From Gammaproteobacteria bacterium (GTDB lineage Bacteria > Pseudomonadota > Gammaproteobacteria > HK1): a DNA stretch of 64,000 nt. The notes under the pieces were generated by a model. It saw only the letters and a program-made list of their open reading frames with translations, did not search any database and was not told where the DNA came from. This document shows, piece by piece, positions 1-64,000 of the stretch. Positions within the stretch are counted from its first letter, which is position 1. Each line of letters starts with the position of its first letter. The translations under genes were made by a program, and so were the position numbers. Location of the stretch: the NCBI GenBank assembly GCA_021773635.1, contig JAJFJV010000019.1:248001-312000 (forward strand), given 5' to 3'.

Positions 1-77
1 ACAGCTTCGATATGCCACGCGTGCAGCTCTCCGACCACCTCCCGCTGATCGTCGACTTCGACATACAGGAGTCATGA
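1..77 (+). CDS. C-terminal end of an endonuclease/exonuclease/phosphatase-family protein (partial)
   Basis: Reading in frame from base 3, the window opens with the last 24 codons of a plus-strand gene ending in TGA at 75-77. The peptide contains SDHLPLIVDF. The S-D-H-x-P motif near the C-terminus is typical of the DNase I-like endonuclease/exonuclease/phosphatase superfamily, where the Asp and His are active-site residues. The gene start and most of the protein lie outside the window, so substrate and exact family cannot be assigned. It converges on recQ, whose stop codon begins 75 bases downstream. Confidence 0.6.
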   Translation, partial: SFDMPRVQLSDHLPLIVDFDIQES

Positions 78-152
78 TTTCATGGATGGCCGGATGAAGG
101 GATTTCCGGACGGGTGGGCCAGAGCCTACCCGGGCGACCAACATTCAAATCG

Positions 153-2351
<2,199 letters not shown>

Positions 2352-2392
2352 GTAAATGCTAATGCCCCTCGGCGTCTATCGGGATGATGACT

Positions 2393-3625
2393 TTAGCCTG
2401 CGACGGGACTGGCAGCAGGTGCATCGATCTTCGCCGGGTCGGGAAGCAGCAGGGAAAGGGCTGCGGCGGCAAGCAGGAAGGCGGTCGATACCCACAGGCA
2501 ACCCACCAGCCCCCAGACCTGAAAGGCCCAGCCCGACAGCACCGTACCCACCAGGCGGCCAGCGGCATTGGCCATGTAATAAAAGCCGACGTTAAGGGCC
2601 ACCTTGTCAGCATCGGTATAGGCGAGCACCAGATAGGAATGGATGGCGGAATTGACCGCAAAGATTGCGCCGAACAGCCCCAATCCCACAATAATGGCCA
2701 GTGCCGGGTCCACCCCGAACTGGAGTGCCACGGCGATAGCGGCCGGGGAAAAACTCAGCAGCGTGGTCCAACCCAGGGCCGTACGTCCCCGCGGCGCGTG
2801 ACCACGGCGCATCCACGCAGGCACCGAGGCCTGAACGAAGCCATAACCGATCACCCAGGCCGCCATAAAGCCGCCCACCTGGGTGAAGCTCCAGCCTAGC
2901 GAGGCATGCAGAAAGACCGGCAGGCCCACCACAAACCAGATATCCCGCGAACCAAAGAGAAAAAAGCGTGCTGCCGACAAACGATTGATTTCCGGACTCT
3001 TGGACAGGATAGAGCTGAACTTTACCTTGGCCTTGGCCTTGCCCATCTCGCCGGGGAGCAACAATACCGACCCGCACAAAATAATGAAAAGCCCGGCCGC
3101 CATAGCGTAAAGGGCGTGGCCAAAGCCCAAGGTCGCCAGCAACAAACCACCGAGGAAAAATCCCGCACCCTTGAGGGCATTTTTGGAGCCGGTAAGGATC
3201 GCCACCCATTTGAACAACGCCGACTGGGCATCACCCGGCACCACCAGCTTGATGGCGCTCTTGGAACTCATCTTGGTGAGGTCCTTGGCGATACCCGAAA
3301 GGGCCTGGGCAACCATAACAAAGGCTACCGAAAATCCCTGGCTCCAGTCCGGCGAAAGCTGGGCCAGCATGGTGAGCGCAAACACCTGCATTGCGAGCCC
3401 GCCCAGCAGGGTCACGCGCAGACCGAAGCGTGAGCCTATCCAGCCACCCACCAGATTGGTGACGATGCCGAAAAACTCGTAGAACAGAAACAGGAAGGCG
3501 ATCTGCAGCGGGCTGTAGCCGAGGGTATGGAAGTGCAGCAGTACCAGCATGCGCAGCGCGCCATCGGTGAGCGTAAAGCCCCAGTAGGCCGTGGTAACGA
3601 GTGCATAGTTGCGAAGATCGGTCAC
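2393..3625 (-). CDS. arsJ: Organoarsenical efflux MFS transporter ArsJ
   Basis: A 410-residue major facilitator protein with about 12 hydrophobic segments. It carries family hallmarks that I recognise from ArsJ: ALSGIAKDL, WVAILTGSKNALKG and LGYSPLQIAFLFLFYE. ArsJ exports 1-arseno-3-phosphoglycerate, the unstable product made when GAPDH uses arsenate in place of phosphate, and so gives arsenate resistance without reduction to arsenite. The start codon is GTG, two bases downstream of the GAPDH stop, so translation is probably coupled. No arsR, arsC or acr3 is visible anywhere in the window, so regulation of the pair is not apparent. Family assignment is firm; activity in this organism is inferred. 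Confidence 0.92.
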   Translation of the reverse strand: MTDLRNYALVTTAYWGFTLTDGALRMLVLLHFHTLGYSPLQIAFLFLFYEFFGIVTNLVGGWIGSRFGLRVTLLGGLAMQVFALTMLAQLSPDWSQGFSVAFVMVAQALSGIAKDLTKMSSKSAIKLVVPGDAQSALFKWVAILTGSKNALKGAGFFLGGLLLATLGFGHALYAMAAGLFIILCGSVLLLPGEMGKAKAKVKFSSILSKSPEINRLSAARFFLFGSRDIWFVVGLPVFLHASLGWSFTQVGGFMAAWVIGYGFVQASVPAWMRRGHAPRGRTALGWTTLLSFSPAAIAVALQFGVDPALAIIVGLGLFGAIFAVNSAIHSYLVLAYTDADKVALNVGFYYMANAAGRLVGTVLSGWAFQVWGLVGCLWVSTAFLLAAAALSLLLPDPAKIDAPAASPVAG

Positions 3626-3627
3626 GA

Positions 3628-4647
3628 TCAGGCCTCCGGCATAGTCTGGGCCACCTTGGCCGCGAGTTCCGCCATGCGCTGGACATAACCAAACTCACTG
3701 TCATACCAGGCCAGCAGCTTCACCTGGGTCTCATCGTTCACCATGATAGTCGGTCCATCGACAATGGAGGAACGCGGGTCACTGGCGTAATCCACCGAAA
3801 CCAGCGGTCGTTGTTCAAAACCGAGGATCCCTTTCAGCGGACCTTCCACGGCCGCTTCAAACAGGGCGCACACCTCTTCCCGGGTAGTCGGACGCTCCAC
3901 CTCAAATACACAGTCGCTTATGGATGAATTGAGGATCGGTACCCGTACCGCGAGACCATTCAGACGTCCCTTGAGCTCCGGATAGATCATCGTAATCGCA
4001 GTGGCAGAGCCAGAACTGGTGGGAATCATCGAGAGCAGCGAAGAACGCGCGCGTCGCGGATCCTTGTGGGGCTTATCGACGATCACCTGAGTGTTGGTGA
4101 GATCGTGGATGGTGGTAAACACCCCGTGTTTGATGCCCAGGCCCTCGTTGATCACCTTCACCACCGGCGCCAGACAGTTGGTGGTGCACGAAGCGGCGGT
4201 CAGCAAATGGTGACGATGTGGGCGATATTCGTGATCGTTAATACCCATGACGACATTAAGCGCCCCACCCTCCTTCACTGGCGCGGCAACGATGACCTTT
4301 TTTACCCCGCGCTGATAGTAAGGCTCCAGACTATCCCAGGTACGAAAGGCGCCGGTGCATTCCAGCACGATATCGACCGCGGAATCGGCCCAGGGTACGG
4401 CCCCGGGGGTGGCCTCGGCACTGAAACTCAGACGCTGGCCCTCAATCTCGAGATAGTCGGGTCCTGCGCTGGCCTCGTGTGTCCAGCGGCGGTGGATGGA
4501 ATCGAAATTCAGCAGGTGGGCCGACACCTCGGCCCCACCCGCAATCTCGTTAATGTGGACGAATTCCAAGTCGGGGTTGTCCCAGCCGGCACGTAACACC
4601 AGCCTTCCCATGCGGCCAAAGCCGTTAATGCCTACCCGTACCGCCAT
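3628..4647 (-). CDS. ArsJ-associated glyceraldehyde-3-phosphate dehydrogenase
   Basis: Oxidises glyceraldehyde-3-phosphate with NAD and phosphate, or with arsenate to give 1-arseno-3-phosphoglycerate for export by ArsJ. The 339-residue protein begins with the nucleotide-binding motif GINGFGRMG (6-14). It has the catalytic Cys154 in SCTTNC and His181 in [17 protein letters not shown] and the lengthened region after Gly37 match the arsenic-linked GAPDH subgroup rather than the housekeeping glycolytic enzyme. The gene ends two bases before arsJ and begins 13 bp after gpmA, so the three genes probably form one transcript. Dehydrogenase identity is certain; the arsenate role rests on the ArsJ partnership. 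Confidence 0.92.
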
Positions 4648-4660
4648 ACTGAAAGTTTCC

Positions 4661-5407
4661 CTATTTAGCCTTGCCCTGGTTAGCTACCGCCTGCTGCGCC
4701 TTGGCAATCTCATCCGCGTCGCCCAGGTAGTAGCTCTTCAACGGCTTCAGATCGTCATCAAGTTCGTAAACCAAGGGCACTGCAGTGGGGATATTCAGCT
4801 TGACGATCTCCTCATTGGAGATCTGGTCCAGATGCTGCACCAGGGCACGCAGTGAATTTCCATGGGCGGCAATCAGCAGCTTTTTACCGGCCTTAACCTC
4901 CGGCACGATATTGGAATGCCAGTAAGGCAGAAAGCGCTCGGCGGTCTCTTCAAGGCACTCACCACGAGGTAACTCCGCCTCATCCAGCCCCTTATAACGC
5001 GGGTCATGGGCGGGAAAGCGCTCGTCGGAAGTCTCCACCAGCGGGGGCGTAATATCGTAGCTACGGCGCCAGATGAGCACCTGCTCATCGCCGTATTTAG
5101 CGGCGGTCTCGGCCTTGTCCAGCCCCTGTAAGCCGCCGTAATGGCGCTCGTTCAGGTGCCAGTCACGGATCACCGGGAGCCACATCTGATCGAGCTCATC
5201 GAGAGTGATCCAGAGGGTGCGGATGGCCCGTTTAAGCACCGAGGTAAAGGCCATATCAAATTGGTAGCCCGCCTCCTTGAGCAACTGGCCACCCTTTTTG
5301 GCCTCACCCCGTCCCAGTTCAGTGAGGTCCACATCGTGCCAGCCGGTGAAGCGGTTATCGCGGTTCCAGGTACTCTGGCCGTGACGCAACAAAACGAGTT
5401 TCAACAT
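4661..5407 (-). CDS. gpmA: 2,3-bisphosphoglycerate-dependent phosphoglycerate mutase
   Basis: Interconverts 3- and 2-phosphoglycerate through a phosphohistidine. The 248-residue protein has the RHG motif at the N-terminus ([10 protein letters not shown], active His9), the [12 protein letters not shown] segment and the second histidine in AAHGNSLR, all diagnostic of the dPGM family and of normal length. It lies first in a tight minus-strand run with the ArsJ-type GAPDH and arsJ. The 130 bp upstream, between it and waaA, must hold the promoter, but no clear -35/-10 pair can be chosen. Its placement with the arsenate genes is unusual, since the product of GAPDH plus arsenate breaks down to 3-phosphoglycerate, the substrate of this mutase. 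Confidence 0.95.
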
Positions 5408-5537
5408 AGTAAGACTGCCTTCAAGAAAGTATGTTTATTTGAATATGAAATTTCAGCGCCACCGACACATGAAGTCCGGGGCGTAACGTATCTGCCAAAT
5501 TTGAGACATTGCCAACTGCGAACGAGGTTATAGTGAG

Positions 5538-6827
5538 CTATAGCAGCTCCTGCACGATAGTCTCCAGCCGATCCAGGGCGCCCCCGTTTTCCTCTACGAA
5601 TTGACGCCCCTTTTCTCCCGTACCGTGACGCAGATTGGCATCAGCAAGGTAGTTTATCACGCGCTCCGCCAGAACTGCCGCATCGGCCACTCGCTCCAGT
5701 GCCCCGGCGGCATCCAGGCGCTCGCTGATCTCGGCAAAGTTGTGGACCCAGGGTCCCACCAGCACCGGCAGGCCCAGTGCCGCCGGCTCCAGCATATTGT
5801 GGCCACCGATATCCATCAGGCTGCCACCCACAAAAGCCAGGTCGGAGGCACCATAGAACAAGGGCAATTCGCCCATGGTATCTCCCAGAAAAACATCCAC
5901 GGCCTCACAGGAGGCCGGCATGGCGGTGCGCCGCGCCACTCGCCAGCCCGCCTTCTGGGACAGTGCTGCAACCCGGTCGAAACGCTCCGGATGCCGCGGT
6001 ACCAGCACCAGCAGAGCCTTGGGCAGATGTCCCCGCACCCGCCCAAAGGCTTCGAGAATCTGCTCCTCCTCACCCTCATGAGTGCTGGCGGCTATCCAGA
6101 TCCCCCGATCCACGCCCCAGCTGCGCCGCAACACCTCGGCCGCCTCCAGCAAACTCGGCGGGAGGCGAATGTCGAATTTCACACTACCAGTCACCTTGAT
6201 GCTTTCCGGGGCGGCCCCAAGGCTGAGAAAGTTTTCCGCGTCCCGTCCACTCTGAGCCGCAATCACGCTGATGTTTTGCAGGACGTCGCGGCTCAAGCGG
6301 CCGAACCGTTGATAGCCAGCGGCGGAACGATCTGAAAGCCGGGCATTGGCGAGCAGCAGCGGGATCCCGCGATGTTGACACCCGGCAAACAGGTTGGGCC
6401 AAATCTCGGTCTCCATCACAATCGCCATAACCGGGCGCACACCATCCAGGAAGCGCCTGACCGCCCCCGGAACGTCATAGGGCAGGTAACGGTGGATAAC
6501 GGCATTTCCCATGGCCTGCTTGAGGCGCTCTTTGCCGGTGGGGGTGGTGGTAGTAACTACCAGAGTAGTGCCCGGGTAGCGTTCCCGCAGCCGCGTCAGT
6601 ATGGGCAGCGCGGCCTGTACCTCGCCCACCGAAACCGCGTGCACCCAGATGACCGAGCTCTCTTCCGGCAGCGCCTCGCCAAAACCCAGGCGTTGCCCCC
6701 AGTCATGGTAATAGGCGCGATTGCGCAGTCCGCGCCACATCAAGTACCCAAACGCCCAGGGCAGAATGAGATAGTGGCCGGTGGTATACAGCGCCGCGGA
6801 CAGCCGCGAGCAGTTAACAGGCGCCAT
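5538..6827 (-). CDS. waaA: 3-deoxy-D-manno-octulosonic acid (Kdo) transferase
   Basis: Transfers Kdo residues from CMP-Kdo to lipid IVA at the inner face of the cytoplasmic membrane, an essential step of LPS core assembly. A hydrophobic N-terminal anchor (YTTGHYLILPWAFGYLMW) precedes the GT30 glycosyltransferase domains, with WVHAVSVGEVQAA, METEIWPN, SVKFD and the C-terminal GGHNMLEPAALG. I chose the ATG at 6827 (429 residues). An in-frame TTG 18 bases upstream lies inside moaE and has no better ribosome site. The gene starts two bases after the moaE stop, suggesting one transcript with hprA-moaB-moaE. Confidence 0.95.
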   Translation of the reverse strand: MAPVNCSRLSAALYTTGHYLILPWAFGYLMWRGLRNRAYYHDWGQRLGFGEALPEESSVIWVHAVSVGEVQAALPILTRLRERYPGTTLVVTTTTPTGKERLKQAMGNAVIHRYLPYDVPGAVRRFLDGVRPVMAIVMETEIWPNLFAGCQHRGIPLLLANARLSDRSAAGYQRFGRLSRDVLQNISVIAAQSGRDAENFLSLGAAPESIKVTGSVKFDIRLPPSLLEAAEVLRRSWGVDRGIWIAASTHEGEEEQILEAFGRVRGHLPKALLVLVPRHPERFDRVAALSQKAGWRVARRTAMPASCEAVDVFLGDTMGELPLFYGASDLAFVGGSLMDIGGHNMLEPAALGLPVLVGPWVHNFAEISERLDAAGALERVADAAVLAERVINYLADANLRHGTGEKGRQFVEENGGALDRLETIVQELL

Positions 6828-6829
6828 AC

Positions 6830-7291
6830 CTACTCGCACTCCCAACGGCTGGCAGCCGACCGGTCCCGCTTCTGCTGTTGCACCCAGTCCGCATCTCCAG
6901 AGCTGTCCTCTTTTTTCCAGAAAGGGGCGCGGGTCTTTAGATAATCCATGATGAATTCGCAGGCGGCAAAGGCATCGTGGCGATGGGCACTGGCCACCGC
7001 CACCATGACGATTTGCTCTTGTGCTGCGAGCCGGCCAACACGGTGTATCAGGTGCGCCGCCGCCAGTTCCCAGCGTGCCTCGGCCTCCGCGACGATCTCC
7101 GCCAGCATGCGCTCGGTCATCTCCGGATAATGTTCCAGTTCCAGGGCCGTGATTGCCCGCTCACTATCCATATCCCGCACCAGACCCACAAAGGCCACCA
7201 CTGCCCCCGCCCCCGGTGCCGCCGCGCGCAGCTTTGCCACCTCTGCGCCGAGGTTGAAATCCTGCTGCTGTACCTTAATCGCCATCTGCAA
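6830..7291 (-). CDS. moaE: Molybdopterin synthase catalytic subunit MoaE
   Basis: Large subunit of molybdopterin synthase, which inserts two sulfurs into cyclic pyranopterin monophosphate, with the sulfur carried by MoaD. Family segments are clear: ALELEHYPEMTE, HRVGRLAAQEQIV, ASAHRHDAF and the active-site stretch MDYLKTRAPFWKKE with its essential lysines. Length (about 151-153) is normal. Two starts are possible: TTG at 7291 with GGAG seven bases upstream, or ATG at 7285 with no clear ribosome site; they differ by two residues. It follows moaB directly. No moaD, moaA or moaC is present in the window, so the partner subunit is encoded elsewhere. Confidence 0.93.
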   Translation of the reverse strand: MQMAIKVQQQDFNLGAEVAKLRAAAPGAGAVVAFVGLVRDMDSERAITALELEHYPEMTERMLAEIVAEAEARWELAAAHLIHRVGRLAAQEQIVMVAVASAHRHDAFAACEFIMDYLKTRAPFWKKEDSSGDADWVQQQKRDRSAASRWECE

Positions 7292-7292
7292 A

Positions 7293-7838
7293 CTATCGCT
7301 CCGTCATCCGGGGTAATAGTTCGGCCAGATTGCAGGGTCGATAACGACGGTCGAGCTGATAACGGAGAATCTCATCCCAGCCGAGGCGACAGGCTCCGGT
7401 AGAACCTGGCAGACAGAAAACCAGGGTGGCATTGGCAACACCGCCGAGCAGCCGGGAGTTGAGCGTGGAGGTGGCGATCTCTGCATAGGAAAGGCTGCGG
7501 AACAACTCACCAAAGCCCGGGAGTTCCTTATCCAGCAAGGGCGCCACCGCCTCCGGTGTACCATCACGCCCGGTAACTCCGGTCCCGCCGGTGGTGATCA
7601 CCACCTGCACCCCGGGCTCCGCAATCCAGTTCGCCACCCGGGCACGCACCCGGTAGATGTCATCGGGCAGAATGCATTTTTCCACCAGCTTGTGACCCTC
7701 ACTTTCAAGGCGTGCTACCAACAGGTCGCCGGAGGTATCGTCTTTCTCGCTACGACTGTCCGAAACGGTGAGGACCGCGACGCTAAGCGGCATGAAATCC
7801 CGCCCATCGGGCTGACCGTGTTTTATCTTGTCATTCAT
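7293..7838 (-). CDS. moaB: Molybdenum cofactor biosynthesis protein B
   Basis: A MoaB/Mog-family protein of 181 residues. This fold binds molybdopterin and adenylates it or helps metal insertion; in proteobacteria MoaB itself is often accessory to Mog. Visible motifs are [15 protein letters not shown] near the N-terminus and [17 protein letters not shown], the pterin-binding loop. Start is ATG at 7838, 18 bp after the hprA stop, and the stop sits just before moaE. With moaE here and fdhD at 28 kb, the cell evidently makes molybdenum enzymes such as a formate dehydrogenase. Confidence 0.9.
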
Positions 7839-7856
7839 GGTGGCTCCGGCTAATCC

Positions 7857-8819
7857 TCAGGCAGGCACGGCGACTACATTCAGTGGTTTACCGTCACGAA
7901 ATGCACGAATATTTTCCGCCATGCCATTAATGATGCGTTGGCGGGCACCCTGGCTTCCCCAGGCAATATGCGGCGTTACGATGAGATTGGGGATATCCCC
8001 TTCGAGCAGCGGATTCCCGCCGCCTGGTGGCTCGGTACTGAGCACATCGACACCCGCGCCGGCGATGATACCCGCCCGCAAAGCCACGGCCAACGCAGCC
8101 TCATCAACAATACCGCCGCGGGCCGCATTGATCAGAATCGCGTCGGACTTCATCTGCCGTAGCTCCGATGCACCAATAAGTCCCTGGGTAGCCGGGTTCA
8201 GAGGACAATGAATGCTGAGTACATCAGCCGCGGCCAGCAGCTCATCCAGAGGCAGGCGTCCGGCTACCGGTGGCCCGCCTGGACGCTGGGCCAGCAGCAC
8301 CTCCATGCCAAAGGCCTCACCCAGCCGCGCCACGGCCCGCCCCAGGGATCCGTAGCCGATAATTCCCAGCTTACGGCCCGTCAACTCACGGATGGGGTAA
8401 TCAAGAAAGCAAAACTGACTGCTCTGTTGCCAGCGGCCGGCCCGCACCGCGCCATGGTATTCGAGCAGCCGATTGGAGAGGGCAAGGATCAGGGAAAAGA
8501 CATGCTGGGACACCGAGGCGACCCCGTAGCCACGGACATTACTCACGGTAACGCCCGCCGCACTCGCCGCATCCAGGTCCACATTGTTGGTACCGGTGGC
8601 AGCGATACACACGAGTTTCAGGTTGGCAGCCGCGGCAAGCAAATCACCATCCAGCATCACCTTGTTAGCCACCACCACATCGGCATTCGCAATGCGTGCC
8701 GCCACTTGCTCCGGGGAGCTCAGCTCATGGTAGTCCCAGGTATCGAGAGCGGCTTCCAGCGGCCCGTAGTCCAGATCCTCTCCCGCCATGGAACTGCAAT
8801 CGAGAAATACACCGCGCAT
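7857..8819 (-). CDS. hprA: D-2-hydroxyacid dehydrogenase (glycerate/hydroxypyruvate dehydrogenase-like)
   Basis: NAD(P)-dependent reduction of a 2-keto acid such as hydroxypyruvate or glyoxylate. The 320-residue protein carries the dinucleotide motif LGIIGYGSLGRAVA, the family signature around SIHCPLNPATQGLI, the catalytic Arg in NAARGGIVDE, and the final HIAWGSQGARQR with the catalytic His and the Ser/Thr-Arg pair. Start is ATG at 8819, preceded by GGGAGG; the open frame upstream lacks a start with support and runs into hemH. A glycolate oxidase operon at 18-22 kb makes glyoxylate chemistry a plausible context. The specific substrate is inferred from family resemblance only. Confidence 0.85.
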   Translation of the reverse strand: MRGVFLDCSSMAGEDLDYGPLEAALDTWDYHELSSPEQVAARIANADVVVANKVMLDGDLLAAAANLKLVCIAATGTNNVDLDAASAAGVTVSNVRGYGVASVSQHVFSLILALSNRLLEYHGAVRAGRWQQSSQFCFLDYPIRELTGRKLGIIGYGSLGRAVARLGEAFGMEVLLAQRPGGPPVAGRLPLDELLAAADVLSIHCPLNPATQGLIGASELRQMKSDAILINAARGGIVDEAALAVALRAGIIAGAGVDVLSTEPPGGGNPLLEGDIPNLIVTPHIAWGSQGARQRIINGMAENIRAFRDGKPLNVVAVPA

Positions 8820-8833
8820 AAAAAAGCCTCCCG

Positions 8834-8866
8834 GGAGTCTGTCGGATTTAGGCGCTCGTAGTGAGG
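8834..8866 (+). repeat. Solitary end of the MITE-like element found whole at 35.2 kb
   Basis: The 33 bases from GGAGTCTGTCGG onward match the left end of the element at 35214-35246 with only a few substitutions and continue 12 bases past the inverted repeat itself, so this is not a chance match of a short palindrome. No second inverted end is visible within the hprA-hemH gap or either gene, so it is an eroded or solo end. It lies directly against the hprA ribosome binding site and upstream of the hemH promoter region. Confidence 0.7.
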
Positions 8867-8867
8867 A

Positions 8868-8900
8868 TATAACAAAGGCCCACGAGGGACAGCGTATAAT
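8868..8900 (+). promoter_or_regulatory. Possible hemH promoter (-10 TATAAT)
   Basis: A perfect sigma70 -10 hexamer, TATAAT, occurs at 8895-8900, 48 bases before the hemH ATG. No good -35 hexamer is present at the proper distance, so an activator or a weak promoter would be implied. The same 128-bp gap must also hold the hprA promoter on the other strand. Confidence 0.35.
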
Positions 8901-8947
8901 CCCCAACCAAGCCAACTTAGATACCGACTTAAAGGAACGAAGTCTCC

Positions 8948-10015
8948 ATGGGTCATCGCATCCGCGCACCGGAGCCGTCCACCGGCCTGCTGATCTGTAA
9001 TCTGGGCAGCCCGGACAGTCCCACTTCCAGCGGAGTCCGCCGCTTTCTCGCCGAATTTCTCGCCGATCCACGGGTGGTGGATCTGCCGCGGATTCCGTGG
9101 TGGCTGCTACTACACGGCCTCATCCTGCCCCTTCGCTGCCGTCGGGTAGCCCGTGAATACGCAAAAATCTGGACGCCGGAGGGCTCTCCGTTGACCGCCA
9201 TCACGCGTCGCTTGAGCGCCGGCATCGCCACCGAGCTGGAACAAAGCGAGATCAGCGTCCAGTTACTACCCGCCATGTGTTACGGCAAACCGGGGCTCGC
9301 GGAGGCGCTGGAGAATTTTCGCCGCGCCGGTATCCGCCGCCTGCTGGTTTTACCCCTGTTTCCACAGTACTCGGCCACTACCACCGCTGCTCTCTATGAT
9401 GCAGTGAACCGTGAGCTGCGCCACTGGCAGGCACTGCCGGAACTGCGCTTTATCCTGCGTTACCACGCCCACCCGGACTATATTTCCGCGCTTACGGAAA
9501 GCATTCGGGTCGAGCGGGGGCCGAAGGAAGCTCACCGCCACCTGCTCTTTTCCTTTCACGGTATTCCGGAACGCTACGCCCGGGTTGGCGATCCTTATGC
9601 CAACGAATGCAACGCTACCGCAAAGGCCGTCGTTGGCGCGCTCGGCCTCCCGGATGATCACTGGGCACTCAGCTACCAATCCCGTTTCGGCCGGGAGCCC
9701 TGGCTTGGCCCGGACACGGTAGCCACGCTCACCGAATGGGCAAGAAAAGGTGTGCGCAACGTAGACGTGGTATGCCCGGGTTTTGCCGCGGACTGCCTCG
9801 AGACCCTGCGCGAAATCGCCCACGATGCACAGGCCGATTTTCTGGCCGCAGGAGGACTTTCCTTCCGATATATAGCCGCCCTCAATGACCAACCGGCCCA
9901 TGCCCGTGCGCTTGCCAGGGTGGTACGCCACCATCTATCCCCAAATCCGCGCAGCAATGATGAACAGACCCTCTCCAACGCCACCGGGCATATTGAAGGA
10001 AAGCCAGATCTGTGA
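8948..10015 (+). CDS. hemH: Ferrochelatase
   Basis: Inserts ferrous iron into protoporphyrin IX, the last step of protoheme synthesis. The 355-residue protein shows GLLICNLGSPDSP at the N-terminus, VLPLFPQYSATTTA and the diagnostic FSFHGIPERY with the metal-site His204, followed by GDPYANEC. The second acidic/metal segment is seen in CPGFAADCLETLREI. Length is normal for proteobacterial enzymes. It is the first gene of a plus-strand run, and its TGA overlaps the GTG start of lptD. Confidence 0.95.
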   Translation: MGHRIRAPEPSTGLLICNLGSPDSPTSSGVRRFLAEFLADPRVVDLPRIPWWLLLHGLILPLRCRRVAREYAKIWTPEGSPLTAITRRLSAGIATELEQSEISVQLLPAMCYGKPGLAEALENFRRAGIRRLLVLPLFPQYSATTTAALYDAVNRELRHWQALPELRFILRYHAHPDYISALTESIRVERGPKEAHRHLLFSFHGIPERYARVGDPYANECNATAKAVVGALGLPDDHWALSYQSRFGREPWLGPDTVATLTEWARKGVRNVDVVCPGFAADCLETLREIAHDAQADFLAAGGLSFRYIAALNDQPAHARALARVVRHHLSPNPRSNDEQTLSNATGHIEGKPDL

Positions 10016-12270
10016 GAGGGTACAACGCTGATTTTTCCCCCAACCCGCAAGCCGAGAGACACCCCATCACTACCCAACGCGTCCTCGTTTCTGCTGCCCT
10101 GATCATCGCGACCCACGCCGTGCCCGTACAGGCAGCGCCCGGGGATTGGGCCCTGTGCGGTGGCGGCTTCGGAATTCCCGCGCGTGGCCCCGTGCCACAG
10201 GGCGGGGCCGCGGGGGCTATTCACCTCTCCTCGGAGCAGGCCGATCTCGCAAAAAAAGGGGTCTCGGTACTGCGCAATAAAGTACAGATTGACCGCGCGG
10301 GACAGCAACTGCAATCGGACACCGCCCGTTATGACCAGACGGCCGGAACCCTGGAAGCAAGCGGTGCGGTGCAGTACTGGGAAGAGAGCATCTACCTCAC
10401 CGGTGACCACGCCCACATGGATCTGGAGGCCGATGAAACCGTCATCGATAACGCCAACTTCAGCCTTGTCAGCGAACATGGTCGTGGCGAGGCGCGAGAA
10501 ATCACCCTCAGCGGCTCGGACCTCGTGCTACTTAAGGATGCACGCTATACCACCTGCGATCCGGATCAGGAAGCGTGGGTCCTGAAGGCAAAGAATCTGC
10601 ACATCAACAAGCTGACCGATACCGGCGTCGCCCGCCATGTCAGGGTGGAATTAAAGGGCATGCCCATCTTCTATTCCCCCTACTTGTCGTTCCCCCTGAG
10701 TGATACCCGCACAACCGGCTTTCTCACACCGGCCTTCCGGCTCTCGGGCAATGCCGGCGCCGAATTTCAGATCCCCTATTACTGGAATATCGCGCCGAAT
10801 CGGGACGCGACCCTCCGGGTTCGTGCCACCGGTCAGCGCGGCGTTGTACTCGGGGGCAAATATCGCTATCTCAGCCGCGACTGGGGCCAGGGTGCAGCCG
10901 GTCTCGAATGGTTGCCCGATGACCGCAAACGCGGGAGCGGACGCGCGCTCTTCAACTTTCAGCACAACGCCGCCATTTCCAATCGCTGGAATAGCAGCAT
11001 CAACGTGAGTCACGTCACCGACAAGGATTACTTTGAGGATCTTGGCACCAGCCTCGATGTGGCCAGCACCCAGTTTCTGGAGCGCCGGGCAAATCTCAGC
11101 TATACCGGCGATCGCTTCCACGTAGTGGGCAGGCTGGACAGCTATCAGACCGTGGATAAAACCATTCCCGGCCCGGAGCGCCCCTACGAACGTCTGCCTC
11201 AATTACAGTTCAGCACCAACTTTCCCGAACACAACCGGCGCCTCAATTTTGGCCTTTACGGAGAATTTGTCGCCTTCGACCGTGCCGCCAGTGTGACCGG
11301 CTCCCGTGTTGACCTGCGCCCAACGCTCCGTTACCCGGTGCATGGCAGCGCCTACTTCGTCGAACCGCGCGTTAGCCTGCACCATACCGCCTACTCCCTC
11401 GACGACCAGGCCGCCGGCAAGGACGATAGCCCATCCCGCACCCTTCCCGTGGTCAGTCTTGACAGTGGCCTGTTCCTGGAGCGGGATTTTGTGCTCGGGA
11501 ACGGAAACTATGTCCAGACCCTGGAACCGCGGATCTACTATCTGATGGTGCCCTTCGATGACCAGAGCGACCTGCCGGTCTTCGATACCGGCGCCCACAG
11601 TTTCAACTTCTCACAATTGTTTCGGGAAAACCGCTTCAGTGGTGGCGACCGCCTTGGGGATGCCCATCAGGTCACCGTGGCACTGACCAGCCGCCTGCTT
11701 GAAGACGATGGCGATGAGTTGCTGCGCGCCAGCATTGGCCAGATTCGCTACCTGCGCGATCGCAAGGTCGGCTTGCCCGGAGAGACCGTGGATACCAACG
11801 ATGGCTCAGCCCTGGTAGCGGAACTGGCGGGCAAGGTCGGGAACGGTTGGCGCCTGCAGGCCGGAGTGCAATATGACCCCCACGAGGGGCGTACCGACAA
11901 GAATACCCTCAGCGTGCGCTACCAGCCGGATCGCGCGCGGGTGCTTAACCTCTCTTATCGCTTCGTACGCGGCGCCACCGAGCAAACCGACCTGTCACTG
12001 CACTGGCCGATTACCGGCAACTGGAACGCCGTGGGACGCTGGAACTATGCCCTCGCCAAGGGGCGCTCACTGGAGACCTTCGGCGGCATTGAATACGACA
12101 GTTGCTGCTGGGCCTTCCGGGCCGTCGGTCGCCGCTATCTCACCAACACGGCAGGTGACTATACCAACGCCATCTTCTTCCAGCTGGAACTCAAGGGCCT
12201 GGCCGGGCTGGGCAAGAAAACCGAGCAGTTACTGGAACGCAGCATTCCCGGATTTCATAACTCCTTCTGA
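10012..12270 (+). CDS. lptD: LPS-assembly outer-membrane protein LptD
   Basis: Outer-membrane beta-barrel that, plugged by LptE, inserts LPS into the outer leaflet. The 752-residue precursor has a signal peptide (RVLVSAALIIATHAVPVQAA), a periplasmic OstA/LptA-like jellyroll domain (VSVLRNKVQIDRAGQQL, about 85-200) and then the LptD barrel with LKGMPIFYSPYLSFPL and DTRTTGFLTP. The start is GTG, overlapping the hemH stop by four bases; no ATG lies near, so about 20 residues precede the signal core. It overlaps surA, its folding chaperone, by one base, a conserved pairing. Confidence 0.94.
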   Translation: MRGYNADFSPNPQAERHPITTQRVLVSAALIIATHAVPVQAAPGDWALCGGGFGIPARGPVPQGGAAGAIHLSSEQADLAKKGVSVLRNKVQIDRAGQQLQSDTARYDQTAGTLEASGAVQYWEESIYLTGDHAHMDLEADETVIDNANFSLVSEHGRGEAREITLSGSDLVLLKDARYTTCDPDQEAWVLKAKNLHINKLTDTGVARHVRVELKGMPIFYSPYLSFPLSDTRTTGFLTPAFRLSGNAGAEFQIPYYWNIAPNRDATLRVRATGQRGVVLGGKYRYLSRDWGQGAAGLEWLPDDRKRGSGRALFNFQHNAAISNRWNSSINVSHVTDKDYFEDLGTSLDVASTQFLERRANLSYTGDRFHVVGRLDSYQTVDKTIPGPERPYERLPQLQFSTNFPEHNRRLNFGLYGEFVAFDRAASVTGSRVDLRPTLRYPVHGSAYFVEPRVSLHHTAYSLDDQAAGKDDSPSRTLPVVSLDSGLFLERDFVLGNGNYVQTLEPRIYYLMVPFDDQSDLPVFDTGAHSFNFSQLFRENRFSGGDRLGDAHQVTVALTSRLLEDDGDELLRASIGQIRYLRDRKVGLPGETVDTNDGSALVAELAGKVGNGWRLQAGVQYDPHEGRTDKNTLSVRYQPDRARVLNLSYRFVRGATEQTDLSLHWPITGNWNAVGRWNYALAKGRSLETFGGIEYDSCCWAFRAVGRRYLTNTAGDYTNAIFFQLELKGLAGLGKKTEQLLERSIPGFHNSF

Positions 12271-13625
12271 TGATGGGTACGGGAATAATCCGGTCCACGG
12301 GGCTTTTCATTCGTGGAATCATCCGCATCCTGTGTTGCAGCCTGCTGTCCGCCACAATCTGGCATCCGGCAACGGCGCAAACAACCGGATATATTCAGCC
12401 GCTGGCCCTCGATCGCATCGTTGCCATCGTTAATGATGACGTCATAGTCGCCAGCGAACTGGCCAGCCGACTGCGGCTGGTTCGGAGCCAGCTGCGCAGT
12501 TCCGGCACCCGCCTTCCCCCCGATGCAGCGCTACAAAAACAAGTACTGGACCGTCTGATCATGGACCGGTTGCAGCTGCAAGTGGCGGAACAGAGCGGCG
12601 TGCGGGTAGATGAAGAAAGTTTGAACCGTAGCCTGCAGGAAATGGCCCGTAAAAATGGCTACTCGCTACGGGATTTTCGCGCCATCCTGCAGCGGGACGG
12701 CTATGAATTTCCACGTTTTCGGGAGGATATTCGCGAGCAGATGCTGCTTGCCCGGGTGCGGCAACAGCAGGTGGCCGGGCGCATCCGCGTATCCAAGCGA
12801 GAGATTGATAACTTCCTGACCAATCAGGCCTCACGTGGAGGTCAAAATGCTGAATATCACCTGTCCCATATCCTCATTGCCATCCCGGAAGCCGCCTCCC
12901 CGGAACAAATTGAGAAGGCCCGAAAAAAGGGCTTGGAGGTACTGAATAAGCTAAAGGACGATGCGGATTTTTCCCAACTGGCGGTTCAGGTATCGGATGG
13001 CCAGCAGGCACTCCAGGGGGGCGATCTGGGCTGGCGAAAGCGTGGGCAGCTACCCACGGTTTTTTTGGAGAGTGTCCCGAAGCTGCAAGCCGGAACGCAT
13101 AGTGAGCTCATCCGCAGTGCCAGCGGTTTTCACATCGTTAAACTCCAGGCAACGCGGGGCGGTGCCAACGAAAGATACGTGATTGCCCAGTCACGGGTGC
13201 GTCACATCCTCATCCGACCCGATGAACTCACCTCTGAAGAGGATGCCAAGAGCCGCCTGCTACAGTTAAAACAGCGGCTGCAGGAAGGTGCGGATTTTGC
13301 CACCCTGGCACGTTCGGGCTCTGATGATCGGGGCTCTGCCATCAAAGGTGGAGAGATCGGCTGGGTAAGCACCGCGGATGTAGTGCCGGCCTTTGCCGAA
13401 GTCATGGACAGTATTCCACTGAAAGAGATTAGCCCACCCTTTAAAAGCAGTTTTGGCTGGCATATCCTGCAGGTGATGGAGCGGCGAAACCACGACAATA
13501 CAGATACGGTAAGGCGTACCCAGGCGGTGGCGCAGATCCGCGAACGCAAGCTTGACGAAGAACTTCAAAGCTGGGCGCGCCGACTCAGGGACGAGGCGCA
13601 CATAGAGTACCGCCTCGAGGAATAG
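12270..13625 (+). CDS. surA: Periplasmic chaperone and peptidyl-prolyl isomerase SurA
   Basis: Escorts unfolded outer-membrane proteins, notably LptD, across the periplasm. The 451-residue precursor has a signal peptide (about 1-36), an N-terminal SurA chaperone domain starting at LDRIVAIVNDDVIVASEL, and two parvulin domains marked by EYHLSHILIAIP and SRVRHILIRPDE, the second ending in FGWHILQVMERR. Start is ATG at 12270, sharing its A with the lptD TGA, with a second ATG directly after. pdxA follows after six bases, the common lptD-surA-pdxA-rsmA order. Confidence 0.95.
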   Translation: MMGTGIIRSTGLFIRGIIRILCCSLLSATIWHPATAQTTGYIQPLALDRIVAIVNDDVIVASELASRLRLVRSQLRSSGTRLPPDAALQKQVLDRLIMDRLQLQVAEQSGVRVDEESLNRSLQEMARKNGYSLRDFRAILQRDGYEFPRFREDIREQMLLARVRQQQVAGRIRVSKREIDNFLTNQASRGGQNAEYHLSHILIAIPEAASPEQIEKARKKGLEVLNKLKDDADFSQLAVQVSDGQQALQGGDLGWRKRGQLPTVFLESVPKLQAGTHSELIRSASGFHIVKLQATRGGANERYVIAQSRVRHILIRPDELTSEEDAKSRLLQLKQRLQEGADFATLARSGSDDRGSAIKGGEIGWVSTADVVPAFAEVMDSIPLKEISPPFKSSFGWHILQVMERRNHDNTDTVRRTQAVAQIRERKLDEELQSWARRLRDEAHIEYRLEE

Positions 13626-13631
13626 GCCCCC

Positions 13632-14606
13632 ATGCTCACAGTAGCCTTTACCCCGGGTGAACCCGCCGGCATCGGTCCGGATCTGGCGCTGCGAATTCCC
13701 TCATGTGCACTTGATGCCCGAGTGGTGATCTTTGCCGATCCGGAATTGCTGGCGGAGCGGGCACATATCCTCGGCATCCCGATTCGGCTCATCCCTTACG
13801 ATCCGGCCAGCACCCCACCCTCAACTCCCGACACGCTCGAATTCGAGCCCCATTCCCTGACAAAATCCGTGCGCTGCGGGCAAACTGACCCGGAAAATGC
13901 GTCTTATGTGCTGGGTTGCCTGAAAGCGGCCGCCGATAACTGCCTGAAAGGGAAACTCTCGGCACTGATAACCGGGCCGATACACAAGGCAGTGATCAAC
14001 GAGGCGGGCATTCCCTTCAGTGGCCACACCGAATACCTGGCATCCTGTGCGGGTGATGTCCATCCGGTCATGATGCTCGCCGTTCCCGGCCTCCGCGTCG
14101 CGCTCGCCACCACGCATCTGCCTCTGGCAAGCGTTAGCGCTGCCATTACCCACGCCAGTCTTGAGCACACCCTGCGCATCCTGATCAGTGAATTGCAGCA
14201 GCACTTCGGAATTATGCGACCACGCATTCTGGTCTGTGGCCTTAACCCCCACGCTGGGGAGGATGGACATCTGGGTCGAGAGGAAATCGAGGTGATTAGG
14301 CCAGTGATGGAATCGCTGGCAGACCTCCATGCCGACCTGCGGGGACCATTGCCCGCCGACACCACCTTTACCCCGGCACGCCTGAAAAATACCGATGCGG
14401 TGCTGGCTATGTATCACGATCAGGGACTGCCGGTATTAAAGCACATGGGTTTTGGCCGCGCGGTCAACATCACCCTGGGCCTGCCGTTTATTCGTACTTC
14501 GGTGGATCATGGAACGGCACTTGAACTGGCCGGCACCGGCCAATTCGATGACGGCAGTCTCAAGGCGGCACTCGACACCGCCATTGCCATGGCACGACGG
14601 CAGTGA
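13632..14606 (+). CDS. pdxA: 4-hydroxythreonine-4-phosphate dehydrogenase
   Basis: NAD-dependent oxidation of 4-phosphohydroxy-L-threonine in the DXP-dependent pathway to pyridoxal phosphate. The 324-residue protein begins with FTPGEPAGIGPDL and has the substrate and metal site SGHTEYLASCAG, CGLNPHAGEDGHLG and the histidine segment MYHDQGLPVLKH, all characteristic of PdxA. Length is typical (about 330). Start is ATG at 13632. Its TGA overlaps the GTG start of rsmA. Confidence 0.95.
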   Translation: MLTVAFTPGEPAGIGPDLALRIPSCALDARVVIFADPELLAERAHILGIPIRLIPYDPASTPPSTPDTLEFEPHSLTKSVRCGQTDPENASYVLGCLKAAADNCLKGKLSALITGPIHKAVINEAGIPFSGHTEYLASCAGDVHPVMMLAVPGLRVALATTHLPLASVSAAITHASLEHTLRILISELQQHFGIMRPRILVCGLNPHAGEDGHLGREEIEVIRPVMESLADLHADLRGPLPADTTFTPARLKNTDAVLAMYHDQGLPVLKHMGFGRAVNITLGLPFIRTSVDHGTALELAGTGQFDDGSLKAALDTAIAMARRQ

Positions 14607-15430
14607 ACCCGGGTAGCCATCGCCCACGGCGGCGCATGGGCCAGAATTTTCTGCGCGACAAAACTGTTGTTCATCACATCGTCGATGCCATTTCCCCGTC
14701 CGGGGATGAACACCTGGTAGAAATTGGGCCCGGCCTCGGCGCCCTGACCGAATCACTACTCAGTCGCAGCGGCCAACTTGATGTGGTGGAACTGGACCGG
14801 GATCTCGCTCGCCGGCTGGCGGAACGCTGGGGTGCACACCCGCGCTTCAGCCTGCATGCCGCTGACGCCCTGCGCTTTGATTTCTCCGCCCTGGCCTCGG
14901 TTCCCGGTGAGCTGCGCGTGGTCGGCAATCTGCCCTATAACATTTCAACCCCGCTGTTGTTCCACCTCCTGAAACACAAGGCCGCTATCCGCGACATGCA
15001 TTTCATGCTGCAACAGGAGGTGGTGACACGCATGGCGGCGGTGCCGGGAAGTCGTGCGTGGGGGCGATTGAGCGTGATGCTGCAAAGTGAATGCCGGGTG
15101 CAGCCCCTGTTCACGGTACCCCCGGAGGCCTTCCACCCGATTCCCAAGGTCACCTCCACTATCGTCCGCATCGAACCCCATCATCAACTGCCGGTACAAA
15201 TAGCGGATCAAGAGGCCTTTGCCCGAGTGGTCAATGCTGCCTTTTCCAAACGCCGCAAGACCTTGCGTAACAGCCTGCGGGGACTCGTGAACGAGACCCA
15301 AATCCGGGCCGCGGGTATCGCCCCGGAAATTCGTGCGGAACAGTTGGGGGTGGCTGAATTTGCCGCGCTGTCGGCCTTTGCGTCCAAGCCGCTGGAGGAC
15401 AAAAAAGTTACCCACAAAGACTGTGGATAA
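14603..15430 (+). CDS. rsmA: 16S rRNA (adenine1518/1519-N6)-dimethyltransferase
   Basis: Dimethylates two adjacent adenines in the 3' hairpin of 16S rRNA during small-subunit maturation. The 275-residue protein shows RMGQNFLRD, the SAM-binding VEIGPGLGALT and the catalytic NLPYNIS, then the C-terminal helical domain (AFSKRRKTLRNSL). Start is GTG at 14603, overlapping pdxA by four bases. It is the last gene of the hemH-lptD-surA-pdxA-rsmA run, and a possible terminator lies about 225 bases further on. The final codons overlap DnaA-box-like sequences. Confidence 0.95.
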   Translation: MNPGSHRPRRRMGQNFLRDKTVVHHIVDAISPSGDEHLVEIGPGLGALTESLLSRSGQLDVVELDRDLARRLAERWGAHPRFSLHAADALRFDFSALASVPGELRVVGNLPYNISTPLLFHLLKHKAAIRDMHFMLQQEVVTRMAAVPGSRAWGRLSVMLQSECRVQPLFTVPPEAFHPIPKVTSTIVRIEPHHQLPVQIADQEAFARVVNAAFSKRRKTLRNSLRGLVNETQIRAAGIAPEIRAEQLGVAEFAALSAFASKPLEDKKVTHKDCG

Positions 15431-15623
15431 CTACGTGGATAATTTGGGGTAAACCGCCGTTCAGGCCCTGTGTATCTAGCCTTCTATTAGATTGGACAGA
15501 AATTGACCTAATGGCGTTATTTTAATAACAAACAATGGCTTACGACAACAACGAGAAGCGAACTCATCCTTTTCGAAGCTAAGTTCCAAGTTTTTGTGTC
15601 AGCGTTCTTGACACTGTGCATAA
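15408..15623. promoter_or_regulatory. Cluster of DnaA-box-like nonamers downstream of rsmA
   Basis: Two sites fit the consensus TTWTNCACA exactly: TTATCCACA on the minus strand at 15422-15430 and TTATGCACA on the minus strand at 15615-15623. Two more differ by one base: TTACCCACA on the plus strand at 15408-15416 and TTATCCACG on the minus strand at 15434-15442. An AT-rich tract (about 15484-15535) lies between them. No dnaA, dnaN or gidA gene is near, so this is more likely a DnaA-binding accessory site or chance than an origin. The 248-bp gap has no gene that I can support. Confidence 0.35.
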
Positions 15624-15653
15624 TCCATGACAGGAGAGCCGGGCAGAGTTCCC

Positions 15654-15680
15654 AAGCTGCTGAAGAAGCAGGCTTTTTTT
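15654..15680 (+). terminator. Possible Rho-independent terminator after rsmA
   Basis: CTGCT and AGCAG pair around a GAAGA loop, extended by AAG/CTT with one bulged G, followed by seven T residues. It reads in the rsmA direction but ends within the aroE stop codon on the opposite strand. The stem is modest. Confidence 0.5.
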
Positions 15681-16506
15681 AGCTCGTTCCCGGGCTCCGC
15701 AAGGCCGCGATAACCGCGTCCGTTTGTGGGCAGATATCGTGCCAGATCCGAAAGGACTCGGCCGCCTGCTCCACCAGCATTCCCAGGCCATCTACCGCAA
15801 TCCTCGCACCGTGGCTCTGCCCCCAACGCACAAAGACGGTTTCATCTTCCCTGTACATCATGTCGTAACAGACCCCGCCAGGCCTCAACAATTTTTCCGG
15901 CAGGGGTGGCAGAACGCCATCCAGACTCGCAGCGGTCGCATTGATGATGAGATCGAAGGCAGTATTAACGAGATCGGGATAGCCACAGGCTGCCACCCCT
16001 CCCTGCTCGTGAAACAGGGCAGCCAGTTCCTGGCCGCGTGATTCGGTGCGATTAGCAATCATCAATCGTGCCGGCACTTCATCCAGCAACGGTCCCAAAG
16101 CCCCACGCGCCGCGCCGCCCGCACCGAGTACCAGGACATCCTGCCCGGCGATCTGCACACCCAGGTTTCGAATGAGGTCGCGAACCAGGCCATAACCATC
16201 GGTATTATCACCACACAGCCCCGCATCCTTATCAAACCAGAGCGTATTCAGCGCCCCGGCACGTGCGGCCCGCGCGGTCTTTGTATCGGCCAGTTCCCAA
16301 GCCTCGCGCTTGAAAGGAAGGGTGATATTCAACCCCTGCCCACCCCGGGCACGAAAATCCTTTACCGCCGCCGGAAATTCTCCCGGCGCCACAAGAATCT
16401 TTTCATAGCGTAGTTGCCGCCCGGTCTGGGTCGCAAAACAGGTATGGATAAAGGGAGATTTGCTGTGGGCGACGGGGTTACCCATAACCGCATAGAGTTC
16501 GGTCAT
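15679..16506 (-). CDS. aroE: Shikimate dehydrogenase
   Basis: NADPH-dependent reduction of 3-dehydroshikimate to shikimate in aromatic amino acid synthesis. The 275-residue protein shows YAVMGNPVAHSKSP (substrate site), the catalytic Lys in NITLPFKREA, the partner Asp in CGDNTDGYG, the nucleotide loop GAGGAARGAL and NRTESR, all in family order and at normal length. Start is ATG at 16506. It lies 84 bp after the cyclic-nucleotide/rhodanese gene on the same strand and converges with rsmA. Confidence 0.95.
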   Translation of the reverse strand: MTELYAVMGNPVAHSKSPFIHTCFATQTGRQLRYEKILVAPGEFPAAVKDFRARGGQGLNITLPFKREAWELADTKTARAARAGALNTLWFDKDAGLCGDNTDGYGLVRDLIRNLGVQIAGQDVLVLGAGGAARGALGPLLDEVPARLMIANRTESRGQELAALFHEQGGVAACGYPDLVNTAFDLIINATAASLDGVLPPLPEKLLRPGGVCYDMMYREDETVFVRWGQSHGARIAVDGLGMLVEQAAESFRIWHDICPQTDAVIAALRSPGTS

Positions 16507-16590
16507 GATCGGAGCAGAAAAGTTAAGCGCGGCCCGCGAGCGCAGACAGACAAACCCGCGCGTGAGGAGCGAAGCCGCAACGGCAACAAA

Positions 16591-17667
16591 CTAGCCTGGT
16601 GTGGCCTGCTGCGGGAGAGCTTCCAGGCCACCCTTGAGCACATAACCCTCAAAACCACGTTCGCTCAGGAGATAGGCAGCTGCCGAAGAGCGTCGGCCAG
16701 TGGCACAATAGCAGATGTATCTCTTCGTCCGGTCGAGGCTCTCGGCCTTGAGGCGCAGCATGAATAGCGGGATATTAAGGCTGCCCTTGATACCACCGGC
16801 CTTATGCTCCGCCTCAAGCCGGACGTCCAGAAGAACGGCCCCGCTCTTTGCCATTTCACGGGCCTCTTCAATCGCCACCTCATTCATCATCGGTGCCTTG
16901 AGGAGTTCCTCAAAGTCCTCCTTTGACAGGCGCATAAGCAGACCGTCGCTTTCCATGGTGATACTGGCATTGCGTTTGCTCTGGGAAAGCAGCGCCTCCT
17001 CGCCAAAGGCATCGCCATCATTCAAATGAGCGAGCGTCACGCTGGAACCGGTAGCCGACTCGCGCGTTACCTTGGCCTTTCCACGGCTGATAATGTAGTA
17101 AAAATCGCCGTCATCCCCCTGCTGAATAACGGTTTGTCCCGATTTCATCGAAACTTCCTGCAGACGCATGAACATCTGCTGGATATTGGCCGGGGGAATA
17201 CGCAAAAATGCCTTGGACTGGAGGATACGGGTCATCCAGTCGCCGCCCTCCTGATCTTCCTCGTCTTCCTCTTCCAGCGAGATATCACTGACCTCAATAC
17301 CGGAAAGCTGATCCCAAGTCAGCAGGATATCCAGTAAATCAGTGTCAATGCGGATAATTGAGACGGCACTCTTGGCCTTTGCCGCCACTTGGCGAGGTTG
17401 CTTGTTAGCAATGGGATGTCGGGCCTCAGGAGTGCCACCACGAATATTTCCCTGGGTGCCTTCCTCGGTAAACAGCTCAGCCTCGCCTGAAAGCACGTAC
17501 ACCGACTTCCGATCGCTATCACCCTTGTTGAAAATCAGCCGCCCGGCAGAAATTTCTTCCACGAAAGTCTTGCCGGCAAGCTCCTGAAAATTCTCCGCAT
17601 TCAGGGCATTGGCCGGAACCAGTGTCTTCAGGATTTGTTTGTCGACTAGTTTCTGAGCCGGCGCCAT
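16591..17667 (-). CDS. Two-domain cyclic nucleotide-binding protein with C-terminal rhodanese domain
   Basis: A soluble 358-residue protein with an N-terminal cNMP-binding-like domain (about 10-120), an acidic linker rich in Glu and Asp (about 130-147), a second and better conserved cNMP domain (about 150-260, with GDAFGEEALL resembling the phosphate-binding cassette) and a rhodanese domain (about 275-350). The rhodanese active-site loop CATGRRS with Cys321 is intact. It has no DNA-binding domain, so it is not a CRP-type regulator. The architecture occurs in several gammaproteobacteria; a link between nucleotide sensing and sulfur or redox chemistry is plausible, but no function is established here. 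Start ATG follows an AGAGGT ribosome site. Confidence 0.85.
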   Translation of the reverse strand: MAPAQKLVDKQILKTLVPANALNAENFQELAGKTFVEEISAGRLIFNKGDSDRKSVYVLSGEAELFTEEGTQGNIRGGTPEARHPIANKQPRQVAAKAKSAVSIIRIDTDLLDILLTWDQLSGIEVSDISLEEEDEEDQEGGDWMTRILQSKAFLRIPPANIQQMFMRLQEVSMKSGQTVIQQGDDGDFYYIISRGKAKVTRESATGSSVTLAHLNDGDAFGEEALLSQSKRNASITMESDGLLMRLSKEDFEELLKAPMMNEVAIEEAREMAKSGAVLLDVRLEAEHKAGGIKGSLNIPLFMLRLKAESLDRTKRYICYCATGRRSSAAAYLLSERGFEGYVLKGGLEALPQQATPG

Positions 17668-17888
17668 GCTAAACCTCTAGCCAGTAAAAATTATTGCTGA
17701 ATCTGTCGGTGTACGGGCGATATGCTCTTCCTGGTTGCAACGACTGCGGAAGGGAGAGCGAGCAACGAGCACTCCGTTGTCTTTTAACATCGCCTGCCTG
17801 GATTAGGATGTAAAGGAGCCACTTCCAAATAAGGGGATGAAAGCTTCTTTTTCACAGCGGGCATTGTAAGGTGCCATCGGCACTTTGA

Positions 17889-17908
17889 ATACCCCTGACA
17901 CAGGGTAT
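17889..17908. promoter_or_regulatory. Inverted repeat upstream of glcD
   Basis: ATACCC (17889-17894) and GGGTAT (17903-17908) form a perfect 6-bp inverted repeat with an 8-base spacer, 63 bases before the glcD start. It could be an operator for the glycolate operon, since no glcC-type regulator gene is adjacent. Nothing else is recognisable in the roughly 300-bp gap 17668-17970, and no convincing -35/-10 pair could be chosen. Confidence 0.25.
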
Positions 17909-17970
17909 AGCCAGGCATTCCCGCCACCGGGGATGGCCCGCACCAAAGCGCCAGCCCCAGGGAGAATGTG

Positions 17971-19470
17971 ATGAATCCGGTAGCCAATAACAGCCGCAGC
18001 TGGCAACCCGACGACACCGACCGCGAAGATTTGCTGCGCGAATTGCGCCGGTGCCTCGCGGCCGACTCGGTGCTCAGCGACCCGGAGGCCCTGGCGCCCT
18101 ACGAATGTGACGGGCTTTCGGTGTATCGCCGGCTGCCGCTTGCCGTAGTGCTCCCGGAAACTGTCGAACAGGTCCAGGCCATCATGCGCCTTTGTGCCCG
18201 GCTCAAGGTGCCGGTGGTGGCCCGTGGCGCCGGCACCGGGCTTTCAGGAGGCGCTTTACCGCTTGCCGACGGGGTACTGCTCAGCCTTGCAAAATTCACT
18301 CGTGTGCTCGAGATCAATCCGCTGGAACGCTGGGCCCGGGTGGAACCCGGGGTACGTAACATCGTTATCTCCGAGTCAGTGGCGGAGCACGGGCTCTACT
18401 ACGCACCGGACCCCTCCTCCCAGATCGCCTGCAGCATCGGCGGCAATGTGGCCGAGAATTCCGGCGGGGTGCACTGCCTGAAGTATGGCCTCACGGTGCA
18501 CAACATCCTCGCCCTCGGCATCATCACCGCAGAGGGCGAATACCTCCGCATCGGCGGCCTGGCCCCCAATAACCCAGGCTACGATTTGCTCGCGCTGTTT
18601 ACCGGCTCCGAGGGCATGCTCGGTATCATTGTCGATGTCACCGTCAAGCTGCTTCCCAAGCCGGAGTATGCGCAGGTGCTGCTGGCGGGCTTTCCCAGCC
18701 TGGGCGCGGCGGGAACCGCGGTGGGGAGAATTATCGCCGAAGGCATCATTCCGGCCGGCCTGGAGATGATGGACAACGCGGCCACTCGTGCAGCCGAGGA
18801 TTTTATCCATGCAGGCTACCCCGTAGATGCCGCTGCCATCCTGCTCTGCGAACTCGATGGCGTAGAGGCAGAGGTCACTGCCCAGACGGACAAGGTACGC
18901 GGAATTCTGGAAGGCTGTGGCGCTGATCACCTCCAGACGGCCATCGACGAGGCCGAGCGCATGCGGCTGTGGGCCGGGCGCAAGGCGGCCTTTCCCGCCG
19001 TAGGGCGCATCAGCCCTGATTATTACTGCATGGACGGCACCATTCCGCGCCGCCACCTCGCCGTGGTCCTGGAAAAGATCTCACGGCTTGCGGAGGAATA
19101 TTCGCTGCCGGTGGTGAATGTCTTTCACGCTGGCGACGGCAATCTGCACCCACTCATCCTGTTCGACGCCAATCGCGAAGGAGAATTGGCGCAGGCTGAG
19201 GCCCTCGGGGGGCAAATTCTCGAGGTCTGCGTGGAGATGGGCGGCACCATTACCGGCGAACACGGCGTCGGTATCGAAAAGCTGAATCAGATGTGTGTAC
19301 AGTTTCCGGAGCCCGAGTTGCGCCAGTTCCATGCGGTGAAAGCCGCCTTCGATGCGGACGGTCTCCTCAACCCCGGCAAGGCGGTGCCCACACTGCACCG
19401 CTGCGCCGAATTTGGCGCCATGCACATCCACCACGGCAAGCTGCCCTTTCCAGAGCTGGAACGCTTTTGA
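17971..19470 (+). CDS. glcD: Glycolate oxidase subunit GlcD (FAD-linked)
   Basis: Catalytic FAD subunit of the membrane-associated glycolate dehydrogenase, which oxidises glycolate to glyoxylate. The 499-residue protein has an N-terminal FAD-binding (PCMH) domain with PVVARGAGTGLSGGALP and SIGGNVAENSGG, and a C-terminal domain with the family motif HAGDGNLHPLILFD and GEHGVGIEK. Start ATG at 17971 has GGAG six bases upstream; a GTG one codon earlier is less likely. It is first of glcDEF, with seven bases to glcE. Glycolate is the waste product of Rubisco oxygenation, which fits an autotroph, though that is inference. Confidence 0.93.
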   Translation: MNPVANNSRSWQPDDTDREDLLRELRRCLAADSVLSDPEALAPYECDGLSVYRRLPLAVVLPETVEQVQAIMRLCARLKVPVVARGAGTGLSGGALPLADGVLLSLAKFTRVLEINPLERWARVEPGVRNIVISESVAEHGLYYAPDPSSQIACSIGGNVAENSGGVHCLKYGLTVHNILALGIITAEGEYLRIGGLAPNNPGYDLLALFTGSEGMLGIIVDVTVKLLPKPEYAQVLLAGFPSLGAAGTAVGRIIAEGIIPAGLEMMDNAATRAAEDFIHAGYPVDAAAILLCELDGVEAEVTAQTDKVRGILEGCGADHLQTAIDEAERMRLWAGRKAAFPAVGRISPDYYCMDGTIPRRHLAVVLEKISRLAEEYSLPVVNVFHAGDGNLHPLILFDANREGELAQAEALGGQILEVCVEMGGTITGEHGVGIEKLNQMCVQFPEPELRQFHAVKAAFDADGLLNPGKAVPTLHRCAEFGAMHIHHGKLPFPELERF

Positions 19471-19477
19471 GGGCCGC

Positions 19478-20551
19478 ATGATGAGCGACACAGACACCCT
19501 CTCTGCACTACAGCAACAGGTCCGTGAGGCCTTTGAGAGCACTTCCCCGCTTGCAATCACCGGCAGCGGCAGCAAGTCTTTTCTGGGCGTCCCGGGTAAA
19601 GGCACACCATTATCGACATCCGATCACTGCGGCGTGGTGTCCTACGAACCGGAAGAACTGGTGCTCACCGCACGGGCCGGTACCCCGCTCGACGAGCTGG
19701 AGATGTTGCTCACTGAAAAGCGCCAGATGCTCGCCTTCGAGCCGCCCCGTTTTGGTCGTGGAGCGACCCTGGGCGGCACCATCGCCTGCGGCCTCTCGGG
19801 GCCACGTGCCCCCTATTGCGGCACCGCGCGGGACTTCGTGCTCGGCACCCGGATACTCAATGGGCGCGGGGAATACCTGCGCTTTGGCGGTGAGGTGATG
19901 AAGAATGTCGCCGGCTACGACGTCTCGCGCCTGATGACCGGCGCCTTTGGCACCCTCGGCGTACTAATGGAAATCTCCCTCAAGGTACTGCCTGTGCCAG
20001 AGTGTGAGCTCACCCTTATTCTCGACGCATCGGCCAGTGAGGCCATCGATCGGATGAACCGCTGGGCGGGCCTGCCGATCCCGCTGTCCGCCACCTGCCA
20101 CACAGACGAACAGCTCTACCTGCGCCTGTCGGGACCGGAGGCCGCGGTCGCCGAAGCACGAAAACGTATCGGTGGCGACAACATGGAAGAAGGTAAAAGC
20201 GATTTCTGGGCAGCACTGCGTGAACACACGCCCGGATTTTTCAATGGCCCCGAAAGCCTGTGGCGGATCTCCCTCCCCTCGGCGACCCCTCCCTTGCCAC
20301 TTTCCGGAGAATGGCTCACCGAATGGGGCGGTGCCCAGCGCTGGCTCCGCAGCGACGAAGACAGCAGCCGCATTTGTGAGACCATCGCCAAAAATGGCGG
20401 GCATACCCTGCGCTTCCGTGCCGGCGCAAAGGCCCCTGAAGCCGGGCCGCCCCGGCTTTCCGGCCCCCTGCTGGCCCTCCATCGCCGCCTCAAACAGGCC
20501 TTTGATCCGGCTGGCATCCTCAATCCCGGCCGCCTGTTTCCAGAATCATAG
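19478..20551 (+). CDS. glcE: Glycolate oxidase subunit GlcE (FAD-binding)
   Basis: Second FAD-binding subunit of glycolate dehydrogenase. The 357-residue protein has the PCMH-type fold with LAITGSGSKSFLG, the RFGRGATLGGTIACGLSGP loop and GEVMKNVAGYDVSRL, all seen in GlcE. Length is close to the family norm of about 350. I start it at the ATG at 19478 (a second ATG follows directly), seven bases after the glcD stop; the open frame extends further back but only inside glcD. glcF follows ten bases later. Confidence 0.92.
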   Translation: MMSDTDTLSALQQQVREAFESTSPLAITGSGSKSFLGVPGKGTPLSTSDHCGVVSYEPEELVLTARAGTPLDELEMLLTEKRQMLAFEPPRFGRGATLGGTIACGLSGPRAPYCGTARDFVLGTRILNGRGEYLRFGGEVMKNVAGYDVSRLMTGAFGTLGVLMEISLKVLPVPECELTLILDASASEAIDRMNRWAGLPIPLSATCHTDEQLYLRLSGPEAAVAEARKRIGGDNMEEGKSDFWAALREHTPGFFNGPESLWRISLPSATPPLPLSGEWLTEWGGAQRWLRSDEDSSRICETIAKNGGHTLRFRAGAKAPEAGPPRLSGPLLALHRRLKQAFDPAGILNPGRLFPES

Positions 20552-20561
20552 ACCGGCCCGT

Positions 20562-21797
20562 ATGCAAACCGCGCTGACCGAACTCATCAAACTAAGCCGT
20601 GTCGGCCAAGAGGCAGACTCCATTCTGCGCAGCTGTGTCCACTGCGGTTTTTGCCTTGCCACCTGCCCCACCTACCGGCTGCTGGGCAACGAGCTGGACA
20701 GCCCGCGTGGGCGCATCTACCTCATCAAGCAGGCCCTGGAAGGCAATCCGATCTCTGCCGAAACCCGGACCCATCTGGACCGCTGCCTCACCTGTCTGAA
20801 TTGCGAAACAACCTGCCCCTCCGGCGTCCGCTACGGTCGCTTGCTGGACATCGGTCGAGAACACGTGGAGACACGGGTAAGACGCGGAACATGGGATGGC
20901 CTGATGCGCATGGGCCTGCGTACCGTGCTTCCCTATACTCATCGCTTCTCCCTCGCCCTGAAGCTCGCCCGCGCCAGCCAATGGTTGTTGCCCAAAGCAT
21001 GGACGGCGAGTATTCCGCCACACCAACAGAGCGACCCATGGCCCGAAGCACGCCATAACCGCCGCTGGCTGGTGCTCGACGGCTGCGTCCAGCCTGCTCT
21101 CGCGCCCAACATCAACCTGGCTGCGGCACGCCTGCTAGACCGTCTCGGCATTTCCCTCATCAAGACTCCGGGGGCCCGCTGCTGTGGTGCCGTCAGCTAC
21201 CATCTGAACGCACAGCAAGACGGCCTCGACTTCGCCCGACGCTGCATCGATGAGTGGTGGCCGCTGCTGGAGCAAGGCATGCAGGGCATCATCATTACCG
21301 CCAGCGGCTGCGGCGCCATGGTGAAGGAATATGGGCACCTGCTCCGCGATGATCCGGCATACGCTGCGCGTGCGGCCAAGGTCTCGGCTGCATCCCGGGA
21401 TATCGCCGAGGTGCTGGCAGCCGAGAAGCTGGATACGCCTCGTTTCACGCCCGGGAAAAAGGGCAAAGTGGCCTTCCACACGCCCTGTACCCTGGCCCAC
21501 GCACTGGGGGTTCAGGGCACAGTGGAATCCATTCTGAAGAAGGCGGGCTTTGAACTCACCACGGTGCCCGACTCAGGCCAGTGCTGCGGCTCCGCCGGCA
21601 CCTACTCCATCCTCCAGGGTGAGCTATCCCGTAAACTGCGGACGGAACGGCTAAGCGCCCTGGAATCCGGAAATCCGCAACAGATCGCCAGCGCCAATAT
21701 CGGCTGCATCAATCACCTTGCAGCCGGCACCGCCACGCCGGTTCGGCACTGGGTGGAGTTGCTGGAGGAGGCAAGCCGCCAGGATGCCGACTTATAG
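20562..21797 (+). CDS. glcF: Glycolate oxidase iron-sulfur subunit GlcF
   Basis: Electron-transfer subunit carrying two [4Fe-4S] clusters and two CCG domains, passing electrons from GlcD/GlcE toward the quinone pool. The 411-residue protein has ferredoxin motifs CVHCGFCLATCP (about residue 25) and CLTCLNCETTCP (about 75), then CCG-domain cysteines in GARCCGAV and GQCCGSAGTYS. I chose the ATG at 20562, ten bases after glcE, because upstream in-frame sequence overlaps glcE and lacks homology. No clear terminator is seen in the following 100 bp. Confidence 0.93.
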   Translation: MQTALTELIKLSRVGQEADSILRSCVHCGFCLATCPTYRLLGNELDSPRGRIYLIKQALEGNPISAETRTHLDRCLTCLNCETTCPSGVRYGRLLDIGREHVETRVRRGTWDGLMRMGLRTVLPYTHRFSLALKLARASQWLLPKAWTASIPPHQQSDPWPEARHNRRWLVLDGCVQPALAPNINLAAARLLDRLGISLIKTPGARCCGAVSYHLNAQQDGLDFARRCIDEWWPLLEQGMQGIIITASGCGAMVKEYGHLLRDDPAYAARAAKVSAASRDIAEVLAAEKLDTPRFTPGKKGKVAFHTPCTLAHALGVQGTVESILKKAGFELTTVPDSGQCCGSAGTYSILQGELSRKLRTERLSALESGNPQQIASANIGCINHLAAGTATPVRHWVELLEEASRQDADL

Positions 21798-21898
21798 CTG
21801 GGGAAAATCCTGCTTTTTGAACTATTGCCTTGGCGGATAGCTTGCGCACCGGGAAACACAGCCGCGCCAATCCAAAGCTGGCTGGCTAGACGAGACGG

Positions 21899-22312
21899 CT
21901 ATGCATCATCATCCGGCCCGATCCACAGGAAAGGATTGTGCGCCACTTCCCACAGATGACCTTCGGGGTCCTTGAAGTAGCCGCTGTAACCACCCCAGAA
22001 GACCTTTTGCGGCTTCTTTACCAGCTCCGCCCCGGCCGCAACCGCCTTGCTCACCACCTCATCCACTTCCGCCTCCGACTGAACGTTATGGGCCAGTGTG
22101 AAAGACTCAAAGCCGAGACCCTCGGCCGATACCGTGGCGTCCTCGGCCAGTGCTTCGCGCCCGTAGAGTCCAAGCCAGGTGCCGTTGAGGCTGAAAAAAG
22201 CCACTTCCGGGGGCGATTCGACGCGTGGAAAGCCCAGTCCCTCCTCGTAAAACCTGACGGCCGCCGCAAGATCGCGGACACCGAGGGTAATCATGCTGAT
22301 GCGCGGCTTCAT
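21899..22312 (-). CDS. VOC (glyoxalase/bleomycin-resistance fold) family protein
   Basis: A 137-residue single-domain protein of the vicinal oxygen chelate superfamily. RISMITLGVRDLAAAVRFYEEGLGF at the N-terminus and YFKDPEGHLWEVAHNP at the C-terminus are the typical beta-alpha-beta-beta-beta module edges, with the metal-ligand Glu in HLWEVAHN. These enzymes act as dimers on diverse substrates (glyoxalase I, dioxygenases, antibiotic-binding proteins), and no particular substrate can be named. It is convergent with glcF and follows the DUF2269 gene by 74 bp on the same strand, with AAGGAGAG upstream of its ATG. Confidence 0.85.
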   Translation of the reverse strand: MKPRISMITLGVRDLAAAVRFYEEGLGFPRVESPPEVAFFSLNGTWLGLYGREALAEDATVSAEGLGFESFTLAHNVQSEAEVDEVVSKAVAAGAELVKKPQKVFWGGYSGYFKDPEGHLWEVAHNPFLWIGPDDDA

Positions 22313-22386
22313 TAGCTGCTGCTCTCCTTGCCAGTATTAACTACCGTACACAAATATCGCCGCTGGCACGGGCATACATCGCGGCA

Positions 22387-22986
22387 TTATTTCGCTCTTT
22401 CCGGGTCCTCGCTGGCCTCTGCCCATGGATATAAACGCGGGATAATGATAGTCAGAAACACTGCGACGGCTACGGCAATGACCGATCCGATGATAAAAAG
22501 CTTCCAGGTTACTGGCTTTATGGCACCAAGAGCGATGATCAGAAAAAGCAGCGGCAGATCGAGAAAGTGAGTGAAGGTTGGGACAGCCTCGCCGCGCGTA
22601 TTTTCCAGCTCCGAGGTAAATCTGCCCTGCTCAAGCGCATCGCCCGTCTTTTTCCGTAGCCGCATGAAGTAGAGTCGGGTAACGGTATTTCCTTCAATAA
22701 ATTCAAACAGGAACAAGACCACCATTCCGAGCAACCACGGGGTCTTTAAAAAATCCCAGCCTCCAAAGAACTCAACAATCATCCAGGAGCCGGAGATAAT
22801 CAGAATCAGCGCACCTGGAACCACGAGCCCGTCATAAAACACGGCGATGCTGCGAACCGACTCCGCAAATGTATTCAGATCCCGCAACTGCCGGGACCGC
22901 AAATCAGATACCCATACACCCACAAGACCCGAGCCAATCAGAACCGCCCCAAGGATGTGGATAAACTTCAGTATGGCGTAGGTCAT
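22387..22986 (-). CDS. DUF2269-type integral membrane protein
   Basis: A 199-residue protein with about five hydrophobic segments: near residues 3-25, 48-72, 83-102, 140-158 and 160-183. Its start, FIHILGAVLIGSGLVGVW, resembles the conserved His-containing first helix of the DUF2269 family, whose function is unknown. Start is ATG at 22986. It lies 148 bp after the stop of the acetyltransferase cassette gene, and a half attC site falls in that gap. Base composition looks closer to the core genes than to the two cassette genes. Confidence 0.7.
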   Translation of the reverse strand: MTYAILKFIHILGAVLIGSGLVGVWVSDLRSRQLRDLNTFAESVRSIAVFYDGLVVPGALILIISGSWMIVEFFGGWDFLKTPWLLGMVVLFLFEFIEGNTVTRLYFMRLRKKTGDALEQGRFTSELENTRGEAVPTFTHFLDLPLLFLIIALGAIKPVTWKLFIIGSVIAVAVAVFLTIIIPRLYPWAEASEDPERAK

Positions 22987-23107
22987 GTGTTTCCCGGTAC
23001 TTTAATGGCTGTACCAAACCACGTGATCTGAGACCACTTTTACAGGATGTCGCTCATCAAAATATAGCCCCGGGTGGAATACGGCCCGAGTAAGAGGGTA
23101 GCGAGTA

Positions 23108-23130
23108 CTGTTGAACTACTTGTTAGCAGC
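23108..23130 (-). other. Truncated attC (left half only)
   Basis: Eight bases after the GNAT stop, the minus strand reads GCTAACAAGTAGTTCAACAG, matching the R''-L'' half of common attC sites. The complementary L'-R' half that should follow is absent in the next roughly 100 bases, so the site was cut by a deletion or by the recombination that fixed the cassette here. Confidence 0.6.
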
Positions 23131-23134
23131 GTGG

Positions 23135-23668
23135 TTACCATAACGCTGCATCTTTCAGTGGATCTACACACGTTATTATTACAGTCGATTCTGTAAAAAC
23201 ACCTTCGTTAAGGATTATTGCCTGCCACCCAAAAGGATACTGAAGCTCGTAAGGTGGTGAATATTTTGAAGCAAGATCGGCGTTGAATCCGAACTTTCCG
23301 TAATATTTTGGATCACCATAAACAAAAAGGACATTTACACCCATTCTTGATAACCGTTCTATGCCACTTTCAATCAGTTTTGAACCAATCTGGCGCTTTT
23401 GATACTCGGGCTTAACGCCGAGCGGTGCCAGGATATAGCCCTTCCAGCTCTTGTTGCTATTAATAGTTACGGGACTAAAAGCTATGTGGCCAACCACTAC
23501 ACCATCAGCTTCAGCAATCAGGGAGATGGTTTTTGGAGTTGTTTCCTCACTCAGCAAATTAACTGCGAGCGTCGAGACAATCTGCTTCTCGCCTTCAGGG
23601 AAGGCACACAAATGAATCTCGCGAACATCTTCACGATCGAGACTTGTTGCTACCCGGACACGTGTCAT
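23135..23668 (-). CDS. GNAT family N-acetyltransferase (YhbS-like), cassette gene
   Basis: A 177-residue acetyl-CoA-dependent acetyltransferase. The core shows ISLIAEADGVVVGHIAFSP and the acetyl-CoA-binding loop GVKPEYQKRQIGSKLIESG, with the downstream GDPKYYGKFGF seen in the YhbS subgroup, whose substrates are largely unknown. Start is ATG at 23668, five bases after the core of an attC site; the open frame runs further back only through that site. The coding sequence is far more AT-rich than its chromosomal neighbours. Cassette-borne GNATs include drug-modifying enzymes, but this one has no marker of an aminoglycoside acetyltransferase. Confidence 0.85.
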   Translation of the reverse strand: MTRVRVATSLDREDVREIHLCAFPEGEKQIVSTLAVNLLSEETTPKTISLIAEADGVVVGHIAFSPVTINSNKSWKGYILAPLGVKPEYQKRQIGSKLIESGIERLSRMGVNVLFVYGDPKYYGKFGFNADLASKYSPPYELQYPFGWQAIILNEGVFTESTVIITCVDPLKDAALW

Positions 23669-23672
23669 TAGC

Positions 23673-23750
23673 TGCCAACGTCTCAGTTCAGCCGACCGGG
23701 GAAGCGGCAACGCCGCTTTCGTGGGCCGGCTGCAACCGATTGTTAGCGAC
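23673..23750 (-). other. Integron attC recombination site
   Basis: On the minus strand the site runs from GTCGCTAAC (R'', 23750-23742) to the core GTTGGCA (R', 23679-23673). GCTAAC pairs with GTTGGC (one wobble), and CAGCCG pairs with CGGCTG as L''/L', with one unpaired G on one arm, the extrahelical base typical of attC. An inner hairpin of AAGCGGC and GCCGCTT closes the variable end. The length (about 78) is in the usual range. The stop codon of the HNH gene lies inside the site, as often happens with cassette genes. Confidence 0.85.
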
Positions 23751-24380
23751 TTGCCGATAAACTCTGTTGTTGTGATGGGTAATGAACTCTGAACCAACCG
23801 TATGATTCGGATGGCTTGGGATTTGACTAGGCTCAAGCGGAATCACGCCATAGTCCAACATTACGTGGTGATTTGGGCAAAGGACGATAATGTTTTCAGC
23901 CACGTCAGGTCCGAAGTGGGGGGAACCTAACGGCTTTATGTGGTGAGCCTCGGAGTATCGCGCACCTGTAGGAAGTTCGATTGAACTTCCGCAAATCTGA
24001 CAAGCGTGCTTGTGTAGCAGCTTAATTTGGCGTGCCAGTTCCGTATCACGCAGGATTCGATATATTTCCTGATGCACACGACCGGGCTTCTCCACCCCGG
24101 AAGGAAGATCCAAGTCAACAGCCTCTGGGGTGTGTTCGGCGGCAGATCTTAATCCCCATATTCCGTTACCAACTCCCTTTGCTGAGAAAAATAGGTTCTT
24201 CCCGCGAAAATTCTTTGAGTCTGAAGAATGGCTTTCGATCGCATTCCTAACGGTTGCTTCTAAGCTTTGCGGATGTGGTGCCGGGCGCACCTTCCGAACC
24301 TCCCGGTATAGGGCACTCAGCGGCGCGATCCCCCCGAGATTTGAAAGAGCCTTAGCTATGTCCCCAGCCCAAGTTGCCAT
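23688..24380 (-). CDS. HNH endonuclease with N-terminal winged-helix-like domain
   Basis: A 230-residue protein. Residues 1-77 look like a winged-helix domain of the HARE-HTH type found on restriction enzymes and chromatin proteins (AGDIAKALSNLGGIAPLSAL through GNGIWGL). Residues 124-178 form a zinc-finger HNH nuclease: Cys127/Cys130, the EAHH motif with His146-His147, Asn163, and Cys168/His171. The last about 20 residues are encoded by the attC site and are probably dispensable. No methyltransferase gene is adjacent, so it may be a modification-dependent or solitary restriction nuclease; that role is inferred. It has an unusual palindrome 37 bases upstream. Confidence 0.8.
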   Translation of the reverse strand: MATWAGDIAKALSNLGGIAPLSALYREVRKVRPAPHPQSLEATVRNAIESHSSDSKNFRGKNLFFSAKGVGNGIWGLRSAAEHTPEAVDLDLPSGVEKPGRVHQEIYRILRDTELARQIKLLHKHACQICGSSIELPTGARYSEAHHIKPLGSPHFGPDVAENIIVLCPNHHVMLDYGVIPLEPSQIPSHPNHTVGSEFITHHNNRVYRQVANNRLQPAHESGVAASPVG

Positions 24381-24396
24381 CTCACTTCCCCTATAT

Positions 24397-24403
24397 CGCT
24401 AAC
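24397..24403 (-). other. Core-like cassette boundary GTTAGCG
   Basis: GTTAGCG lies 16 bases upstream of the HNH start codon, where a cassette's 5' core (GTTRRRY) is expected; the last bases depart from consensus. A possible partner GTTTAAC (fits RYYYAAC) lies about 65 bases upstream on the same strand, but the arms between do not pair well. Confidence 0.35.
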
Positions 24404-24416
24404 TTAATTTCTGCAA

Positions 24417-24448
24417 CAAATATGTCGTGTCGTAATACGACATATTTG
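24417..24448. promoter_or_regulatory. Long AT-rich palindrome upstream of the HNH gene
   Basis: CAAATATGTCGT (24417-24428) and ACGACATATTTG (24437-24448) form a perfect 12-bp inverted repeat with an 8-base spacer. A second, overlapping palindrome, TGTCGTA-A-TACGACA, occupies 24428-24442. Such nested symmetry suggests a dimer-binding operator or a foldable recombination hairpin. The remaining part of the 220-bp gap 24381-24600 holds the core-like site, a hairpin near mscS, and no convincing gene. Confidence 0.55.
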
Positions 24449-24541
24449 CCGTATAACCTTCCTGGTTAAACGCAAGCGCCTGATCTATATGTACCCGAAA
24501 GGTGCAAACATAGCCGTAGCCCCGGTAGCAAACACAGCCAC

Positions 24542-24562
24542 GGAGGCACGTCATGTGCCTCC
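24542..24562. other. 8-bp perfect hairpin downstream of mscS
   Basis: GGAGGCAC and GTGCCTCC are separated by five bases, 39 bases after the mscS stop on the minus strand. There is no T tract, so it is not a standard intrinsic terminator, although it may stabilise the mscS mRNA end. Confidence 0.4.
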
Positions 24563-24600
24563 TGTCCTTGGCCATAACAACTGAATCCCTTAGCTTCTCA

Positions 24601-25431
24601 TCAGGCAGCATCATCCAGGTTGTTTTGTCCGATAACGTGGACATCCTGTTGCGGATAGGGGAAGGAGATGCCCTCGGAGTCGAAGCGGTTTTTGATGGTT
24701 TCCTGGAAATCAAATAACACGCCCCAGTAGTCAGCGCTATTTACCCACGGACGGACCGCGAAGTTCACGCTGCTGTCACCCAGTTCCAGCAGGCCAATAG
24801 TCACGGCCGGGTCCTTGAGCACACGCTCATCGGCGTTCAGGACTTCCTCTATCACAGCACGGACCTTTTTCAGGTCATCGTCGTAACCCACACCAATCAC
24901 CATGTCCACGCGGCGGGTTGGTTTGGTGGAGAAATTGGTGATGCTGCTACCGGTCACCTGGCCGTTGGGCACGATGATGGTCTTGTTGTCGCCGGTACGA
25001 AGCTGGGTGGTGAAGATTTCCACCGCCTCCACGGTGCCGGAAATACCGCCTGCCTCGACGAAATCACCCACCTTGAAAGGCCGGAAGATAATGAGCAATA
25101 CGCCGGAGGCAAAGTTCGAGAGCGAGCCCTGCAGAGCAAGACCGATGGCGAGGCCGGCGGCCGCGATCAGTGCGGCAAAGGAAGTGGTTTCGACACCGAG
25201 CTTCTCCAGTGCGGCAATGATGACAAAGGCCATCAGTCCGATATAGATCAGGTTCTGTGAAAACTTGATCAGCGTCTGGTCGACATTCCCTTTGCGCAGC
25301 ATGCCACCGATCATGTTGGTGGCGATGCGCGCGACGATCCGACCCACGATAAATATAACGATCGCCCAGACGATGGGTAAGCCATATTGCTGCACCAGCT
25401 CGATGATTTTCTCGGTGGAAATGTTTTCCAT
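24601..25431 (-). CDS. mscS: Small-conductance mechanosensitive channel, MscS family
   Basis: Inner-membrane channel that opens under membrane tension during hypo-osmotic shock. The 276-residue protein has three N-terminal membrane helices: about 15-35, 55-77 and the pore-lining TM3 (about 82-112) with the Gly/Ala-rich AALIAAAGLAIGLALQGSLSN pattern. These are followed by the cytoplasmic beta domain with FKVGDFVEAGGISGTVEAV and TIIVPNGQV. Length equals E. coli MscS (286) closely. ATG at 25431 has GGGAG nine bases upstream. It stands alone between the cassette remnant and the ybaK trio. Confidence 0.93.
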   Translation of the reverse strand: MENISTEKIIELVQQYGLPIVWAIVIFIVGRIVARIATNMIGGMLRKGNVDQTLIKFSQNLIYIGLMAFVIIAALEKLGVETTSFAALIAAAGLAIGLALQGSLSNFASGVLLIIFRPFKVGDFVEAGGISGTVEAVEIFTTQLRTGDNKTIIVPNGQVTGSSITNFSTKPTRRVDMVIGVGYDDDLKKVRAVIEEVLNADERVLKDPAVTIGLLELGDSSVNFAVRPWVNSADYWGVLFDFQETIKNRFDSEGISFPYPQQDVHVIGQNNLDDAA

Positions 25432-25531
25432 TTTCAGGTCTCCCTTACGGTTAAGATTGTTGTTAGACGACCATATGGAAACCCGTAGTTCCATGCTGGC
25501 CTGGGGTATTACATACCCCTGTTTCTTATTG

Positions 25532-26017
25532 CTAGCCCGTCACTTCGAAGCGGCTTTCCTTTACATTCTTGCGCGTGGAAGCGGGATCAAAAATACGGCC
25601 GTGCATCGCAATATACACACCTGCATCGAGCAACTGAACCGCAGCGACGGCACAGCCCAGATTGAACATTGCATCACTTTTGCGCAGTCTCGCGGGCTGC
25701 ATGGAGCCGGTCAATACGATGGTCTTGCCCTCAATGCCTTGCAGATGGACCCCGGTATCCACCATGGTATCGGTACCGTGTATCACGATGATCCGGTCGG
25801 CCGGGGCTTGCTCAATCTTCCGGTGAATCAAGGCCCGATCTTCATCGCCAAGGTCCAGACTATCCTTGCGCAGAATTGATGAAATTTCGCACTCAATATC
25901 CGTATTGGCTTCCTGCAGTAACTCTTCCACCTGGGTTGCCCCAACCTGAAACTCACTTTTGGCATCAAAATAGACTTTGTTGAAGGTGCCGCCAGTGGTC
26001 AATATGCGTATCTTCAC
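25532..26017 (-). CDS. Asparaginase-fold domain protein (N-terminal domain only)
   Basis: A 161-residue protein resembling the N-terminal half of L-asparaginase. It shows the first nucleophile motif TTGGTFNKV (about residues 7-15) and the second active-site motif HGTDTMVDTG. Full asparaginases are about 330 residues with a C-terminal domain that completes the active site; this one ends after AMHGRIFDPASTRKN, at the domain boundary, with no sign of a frameshift. Short homologues of this kind are widespread and of unknown activity. The start is GTG at 26017, overlapping the TGA of the MEKHLA gene, so translation is probably coupled. Confidence 0.8.
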   Translation of the reverse strand: MKIRILTTGGTFNKVYFDAKSEFQVGATQVEELLQEANTDIECEISSILRKDSLDLGDEDRALIHRKIEQAPADRIIVIHGTDTMVDTGVHLQGIEGKTIVLTGSMQPARLRKSDAMFNLGCAVAAVQLLDAGVYIAMHGRIFDPASTRKNVKESRFEVTG

Positions 26018-26511
26018 CTGCCTGAACCCGCATTCCGCCAATGCTCGAAAGTGGCGGCCTGTCCGTAGGGCCGGCCATCCCGGTCCACTACATTCCAGAC
26101 CACTGCCTGCTCCACCAGAAATCGTCGTCCGCTGCGGGAAATACGGGTGCCTGAATAATTATCTATAAAACCCTTGTCAGCCACCTCACGCAGCAACCGC
26201 GCGCGCTCGGCCCGGCCGGGCGACTCGGTTGATTTGCGCGAAGGCAGCGCGGTGAACTCGCCCCAGCTCATCTCGAACAGCTCCAGCGCCATGCGGTTGC
26301 CATAGTTGAATACCGGGTCCTCTTCGGTGCCGTGGGAGACCAGCACAAATCCCCCTTTGAATACCGCCCGCGCCGCCTCTACGCCCGTCAGCTCGGGACT
26401 CACCAGCGTACGGCCGGTTAGCTTGCGCAAGCTCTCCAGCAACAGAGCAATGTGCTCAAAATGCCAGAAATTTCCCACGGCTGGCACCGAAGAACACGGG
26501 GCCCCGCTCAC
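26014..26511 (-). CDS. MEKHLA domain-containing protein
   Basis: A 165-residue protein matching the MEKHLA domain, a PAS-related module also fused to plant HD-ZIP III proteins. Recognisable stretches are VFNYGNRMALELFEMSW, LPSRKSTESPGRAERARLL, and SRSGRRFLVEQAVVWNV. It may bind a small ligand, but no function is proven. I place the start at GTG 26511 because it overlaps the ybaK TGA by one base and has GGGAG nine bases upstream; the longer frame lies inside ybaK. Middle gene of a three-gene GTGA-linked set. Confidence 0.8.
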   Translation of the reverse strand: MSGAPCSSVPAVGNFWHFEHIALLLESLRKLTGRTLVSPELTGVEAARAVFKGGFVLVSHGTEEDPVFNYGNRMALELFEMSWGEFTALPSRKSTESPGRAERARLLREVADKGFIDNYSGTRISRSGRRFLVEQAVVWNVVDRDGRPYGQAATFEHWRNAGSGR

Positions 26512-26981
26512 CTTGCGATGCTCCCGACCTTGGCTTTGCAAAGATTCACCAGATCCTCCGGACCGAGCTGGATTTCCAGGCCCCGTTTACCTGCGCTCAC
26601 GTAAACTGACTCACAGCTCATTGCACTCGTGTCAATAACAACGGGAAGCTGCTTTTTTTGTCCCAGCGGGCTGATGCCACCGACCACGTAGCCGGTGATT
26701 CGCTCCGCAATCTGTGGCTCGGCCATAACCACCTTTTTTGCCCCGCTCGCCTTTGCCATCGCCTTCAGATCGAGCTGATTGCCTACCGGTACGATGGCCA
26801 CCGCAAGAGAGGCCTTGGCTCCACTCAGGGAGACCAGGAGTGTCTTGAAGACCTGCCCGGGCTCCAGACCCAATGCCTCTGCCGCCTCCAGGCCATAGGA
26901 TTGGGCTTCCGGATCATGAGTATAGGTGTGAATCGAATACTCAATACCGGCTTTTTTCGCCATTACTATCGCTGGCGTCAC
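26508..26981 (-). CDS. ybaK: Cys-tRNA(Pro)/Cys-tRNA(Cys) deacylase YbaK
   Basis: Trans-editing enzyme that hydrolyses Cys mischarged on tRNA-Pro. The 157-residue protein shows HTYTHDPEAQSYGLEAAEALG, FKTLLVSL with the conserved Lys, and VGGISPLGQKKQLPVVID, the YbaK/ProX signature region, at normal family length. The GTG start at 26981 has GAGGT eight bases upstream; an internal ATG at 26963 lacks a ribosome site. It is first of the ybaK-MEKHLA-asparaginase-fold set and starts 15 bases after the DUF302 stop. Confidence 0.92.
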   Translation of the reverse strand: MTPAIVMAKKAGIEYSIHTYTHDPEAQSYGLEAAEALGLEPGQVFKTLLVSLSGAKASLAVAIVPVGNQLDLKAMAKASGAKKVVMAEPQIAERITGYVVGGISPLGQKKQLPVVIDTSAMSCESVYVSAGKRGLEIQLGPEDLVNLCKAKVGSIAR

Positions 26982-26996
26982 CAGAAACGACCTCGT

Positions 26997-27452
26997 TTAC
27001 TTCGCGGAAACTGCCAGCCGGGAAACCATCCCCAGCACTTTGCCAACCTTGGTTAACACCTTCTCGCAGCCCTGCAATCCATGACGAACAGCCAGATAGC
27101 CCGGATCATTGTAGGCAAGCCAGACCTTGCCCGCCTCGTCTTCCCACACCAGCGCCTTCTGCGGCAGGTCGATGGCCATGGTGCGCGCACACTGCATGAG
27201 CGGCGTACCGACCTTTGGATTGCCGAATACCAGTAGTTCCGTGGGTCGCAGTTCCTTGCCTACCTTTTGCCCACCCGCAGCATGGTCAATGCGCGCGAAC
27301 ACCGTGAGGCCCTTCTTTTTCAGCGTATTTTCCAGGCGATCCACCGTCACTTTTACCGAATGAGCACTGCCAAGGGTAATGACGCCCTCTGCTGCGTTGG
27401 CGGAACCCCCAAAGCCTATCAGGGCGAAAAAACCAAAAATGATTATGCGCAC
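26997..27452 (-). CDS. Exported DUF302 protein
   Basis: A 151-residue protein with a short signal peptide (about 1-20, IIIFGFFALIGFGGSANA) and one DUF302 domain, marked by VTVDRLENTLKKKGLTVFARIDHAAGG and LLVFGNPKVGTPLMQ and the ALVWEDEAGKVWLAYNDP segment. This family is common in sulfur- and metal-associated bacteria; structures exist but no reaction is agreed. Start is GTG, with AAGGAG eight bases upstream. It probably acts in the periplasm. It lies between the methyltransferase and ybaK on the minus strand. Confidence 0.88.
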   Translation of the reverse strand: MRIIIFGFFALIGFGGSANAAEGVITLGSAHSVKVTVDRLENTLKKKGLTVFARIDHAAGGQKVGKELRPTELLVFGNPKVGTPLMQCARTMAIDLPQKALVWEDEAGKVWLAYNDPGYLAVRHGLQGCEKVLTKVGKVLGMVSRLAVSAK

Positions 27453-27485
27453 AGCTGTTCTCCTTTTCTGAATAGTCTAACGTCA

Positions 27486-28058
27486 TCAACCCACAGCAGC
27501 AGGTTTACGCCCCACCCAATAGCTCGTGGCTGCAGCCATCGCCGGATCATCGTTACTGGCAAGGCAAGCCATGTCCGGAAACCACCCACGGAGTTCCCCC
27601 GGATTGAGCAGGTAGTCCGGGTTAAAGGCCGGCGCATGGCGCAAATGGTTGCGATTGAAGGTCTTGATGATCACCATGCCCCCCGGACGAAGTGTCGTGC
27701 TGATAGCCGGAATCAGCCGACGGTTCAGATAACGAATCATGAGCACCAGATCGAAACGTGCGCGGGGCAGAGAATAGTTGTCGAGGTCAGCCATCACAAA
27801 CGCCACCTCCAGCCCTGCTGAGGAAACAACCCGCTGGCAATGTTGCAGGGCTACCGGGCTGCTATCCACACCCGTGACACAATATTTTCTTGCCGCCAGC
27901 CAATGCAGATTTCCGCCCACCCCGCAGGCAAGGTCCAGAACCTCTCCCTGGCTTGGTAACAGATGTGCGCAGCGCTCAAGCAACCCCTCCGGGGCGGCCA
28001 TCCAATCCACCGGCAATGCGCGGTATTTTTTATCCCAGCGCTGTTGATCCTGTTTCAT
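27486..28058 (-). CDS. Class I SAM-dependent methyltransferase
   Basis: A 190-residue small-molecule-type methyltransferase. The N-terminal WDKKYRALPVDWMAAP is followed by SAM motif I, EVLDLACGVGGNLHWLA (about 40-56), the acidic strand end VTGVDSSPVAL, motif with VMADLDNYSLPRARFDLV, and TTLRPGGMVIIKTFNR. It resembles tellurite-resistance TehB-like and related enzymes, but the substrate cannot be named. Start ATG at 28058 has GGGGAAG upstream. It is divergent from fdhD with a 51-bp gap. Confidence 0.85.
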   Translation of the reverse strand: MKQDQQRWDKKYRALPVDWMAAPEGLLERCAHLLPSQGEVLDLACGVGGNLHWLAARKYCVTGVDSSPVALQHCQRVVSSAGLEVAFVMADLDNYSLPRARFDLVLMIRYLNRRLIPAISTTLRPGGMVIIKTFNRNHLRHAPAFNPDYLLNPGELRGWFPDMACLASNDDPAMAAATSYWVGRKPAAVG

Positions 28059-28109
28059 GCTTCCCCGCTGCGGTTTCAGGGCTTCCGATCCGTCCGCCCG
28101 TGCACCAAA

Positions 28110-28949
28110 ATGCCACTGGTGGACACGAAGCGCAAAATACCTGAAATGTCGCGGGCAGGCCTGAGCCCTACCCACTCGGTAACCGCGACTGACGAAAACG
28201 GGCAGCAGCGAGCGGTACAGGTAGCCGGCGAGGCACCACTCACCCTCAAGGTGGACGGCCGTGAAATCGTCACCCTGATGACCCTTGGTGGTCAGCCCGA
28301 GGCCCTCGCCCTGGGCTATCTGCGCAACCAGAGACTGGTGCGGGATGTAGCGGATATTCACTCGGTACAGGTGGACTGGGAACGGGAAACCGTCTTTGTG
28401 AAGACCCGGGAAGGCGGCGCAGAATTCGATCGTGAACGCATCCTCGGGCGGCGTATCGTGACAACCGGTTGCGGTCAGGGAACGATCTTCAGCTGCACCC
28501 TCAATGACCTCTACGATATCCGCCTGCCAGCGGTCTCGCTCAAACAGTCGGATATCTACGGGCTACTGACTGAAGTCGCCCACCACAACGGCGTTTACCG
28601 CAGTGCCGGGGCCGTTCATGGCTGTGCCCTCTGCCGCAGCGAAGAGGTATTGATGTTCGTCGAAGATGTGGGCCGGCATAATGCAGCAGATGCCATCGCC
28701 GGACAGATGTGGCTGGAGGATATGCCAGGTGCAGACAAGATCTTCTACACCACCGGACGCCTGACCTCGGAAATGGTCATGAAAGCGGGGCAAATGGGCA
28801 TACCGGTACTGCTGTCACGCTCCGGCATCACTCACATGGGGCTGGAGCTCGCGCAGGCCATCGGCCTCACGCTCATTGCCCGCGCCAAAGGAAAACACTT
28901 TCTGGTTTACCACGGCGCGGAACAGATTGAGTGGGATGCCACCGATTAG
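28110..28949 (+). CDS. fdhD: Formate dehydrogenase accessory sulfurtransferase FdhD
   Basis: Transfers sulfur from a cysteine desulfurase to the molybdenum cofactor, activating formate dehydrogenase. The 279-residue protein has VAGEAPLTLKVDGREIVTLM near the N-terminus, TGCGQGTIFSC, and the conserved CALC cysteine pair within VHGCALCRSEE followed by EDVGRHNAADAIAG and GRLTSEMVMKAG. Start is uncertain: ATG at 28110 (used here) or ATG at 28146; neither has a clear ribosome site. No formate dehydrogenase structural gene is in the window. It converges with the small lipoprotein gene. Confidence 0.93.
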   Translation: MPLVDTKRKIPEMSRAGLSPTHSVTATDENGQQRAVQVAGEAPLTLKVDGREIVTLMTLGGQPEALALGYLRNQRLVRDVADIHSVQVDWERETVFVKTREGGAEFDRERILGRRIVTTGCGQGTIFSCTLNDLYDIRLPAVSLKQSDIYGLLTEVAHHNGVYRSAGAVHGCALCRSEEVLMFVEDVGRHNAADAIAGQMWLEDMPGADKIFYTTGRLTSEMVMKAGQMGIPVLLSRSGITHMGLELAQAIGLTLIARAKGKHFLVYHGAEQIEWDATD

Positions 28950-28955
28950 CTCAGC

Positions 28956-29180
28956 CTACTTTCCACCCAGCAGCGACTTCACCCCACGCTTGGCAGCCTC
29001 AACCTCCGCCTCCGCCGCTAACCGGCACTGCGCATCATCCTTGGCGGCCAGTCCCATCTCGGCGCATTCCTTCAGCACCTCCCGGCGCAGCTGTGTGTCT
29101 TCCACCAGTCGCTCGAGGCTGTAATCACAACCCGTCAGGGCCACCACGCCTGCCAACACCAGATATTTCAGCTGTCCCAT
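28956..29180 (-). CDS. Small lipoprotein, EexN/TrbK-like
   Basis: A 74-residue precursor with a lipoprotein signal peptide ending in the lipobox LTGC (Cys18), leaving a mature charged peptide of about 57 residues. The segment with RREVLKECAEMGLAAKDDAQCRLA, two cysteines about 15 apart, recalls the EexN/TrbK entry-exclusion lipoproteins of conjugative elements, and related small chromosomal lipoproteins exist. No conjugation gene is near, so exclusion activity is not implied. ATG at 29180. The following gap to 29369 has nothing I can support. Confidence 0.6.
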   Translation of the reverse strand: MGQLKYLVLAGVVALTGCDYSLERLVEDTQLRREVLKECAEMGLAAKDDAQCRLAAEAEVEAAKRGVKSLLGGK

Positions 29181-29369
29181 GTCCGTCCCCTGATTCCCAA
29201 ATGGATAAGGCCGATAGATATACCACAGACAGCCCGGTCTAACTGCACGGGCGCTGAAAACAACGGGTAGGGCGGACCGTGTCCGCCGCTGCAGTGGCTA
29301 TGACAAAGGCCATGGGCTGCCCTGCATATCATCCGTCCGGACACTGGCATTCGCTGGTATGACAAACGC

Positions 29370-29401
29370 AAACGGCCGGCAGGTTTCCCTGCCGGCCGTT
29401 T
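29370..29401 (-). terminator. Strong hairpin terminator of the repeat-protein gene
   Basis: A perfect 14-bp inverted repeat (29370-29383 with 29388-29401) closes on a four-base loop and ends in GTTT, 17 bases past the stop codon of the minus-strand repeat protein. The flanking AAA/TTT makes it usable in both directions. Confidence 0.8.
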
Positions 29402-29418
29402 ACCCTGCTCGTACAAAC

Positions 29419-29970
29419 CTACTTACGGCGGTGATGCCTGCGACGGGCGCCCTGGCTATCCCGATCGAGACGTTTTGCCATCTGATCGTGGCGCCGCTCA
29501 CCCCGACGGTCATGACGCTTGTGCATGCGCTCACCGCGACGATCCAGGCGCTTGTCGATGCGATCGCCTTTGCGATCCAGCCTCCGTTCTACTCGATCAC
29601 CACGACTATCCAGACGCTTGTTTTTACGCTCGCCCTTCGCATCCAGACGGGCATTGATGCGATCACCTTTGGCATCCAGACGATCTGCCAGCTTGTCGCG
29701 ACCCGCCTCCCGTGCCCGCTCGGCCTTGTTATCCAGGCGCTCATCGATGCGGTCACCACGCTTGTCGAGGCGGTGCTCTACCCGATCACCCCGGGCGTCC
29801 AGGCGTTCGTTGATGCGCTCACCCTTCGCGTCCAGACGCGCATCGATACGATCACCGCGCCGGTCAAAGCGATCCTCAATGCGTTGTCCACGATCATCGT
29901 CATCCGCCATCACCCAGCCAGCGTGGCTGAGGGTTACCAGAATGCCTGCTATCAAGATTGGGGTTTTCAT
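29419..29970 (-). CDS. Secreted protein of charged 11-residue repeats
   Basis: A 183-residue precursor with a signal peptide (ILIAGILVTLSHAGWVMA, cleaved near residue 21). The mature part is almost wholly a repeat of 11 residues with the pattern G-D/E-R-I-x-x-R-L-D-x-K/R. Five copies span residues 28-82, a degenerate stretch 83-101, then five more copies 102-156, and a very basic tail rich in Arg and His. Eleven-residue periodicity suggests a long straight helical coil. It resembles no family I can name with a function. ATG at 29970 has AGGAG eight bases upstream; htpG lies 79 bp upstream on the same strand. Confidence 0.75.
   Translation of the reverse strand: MKTPILIAGILVTLSHAGWVMADDDDRGQRIEDRFDRRGDRIDARLDAKGERINERLDARGDRVEHRLDKRGDRIDERLDNKAERAREAGRDKLADRLDAKGDRINARLDAKGERKNKRLDSRGDRVERRLDRKGDRIDKRLDRRGERMHKRHDRRGERRHDQMAKRLDRDSQGARRRHHRRK
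29503..29889 (-). repeat. 33-bp coding tandem repeats
   Basis: DNA encoding the 11-residue repeats above: ten clear 33-base units in two blocks of five with a degenerate 57-base insert between. Units differ at many silent and replacement sites, so this is an old, diverged array rather than a recent slippage product. Confidence 0.8.
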
Positions 29971-30049
29971 GCTGTCTGCTCCTGTCGGTTTATGCCTGTG
30001 TCGTGACGGGATAACGCCACGCCGGGCAGTTGGTTGACAGCTTCGGCCC

Positions 30050-32002
30050 CTACTCCGACGTTGCAGGCTCGCCGGATTCCAAAAGTGTGAGCAGGGTCTC
30101 ATTGAGCCGCGAAACAAAACCCGCGGTGTCATCGAGGCGCCCGCCATCCTGTAGCACTGCCTGATCCAGCAGCAGGTGACCCCAGTTGGCAAAGCCCTGC
30201 TCATCACTCTCGGCCTCCATGCGGACGACCAGGGGATGCGTGGGGTTAAATTCCAGGATCGGCTTGCTCTTGGGCACCACCTGTCCGGCGGAACGCAGGA
30301 TGCGTTCCATATGCGCGCCCATATCATGGTCGCTACTCACCAGGCAGGCGGGGGAAGTGGTGAGCCGCTTGCTGGCACGCACCGCCTCCACCTTGTCACC
30401 CAGGGCTTCTTGCAAACGCTTGGCCAATTCCTCCTTCTCACCCGCCGTTTCTTCCTTGTCTTCGGACTTGTCGTCATCCCCGTCTTTTTCACCCTTCAGG
30501 TCATCAAGGTCCAGATCGCCCTTGGTAATGGATTTGAGTGCCTTGTCCTGATAGTTAGTGAGGTGCGAGACCAGCCATTCATCGATCTCGTCGGTCAGCA
30601 ACAACACCTCGATACCCTTTTCACGGAAGACCTCCAGATGGGGGCTGTCCTTGGCCGCAGTCCAATTATCGGCGGTGAGGAAATAAATCTGCTCCTGCCC
30701 CTCGACCATACGCTCCAGATAGGCGTCCAGGGAAACGCTTTGCTCGTCGGAATCATTGTGGGTGGAGGCAAAACGCAGCAGCTTGGCGAGGGCTTCCTGA
30801 TTTTTCTGATCCTCGACGATGCCCTCCTTCATCACCCGCCCGAACTGCTCCCAGAAGCTGGCATATTTCTCTGCATCCTTGTTGGCCAGGCTTTTCAGCA
30901 AACCCAGGACCTTCTTTACGGAACCGGCACGGATGGAGTCGATCTGCTTGTTCTTTTGCAGGATCTCGCGTGAGACATTGAGCGGCAGATCATTGGAATC
31001 CACCACCCCGCGCACGAAGCGCAGATAGGAGGGCATCAGTTGCTCGGCGTCGTCCATGATGAACACCCGGCGCACGTAAAGCTTGACCCCGTGGCGCTTC
31101 TGACGATCCCAGAGATCAAAGGGCGCACGTGCCGGGATGAACAGCAGCGAGGTGTATTCCAGCTTGCCCTCCACCTGGCTGTGGACGCGGGCCAGCGGCG
31201 CCTCAAAATCGTGGGAGACGTGCTTGTAGAATTCGTCGTATTCATCATCCTTGATATCGTTTTTGCTGCGTGCCCATAGTGCAGTGGCGCTGTTAACCCG
31301 TTCATCACCCTTGGGCTCTTTCGGTTCCTCCTCACCTTCAGCCGCCGGCACTTCCTGGGCGGGCATGTTGATGGGCAGAGTAATGTGTTCGGAATAGGTG
31401 TGAATGATGTTGCGCAGCCGGAAAGCATCGAGAAACTCATCCTCGCCCTCGCGTAAATGCAGCACCACCTCGGTCCCGCGTTTCGGCACATCCACGTTCT
31501 CAATGGTGTATTCGCCATCACCAGCGGATTCCCAGCAGGCCCCATGAGAGGATTCCAGGCCGGCCCGGCGGGTGGTGACGGTCACCTTGTCGGCGATGAT
31601 GAAGACCGAATAAAAACCCACCCCGAACTGGCCGATGAGCTGGGCATCCTTCGACTGGTCGCCGGTGAGGGACTCAAAAAACTGCCGGGTACCGGATTTG
31701 GCGATGGTGCCGAGGTGCTCAATCAGGTCCTCACGGCTCATGCCGATGCCGTTATCCCGTACCGTAATGGTGCGTGCCTTTTCATCGAAATCCACGTAGA
31801 CAGAGAGATCGCCCTCACCCTCGTAGAGTTCGCCGTCAGAAAGTGCCTCAAAGCGCAGCTTGTCCGCGGCATCCGCGGCATTGGAAATAAGCTCGCGGAG
31901 AAAGATCTCCTTGTTGCTGTAAAGGGAGTGGACCATCAGGTCCAGCAGCTGCCGCACCTCTGTCTGGAATCCAAGGGTTTCTTTCTTTGCATCTACGCTC
32001 AT
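30050..32002 (-). CDS. htpG: Molecular chaperone HtpG (Hsp90)
   Basis: Bacterial Hsp90, an ATP-dependent homodimeric chaperone. The 650-residue protein begins [20 protein letters not shown] and contains the GHKL ATP-site motifs [29 protein letters not shown] and [11 protein letters not shown], then the middle domain with [11 protein letters not shown] and [17 protein letters not shown], and the C-terminal dimerisation domain. It is slightly longer than E. coli HtpG (624) because of an acidic insert around residue 500 ([16 protein letters not shown]). Start ATG 32002 has AGGAG ten bases upstream. It is divergent from mutS. Confidence 0.96.
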
Positions 32003-32093
32003 GGCACACCGGCTCCTGAAATTAAACACTGAGGTACATCCATATGGGGCCCAAAGTCCGGGTTTCAAGCCCCCGTGGCCGGGGAGTGAGGCT

Positions 32094-34670
32094 TTGGTTA
32101 AACTTGCGCGCGTGGCTGCCCAACACACCCCCGTTATCCAGCAATATCTAAGCTTTAAGGCGGAGTTTCCCGACCAACTGCTGCTCTACCGCATGGGGGA
32201 TTTCTACGAGTTGTTTTTCGAGGATGCCCGCCGGGCAGCGAAGCTGCTGGATATCACCCTCACCGCCCGTGGCCAGTCCAACGGCGAACCGATACCCATG
32301 GCCGGGGTTCCCTTTCACGCCATTGAACCCTATCTCGCCAAGCTCATCCGCCTGGGTGAAAGCGCCGTCATCTGTGAACAGGTGGGTGATCCGGCAACCA
32401 GCAAGGGGCCAGTAGAGCGAGCGGTGAGCCGCATTGTCACCCCCGGGACGGTCACCGACGATGCCCTGCTGGAGGCGCGTCGCGATAACCTGCTGGTGGC
32501 GATCAACGGCGATGGGGGGCACTGGGGAATTGCCAGCCTCGATCTCGGTCGTGGTGACTTCCGCATCATGGAGGTCGATGGTTTACCGGCACTGGATGCC
32601 GAGCTGGAACGCCTGCAACCCTCGGAATGGCTACTCCCGGAGGACCTTAAGGAACCTCCACAACGACCGGATCTGCCACCCGCGGTACGCATGGCGCCCT
32701 GGCATTTTTCTCAGGATACCGCAGAGCGCCTGCTATGCGAGCAATTCCACACCCGCGAGCTTGCAGGCTTTGGTTGCGAGGGCATGACCCTGGCCATCGG
32801 TGCCGCCGGCTGCCTGCTGCACTATGTACGTGAGACCCAGCGTACCACCTTGCCTCACATCAATACCCTGCGGGTAGATACCCTCGAAGACAGCATCATT
32901 CTGGACCCCGTAACCCGGCGCAACCTGGAGATTAGTGAAAGCCTTGCGGGCCGGCCGGAACATACCCTGCTGGGCATCCTCGACAGCACCGTTACCGCCA
33001 TGGGAGGCCGGCTACTGGGGCGCTGGCTCGGTCAACCACTACGCGACCAGACACGCCTGCAACTGCGCCACCATAGCGTAGAAACCCTGCTGCTGGATCA
33101 GGCTGGCGATGATCTCCGGGAAATACTTCACGGCATTGGCGATATTGAACGCATTCTCGCCCGCGTGGCACTGGGATCGGCCCGACCGCGGGACCTCGAA
33201 CAACTGGGTCGCGCACTGGGCTTGTTACCCACGCTGACGAGCAGCCTGAAAAAGCTGGACAGCCCGTTGATCGCGGAAAAAGAGGGGCAAATCGGCACCT
33301 TCCCCGAGCTCCAGAAACTGCTCACCCGTGCCATCATCGACAACCCGCCCATGCTCATCCGCGACGGTGGCGTCATTAGCGATGGCTACGACAAAAGCTT
33401 GGATAAATTGCGTAACCTCAGCCGGGAAGCGGCTGGCTATCTGCAACAGCTGGAAGTGCGCGAACGCGAGCGCAGCGGCATCAGTAATCTCAAGGTGGGC
33501 TATAACCGGGTACACGGCTACTTCATCGAGATCAGCCGCGCGCAGGTGGAGAAAGCACCTCCCGAGTGGACCCGGCGCCAGACCCTGAAGGCAGTGGAAC
33601 GTTATATCACCGCCGAGCTAAAGACCTTCGAGGACCAGGTGCTCAGTGCCCGGGAACGGGCCCTGGCCCGGGAAAAGCACCTCTACGAGACGCTCATTGA
33701 GGAATGCCAACGACACCTGCCGGCCTTGCAGCTTGCCGCGGCAGCGATTGCCGAGCTGGATGTGCTGGCCTGCCTGGCGGAGCGGGCATTGAGTCTGAAT
33801 TTCAGTCGTCCTGAACTTAGCGAGGAACCCGGTATCCACATACACGGCGGACGCCACCCGGTGGTGGAACAGGCCCTGGATGCACCCTTTGTCGCCAATG
33901 ATCTGGAAATGGATGCCGGCCGCCGCCTGCTGATCATCACCGGCCCCAATATGGGCGGTAAATCGACGTATATGCGCCAATCCGCGCTCATCGTCCTGCT
34001 GGCCTGTGTCGGCAGTTTTGTCCCGGCGGAAAAGGCGACAATCGGACCCATCGACCGAATCTTTACCCGCATCGGTGCCGCCGATGATCTGGCCGGTGGC
34101 CGATCCACTTTCATGGTGGAAATGACCGAGGCTGCCAATATTCTTCACAATGCCAGCCCTCGTAGTCTGGTATTGATGGACGAAATGGGCCGCGGCACCA
34201 GTACCTATGACGGTCTCGCCCTGGCCTGGGCCAGCGCCGCTTGGGTCGCAACCCGACTCAAGGCCTTCACCCTGTTCTCCACCCACTATTTTGAACTCAC
34301 CGCGCTGGCCGACGAACTTCCGGCAACCCGCAACGTGCATCTCGATGCAGTCGAACACGAGAATCGCATCGTTTTTCTCCATCAATTGCGCGAAGGTGCG
34401 GCAAACCAGAGCTATGGACTCCAGGTTGCGGCACTCGCCGGCATGCCACCGGAGGTGATCAGCGCCGCCCGCGATTTTCTCTCCCACCTGGAGCAAACGG
34501 GAGCAACGCACCATGCCCGCCAGCCCGGTGCACAATCCGATCTGTTCGTGCCACCCTGCCACGATGCGCTGCACGATGCAGTACAGGAATTGGATCCCGA
34601 CCAACTTAGCCCGCGACAGGCGCTGGATGCCCTCTACGCGTTGAAGAAACTACAGGAAACAGACTCCTAA
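32094..34670 (+). CDS. mutS: DNA mismatch repair protein MutS
   Basis: Recognises mismatches as a dimer and starts MutL-dependent repair. The protein has the mismatch-wedge motif [13 protein letters not shown] near the N-terminus, clamp and lever domains, and a C-terminal ABC-type ATPase with Walker [12 protein letters not shown], Walker [17 protein letters not shown] and the C-terminal dimer helix region [11 protein letters not shown] choose TTG at 32094 (858 residues) because GGGGAG lies seven bases upstream and the length matches E. coli (853); GTG at 32112 is the alternative. The open frame continues upstream into htpG without homology. Confidence 0.95.
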
Positions 34671-34675
34671 AATAC

Positions 34676-34704
34676 TCGCCAGACCGCCAAAAGGCGGTTA
34701 GAAT
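34676..34704 (+). promoter_or_regulatory. Possible fdxA promoter
   Basis: TAGAAT (34699-34704) as -10 and TCGCCA (34676-34681) as -35 with a 17-base spacer lie 62 bases before the fdxA ATG. A 6-bp hairpin, ACCGCC-AAAA-GGCGGT, falls between the two elements just after the mutS stop and might terminate mutS or control fdxA. Confidence 0.35.
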
Positions 34705-34766
34705 CGCGCGCTGAGGAAAAACCACTGGCTCCGGCATATACCGGGACGAATGACTGGGGAACTGCA

Positions 34767-35090
34767 ATGACTTTTGTCGTTACCGAAAATTGTATCAAGT
34801 GTAAATATACGGACTGTGTGGAAGTCTGTCCGGTGGACTGCTTCCATGAGGGACCGAACTTCCTCGTCATTGACCCGGACGAATGCATTGACTGCACCCT
34901 GTGCGAGCCGGAATGCCCGGCGGAGGCGATCCTTTCCGAGGATGATCTTTCCGATGAGCAAGAGCAGTACATCGCGCTCAACGAAGAGCTGTCCCGGGAA
35001 TGGCCGGTGATTACCGAGCAGAAAGATCCCCCGGATGATGCCGAGGAATGGGACGGTAAAACGGATAAATTGCAGTACCTGGAACGCTAA
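34767..35090 (+). CDS. fdxA: Ferredoxin FdxA, 7Fe type
   Basis: Small electron carrier of 107 residues. The N-terminal motif [14 protein letters not shown] and the second motif [12 protein letters not shown] are those of [3Fe-4S][4Fe-4S] ferredoxins of the Azotobacter FdI/FdxA type, followed by the long acidic C-terminal extension ([20 protein letters not shown]) that marks the family. ATG at 34767 with GGGGA upstream. It commonly follows mutS in gammaproteobacteria. A good terminator lies 65 bases after its stop. Confidence 0.95.
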
Positions 35091-35104
35091 GCGAGCTATA
35101 TCTT

Positions 35105-35127
35105 CCGATGGAGAGCCGCTCCATCGG
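35105..35127. other. 9-bp perfect hairpin after fdxA
   Basis: CCGATGGAG and CTCCATCGG flank a five-base loop, 15 bases after the fdxA stop. No T tract follows; it may protect the fdxA transcript from 3' decay ahead of the true terminator at 35155. Confidence 0.45.
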
Positions 35128-35154
35128 TATCTATCCCCTGCCTGACGCTCAACA

Positions 35155-35180
35155 GCCTGTCCCATCGGGACGGGCTTTTT
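35155..35180 (+). terminator. Rho-independent terminator of fdxA
   Basis: GCCTGTCCC (35155-35163) pairs with GGGACGGGC (35167-35175), with one T-G wobble and a three-base loop, followed by five T residues. It reads in the fdxA direction. Confidence 0.8.
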
Positions 35181-35211
35181 GCGTGGCTGTCTGCAGCTAA
35201 AATTATCGCCC

Positions 35212-35376
35212 TAGGAGTCTGTCGGACTTAGGCGTCCGTAGCGAGGGGAAGCCATATTGAGACAGATTTTTCGGTCATTTGAGGATAATAGTCACTCTAT
35301 TAGACAAAAAGGACCGGAAAATAGGGCCAATAGGGCTTTTCCACAGTAGGGCAGTCCTAAGTCCGACAGACTCCTA
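35212..35376. mobile_element. MITE-like element with perfect 21-bp terminal inverted repeats
   Basis: The 21 bases at 35212-35232 (TAGGAGTCTGTCGG...) are the exact reverse complement of those at 35356-35376. Counting the outer TA at each end as a target duplication, the element is 161 bp (35214-35374) flanked by TA, as in Tc1/mariner-IS630-type insertions. A central hairpin of TAATAG and CTATTA adds to a fold-back shape. It has no open reading frame of note, so it would need a transposase in trans. Its right end supplies the stop codon of the LysE-type gene. Confidence 0.8.
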
Positions 35377-36009
35377 TATCTGAGCTCGCTCACCCAGCGC
35401 CAGATAGGCACCCAGACCAAAAAGTACGCTACCACACAGCCAGCGGAAACCCCGTTCTCGCCCTGCCGAGACTAACAGCCAGCTTGCTGCCCGACTGACC
35501 GTCCTCATGATCAACGTCAATACGCAACTCGCGATCACGGCATGCGAAACTCCAAAAACCGCGATCTGGGCAGCCGCATTTCCGGCCGCCGGATCGACGA
35601 ACTGCGGCAACAGGGCAAACATCAGCAGGGAGACTTTGGGGTTGAGGACGTTGATCAATACACCTTGCTGATAGATGCGCCCCAGGGAACGGTTGAATTT
35701 TGTATCTTTCACCCCGTCCTTCGGTGTTCGCGTGCGGATAATCTGAAAGGCCAGATACATCAGGTAGATAGCCCCGAGCCACTTGATCACCGTATACAGG
35801 CTGGCGGAGTAATAGAGCAGGGCTGACAGGCCCACCACGGCGAACACGGTGTGGCAGAGTATGCCGGTGGCATTACCCGCAATGGCCATGGCGCCGGCAC
35901 CGCGCCCCTGTTGAATGGTGGAGCTAATGACATAGAGCCAGCTCGCGCCCGGTGAGACGGCGATCACCAGACTGACTACCGCGAAACCAAACATCGCATC
36001 CAGGCTCAT
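35374..36009 (-). CDS. LysE/RhtB family amino acid exporter
   Basis: Inner-membrane exporter of 211 residues with about six hydrophobic segments. The N-terminal FAVVSLVIAVSPGASWLYVIS has the conserved P-G of the family, and INVLNPKVSLLMFALLPQFVD is the family signature. Substrate (Lys, Thr, homoserine or another) cannot be told. ATG at 36009 overlaps the Nudix/ThiE stop and has a purine-rich ribosome site. The TAG stop spans the TA flank and first base of the MITE-like element, so the original C-terminus may have been different by a few residues. Confidence 0.88.
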   Translation of the reverse strand: MSLDAMFGFAVVSLVIAVSPGASWLYVISSTIQQGRGAGAMAIAGNATGILCHTVFAVVGLSALLYYSASLYTVIKWLGAIYLMYLAFQIIRTRTPKDGVKDTKFNRSLGRIYQQGVLINVLNPKVSLLMFALLPQFVDPAAGNAAAQIAVFGVSHAVIASCVLTLIMRTVSRAASWLLVSAGRERGFRWLCGSVLFGLGAYLALGERAQI

Positions 36010-36971
36010 TCCACCTCTCCCCACAAACCGCGTATCGCCGCGATCCCCTGGGCACCATGATTCCAGGCACTATCCATATCGGCCACTTCCATACCCCCAA
36101 GGGCATACACCGGCAGGCTGGCGTCCTCCGCCCACTTGGCAAAACAGGCCCAACCCATGGCGGCTGCCCCCGGATGACTGGCCGTTGGCCGTACCGGCGA
36201 AAGTACCGCGAAATCTGCACCGATGGCGCGCGCCTGCTGCAAGTCGTGTGGGCCATGACAGGAGGCCCCCACCCAGTACTCCGGCCCCAATGGACGTTCG
36301 CTCAAAGTATGCAGTCGTCGGGAGTCCAGATGAACTCCCTGGGCCCCGAGTTCGGACACCTGTTCAGATTCAGCATTTAACAATAACTTTGCCCCAAATT
36401 CCGAACACAGGCTGGCTGCGGCCCGGGCCAACTCCGCGTAGGCAGTACGCCCACAACTTTTTGCCCGCAACTGCACCAGATGTACTCCAGCCTCGAGGCT
36501 ATGCTGCAAATTGTCCAGAAAGCGCGTCGTATCACCCTCGGGTTCGGGAGTAATAAGGTAGCGAGGGGGCAGACGCAAAGCGGTGATCACCGGGGCATCC
36601 GCGGCGGGGAAGGAGCGCCGATGGAGGTCACTGAGGGCCACCCACTCTATCACCTGACTCTCACGCCCATGCGGCACTCCCTGCCACTGATTTACCCGCC
36701 ACACATCCAATAGCACGGTGCCCTCGGGATAGCGGTGGCTTACACGGATCAGCGGGCGGGCGGCAGCGGGCTCGACCCCGATCTCCTCCCTGAGCTCGCG
36801 AGCCAGCGCAGCAGGGACAGCTTCTCCCGCCTCCAGCTTGCCGCCCGGGAATTCCCACAGCCCACCCTGATGCAGGTGATCGTGGCGACGCGCGAGCAAT
36901 ACTCGCCCGCGCTCATCGATCAGGGCCGCGGCCACCACATGCAAGACACCTGACCACGTGCTGTCGGACAT
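36006..36971 (-). CDS. Nudix hydrolase fused to thiamine phosphate synthase-like domain
   Basis: A 321-residue two-domain protein. The N-terminal MutT-type domain (about 8-135) carries the Nudix box GGKLEAGEAVPAALARELREEIG, which by homology hydrolyses 8-oxo-dGTP. The C-terminal domain (about 145-318) is a TenI/ThiE barrel with VHLVQLRAKS, GVHLDSRRL and LSPVRPTASHPGA. The fusion is known in gammaproteobacteria, where it stands in for mutT downstream of secA/argJ; whether the second domain makes thiamine phosphate is unproven. I start at ATG 36971, five bases after argJ; an ATG at 36995 inside argJ is possible. Confidence 0.9.
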   Translation of the reverse strand: MSDSTWSGVLHVVAAALIDERGRVLLARRHDHLHQGGLWEFPGGKLEAGEAVPAALARELREEIGVEPAAARPLIRVSHRYPEGTVLLDVWRVNQWQGVPHGRESQVIEWVALSDLHRRSFPAADAPVITALRLPPRYLITPEPEGDTTRFLDNLQHSLEAGVHLVQLRAKSCGRTAYAELARAAASLCSEFGAKLLLNAESEQVSELGAQGVHLDSRRLHTLSERPLGPEYWVGASCHGPHDLQQARAIGADFAVLSPVRPTASHPGAAAMGWACFAKWAEDASLPVYALGGMEVADMDSAWNHGAQGIAAIRGLWGEVE

Positions 36972-36975
36972 CGAC

Positions 36976-38196
36976 TCAGGTGCGGTACTCGGCATTGATG
37001 CGGACATAATCATAGGAAAGATCGCTGGTCCACACCGTGGCCTTGCAGCTACCCCGTCCAAGGGAAATACGAACGGGAATTTCCGGCTTGTCCATCACCG
37101 CCTGGCCCAGTTCCTCATGATAGTCCGCCGCCCGCCCGCCATTCTCGACGATACACACCTCACCCAGGTGGATGCGGATTTTGTCTATGGCGAGCCGGGG
37201 CAGCGGGGCCCGGCCCACCGCCGCCAGAATTCGCCCCCAATTGGGGTCACTGGCGAAGAAGGCCGATTTAACCAGCGGCGAGTGGGCGATGGTAAAGGCG
37301 GTATCGAGGCATTCCTGCTCACTGGCCCCCTCACACACTTCGATGGTGATGAACTTGGTCGCGCCTTCGCCGTCGCGCACAATCGCCTGAGCCAGCTCCT
37401 GGCAGACGCCACCCAAAGCCTTGCACAGCCCGGCATAACCGGGATCGTCGGTACTGTTGATGACCGGAGCCGCCGCCGCACCGGTAGCTACCAGCACACA
37501 GGCATCATTAGTGGAGGTGTCGCCATCCACGGTGATGCGGTGAAAGCTCTCCGCCACCGCCGCTCGCAGCGCACGCTGGAGTATCGCGGGTGCCACCGCG
37601 AGATCCGTGGCGATAAAGACCAGCATGGTGGCCATGTCGGGGCGGATCATCCCGGAGCCTTTGGCGATGCCCACCAGATGTGCCATCCCCTCCGCACAGG
37701 GGATCTCCCGGTATGCCCCTTTGGCCACCGTATCGGTAGTCATGATGGCATGAGCAGCATGCAGCCAAGCGTCCGCATCGAGGCCCTTTAAAACAGTGGG
37801 CAGCGTCTTGCAGATACGCTCTACCGGCAAAGGCTCCCCAATGACACCGGTGGAAAAGGGCAATACCGCCTCGGTGGCGCAGTTCCCCAGGGCCGCGAGC
37901 CTGGCACAGATTGCCGATGCGTCCTGCAAACCCGCCTCGCCGGTACCCGCATTGGCATTTCCGGAGTTGATCACCAGATAGCGCGGCGCGCCTTGTTGCA
38001 GATGTTGCCGGGCCAGGATCACCGGTGCGGCGCAGAAGCGGTTACGGGTGAACATCGCGGCGCACTGCGAGCCTGCTGCGAGCTCAAAGACCACGAGATC
38101 CGGCCGTTCCCGATACTTGATGCCCGCCTCTGCAGTCCCGATGCGCAGACCGGCAACGGGGGGCAAACGTGAAGGTGAGTGTAATCCTACCGCCAT
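36976..38196 (-). CDS. argJ: Bifunctional glutamate N-acetyltransferase/amino-acid acetyltransferase ArgJ
   Basis: Moves the acetyl group from N-acetylornithine to glutamate, making arginine synthesis cyclic; bifunctional forms also use acetyl-CoA. The 406-residue precursor cleaves itself before Thr190 in the conserved segment AKGSGMIRPDMATML, where Thr becomes the nucleophile. Other motifs are VINSGNANAGTG, the oxyanion-hole region STGVIG, and the C-terminal SYDYVRINAEYRT. ATG at 38196. It lies 36 bp after secA on the same strand, the usual secA-argJ-mutT order. Confidence 0.95.
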   Translation of the reverse strand: MAVGLHSPSRLPPVAGLRIGTAEAGIKYRERPDLVVFELAAGSQCAAMFTRNRFCAAPVILARQHLQQGAPRYLVINSGNANAGTGEAGLQDASAICARLAALGNCATEAVLPFSTGVIGEPLPVERICKTLPTVLKGLDADAWLHAAHAIMTTDTVAKGAYREIPCAEGMAHLVGIAKGSGMIRPDMATMLVFIATDLAVAPAILQRALRAAVAESFHRITVDGDTSTNDACVLVATGAAAAPVINSTDDPGYAGLCKALGGVCQELAQAIVRDGEGATKFITIEVCEGASEQECLDTAFTIAHSPLVKSAFFASDPNWGRILAAVGRAPLPRLAIDKIRIHLGEVCIVENGGRAADYHEELGQAVMDKPEIPVRISLGRGSCKATVWTSDLSYDYVRINAEYRT

Positions 38197-38232
38197 CGTG
38201 CTATCTCCGGCTTGCGGCCGCTGATCCGCGGG

Positions 38233-40935
<2,703 letters not shown>

Positions 40936-41114
40936 ATCGATAGAATATACAGGTGAATGACGCCATCTGGCGTCAGGGTCCAAAGTCTCTGGATGAAAAC
41001 CCGGGTTAACAGTGGCCTACGGCAACTCCGTTAACTGGAAAGCAGGCGCTCCACCAGGGCTCGGAAAACTATGGACACCGTAGAGTACCGCCACATTAAG
41101 CGTTCGGGAATGAC

Positions 41115-42032
41115 TCAACCGCGAGAGCGGATGAAGCGGGTGGGATTGATAGCCTTACCATTACGCAGCACTTCGAAATGCAGGTGAGGCCCGGTGGAGC
41201 GACCGGTACTGCCCATCAAGGCAATCCGTTTTCCCTTTTGCACCGTCTCCCCCACCTCCACCAGCACCTCGCGATTGTGGCCGTAGCGAGTTACCAGGCC
41301 ATTACCGTGATTGATCTCGAGAAAGCGGCCAAATCCCCGTTGATGCCCCACCCGGGTCACAATCCCCGCCGCCACGGCCACCACACCACTCCCGGCCTTG
41401 CCAGCGAAATCCACGCCCTCGTGATAGGCCCGTTTACCCGTGAAGGGATCGGTGCGAAAACCAAAATGGGAAGACAACCAGCCCCGCTCGATGGGGCGAC
41501 CGGCAGGACGGGACCGGGTCTGCAGGTGACGGTCCAGTAATACCTCTTCGATCACCTCAAGTTTGGGGATGCGGTCGTTCAGGGTATGCGCAAGCTGCTC
41601 AATGTCATTCAGAAAATCCGGCACCGTATTGGCGGCAACCACGCCATCCGCCATCGGCCCACCCACTGCCGGCGGATGGCTAAAATCAAATTCTCCCGCA
41701 TCCAGCTTGGCCATCTTCGTCAGACGCAAGCCAAGGGCATCCAGACGCGTCATGTGGGCCTGCAGGCGACCCAGGCGCAAGGCCAGTGCATCGAGATGGT
41801 CCTCCGCACTACGGCGGGCATCCACGATGGCTTCGCGCTGTCCGACCAGGGCATTCTTCCAGAAATCCACCGCTCGCACGCTCTCTACCCGCCCCATGGC
41901 GTGCCCAAAATAGATGCCCGCGCCCATGGTTCCCGCGGTGACAACCAGGGCCGCCAACAGCACCATGGCCATGCCAATACGCCGTATCTGGAAACGGCGC
42001 GGCTTATTGTTTGTGATCAGGATCAGTTCCAT
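41115..42032 (-). CDS. M23 family peptidase with N-terminal membrane anchor
   Basis: A 305-residue envelope protein. One membrane helix (about 20-46) is followed by a coiled-coil-like region (about 60-110) and a C-terminal LytM/M23 domain (about 185-300). The zinc ligands are intact: HEGVDFAG (His and Asp) and HLHFEV. It is therefore likely an active peptidoglycan endopeptidase or an activator anchored in the periplasm. The gene order secA-M23-dciA-lpxC is conserved in many gammaproteobacteria. ATG at 42032, divergent from dciA with a 34-bp gap. Confidence 0.92.
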   Translation of the reverse strand: MELILITNNKPRRFQIRRIGMAMVLLAALVVTAGTMGAGIYFGHAMGRVESVRAVDFWKNALVGQREAIVDARRSAEDHLDALALRLGRLQAHMTRLDALGLRLTKMAKLDAGEFDFSHPPAVGGPMADGVVAANTVPDFLNDIEQLAHTLNDRIPKLEVIEEVLLDRHLQTRSRPAGRPIERGWLSSHFGFRTDPFTGKRAYHEGVDFAGKAGSGVVAVAAGIVTRVGHQRGFGRFLEINHGNGLVTRYGHNREVLVEVGETVQKGKRIALMGSTGRSTGPHLHFEVLRNGKAINPTRFIRSRG

Positions 42033-42066
42033 CTAGTCTATGCCCGTCTGTGAACACCATCCCGCC

Positions 42067-42528
42067 ATGAATGACTCAAACTTTTCCGGCCCCCGGCCTG
42101 CCAAGGGCCTGCTTTCCCACTGCCTCGCACGTGAACTTGCTCACCTGGAGCAGATCCGCAACGTAGACGCCGTGCTGCGTGAATTTCTGGATCCAGCCCT
42201 GGGCAAACACTGCAACGTCGCCAATGTGGCGCCGGAAAGGATCACCTTGCACGTCGATTCGGCGGCCTGGCATGCCCGCATACGCTTCTGCGTACCCCAG
42301 TTACAGGACTACCTGCGGCAACACTGCCCTCATTACCAACATGCCACCCTGGAGCTGCGTATCGCGCCAGCCGGTATCCCCGGGCAGCCAGCCCAAAAAC
42401 CGGCGGCGCCCCTGTCAGCGAAAACCAGGGAGTTTCTCCAGAACGTCGCCCAAACCAGTGAAAATCCACGGCTCCGCGATGCCTTGCTACGTTTGTGTGC
42501 CCCGCAAAAGGACACGCCTTCAGCCTAG
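42067..42528 (+). CDS. dciA: DciA family (DUF721) protein
   Basis: DciA loads or helps load the replicative helicase DnaB in bacteria lacking DnaC. The 153-residue protein has a DUF721 domain (about 15-105) with a conserved tryptophan in [14 protein letters not shown], then a proline/alanine-rich linker and a short C-terminal helix region. I use ATG 42067 (MNDSNF); an ATG at 42040 would add nine residues. It is the only plus-strand gene in this stretch, and its end overlaps the lpxC end by nine bases. Confidence 0.85.
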
Positions 42529-43440
42529 TGCGCCACTACCCACAGGCTGGCCATAAATAATGGGGGCCTCGCGCTCATCTTCATAACTCACCATCTCCCA
42601 TGCGGACTCTTCCATCATGAGGGTGCGGAGCAGCTTGTTGTTCAGGGCATGACCTGATTTATAGGCGTTGAACTCGCCAATGAGGCTGTAGCCGAAGAGA
42701 TACAGATCACCGATGGCATCGAGCATTTTGTGCTTCACGAATTCGTCTTCGTAACGCAAACCATCTTCGTTCAAGACCCGATACTCGTCGTAGATAACGG
42801 CATTGTCGAGGTTGCCGCCACGAGCCAAATCATTCTCACGCAGAAACTCCAGATCTCCCATAAAACCAAAGGTGCGGGCCCGGCTCACTTCCTTGACAAA
42901 GGAGGTGGTGGAAAAATCCACGCTGGCCTTGCTCGCCCGATCGGTAAATACCGGGTTATCAAACTGGATACTAAAGGAGACCTTGAAGCCATCGAAGGGG
43001 CGAAACTCGGCCCATTTATCGTCCATCTCCACCCGCACCGTTTTCTTTATGCGGATGAACTGCTTGGCGGCCGCCTGCTCCTCTATGCCTGCCGATTGAA
43101 TGAGGAATACAAAGGGACCCGCACTCCCATCCATGATCGGCACTTCTTCTGCACTGAGATCAACATAGGCATTGTCGATTCCCAAGCCGGCCATCGCCGA
43201 GAGCAGGTGTTCTACGGTAGAAACATGGACGTCGCCATTGACCAGGGTAGTGGACAGGCGCGTATCACCGACATTATCGAGACGGGCCCGGATCTCAACC
43301 GGCTCATCGAGATCGATACGCCGAAAGATGATGCCGCTATTGACCGGCGCAGGCCGCAGGGTGAGGTAGATTTTCTTCCCCGTATGCAGGCCGACACCCG
43401 TGGCACGAATCACGTTTTTAAGCGTGCGCTGTCTAATCAT
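42520..43440 (-). CDS. lpxC: UDP-3-O-acyl-N-acetylglucosamine deacetylase
   Basis: Zinc deacetylase catalysing the committed step of lipid A synthesis. The 306-residue protein has zinc ligands His78 in TVEHLLSA, His237 and Asp241 in [10 protein letters not shown], and catalytic His264 in KSGHALNN. The N-terminus MIRQRTLKN is canonical. ATG at 43440. It closes the dcw cluster after ftsZ with a 155-bp gap, which must hold its own promoter as in E. coli, although none can be chosen with confidence. Confidence 0.97.
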
Positions 43441-43595
43441 TATGGGCGGTTCCAGACTCCCGTCATTGCCAACCGCCGGCTCCTGTCCCGTATGTAACGG
43501 CGGATCACGGCGGAAAAAATCCGGCGAATACTACCACGGTTTCAGGGGACTAAGATATGCCCCGCCTCACACTCTATACCCCCATCCAGACGAGC

Positions 43596-44744
43596 TCAGT
43601 CGGCCTGGCGCCGCAGGAATGCCGGGATGTCGAGATAGTCTGGCTCCGCCTCATTTGTCGGAATAGTAGCCACTTCACCCTGGGGCTGGTTGCGTTGCAC
43701 CGTGGGACGCTCAAAATCTGCGTAATCCACCTCCCCGCGCTTGTTGGGCACCACCATGCGGATTTCCGGCTGATCGGCCTGCTCCACCTGACCGAGACCC
43801 GTGGCAACTACGGTCACCCGCAAATCATCGCGCTCACTCTCATCGATGACCGTGCCAATCACCACCAGGGCATTGTCCGAGGCAAACTCACCTACGGCGT
43901 CACCTACGGCGGCATATTCAGCCATCCCCAGCTCGGGACCTGCAGTGATATTGACCAATACCCCGCGGGCGCCGTTGAGATTGATGTCTTCCAGCAAGGG
44001 ACAGGCGATTGCCGCCTCCGCCGCTTCTCGCGCCCGGTCGGGACCACTGGCCCGGCCTGAACCCATCATCGCGCGGCCCTGCTCGGACATCACCGTACGC
44101 ACGTCGGCAAAATCGACGTTGATCATGCCCGGTCGGGTAATTAATTCGGCAATGCCCTGGGTCGCTCCCAGCAACACGTCGTTGGCGGCCCGGAAGGCAT
44201 CCGGCAACGAAATATTCGGGTCGAGCACACTGAGCAGCTTTTCATTGGGTACGGTGATCAGTGAATCCACATGCTTGGAAAGCTCGCGAATCCCCTCTTC
44301 CGCCACCTGCATACGCCGCCGGCGCTCAAAAAAGAACGGCTTGGTGACCACCGCGACGGTCAAAATACCCATCTCCTTGGCCAGCTCCGCCACTACCGGC
44401 ACCGCACCGGTACCGGTGCCACCCCCCATACCGGCGGTTAGAAAGACCATATCCGCGCCATCAAGTATCTCGACAATGCGATCCCGATCCTCCAATGCCG
44501 CCTGCCGACCTATCTCGGGATTGGCGCCGGCTCCCAGGCCCTTGGTGATGGAATTTCCCAGCTGCAATACAGTACGTGCCGAGGAGCTTTTCAACGCCTG
44601 GGCATCGGTATTCGCACAAATGAAGTCAACTCCCTCCACGCTATTTACCAGCATATGTTCCAGTGCGTTGCTACCGCCACCACCCAGACCAATCACCTTG
44701 ATAACGGCGCTACTCTCACTATATTCATCAACCAGTTCAAACAT
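43596..44744 (-). CDS. ftsZ: Cell division GTPase FtsZ
   Basis: Tubulin-like protein that forms the Z ring. The 382-residue protein has the GTP-binding motif GGGTGTGA (about 108-115), the T7 synergy loop NVDFADVRTVM, and the conserved C-terminal peptide DYLDIPAFLRRQ that binds FtsA and ZipA. Length equals E. coli FtsZ (383). ATG at 44744, 33 bp after the ftsA stop. Confidence 0.97.
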   Translation of the reverse strand: MFELVDEYSESSAVIKVIGLGGGGSNALEHMLVNSVEGVDFICANTDAQALKSSSARTVLQLGNSITKGLGAGANPEIGRQAALEDRDRIVEILDGADMVFLTAGMGGGTGTGAVPVVAELAKEMGILTVAVVTKPFFFERRRRMQVAEEGIRELSKHVDSLITVPNEKLLSVLDPNISLPDAFRAANDVLLGATQGIAELITRPGMINVDFADVRTVMSEQGRAMMGSGRASGPDRAREAAEAAIACPLLEDINLNGARGVLVNITAGPELGMAEYAAVGDAVGEFASDNALVVIGTVIDESERDDLRVTVVATGLGQVEQADQPEIRMVVPNKRGEVDYADFERPTVQRNQPQGEVATIPTNEAEPDYLDIPAFLRRQAD

Positions 44745-44777
44745 GATTACCCCTCCATTACACCCAGACCAAAAAAA

Positions 44778-46010
44778 TCAGAAATTGCCCTGAAACCAGC
44801 TCTTCATGCGCTCCAGCACACCCGAAAAACCACCGTTTACCACCCGCTCCCGCCCACGTTGCTGGAAATGCTGGTGGCCAAATAGCAACAACCCCACCCC
44901 GGTGGCGTAGATCGGGTTACGCACCACGTCTACCAGCCCGGTAACGGTATGGGGAAGCGCCAGCCGCACCGGCATGTGGAACACCTCCTCCGCCAGCTCC
45001 ACCAGTCCTTCCATCTTTGAACTACCACCGGTCAACACCACCCCGGCAGCAATCAAATCCTCGAATCCGGAGCGCCGCAGCTCCGCCTGTACCAAACTCA
45101 GAAGCTCCTCATAGCGGGGCTCTACCACCTCGGCCAGGGTCTGCCGCGCAAGCTGCCGCGCGGGCCGATCACCCACACTCGGCACCTCAATACTTTCATC
45201 CGCACTCGCCAGCTTGCCCATGGCACAGGCGTACTTAATCTTGATTTCCTCGGCGTGCGGGGTCGGTGTGCGCAGCGCCACGGCAATGTCATTGGTCACC
45301 TGGTCGCCCGCAATGGGGATGACCGCGGTGTGGCGAATCGCGCCCTCCGTGAAGACCGCGATATCCGTGGTACCACCACCGACATCCACCAGGCACACGC
45401 CCAGCTCCTTCTCATCATCAATGAGTACGGCGTAACTGGAGGCGAGCTGTTCGAGAATGATGTCGTCCACCTCGAGCCCACAGCGGCGCACACACTTGAT
45501 GATGTTTTGCGCGGCACTCACGGCGCCGGTCACAATGTGAACCCGGGATTCAAGACGCACGCCCGACATACCCGCCGGCTCACGAATCCCCTCCTGGTTA
45601 TCGATAATGAATTCCTGCGGCAGGATGTGGAGGATCTTCTGGTCGGCGGGGATCGCCACCGCCCGCGCGGCATCGATGACCCGGTCGACATCACTCGCCG
45701 TGACCTCCTTGTCGCGAATGGCAACAATGCCGTGGGAGTTGAGGCTGCGGATATGGCTGCCAGCGATACCGGCATACACCGACTGAATCTGGCAGCCAGC
45801 CATCAACTCCGCCTCCTCCACGGCACGCTGAATCGACTGCACCGTGGACTCGATATTGATCACCACACCCTTCTTCAGCCCACGTGACGGACTAGAGCCG
45901 ATGCCCACGATTTCGATCTCGCCCTCATCGGTCACCTCGCCAACGATAGCCGCCACCTTGGAGGTGCCAATATCCAGTCCCACAATCATGTTTCTGGCGT
46001 TCTTTTTCAC
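44778..46010 (-). CDS. ftsA: Cell division protein FtsA
   Basis: Actin-fold protein tethering FtsZ to the membrane. The 410-residue protein begins IVGLDIGTSKV (phosphate 1 loop), has VDVGGGTTDIAVF and VVLTGGSSKMEG, and ends in the amphipathic membrane-targeting helix VLERMKSWFQGNF. The start is GTG at 46010, overlapping the ftsQ TGA. Confidence 0.97.
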   Translation of the reverse strand: MKKNARNMIVGLDIGTSKVAAIVGEVTDEGEIEIVGIGSSPSRGLKKGVVINIESTVQSIQRAVEEAELMAGCQIQSVYAGIAGSHIRSLNSHGIVAIRDKEVTASDVDRVIDAARAVAIPADQKILHILPQEFIIDNQEGIREPAGMSGVRLESRVHIVTGAVSAAQNIIKCVRRCGLEVDDIILEQLASSYAVLIDDEKELGVCLVDVGGGTTDIAVFTEGAIRHTAVIPIAGDQVTNDIAVALRTPTPHAEEIKIKYACAMGKLASADESIEVPSVGDRPARQLARQTLAEVVEPRYEELLSLVQAELRRSGFEDLIAAGVVLTGGSSKMEGLVELAEEVFHMPVRLALPHTVTGLVDVVRNPIYATGVGLLLFGHQHFQQRGRERVVNGGFSGVLERMKSWFQGNF

Positions 46011-46777
46011 CCGCTCTTCCCCTTTGGAATCCCCGGTGGCGATGCCTGAAAGCGAATCGCAAAGCCATTGTCGTAACGTAAATCCACGCGCTGCGGCAGT
46101 ACGCCGTAGGCCACCTGCAGACGCGGCAGCTGGCGGATAAAGCGGGCCAGCACGTCTGCCGACTGTCCCCGCCGCATCACCACCACCATGCCGTTGTCGG
46201 CCACCAACTCCAGCCGCTGACGGGATGATAATTCGAGCCGCCGTATACCGAGCCCCGCGGCTGCCAGCACGGGTTTCAGCTCGAGGAGGCGCGCCAGCGC
46301 GACTGCCGCCCCGTCCTGCTGTCCCCGCAGCAAGGGCAGGGCCCCCAACCCCTTCGCCAACGGCGGGTAGAAGGACTCACCATCCGCGTCCACAAAACCG
46401 TTCTCACCCCAGCGCGCCACCGCCTTGCGCTCAGTCACTTCGATATGAACCTGGTCCGGCCACACCCGACGTACCGACACCGTCTTCACCCACGGCAAAT
46501 GCGTGGCAGCACTGCGGATGGCGCCGAGATCCAAGGACAAGAACCCGGACCCGAGTTCAGTACTCACCACCGCCTCCAGATCACCCTTCGACATTTGTAC
46601 AAAGGCGCCGCTAACCACTACCGAACGAATCGGCAACAGCACGCGACCCGATTGCTCCAGCCCCCGCAGGGCAAAGGCAGCTAGCAAGCCGAGCACCACC
46701 ATTAACAGGGCCATGCGCACCAATCTGCCGGTATCCAGTGACATCAACACTCCCGCGCTATGGCTATGGGCCTTCAT
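46007..46777 (-). CDS. ftsQ: Cell division protein FtsQ
   Basis: Bitopic divisome protein linking FtsB/FtsL to FtsA and FtsN. The 256-residue protein has one membrane helix (about 20-42, MALLMVVLGLLAAFALRG), a POTRA domain beginning IRSVVVSGAFVQMSKGDL, and the beta domain with WVKTVSVRRVWPDQVHIEVTER. I start at ATG 46777, whose A is also the last base of the ddl stop; the nine extra upstream codons lie inside ddl. Confidence 0.94.
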   Translation of the reverse strand: MKAHSHSAGVLMSLDTGRLVRMALLMVVLGLLAAFALRGLEQSGRVLLPIRSVVVSGAFVQMSKGDLEAVVSTELGSGFLSLDLGAIRSAATHLPWVKTVSVRRVWPDQVHIEVTERKAVARWGENGFVDADGESFYPPLAKGLGALPLLRGQQDGAAVALARLLELKPVLAAAGLGIRRLELSSRQRLELVADNGMVVVMRRGQSADVLARFIRQLPRLQVAYGVLPQRVDLRYDNGFAIRFQASPPGIPKGKSG

Positions 46778-47715
46778 CACAGACTGCTCTCCAGCAAGCG
46801 CCACACCAGCCGGTCAAAATCCATTCCCGCCGCGCGGGCCGCCATGGGCACCAGGCTGTGAGTGGTCATGCCCGGGGTGGTGTTGAGTTCAAGAAACCAG
46901 CTCTGGCCGTCAGCATCACGGAAAAAATCGGCCCGTCCCCAACCGCTCATGGCCAGGGCCTGGGCGACCTCCAGAGCGAGCCGCTGCAGCGCCAGCTCGT
47001 CTTCCCCGCTCAAGCCGCTGGGACAGTGATAACGGGTGCCCGCGTCCTCGTCATACTTGGCGTGGTAGTCGTAGAAGGCCCCGCGCATCTCCAACCGAAT
47101 GACCGGCAATGCCTCACCATCGAGCAAGGCCACGGTGTATTCAGTGCCCTCGATCCAGCGTTCGGCCAGCACCTCGCGATCCAGTTCTCGCGCTGCCCGC
47201 CAGGCAACCCGCATTTCATCGGGATTCTCCACCCGGGCAACACCAATGCTGGAGCCCTCGTGCATGGGCTTGATGGCCAATGGGAACCCTAGCGATTCAG
47301 CGGCCTCGGACAGCCCGTTCTCACTCTTCAGACAACGGCTGGGGGGCGTGGGGATACCTCGCGCCTCGCAAATAATTTTTGCCCGCCACTTATCCATGGC
47401 CAGCGCCGAGGCCAACACCCCGCTACCGGTATACGGAATACCAGCCGTTTCCAGTGCCCCCTGAAGAGTGCCGTCCTCACCACCACGCCCGTGCAGGGCA
47501 ATAAAACAGCGTTCAATCCCAGCCGCCACCAGCCGCGCAACTACATCGCTGCCAACATCTATACCCACGGCATCGACGCCGGATTTTCGTAGCGAGGCCA
47601 GCACGGCGGCGCCGCTTTTAAGTGAAATGGCCCGCTCAGCGGAAGACCCGCCGTAGAGCACCGCCACCTTGCCAAAGGATTTGGCATCACGAACCGTACC
47701 GGGTGAGCGGGTCAT
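46777..47715 (-). CDS. ddl: D-alanine--D-alanine ligase
   Basis: ATP-grasp ligase that makes the D-Ala-D-Ala end of the peptidoglycan precursor. The 312-residue protein shows VAVLYGGSSAERAISLKSG, the glycine loop HEGSSIGVARV, and the metal-binding C-terminal LELNTTPGMTTHSLVP. ATG at 47715 overlaps the murB stop by four bases. Confidence 0.96.
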   Translation of the reverse strand: MTRSPGTVRDAKSFGKVAVLYGGSSAERAISLKSGAAVLASLRKSGVDAVGIDVGSDVVARLVAAGIERCFIALHGRGGEDGTLQGALETAGIPYTGSGVLASALAMDKWRAKIICEARGIPTPPSRCLKSENGLSEAAESLGFPLAIKPMHEGSSIGVARVENPDEMRVAWRAARELDREVLAERWIEGTEYTVALLDGEALPVIRLEMRGAFYDYHAKYDEDAGTRYHCPSGLSGEDELALQRLALEVAQALAMSGWGRADFFRDADGQSWFLELNTTPGMTTHSLVPMAARAAGMDFDRLVWRLLESSL

Positions 47716-48653
47716 GCCCCCTCCCCCTCACCGGCAGGCTCACCGATAATCCGCACCTCGGCCTGCAGACAGATATCGAAGCGCGCCTGCACGGTTTTGG
47801 CCACCCGCCGAATCAGCGCCTCGATATCGCTGGCGCTGGCCCGCCCCTGGTTAATAATGAAATTGGCGTGCTTTTCTGAAACCACGGCACCGCCTATCCG
47901 CTCGCCCTTGAGGTCGCAGGCCTCAATGAGACGCGCGGCGTGATCCCCGGGCGGATTGCGGAACACGGAACCACAACTACGTAACCCGATGGGCTGGGTC
48001 TCGTTACGCCGCCGTAATAATTCCCTGACCCGCGCGGCGGCCTGTTTGCCGGCGCCTGCTTCAAGCTCCAGTTCCGCGGCAATGAAATACTCGTCAGCGG
48101 GTCCCTCCACACTGCGATAACCCACGCGATAATCCGTCGGGTTTCGCCACTGCCGCTGACCCTGGCGACTCAGGGTTTCCACCCGTCGCACGATGTCCCA
48201 GGTCTCACCCCCGAAGGCGCCGGCATTCATGGCCAGGGCACCACCCAGCGTGCCGGGAATACCGGCAAGGAATTCCGCCCCGTGGAGATCCTGCCGCCCG
48301 CTAAAGCGCGCCACCTTTGGGCACGCCACCCCGGCCTCGGCATGAACCCGATTTCCGTTGGTCACGGCAAGCCCGGAGAGCAAACCGGCGGTGAGCACCA
48401 CCGTGCCGGCAAAACCCCCGTCACGGACCAGCAGGTTGCTGCCAAGCCCCAGCCAAAACAGTGGCTCGGTTGCCGGCAGATCGGCAAGGAAAACGGCAAG
48501 ATCGTCGATATCCGCCGGCCGGTAGAGTTGCCGTGCCGGACCACCCACGCCCCAGGTGGTGTATTGCGCCAGCAACTCGCCACTCAACAACTCGCCGCGC
48601 AGCCGGGAATTGCCACGATCGCTGACCGGCAGATGGTGGGCGTGCACGTTCAT
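47712..48653 (-). CDS. murB: UDP-N-acetylenolpyruvoylglucosamine reductase
   Basis: FAD-dependent reductase giving UDP-N-acetylmuramate. The 313-residue protein has the FAD segment NTTWGVGG-like [29 protein letters not shown], the proton-donor serine in [12 protein letters not shown], and the C-terminal [12 protein letters not shown]. It is the shorter type II form. ATG at 48653 overlaps the murC stop by four bases. Confidence 0.96.
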
Positions 48654-50110
48654 CCCGAATGTACCCCATGGTCAGCCAGATCCCTGGCCACGGCACCGAT
48701 ATCTCCCGCCCCCAGGGTCAGGAGAATGTCATCCGCCATCAGCGCGGCCGCGAGGGCCGGCCTGAGCTCATCGTGCTCGGCGATAAATACCGGCTCTACC
48801 TGGCCACGGGCACGCACGGCCCGGCTCAAAGCCCGACCATCAGCCCCACTGATGGGGGTCTCCCCCGCCGCATATACCTCAAGGATGTACAACTCATCCA
48901 CGCCAGAGAGCACCTGGGCAAAATCCTCAAATAAATCACGGGTACGGGTATAACGGTGAGGCTGGAACACCACCACGGTGCGCCGGCCGGGCCAACCCTC
49001 CCGCACCGCCTCCAGGGTCGGGGCGATCTCGCGGGGATGGTGGGCGTAATCGTCTATGAGCAAGGCCTTGCCATCGCCCGCCTGGACCTCACCCAAAATC
49101 TGGCAACGCCGGGCAATACCCTGGAAGTCCCGCAAGCCACGTACCAGGGCGTCATCGGCGACCCCCAGCTCCTTCGCGATGGCGATGGCCGCCAGGGCAT
49201 TGGCAATGTTGTGGTGACCCGGCAGATTGAGTTCAAGACTCAGTGCCCCGGCAACATCCGGCATGTGTACATCGAAGCGCGTGCGACCGCCCTCACGGCG
49301 GATATTACGGGCACTGAAATCGGCCTCGGTTTCAATGCCATAAGTCAGTATTGGCCGCGCGACTTCCGCGGTCAGCTCGCGTACCACCGGGTCATCCACA
49401 CACAAGACCGCGAGGCCATAGAAAGGCAGGTGATGGAGAAACTCCAGGAAACTGGCACGCAGGCGGGCAAAGTCACCACCATAGGTGGCCATGTGGTCCT
49501 CATCGATATTGGTCACCACGGCAATGATGGGCTGCAGGCAGAGGAAGGAGGCATCACTTTCATCCGCCTCGGCCACCAACACGCTGCCACTACCCAGGCG
49601 GGCATGGGAACCAGCCCCGGTGAGACGCCCGCCGATGACAAAGGTCGGATCCAAATCACCCTCTGCAAGCAGGCTTGCCACCAGGCTGGTGGTGGTGGTT
49701 TTGCCATGCGTGCCGGCCACGGCAACGCCATAGCGAAAACGCATGAGCTCGGCGAGCATCTGCGCCCGCGGCACCACCGGAATATGTGCCTCGCGGGCCG
49801 CCACCACCTCGACATTGTCGGCAGCCACCGCCGTAGATACCACGACCACGTCGCAACACCGTACCTGCTCGGCGGTGTGGCCAATGTGGATGGCAATACC
49901 CAATTCCCGTAGCCGGGAAGTCATCGCACCCTCGCGCGCGTCGGACCCGGAGATCTGATAACCCAGGGTATGCATCACCTCGGCGATGCCCCCCATGCCC
50001 ACACCACCAATGCCGACGAAATGGATGCGCCGAATCCGCCGCATCCAGCGTGACATCTCTCCACCCGCCCCGGGCAGCATGGGTTTTTGCTGTTTACCGG
50101 ACTTAGGCAT
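48650..50110 (-). CDS. murC: UDP-N-acetylmuramate--L-alanine ligase
   Basis: Adds L-Ala to UDP-MurNAc. The 486-residue protein begins its Rossmann domain at [18 protein letters not shown], has the ATP loop [12 protein letters not shown], and [11 protein letters not shown] in the C-terminal domain. I use ATG 50110 because GGAGG lies six bases upstream; two later ATGs (50080, 50056) are less well supported. It overlaps murG by eight bases. Confidence 0.95.
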
Positions 50111-51191
50111 GGCAGGCCTCCACGCAGAGCTCCGCCACCCGTTCGCATGCGTCCGGGCAGGCCAGCTGGTACGCGGCCACGGCCATGGACACCACCCGCG
50201 CCCGGGCATGGAAAAGTTCGATCAAAAGCCGGGCCAGAGAGGGCCCATCAAATTCGTGCTGGGGCAATAAAATGGCGGCACCCGCATCACTCAGATAGCG
50301 CGCGTTAGCGGTCTGATGGTCGTCTACCGCGTGGGGATAAGGTACCAACAGCGCTCCCCGGCCCGCCGCCGCCAACTCTGCAATGGTCATCGCCCCGGCG
50401 CGGCAGAGTACCAAGTCCGCCCAGTCATAGGCTGCAGCCATATCTTCTATATAGGTCTCGACCTCAGCTTTTACTCCCCGCTCACGGTACGCCGTCTGGG
50501 TAGGCTGCAACTTTCCAGTCCCTGCCTGATGGCGCACCTGCACCACAATGCTGGCAGGCAAATCGGCCAACGCGGCGGGCATCGCCTTATTCAGGGCCTC
50601 GGCGCCCTGGCTACCGCCCAATACCAACAGGCGCAGCGGACCACTGCGGCCCGCCAGTTGCCGCTCCGGACTTTCTGTGGCAACGATCTCGCCGCGCACC
50701 GGATTGCCGGCATGAATCGCGCCCCGGGCAAGGGGGAAGCTGCCGGGAAAGCCCTCCATCAGCCGATGCGCCAGACGGGCAAGGAGTCGATTGGTGAGCC
50801 CGGGAATCGCATTCTGTTCGTGCACCAGCAAACGACAACCGGCCATACGCGCAGCGATTCCCGCCGGACCGGATACATAGCCTCCCATACCCAGTACCGC
50901 CCGCGCCCCGCTGCGCCGAATAAAGCCCAGGGCCCGCATCAGCGCCCCCATTAAATGCAGCGGTGCCAGCAGGCGATTACGGATTCGTCCGCCGCGCAAG
51001 GGCCGCACTGGCAGAAATTCGATTTCAAAGCCGGCGGTCTGCACCACCCGGGCCTCAAGGCCATTACGAGTTCCCAGCCAGGCAACCCCATAGCCACGGG
51101 AGCGCAATTCCTCCGCCACCGCCAGCGCCGGATACACGTGGCCCCCGGTACCGCCGGCGGCGATGAGGATGTGGATGCGCTCAGTGCTCAC
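50103..51191 (-). CDS. murG: Lipid II synthase MurG (GlcNAc transferase)
   Basis: Adds GlcNAc to lipid I on the inner face of the membrane. The 362-residue GT28 protein has the N-terminal glycine loop [43 protein letters not shown], and the donor-binding [12 protein letters not shown] and [16 protein letters not shown] use GTG at 51191, which has GGGAGG seven bases upstream; the longer frame overlaps ftsW by more without a ribosome site. Confidence 0.95.
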
Positions 51192-52353
51192 CGTCAGTCC
51201 TCCCGGCCTCATAGTCGGCACGCAGGATGAAGGCCACGGCTATACAGTTCATCACCAGACTGGAGCCGCCATAACTCATCAGCGGCAGCACCAATCCCTT
51301 GGTGGGCAGCAGGCCCATATTCACACCGATGTTGATGAAGGCCTGCAGACCAAAAGCGAGCCCGAGGCCGTAGCAGAGATAGGCGGCAAAGGACTGGCCG
51401 CGATGCTCGGCACGACGGGCGATGACAAAACAACGCCACACCAGCGCGCTAAAGGCGATGATGACGAAGGCCATACCGGCAAAACCCAGCTCTTCTCCCA
51501 GCACCGCAAACAGGAAATCGGTGTGCGCCTCTGGCAGGTAAAAAAGCTTCTGCACGCTATCCCCCAGCCCCACGCCAAACCACTCACCCCGACCAATGGC
51601 AATGAGCGCCTGGGTCAACTGAAAGCCGCTATCAAAGGGATCGGCCCAGGGATTCATAAAGGTGGTCAGGCGCTCAACCCGATACGGGGCGGCGATGACG
51701 ATGGCCGCCATGGCGGTACCGATGAATGCTACCCAGAGGGAAAAACTGGCGAGCGGTACACCACCCAGAAACAACATTCCCAGGATGGTGGCGAAAAGCA
51801 CCACGGTGGCGCCGTAATCAGGCTCCATCAGGAACAGCACGGCGATCAGCCCGAGCACCACCAGCGGCTTTGCAAAGCCCCACAGGGTGGTTTGCACCTC
51901 AGCACTACGGCGCACCAGATAGCCGGCCAGATAGATCGGCATCAACAACTTCACCGGCTCCGAGGGCTGCATCCGCAGTGGCCCCACCGCAAGCCAGCGC
52001 ATGCTGCCATTAACCTCCCGTCCGATGCCTGGAATCAGCACCAGTGCCAGCAGCACAATGCCGATTAACAGCAGAATCCCGCTCACCCGTTGCCAGCTTT
52101 CCAACTCTACCTGCAAGACGATAAAGCCGAACAAGGCCCCAAGGCCCGCATGGCCAAGCTGGCGCCAGAAAAAATGTAGCGGCTCAGAAAAATCACGCCC
52201 ACCATGGGTTACCGTGGCCGAAGCCACCATCACCAGGCCCAGCCCCACCAACACCGTGGCGATTCCCAGCAAATAGCCGTCCGGGGGTCGCTGGCCACGC
52301 TGCGTGGATACGGCATCAAGAGAAACGGCCTGCGTGCCGGCGTAGAGGCTCAT
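51181..52353 (-). CDS. ftsW: Peptidoglycan polymerase FtsW (SEDS family)
   Basis: Divisome glycosyltransferase working with FtsI. The 390-residue protein has about ten membrane helices and SEDS signatures: QPSEPVKLLMPIYLAGY, the catalytic-region Asp in LMEPDYGATVVL, and NIGVNMGLLPTKGLVLPLMSYGGSS. ATG at 52353 overlaps the murD stop by four bases. Confidence 0.96.
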   Translation of the reverse strand: MSLYAGTQAVSLDAVSTQRGQRPPDGYLLGIATVLVGLGLVMVASATVTHGGRDFSEPLHFFWRQLGHAGLGALFGFIVLQVELESWQRVSGILLLIGIVLLALVLIPGIGREVNGSMRWLAVGPLRMQPSEPVKLLMPIYLAGYLVRRSAEVQTTLWGFAKPLVVLGLIAVLFLMEPDYGATVVLFATILGMLFLGGVPLASFSLWVAFIGTAMAAIVIAAPYRVERLTTFMNPWADPFDSGFQLTQALIAIGRGEWFGVGLGDSVQKLFYLPEAHTDFLFAVLGEELGFAGMAFVIIAFSALVWRCFVIARRAEHRGQSFAAYLCYGLGLAFGLQAFINIGVNMGLLPTKGLVLPLMSYGGSSLVMNCIAVAFILRADYEAGRTDGEH

Positions 52354-53705
52354 CGCGCCTGCTCCGTCGCTACCGCGCTTATAAAGGCCTCACCACGAGC
52401 GCGATAATCCGTGAACATATCGAAGCTGGCGCAGGCCGGCGCAAGCAGCACCCGATCCCCGGAGCGGGCAAGACGCCGTGCCGCGGTAACGGCCCCGGCC
52501 ATGGACACCGCCTGTACCACCGGCACGGCATCACCCAGCACACTGGCAATGCGGCCGGCATCCTCGCCCATAAGTACCACGGCCCGGACCCGCCCGGTTA
52601 CCGCCTTGGCGAGTGCCGAAAAATCCGCACCCTTACCCTTTCCACCCGCAATTAACACCAGCTTTGCATCACCCTCCGAGAGGCCGTGAATAGCCGCCAC
52701 CGCCGAGGCCACGTTGGTGGCCTTGGAATCGTTGTACCAGCTGACGCCTTCGAATTCGGCCACCCGTTGGCAGCGATGGGGCAAACCGCTAAAGCGGCGC
52801 AAGGCGTCACACATCGCCGCGCGTGGTATACCCGCCGCATTTCCAAGGGCCAGCGCCGCCAGGGCATTGGCCACGTTGTGGGCCCCGGCAAGGGCCATCT
52901 CCCGGACCGGCATGAGGCGACGTGATCCCCAGGCCAACCAGGACTCACCAGCCGCCTGCACGAGGCCAAAATCACCCTCACGGGGAACCCCCATACCAAA
53001 GCCGATCCGTGCCCCGGCGCCTGACATATGGCACACGAGGGGGTCATCGAGGTTCAGCACCCGGAATGTGGCGCGCCGAAACACCCGCTGCTTGGCGGCG
53101 ATATAGCTTTCCATGCCACCGTGATGATCAAGATGGTCAGGGCTCAGATTCAGCACCGTAGCCGCAAGTGGCGCGAGGGAATCCAGGCTCTCAAGCTGAA
53201 AGCTGGAAAGTTCCAGGACATAGAGTTCGGCCGCTGTCTCCGCGAGCAAATCCAGGGCGGGTGGCCCCAGGTTACCCCCGGTGCGTACCGGGATACCCGC
53301 GCTGCGCGCCATCTCACCCAGCAGGGTGGTCACCGTGCTCTTGCCATTGGAACCGGTCACCGCCAGCACCGGCGCACTCACCACGCGCGCGAACAACTCG
53401 ACGTCGCCAATCACCGGAACACCCTGCGCCAACAGGCGCTGTATCGCCGGCTCGGTGCGCGGCACGCCGGGACTCAGCACGATCTCGTCGGCCGCTTGTA
53501 ACAATTCGTCGTCCAGCCCGCCGGTATGGACCAGCACCTTCGGAAAGTCGCGTCGCAGGGCATCCAGTGCCGGGGGCTGCTCGCGACTGTCCACCACTGC
53601 AAAGGAGACGTCATTTGCCGCCAGATAACGCGCAACAGACAGACCAGTGAGGCCAAGCCCCACGATCACGGCCTTACCCCCCTCCAGCAGTGGCCGGCGA
53701 TTCAT
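52350..53705 (-). CDS. murD: UDP-N-acetylmuramoylalanine--D-glutamate ligase
   Basis: Adds D-Glu to UDP-MurNAc-L-Ala. It shows AVIVGLGLTGLSVARYLA at the N-terminus, the ATP loop TGSNGKSTVTTLL, SSFQLES, NLSPDHLDHHG and WYNDSKATN. I choose ATG 53705 (451 residues), since GGAGGAA lies upstream and the core fold starts soon after. ATG 53762, two bases after the mraY stop, would add 19 residues. Confidence 0.94.
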   Translation of the reverse strand: MNRRPLLEGGKAVIVGLGLTGLSVARYLAANDVSFAVVDSREQPPALDALRRDFPKVLVHTGGLDDELLQAADEIVLSPGVPRTEPAIQRLLAQGVPVIGDVELFARVVSAPVLAVTGSNGKSTVTTLLGEMARSAGIPVRTGGNLGPPALDLLAETAAELYVLELSSFQLESLDSLAPLAATVLNLSPDHLDHHGGMESYIAAKQRVFRRATFRVLNLDDPLVCHMSGAGARIGFGMGVPREGDFGLVQAAGESWLAWGSRRLMPVREMALAGAHNVANALAALALGNAAGIPRAAMCDALRRFSGLPHRCQRVAEFEGVSWYNDSKATNVASAVAAIHGLSEGDAKLVLIAGGKGKGADFSALAKAVTGRVRAVVLMGEDAGRIASVLGDAVPVVQAVSMAGAVTAARRLARSGDRVLLAPACASFDMFTDYRARGEAFISAVATEQAR

Positions 53706-53764
53706 GAGCCGGTTCCTCCGACGCCCCATGGATGCTTGCGTGTGTGCATAGACATAACTCATGG

Positions 53765-54847
53765 CTACCGAATCTTCAGGGTCGCAAGACCGGTCAGTAC
53801 CAGGATCACGGTGATGATCCAGAAGCGCACGATGACTCGCGGCTCGGGCCAGCCCTTGAGCTCAAAGTGGTGATGCAGGGGCGCCATTCGAAATATCCGT
53901 CGCCCGGTAAGCTTGTAGGAGCCCACCTGCAGAATGACCGAGATGGTCTCCACCACGAAGACACCGCCCATGAGCACCAGAATCAATTCCTGACGCACGA
54001 TCACCGCGACGATCCCGAGGGCGGCGCCCAGCGCCAGGGCACCGATATCGCCCATGAAGACCTGAGCCGGATAGGTGTTGAACCAGAGGAAACCGAGGCC
54101 CGCGCCCACGATGGCACCGCAAAACACTGCCAATTCACCGGTACCGGCGATATAGGGAAAGCCGAGGTAAGCGGAAAAATTCAGATGCCCGGTGACATAG
54201 GCAAAGATTCCCAGGGCACCGGCGACCATGACCGTCGGCAGGATGGCCAGACCGTCGAGGCCATCGGTGAGATTAACCGCGTTACTGGAGCCGACCACCA
54301 CCAGATAGGTGAGCACCACGAATCCCCAACCCAGAGGAATGGCCACATCCCGCATCATGGGCACCAACAGCTGCACCTCGGCGGCGGAATTTCGACTCAG
54401 ATAGAGAAATACGCCACAACCGAAGCCAATGAGCGATTGCCAAAGAAATTTTTTGCGCGAACGCAGTCCCTTGGGATCGCCGCGTACCAGCTTGATGTAA
54501 TCATCGACCCAGCCCACCACCCCGAACAGCAGGGTGACGATTAGAACCACCCACACGAAACGGTTGCTCAAATCCGCCCATAACAAAGTACTGAAAGCGA
54601 TGGCCACCAGAATCAGGGCCCCACCCATGGTGGGTGTACCCGCCTTCACCAAATGGGTCTGAGGGCCATCATCGCGCACGGTCTGACCGATCTGATAGTG
54701 ACTCAGCCAACGTATCAGCGCCGGCCCCACGACAAAGGAAATCAGCAGCGCCGTAAGCACCCCGAGGATCGCCCGCAGGGTCAGGTACTGGAGTACCGCA
54801 AAGCCGCTATGGATGCGCATCAGGCTTTCAGACAGTAGCAATAACAT
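53765..54847 (-). CDS. mraY: Phospho-N-acetylmuramoyl-pentapeptide-transferase
   Basis: Forms lipid I on undecaprenyl phosphate. The 360-residue protein, with ten membrane helices, has [11 protein letters not shown], the catalytic aspartates in VDDYIKL and [10 protein letters not shown], and the C-terminal [12 protein letters not shown]. Length equals E. coli MraY (360). ATG at 54847, three bases after the murF stop. Confidence 0.97.
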
Positions 54848-54850
54848 AAG

Positions 54851-56197
54851 CTAGTTATCCCCCCGCAAGGCCCGGACTATCCGCTCCAGCCCCATCATTC
54901 GTGAGCCCTTGACCAGCAAGGAAACCTGCGGATGAAGCTCGCGCCGCAGCGCCTGTAACAAGGCCTCCTCGCTGGCAAAATGCTCACCGCCACGACCAAA
55001 GGCACTGGCGGCCAGTTCGCTGTGGGAGCCGATGGAAAAAAGCCTGTGTACGCCGCTCTCACGCGCCGCCATCCCGGCCTGGCGGTGCAACTCCATCGCC
55101 TGCTCACCCAGCTCCGCCATGTCACCGAGCACCAGCCAGTGCTCACCCGGGGTCGCCACCAGCACATCAAGGGCAGCAGCGAGAGAATTTGGATTGGCGT
55201 TATAGCTGTCATCGATCAAACGAATGCCATCGATGCCCTCAGTGCAGTACAGGCGCCCGGGAATGGGCTCTACCACTCCCAGACCACGGCCAATGCCCTC
55301 GCCAGACAGGCCCAGTGCCAGCGCCGCAGTGGCAGCCGCCAGGGCATTCATTACGTTATGGCGTCCGGGAAGTGCGAGTTTTGCACTGAACGCCGGCCGG
55401 CCCTGGGCACGAATTTCCAACTCACTGCCACTACTATCGGGCTGCCAGCGGGCACTCACATCGGCAGGCTGCTCCAACCCGAAGCTCAGGATCCGACGTT
55501 CGCCCGCCAGGCGACGCCATAAATCGGCATGGGGATCGTCGGCGTTGATCACCGCAATACCATCGCTGTCCAGCGCCTCCAGTAACTCGCCCTTGGCACG
55601 GGCAATTCGCTCAACGCTACCGAAGCCTTCCAGATGGGCGGGCGCACACAGGGTGAGTACGCCTACGGTGGGTTTGGCGATGCCGCCAAGGTAGGCGATC
55701 TCACCGGGACGACCGGCGCCCATCTCCACTACGGCATAGCGATGTCGTTCGGCCAGTTGCAGCAAGGTGAGCGGCAAACCGATCTCGTTATTCAGATTGC
55801 CGTGGGTCGCCAGTACATCGCCCTCCACGCGCAGCATCGCCGCCAACATCTCTTTCACCGTGGTCTTGCCATTGCTGCCGGTAATCGCCACCACGGGAAT
55901 GGAAAAATGCTGGCGCCACGCAGCGGCCAGGCTCCCCAGCGCCACTCGGCTATCGCGCACCCGGATAGAGGGAATGGCACAAGCCTCGTCGTGCTCCGTC
56001 AGAATCGCCGCGGCACCGCGCTGGCAGGCGTGCTCGACAAACATGCGGCCATCATATTTATCTCCCCGAATGGCCACGAACAGGGCGCCACGGGGCAGGC
56101 AGCGGGAATCAATCCCCACTCCCTGGAATTCGCTATCATCCCCGCGGTAGGAAGCCGAAAGTGCGGCGGCAGCATCAGATACACGCATCTGGATCAT
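54851..56197 (-). CDS. murF: UDP-N-acetylmuramoyl-tripeptide--D-alanyl-D-alanine ligase
   Basis: Adds D-Ala-D-Ala to the muramyl tripeptide. The 448-residue protein has GVGIDSRCLPRGALFVAIRG, the ATP loop TGSNGKTTVKEML, NEIGLPLTLL, and IDDSYNANPNSLAAALD. ATG at 56197 overlaps the murE stop by four bases; a second in-frame ATG follows at the fourth codon. Confidence 0.96.
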   Translation of the reverse strand: MIQMRVSDAAAALSASYRGDDSEFQGVGIDSRCLPRGALFVAIRGDKYDGRMFVEHACQRGAAAILTEHDEACAIPSIRVRDSRVALGSLAAAWRQHFSIPVVAITGSNGKTTVKEMLAAMLRVEGDVLATHGNLNNEIGLPLTLLQLAERHRYAVVEMGAGRPGEIAYLGGIAKPTVGVLTLCAPAHLEGFGSVERIARAKGELLEALDSDGIAVINADDPHADLWRRLAGERRILSFGLEQPADVSARWQPDSSGSELEIRAQGRPAFSAKLALPGRHNVMNALAAATAALALGLSGEGIGRGLGVVEPIPGRLYCTEGIDGIRLIDDSYNANPNSLAAALDVLVATPGEHWLVLGDMAELGEQAMELHRQAGMAARESGVHRLFSIGSHSELAASAFGRGGEHFASEEALLQALRRELHPQVSLLVKGSRMMGLERIVRALRGDN

Positions 56198-57699
56198 CCG
56201 GGCCTCACTCCAAGGGCGGTACCAGCGATGGCGACATCGCTAAAGGCAGTACGTACGCCCTTTACCTCCTGCCAGGCCTCGTGCCCCTTGCCCGCAATCA
56301 ATACGAGATCACCTTTCCCGGCTGCAGCGATGGTGCTTTGTATCGCCTCCTCCCGCTGCGGCATAAGACGTAATTTCTCTGGTTCAGCTACACCGCCGAG
56401 GATGTCGTCGATGATCTGCCGGGAGTCCTCAGAGCGCGGATTATCATCGGTGAGCACCACCACATCGGCGCCCTGCTCGGCAATTCGCCCCATCTGGGCA
56501 CGTTTACCCTGGTCCCGATCTCCGCCACAGCCAAAGACACACCACAAGCGACCACGGGTGTGTGCACGCAGGCTCCGCAGGGTGCGGCTTAAAGCGTCCG
56601 GGGTATGGGCGTAATCCACCACCACCTGAATATCCCCGTCGGCCACCACCTGCATCCGCCCCGGCACGGGCGTGACACTTTCCAGCGCCGCCACGGCCCG
56701 GGTCAGCGGCATACCACAGGCCAACAGGCTGGCGAGGCTGGCCAGCAGATTCTCGGCATTGAAGCGCCCGCGCAACGGACTGTGCCACTCGGCCAAACCC
56801 CAAGGGGTCCGCACCCGCATTTCCAGGCCCTCGGCCGTCGCCCTGACCAACTCACCCAGCAGAGCAGGTGCCCCGGTCCACTGGCGCGCTCCGGCGAGGG
56901 CAAAATCCAGCACCTCGGCGGTTGCCGGCAGGCTTTGTTGCAGTTCCCGGGAAAAGGGATCATTGCCATTGAGTACGGCGTAACGCAGCCCGGGATACTC
57001 AAACAGGCGGCGCTTGGCACTGCCATAGGCGGCGAGATCGCCGTGATAGTCCAGATGGTCCCGACTCAAGTTGGTAAACACCGCAACATCGAAGGCAATA
57101 CCCGCAGTACGATCCTGTGACAAACCGTGGGAGGAAACCTCCATGGCCAGGTGACAGGCGCCGCTGTTCCGCACCTTGGCCAGCGCACAATGCAGGCGAA
57201 TCGCGTCGGGGGTGGTGTGGTTGGTAGTTTGCAGCGCCCCATAGAGGCCCCGCCCCAGCGTGCCAATCAAGCCACAACTGCCGGCCCACTGATGCAGACC
57301 GTGGGCAACAAAATGGCTGACCGAGGTCTTGCCATTGGTGCCGGTCACCCCGATAACTTGCAGCGCTTGCGAAGGCTTGCCGAAAAAACGATGAGCCACC
57401 CGGCCAATGCTCGCTGCGAGCTGACGTACCTTTATCAGGGGTACGCCACCCATCAGTTCACAGGATGGCTGCTCACCCTCCACCACCAGCGCAACGGCAC
57501 CCGCGTGGGCCGCCTCACCAAGATGACGCCGGGCGTCCACACTCTGTCCCCGGCGGGCAAAAAATACGTCCCCGGGCTGCACACTGCGGCTATCCAGGCT
57601 CAACCCACGCACCCGCCATTCGTCACCGTGAGGCACTGGTGCAAAGCCCTGGAAGAGCTCATCCAGCGGCCAGGCTGCTATCGCGTTACGGGGCTGCAT
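56194..57699 (-). CDS. murE: UDP-MurNAc-L-Ala-D-Glu--2,6-diaminopimelate ligase
   Basis: Adds the third peptide residue. The 501-residue protein has SLDSRSVQPGDVFFA, the ATP loop GTNGKTSVSHF (120-130), and the DNPR motif in TDDNPRSEDSR, which by family knowledge marks meso-diaminopimelate rather than lysine specificity, as expected for a Gram-negative wall. ATG at 57699 shares a base with the ftsI stop. Confidence 0.96.
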   Translation of the reverse strand: MQPRNAIAAWPLDELFQGFAPVPHGDEWRVRGLSLDSRSVQPGDVFFARRGQSVDARRHLGEAAHAGAVALVVEGEQPSCELMGGVPLIKVRQLAASIGRVAHRFFGKPSQALQVIGVTGTNGKTSVSHFVAHGLHQWAGSCGLIGTLGRGLYGALQTTNHTTPDAIRLHCALAKVRNSGACHLAMEVSSHGLSQDRTAGIAFDVAVFTNLSRDHLDYHGDLAAYGSAKRRLFEYPGLRYAVLNGNDPFSRELQQSLPATAEVLDFALAGARQWTGAPALLGELVRATAEGLEMRVRTPWGLAEWHSPLRGRFNAENLLASLASLLACGMPLTRAVAALESVTPVPGRMQVVADGDIQVVVDYAHTPDALSRTLRSLRAHTRGRLWCVFGCGGDRDQGKRAQMGRIAEQGADVVVLTDDNPRSEDSRQIIDDILGGVAEPEKLRLMPQREEAIQSTIAAAGKGDLVLIAGKGHEAWQEVKGVRTAFSDVAIAGTALGVRPG

Positions 57700-59429
57700 C
57701 AGTGCACCGAAATCCCGGCCGGGGCCGCTGATGCCAGCCGCCCGTTGGCGGCCAATACCGTAGTCTGCTCATCGGGAGCAACACCCAGCAGGCGCAAGGC
57801 ACCAGCCATGAGTTCAGAGAAAACCGGGGCTGCCACCTGGCCACCGTAATATTCGTCGCCGGCAGGCTCGTCGATGGTAACCACCGCGGCCACCCGCGGA
57901 CGGCTGGCCGGTGCTATGCCCGCAAAGACGGCAAGGTAGCGATTATCTGAATAGCCCCCCGCCGTGCTCTTGCGTACGGTTCCGGTCTTGCCCGCAATCC
58001 GGTAGCCAGCCACCTGCGCCCGGCCACCGGTTCCATCCGGACCCACGACGCCTTCGAGGATAGCCACCACCTGACGGGCAAGCTTCGGGGCAACCACCGC
58101 TCTGGACGGTGCGACACTGTCCCGGCGCTGGAAACTCAATTCGGGCAAGGCGCCATCATTGCCGATGGCCGCATAAATGCGCGCGAGCTGCAGCGTACTA
58201 ACGGAGAGCCCGTAGCCAAAAGCCAAGGTGGCTTGCTCAATCTCACCCCAGGTGGAGAAATGATTGAAGCGTCCCGAAGCCTCACCCGGAAAGGCACTGC
58301 CCGGCACTTCCCCCAGCCCCATACGCGCAAAGCTCTGCCACAACTGCTCCGCCGGAAGACTCAGGGCAATACGACTGGCGCCGACATTGCTTGATTTCTT
58401 CACCACCTCGGCAACGCTCAAGGGACCGTAGTTGCGGTGGTCCTTGACCGTGTAGCGTCCGATCAGAAAACGGCCGGGGGCGGTATCAATAACGGTTTTC
58501 GGTTGGTACAAGCCACTTTCCAGGGCACTCAGAATCGTAAGTGGTTTGAGGGTAGAGCCGGGTTCAAAGACGTCGGTCACCGCACGATTGCGAAAGCGGG
58601 AACTCACCCGTTCAGCGCCATTGTTGGGGTTGTAGGAAGGCTGATTCACCATCGCCAGGACCTCACCGCTGGCGACATCGAGCAACACCAGCGAACCGGC
58701 ACGGGCACGATGGCGCTGCACCGCTCCCTTGAGGGCACGATAGGCGAGTGACTGGATGCGGAGATCCATGCTGAGCACCAGATCACGACCCGGCCGGGGT
58801 GCGGCAATACGCGCCACTTCCTCCACCGCACGCCCCATACGGTCACGAATCACCTGTTTGCTGCCATCAATGCCCCGCAACCACTCGTCGAAGGCCAGCT
58901 CCAGGCCCTCCTGCCCCTGGTCATCAACATCGGTAAAGCCGACGACGTGGGCCGCGCCCTCTCCTACGGGGTAGTAGCGCCGGTATTCACGCTGCAGGTA
59001 CAAACCGGGCAGTTTCAGATTTTTCAGCCGGCTTGCCAGTGCCGGCTCCACATGACGCTTGAGGTAAATGAATTCCCGTTGCTGACGAGATTCCACCAGC
59101 CGCCGCAAGCGTTTGGGTTCGCGATCCAGCAGACGCGCAAGCTGTAACCAATCCGGCGCCGAGGCCAGCAGCTCCCCCGGATGAGCCCAAACCGATTCCA
59201 CCGGCGTACTGATAGCGAGCGGCTCACCATTACGATCGAGAATCATGCCCCGGTGCGCTGGAATCTTGACGCTACGCAAATAGCGCGCCGCACCCTCACG
59301 CTGCAGAAAACCCTGATGACTCAGTTGCAGATCCACCGCTCGCCATAGCAGGGCGCCCGCCAGCAGGCCCATGGTCAGCAAAACCAGGAATCGCCGGCCG
59401 CGAAACCGTATTTCATGGACCTCACTCAC
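57699..59429 (-). CDS. ftsI: Septal peptidoglycan transpeptidase FtsI (PBP3)
   Basis: Class B penicillin-binding protein that cross-links septal wall. The 576-residue protein has an N-terminal membrane helix (about 12-32), a dimerisation domain, and the transpeptidase motifs STLK (Ser292-Lys295), SSN (346-348) and KTG (481-483). Start is GTG at 59429, overlapping the ftsL stop by four bases; no ATG is available nearby. Confidence 0.96.
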   Translation of the reverse strand: MSEVHEIRFRGRRFLVLLTMGLLAGALLWRAVDLQLSHQGFLQREGAARYLRSVKIPAHRGMILDRNGEPLAISTPVESVWAHPGELLASAPDWLQLARLLDREPKRLRRLVESRQQREFIYLKRHVEPALASRLKNLKLPGLYLQREYRRYYPVGEGAAHVVGFTDVDDQGQEGLELAFDEWLRGIDGSKQVIRDRMGRAVEEVARIAAPRPGRDLVLSMDLRIQSLAYRALKGAVQRHRARAGSLVLLDVASGEVLAMVNQPSYNPNNGAERVSSRFRNRAVTDVFEPGSTLKPLTILSALESGLYQPKTVIDTAPGRFLIGRYTVKDHRNYGPLSVAEVVKKSSNVGASRIALSLPAEQLWQSFARMGLGEVPGSAFPGEASGRFNHFSTWGEIEQATLAFGYGLSVSTLQLARIYAAIGNDGALPELSFQRRDSVAPSRAVVAPKLARQVVAILEGVVGPDGTGGRAQVAGYRIAGKTGTVRKSTAGGYSDNRYLAVFAGIAPASRPRVAAVVTIDEPAGDEYYGGQVAAPVFSELMAGALRLLGVAPDEQTTVLAANGRLASAAPAGISVH

Positions 59430-59704
59430 CGCGGATGAACCAGAATAATGGCGGCCGGATCGGGTGTTTTCATATCCAGCTGGTGTGCGGCAATATCCAG
59501 CACCCGGTCGTGGCTAACCCAGGCACTCTGCTCCAGTTGCAACTGCCCCCACTCCACCAGCATCTGATCGCGCTCGGCCTCCAAGTTCTGCAGCTGGGTA
59601 AACAGCTGGCGATTTCGATGACTTACAGAAACCACTGCAACGGCTGATATAAAGACCGCAAGGGCGATGACCCCGGTGCCGAGTCGCGCTGGCATCAGGC
59701 GCAT
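59426..59704 (-). CDS. ftsL: Cell division protein FtsL
   Basis: Small bitopic divisome protein that pairs with FtsB. The 92-residue protein has one membrane helix (about 10-28, TGVIALAVFISAVAVVSV) and a periplasmic leucine-zipper-like coil (RQLFTQLQNLEAERDQMLVE). ATG at 59704 lies inside the rsmH end (10-base overlap). Confidence 0.92.
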   Translation of the reverse strand: MRLMPARLGTGVIALAVFISAVAVVSVSHRNRQLFTQLQNLEAERDQMLVEWGQLQLEQSAWVSHDRVLDIAAHQLDMKTPDPAAIILVHPR

Positions 59705-60663
59705 TTTTCCGCCCCTCGCAACAAGGCACTGCGTGCACGCGGGTTAGCCGCCACCTCAGCCGCCGCGGGACGCTGCAGCTTGCCTGCCAGCTTGAGGGCA
59801 GGCGGCACTGCCGGCTCCGGTAACGGCAAGCCGCGCGGTGCACGGGCCGGACGCGATTGATCGCGAATAAAACGTTTGACGATGCGATCCTCCAGGGAGT
59901 GAAAACTAATCACCGCCAGGCGCCCGCCAGGGGCGAGCACGTCCACCACCTTGTGGAGTGCCGTATCCACTTCTTCAAGCTCCCGATTGATATGGATGCG
60001 AATTGCCTGAAAGGTGCGGGTGGCCGGATGTATCAATGCCGCACCCGGGCGCCGGCGGGCGGAGCCTCGCTTGGGCGGAGGCACCGCCCGACGCACAATT
60101 TCGGCCAGCTGTGTGGTGGTCTCAATGACATCTTCACTCCGGGCCGCAACGATGGCGCGGGCAATGCGACGCGCGTAGCGCTCCTCACCAAAATCCTTGA
60201 TTACACGAGCGATGTCCCGCTCCGGGGCACTCGCCAACCACTGCCGGGCACTGGGGCCGGTCTCCGGGTTCATGCGCATATCCAGGGGGCCGTCGCCGCG
60301 AAAGCTGAAACCACGCCCAGCCTCATCCAGCTGGCTGGAACAAACCCCGAGATCAAACAGCGCGCCATCCACCTTTCCATATACCCCGCATGCCCTGGTC
60401 ACCGTATCGAGATCAGAGAAGGCACTGTGCGCGATAGAAAAGCGCGGCTCTCTGGCTGCCAGGCGCCGGCCTTCGGCCACCGCCCACGGATCCTGATCAA
60501 GGGCAATCACCCGCCCCTTTTCCCCAGCCCTCTCCAGCAATGCACGACTGTGGCCACCATGGCCAAAAGTACAATCCAGATAGATCCCGCCCGGTCGTGG
60601 CGCCAAAAGTCGCAGCACCTCCTCCATCATGACCGGCACGTGCACCAGCGCCTGCTCTACCAT
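59695..60663 (-). CDS. rsmH: 16S rRNA (cytosine1402-N4)-methyltransferase
   Basis: Methylates C1402 in the decoding centre. The 322-residue protein begins HVPVMMEEVLRLLAP and has the SAM motif YLDCTFGHGGHSRALL, FDLGVCSSQLDEAGRGFSF, and ISFHSLEDRIVKRFIR, all diagnostic. ATG at 60663, 28 bp after mraZ. Confidence 0.96.
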   Translation of the reverse strand: MVEQALVHVPVMMEEVLRLLAPRPGGIYLDCTFGHGGHSRALLERAGEKGRVIALDQDPWAVAEGRRLAAREPRFSIAHSAFSDLDTVTRACGVYGKVDGALFDLGVCSSQLDEAGRGFSFRGDGPLDMRMNPETGPSARQWLASAPERDIARVIKDFGEERYARRIARAIVAARSEDVIETTTQLAEIVRRAVPPPKRGSARRRPGAALIHPATRTFQAIRIHINRELEEVDTALHKVVDVLAPGGRLAVISFHSLEDRIVKRFIRDQSRPARAPRGLPLPEPAVPPALKLAGKLQRPAAAEVAANPRARSALLRGAEKCA

Positions 60664-60691
60664 CCGGCCATCCCTCCCGTATCAGCTACGG

Positions 60692-61150
60692 TTAAAGCAC
60701 CAGGGCGCGTAATTCGTCCGAGGGATCTGCGAGCAATTCACCCACATCGGCCAGCAGATCATCCCGCTGATCTGCCCAGGCTTGCTCGTTCCAAAGCTCA
60801 AATTTTCCCGCTTGGCCAATCATCTTCACGCGCTTTTCCAGGCTCGCAAACTCGCGCAGGGACTGGCTGACGAGAATCCGCCCCTGACCATCAAGTTCGC
60901 ATTCGGTGGCATGGCCAATCAGCAGATGACGAATGGCCTGGGCCTTGCGATCCAGAGCTGGAAGATTCTTCAATTCCTGCTCGATGTCCTGCCAATGGGC
61001 AAAGGGATAGACCACGAGGCAACGATTGAGGAGACTGATGGTGACCACCAGGGCGCCGCCACACATCTCCCCGAGCTGGGCACGATAACGCCGCGGAACG
61101 GCAAGCCGGCCCTTGTTATCCATGTTGAGTGTGCTTTCGCCTCGGAACAC
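60692..61150 (-). CDS. mraZ: Transcriptional regulator MraZ
   Basis: DNA-binding protein of the AbrB/SpoVT fold that represses its own dcw operon. The 152-residue protein has the two MraZ repeats; the first shows LNMDNKGRLAVPRRYR and the second ECELDGQGRILVSQSLREFA. Start is GTG at 61150, as expected from the conserved MFRGESTLNMD start. It is the first gene of the cluster and has matching binding repeats upstream. Confidence 0.96.
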   Translation of the reverse strand: MFRGESTLNMDNKGRLAVPRRYRAQLGEMCGGALVVTISLLNRCLVVYPFAHWQDIEQELKNLPALDRKAQAIRHLLIGHATECELDGQGRILVSQSLREFASLEKRVKMIGQAGKFELWNEQAWADQRDDLLADVGELLADPSDELRALVL

Positions 61151-61177
61151 CTATATCCCCATTAACTGTCTATAAAG

Positions 61178-61202
61178 ATCCAGTTTTCCCCACAATTCCC
61201 CA
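61178..61202 (-). promoter_or_regulatory. MraZ-binding box (three direct repeats)
   Basis: On the minus strand TGGGG, TGGGG and TGGAT recur with exact 5-base spacers (61202-61198, 61192-61188, 61182-61178). Three TGGGN units at 10-base spacing are the known MraZ operator of enterobacteria. It lies between the promoter and the mraZ start, suited to repression. Confidence 0.8.
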
Positions 61203-61211
61203 CCAGAGCCA

Positions 61212-61241
61212 ATTATGGGTGCATATTTTCCCGGGTGTCAA
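61212..61241 (-). promoter_or_regulatory. Promoter of the dcw cluster (Pmra)
   Basis: Minus-strand TTGACA (61241-61236) and CATAAT (61217-61212) with an 18-base spacer match the sigma70 consensus at 11 of 12 positions. Transcription would start about seven bases further on, at the edge of the MraZ box. Confidence 0.75.
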
Positions 61242-61632
61242 GCCAAGCGATCACAAATCTTTCTTTCCAGACAATGACTTAGCGTAATAACAGCAGGTTT
61301 TATGTGGTTTTACAGGAAGAACGTTCAGGGGGATCATCGGGTTGAAATAGATACTTAATGAATTGCATTAAGTATTGCCTAAATCGGCTTCTGCAAGGTG
61401 GGGAAAAAGAGGATTCGGGGGCGTGCTCAGCCCTCGAATAGAGGAAAACGAGTGAAGAGTAGCCAACGCTTAACCTGGACCGGGTTATCCATCCGGAGCT
61501 TGAGCAGCTAAAAGGATTGTCTACCCCAACCAATCTGAATGACGCCGGGGCTACTCGCCGCAACCACGGGCATCACTCCTCTTTACCCCGCCACAAAAGG
61601 GCATGACTTACCTGGAAATGAATACTTCCCTC
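61242..61632. other. Intergenic region between the dcw promoter and the diguanylate cyclase gene
   Basis: About 390 bases with no gene, RNA or terminator that I can support. The open frame that crosses it has no recognisable similarity and poor composition. The region is more AT-rich near 61260-61380. Confidence 0.5.
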
Positions 61633-63420
61633 TCAGCCAGCAACCACGCAGTTTCGCCCAGCACTCTTGGCATGATAAAGCGCCTTGTCAGCGCGCTTGA
61701 GCAACGATGCTAGTGTGTCACCCCGCTGCAGGGAGCTCAGTCCAAGACTAATAGTAATGCGCTCCGGGGTGCTAAACGGAGACGCTTCGATATGCTGGCA
61801 CAGTCTTTTGGCAACCTTCCGCCCAGTCTCCGCATCAGTTTGTGGTAACAGTATTACAAACTCGTCTCCTCCCCAGCGGGCCAGAAGGTCGACCTCCCGA
61901 ATCTGGGTCTGAGTCTGCTGTGCCAACTCGACCAGGAGCCGATCACCCCCCTCATGCCCATGGTTATCATTGATCAACTTAAAGTGATCAATATCGAACA
62001 CGAAGAGAGTGAGTTCCTCAGGATAGCGTGTGATTCTCTCGTTCAGAGCCATGAAATGCTCTTTGAACCGACGACGATTACACAGTCCGGTCAACTCATC
62101 AGTCGTTGCCATTTTTTGCAGGCACTGCTCCGCAGCCTCCCGCTTCTCCACTTCCCGCTCCAGTTCGCTACGTGAGGCCATGGACTGCTGCAGGCTTTCC
62201 ACCATGTCATTGATGGAGACGGCAAGGCCTCCAATCTCGTCAGTCCTCTTGAGAGAAATACGGGTGGCGAGATTCCCAGCACCGATCTCCGAAGCGGCGC
62301 GGGAGATCATCTCGATAGGCTGTGCCAATCTGGAGCCAAGACGATAGGCTGCCAAGGCCATGAGCAGCATAAACACCAACCCACCGAGAGCCATATTCTG
62401 GAGAATAATGCGTGAAGTTGGCGTTGATAAATGTTGCCCTCCATCTATCACCGCAAACCATCCAAACCCGCTGAAACCACCATGCTGATCGATTGCAGCG
62501 GGATTACTGCCAAAACGATATCGGCTCTCAGGCAGGTTCATGGTGTTGGTAATGGGAGCATAGCCAAACAAGCGTGTACCATTCTCTTCCACTACGCTCG
62601 CGGAATTCGGTTTCCTGCCCTTAAGGCCGTCAGCCACCACCGGATTAACGCGGCCGGAGAGCGGATCCCCGGTCTTCCCGAGTACTATCTCACCATTCGT
62701 TCGCACCAATTTCAGTTCGCCAAAACCGATGCGACTGAAGATGCGAATCATCTTACGGAAGGGGCCGACGATTTTAATATTGGCCTTCAACATCCCGATA
62801 ATCCGGCTACCGTCACGGATCGGAACCACCACCCCCAGCACATAGTTCCCGGCACTCACATCAAAGCCCCGATCATCAAAAAATATCTTCCCGTGGCCGC
62901 CGTTATATCCCCCCTGCCACCAATATTTATGCTGGTGGGCAAGAGTGGTCAGTCGACCGGTAGAAGCGATCATCACCCCGTAGCGATTGGTCAGGAAAAT
63001 CTCTCCATAGGCATCGGGGAATAACGCCGAATGTTCCTTCAGCACCTTTGCTACCGGATTGGTCAACCTAGACCGAATAAAGGGATCGTCATCACGATGC
63101 ACAGCTCGCCATTTCTGATCCTGTGTAAGAATGCGCTGGACACGTATCTCGTCGCCCAGTGTGGTGAAGAACCGGTTGCTTTCTTTTAGTGCATGATCGA
63201 AAACAGAATGACGTGACAGCGTCAGAATGATATCTGCGTGCGCCTCAAGTCGACTCTGAAAATGGTTTGCTGCCTCTTGGGAAGCTAACTGGAGCTTGTG
63301 CCGGAATTCTACTTCCAACGTTTGTTGGGTAATGTAATGAAAGAGTAGAAAGAGCGCGGCCATAGCCAGCAGACCCAGAGCAAACAGTAACAGAGAGAGT
63401 TCGTGCTTAATCTGTTTCAT
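61633..63420 (-). CDS. Membrane diguanylate cyclase with Cache-like sensor, HAMP and GGDEF domains
   Basis: Makes cyclic di-GMP from two GTP. The 595-residue protein has a first membrane helix (about 8-30), a periplasmic double-Cache-like sensor region (about 35-335), a second helix (about 345-367), a HAMP domain (about 368-420), and a GGDEF domain. The active-site GGDEF is intact (517-521), and the product-inhibition site RxxD is present (508-511), so it is probably active and feedback-controlled. I use ATG 63420 (MKQIKHELS). It sits between rnpB and mraZ, positions that often adjoin, so it may be an insertion. Confidence 0.92.
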   Translation of the reverse strand: MKQIKHELSLLLFALGLLAMAALFLLFHYITQQTLEVEFRHKLQLASQEAANHFQSRLEAHADIILTLSRHSVFDHALKESNRFFTTLGDEIRVQRILTQDQKWRAVHRDDDPFIRSRLTNPVAKVLKEHSALFPDAYGEIFLTNRYGVMIASTGRLTTLAHQHKYWWQGGYNGGHGKIFFDDRGFDVSAGNYVLGVVVPIRDGSRIIGMLKANIKIVGPFRKMIRIFSRIGFGELKLVRTNGEIVLGKTGDPLSGRVNPVVADGLKGRKPNSASVVEENGTRLFGYAPITNTMNLPESRYRFGSNPAAIDQHGGFSGFGWFAVIDGGQHLSTPTSRIILQNMALGGLVFMLLMALAAYRLGSRLAQPIEMISRAASEIGAGNLATRISLKRTDEIGGLAVSINDMVESLQQSMASRSELEREVEKREAAEQCLQKMATTDELTGLCNRRRFKEHFMALNERITRYPEELTLFVFDIDHFKLINDNHGHEGGDRLLVELAQQTQTQIREVDLLARWGGDEFVILLPQTDAETGRKVAKRLCQHIEASPFSTPERITISLGLSSLQRGDTLASLLKRADKALYHAKSAGRNCVVAG

Positions 63421-63631
63421 CGCATATGAGCGGACAGGATCACTCTGCACCTTAAATGGAAAAGGATCGGGCCGCATTTCCCTTGCCCCCTGGGCGACCC
63501 CCCGTCACCGACCGCCACTCATCACTCATGAACAGCACGCGCAAGGTCGTCCCACACCGTATTTTAAACCAAAGGGACACACACCGGGGACACTGGAGTC
63601 AGCATCCCACAGATTGCATCAACGGAATAAG

Positions 63632-64000
63632 GTGGGAGCCGGCCTGTAAGCCGGGTTCTGTCGGGGACAGTCATTCATCTGGGACGCACGTCGCCGCACG
63701 CCTCAAGCAACCTACCCGGAGGCCAGCGCGGGCCGCGCCTTTTCGCGCCAAAGCGCGATGTGCCCCCCTATTTGGTCTTGCTCCGAGTGGGGTTTACCCT
63801 GCCACCACTGTTGCCAGCGGCGCGGTGCGCTCTTACCGCACCATTTCACCCTTACCTCCAGCCCAAGGGCTGATGGCGGTATATTTTCTGTGGCACTTTC
63901 CGTGGATTCACATCCCCCAGGCGTTACCTGGCACCCTGCCCTGCGGAGCCCGGACTTTCCTCCCCACCGCGTGAGCGATGAAGCGACTGCCCGGCCGACT
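63632..64000 (-). ncRNA. rnpB: RNase P RNA (type A), 5' end at the window edge
   Basis: Catalytic RNA of RNase P, which trims tRNA 5' ends. Reading the minus strand, the conserved core GAGGAAAGTCCGGGCTCC begins about 38 bases in, followed by CAGGGTGCCAGGTAACGCC, and near the 3' end GACAGAACCCGGCTTACAGG. The first bases AGTCGGCC pair with GGCCGGCT near the 3' end as helix P1, so only a few 5' bases are missing beyond 64000. The 3' limit at about 63632 is set from that pairing. Confidence 0.95.

Follow-up and report, generated by a model that had tools for sequence, protein, structure and literature searches.

A widespread MITE-like element with IS1182-type ends and a conserved strand-specific fold at the stop codon of a LysE-type exporter gene

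MITEs are usually regarded as decayed, passive leftovers. The Correia/NEMIS elements of Neisseria are hairpin MITEs of ~100-200 bp that duplicate TA and lie near genes, their presumed partner being IS630-like; IS630 itself prefers CTAG and duplicates TA. Among full-length ISs, the IS1182 family includes ISAzo1 and, as we assume, IS1272. The latter is reported to transpose by replacing stem-loops without target duplication (PMC5678879), so that recognition of structure by such transposases is plausible. Bacterial MITEs also include Chunjie of Geobacter uraniireducens, with a length of 178-235 bp (reviewed in PMC10969869). Finally, the REP/REPIN sequences linked to TnpAREP are palindromes that occur in large numbers, form irregular hairpins and show strand specificity (PMC8266576).

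The element described here lies in a window of 64,000 nucleotides, i.e. the whole stretch of DNA analysed. It is similar to Correia/NEMIS in being a hairpin MITE of comparable size with TA duplication and gene proximity, but has other ends and another presumed partner. As far as the review's account of Chunjie goes, both are short, non-coding, intergenic, present in many copies and bounded by inverted repeats; Chunjie is described there for one species, whereas our family of ~161 bp has swapped ends and a covarying polar core, a distinction drawn from the descriptions. The palindromic, hairpin-forming and strand-specific nature of REP/REPIN is likewise shared, but the element differs in length, in its TA duplication, in its IS1182 ends and in having no linked TnpAREP gene. 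Several full-length IS1182 members found in this study have terminal repeats and a CTA...TAG setting in common with it; the element, however, carries no transposase gene, shares only the outer 15-19 bp with these ISs, and duplicates TA, whereas IS1272 is reported to make no target duplication. The family with IS1182-type ends is widespread and apparently undescribed; among open-licence papers we found none containing the end sequence and no report of comparable IS1182 MITEs, a description elsewhere being possible. We are fairly confident that the element is a non-autonomous, MITE-like one which is moved in trans by an IS1182-family transposase, inserts at the TA of (C/T)TAG and has a conserved strand-specific fold.

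The element at the LysE stop codon

The features of the window, followed by two genes of the focal genome (G000), are:

34767..35090, plus strand, ferredoxin-like gene (cysteine motifs of an iron-sulphur protein), convergent neighbour; ORF
35154..35176, plus strand, terminator-like hairpin between the ferredoxin-like and LysE-type genes; siblings have a similar hairpin with T-run
35212..35213, unstranded, TA, left copy of the target duplication; from empty sites in siblings
35214..35374, plus strand ("sense" strand of the conserved fold), full MITE-like element, GGAG...CTCC; covariance model R1
35214..35232, plus strand, left terminal inverted repeat GGAGTCTGTCGGACTTAGG, kept across 106 aligned elements
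35356..35374, minus strand, right terminal inverted repeat, identical in sequence to the left one; inverted-repeat search
35375..35376, unstranded, TA, right copy of the target duplication; from empty sites in siblings
35374..36024, minus strand, LysE-type exporter gene (name from the initial annotation, start approximate); ORF, orthologues stop at the equal residue
35374..35376, minus strand, TAG stop of the LysE-type gene; ORF, siblings without the element have the identical stop
8834..8931, plus strand, degenerate partial copy of the element; model R1, 29.4 bits, E 1.5e-5
G000 C16:126413-126733 and C11:43116-43418, two Y1 (RAYT-like) transposase genes with no element ends adjoining

Between positions 35100 and 35500 of the window there is a single inverted repeat, the arms of which (35212-35232 and 35356-35376, 21 nt each) are 100% complementary and 123 nt apart. 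The natural unit is the 161 bp from 35214 to 35374, with TA outside each end; the terminal repeats are thus perfect over 19 bp, or 21 bp if the flanking TA is included. The ORF list of the window contains no reading frame within this unit. Folding of the whole element gives one hairpin from end to end, with -88.2 kcal/mol on the plus strand (z -11.4; 0 of 200 shuffles as stable) and -72.7 kcal/mol on the minus strand. Likewise, covariance model R1 scores the focal element with 156.9 bits on the plus and 80.2 bits on the minus strand.

The initial annotation had postulated a recently mobile, non-autonomous MITE-like element with exact terminal repeats, TA flanks and no coding capacity, and had suggested searching for further copies. 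All of this agrees with our data: in addition to the repeats, flanks and missing ORF, the focal genome contains nine full-length copies (84-100% identical over almost the entire length; the closest to the focal element 98%) plus several partial ones, and both same-genus relatives lack the focal insertion while harbouring many copies elsewhere. The element therefore has what is expected of a MITE, namely terminal inverted repeats, a length below ~600 bp, no coding capacity, many dispersed copies of its family, and a target duplication (TA) with empty sites. It is a real MITE-like transposon; its family is widespread, has ends of the IS1182 type and conserves a polar fold that is unusual.

The LysE stop codon, TAG, is the complement of positions 35374-35376, its G coming from the end base of the element and its A and T from the flank. 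The initial annotation had thus correctly placed the stop across the TA flank and the outermost base of the element, and had concluded that the insertion redefined the C-terminus of the protein. That the G is an element base would indeed fit a stop created by the insertion. In both same-genus siblings, however, the site is empty and reads CTA (TAG on the LysE strand) at the identical codon, and their LysE proteins (84% and 81% identity) align end to end over residues 1-216. The additional C-terminal residues for which homologues were to be compared are not seen in these two siblings, the final residues being aligned. Because siblings without the element share the TAG codon and the full-length alignment, the C-terminus was not redefined, and a stop created by the insertion is extremely improbable; on sequence comparison, the insertion kept a stop that already existed. 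As to the mRNA end, also proposed to be altered, the sole change is the 161-nt hairpin that has come to separate the stop from the intergenic terminator.

Occupied sites read (C/T)TA[GGAG...CTCC]TAG. At five other stop-codon insertions, compared with siblings lacking them, TA is duplicated and the G and C are supplied by the element; at four of these, TA|G is found at the identical codon in every aligned sibling, and the fifth shows TAG in one sibling but TAA in the other. A duplication longer than this is excluded by two sites: one occupied site reads TTAG on the left and CTAG on the right, the focal one CTAG on the left and CTAT on the right. The duplication hence comprises TA, with G and C being the element's own, and, with (C/T)TAG as the target and G as the element's first base, TAG is rebuilt. 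A point against this reading is that many flanks deviate from a perfect TA...TA, which is present in 53 of 106 distinct elements.

Do stop codons as such serve as targets? For 30 of the 106 distinct elements, the position coincides exactly with the TAG that ends a frame of 150 codons or more, and in-register frame boundaries number 33 versus 11 and 4 in the other registers (P 6e-7). These figures would suit an element that preferentially recognises stop codons. On the other hand, CTAG is rare in the 464 kb of the focal genome inspected (243 seen, 567 expected), and of the 88 CTAG sites that do not fall within coding interiors, 43 are TAG stops, as judged from gene calls by a simple longest-ORF heuristic. 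With about half of the non-interior CTAG sites being stops, no special targeting is needed; CTAG preference combined with loss of gene-breaking insertions is enough to explain the placement, and we regard stop-codon recognition as very unlikely. The G...C ends and the CTAG target provide a simple account of how the element sits on stop codons without changing the protein, which extends to two overlapping convergent stops with neither protein altered.

Ends shared with IS1182-family ISs

A full-length transposon with the same ends, as the initial annotation had advised to look for, does exist in other bacteria. Full-length IS1182-family ISs that have matching ends and likewise sit in CTA...TAG were identified in three sources: a cyanobacterium, a Burkholderiaceae MAG and a Methylobacter plasmid. 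In the cyanobacterial MAG, two ends 1.57 kb apart surround a damaged DUF772/DDE_Tnp_1_6 transposase, and the Methylobacter plasmid IS is assigned to NCBIfam NF033551 (IS1182) with 369.7 bits. ISAzo1 has related ends in the same CTA...TAG setting.

One and the same core occurs with three end types, GGAGTCTGTCGGACTT, GGAGGCTGTCCGAGAA and GCAGCCTGTCGGCCTT, each of which matches a different IS1182 sequence. The GGAGGCTGTCCGAGAA ends are those of the ISs L360 and L211 and are found on the same core in a copy on a plasmid of Pseudomonas sp. MPC6 and in several others. The GCAGCCTGTCGGCCTT type matches L215, a Massilia IS; the copy with ends matching L215 reads GCAGCCTG(T/C)CGGCCTT. L360, L211 and L215 all score as IS1182 above cut-off. 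This switching of ends on one core is the most telling fact for an IS1182 partnership.

A DUF772/IS1182 transposase was found neither in the focal genome (G000, searched for DUF772) nor in one sibling and some other copy-rich genomes. Since the focal genome has none, mobilisation in trans is what we infer, and the partner would there have been lost or missed. Transposases above the IS1182 cut-off are present in 7 of 30 core-positive versus 1 of 20 core-negative genomes, a comparison confounded by phylogeny, and most ISs from it carry other ends.

Other partners were considered as well. A TA duplication in CTAG, as seen here, is what IS630/Tc1 MITEs would show, and a search for an IS630 (DDE_3) partner gave no DDE_3 match in genomes G000-G004; IS701 (DDE_5) was rejected with no match in the focal genome.

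A second kind of non-autonomous element is a cyanobacterial, internally deleted IS1182 derivative of ~530 bp with the same ends in CTAG (L205, 434-963). The IS1182-family IS of L360 (~1340-3095) is centred in a palindrome, AACCACCTATA...TATAGGTGGTT, a setting consistent with reports of IS1272 targeting inverted repeats.

Covariation and strand polarity of the core

Across the aligned elements the stems vary, whereas the length of ~161 bp and internal motifs (...TCGTAGCGAG... / ...CGCAGTAGA..., TTTGAGG..AATAGT...CTATT..ACGAAAA) are conserved. In 44 diverse elements, two-sided change is seen at 39 of the 59 pairs, and double-changed cells number 355 as compared to 107 in shuffles, although the sequences share ancestry, which inflates these cell counts and makes them non-independent. 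The covariation score is 0.449, compared to 0.173 for shuffled alignments and at most 0.131 for slid structures, with the further caveat that the structure was inferred on the sense strand. Less exposed to both caveats, if not immune, are whole-strand energies and series tests. The sense strand is the more stable one in all 106 elements (mean -80.9 versus -64.7) and in 34 of 34 elements obtained later by searching with a model, a few of them being shared with the first set. At pair positions using both G-C and A-T, G-T occurs as the intermediate in 158 cases and A-C in 16; G-T prevails in 20 of 21 informative series (P 2e-5). Among 39 copies within the genus, recent deviations comprise 21 G-T versus 27 A-C, i.e. 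no wobble bias. From this we infer that selection for a folded single strand acts on the propagating lineage, whereas resident copies are left to drift.

A very stable hairpin immediately 3' of stop codons, with covariation, might suggest that the element works for the host as a cis-acting or small RNA, i.e. as mRNA 3' end, terminator or regulator. This is quite improbable: sense and antisense placement at stops is 13 versus 20, recent copies lack the wobble bias, and Rfam gave no match above gathering cut-off (best 18.9 bits versus a cut-off of 97). Furthermore, the orientation of the elements is unbiased with respect to both genes and GC skew, so that a role in host transcripts or as host RNA is not supported. 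Similarly doubtful is a REPIN-like nature, with a Y1 (TnpAREP/RAYT) transposase moving the element as single-stranded DNA. A strand-polar hairpin with conserved internal loops would be in line with such a system, as would the two Y1 genes of the genome, but the motif is absent beside both, the ends match IS1182, and the unit measures 161 bp instead of two 20-50-nt REPs; units of this kind with GTAG beside a TnpAREP gene were not found. The TA duplication also speaks against IS200/IS605-type chemistry, which is not known to make one.

The matching arms could further stem from hairpin-templated mutation, one arm being corrected from the other without selection on structure. Quasi-palindrome correction is a known mutational process and would yield two-sided changes. 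The internal-loop motifs, however, persist across alignments, and correction has no element polarity, whereas between lineages G-T exceeds A-C about tenfold; we consider this origin of the pairing unlikely, if somewhat less so than a host RNA or a REPIN.

Transposition by IS1182 in trans, combined with a selected fold, is our preferred reading. According to this proposal, an IS1182-family transposase supplied in trans moves, or moved, the element; insertion at the TA of (C/T)TAG duplicates TA, and the G...C ends rebuild TAG on the gene side, or on both strands if the target is CTAG. Here, the element inserted at the TAG with which the LysE gene already ended. Covariation suggests that the strand-specific fold between the ends is needed at some step of propagation, either as RNA or as single-stranded DNA, and resident copies would then decay neutrally. 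In contrast to the common picture of MITEs, the element has a constant length, is common to distant bacteria, shows a covarying fold of one strand and has undergone at least two exchanges of its transposase-binding ends. Whether a folded strand, be it RNA or DNA, is used by a DDE-type transposon system thereby becomes a testable question. More tentatively, and at slightly below even chances, we propose a modular selfish element, in which a conserved, structured, strand-polar core of ~120 nt, constrained as RNA or single-stranded DNA and with interchangeable IS1182-type ends, has spread across distant bacteria under a target rule that leaves TAG stops intact. If so, the folded strand would take an active part in transposition instead of being a by-product.

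Copies, variants and neighbouring insertions

The two same-genus genomes have many more copies than the focal genome, other relatives few or none. A scan for the 19-bp end returned at least 112 stretches in many bacteria. Among these are isolates of Saccharospirillum, Pseudomaricurvus, Geotalea and Massilia, with Geotalea toluenoxydans and Massilia glaciei having many copies of the end sequence; for most other phyla the stretches come solely from metagenome-assembled genomes, in which binning errors are possible. According to the covariance model built here, 49 of the 299 genomes sampled within the phylum contain the element, family f68 being very copy-rich. Phage records gave no match. The search for a longer autonomous version with the same core yielded just variants of 202 bp (L085, 3235-3436) and 226 bp (L087, minus strand, 37-262), both of which keep the two subterminal core motifs; one core pair 2,543 bp apart represents two separate copies and not a longer element.

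At one copy of the focal genome, 98% identical to the focal element (L002; G000 C3:16256-16416), long frames of 254 and 269 codons on both strands end at TAG, and both stops are kept. Some insertions adjoin others. Two core elements are arranged in tandem in L021 (4699-5025), whereas in L212 (2865-3005) a core element directly follows an IS1182-family IS, the two sharing the TA between them, and in L211 (from 2006) a similar end sequence likewise follows such an IS directly with a shared TA. New insertions may reuse the CTAG formed at the edge of an older one.
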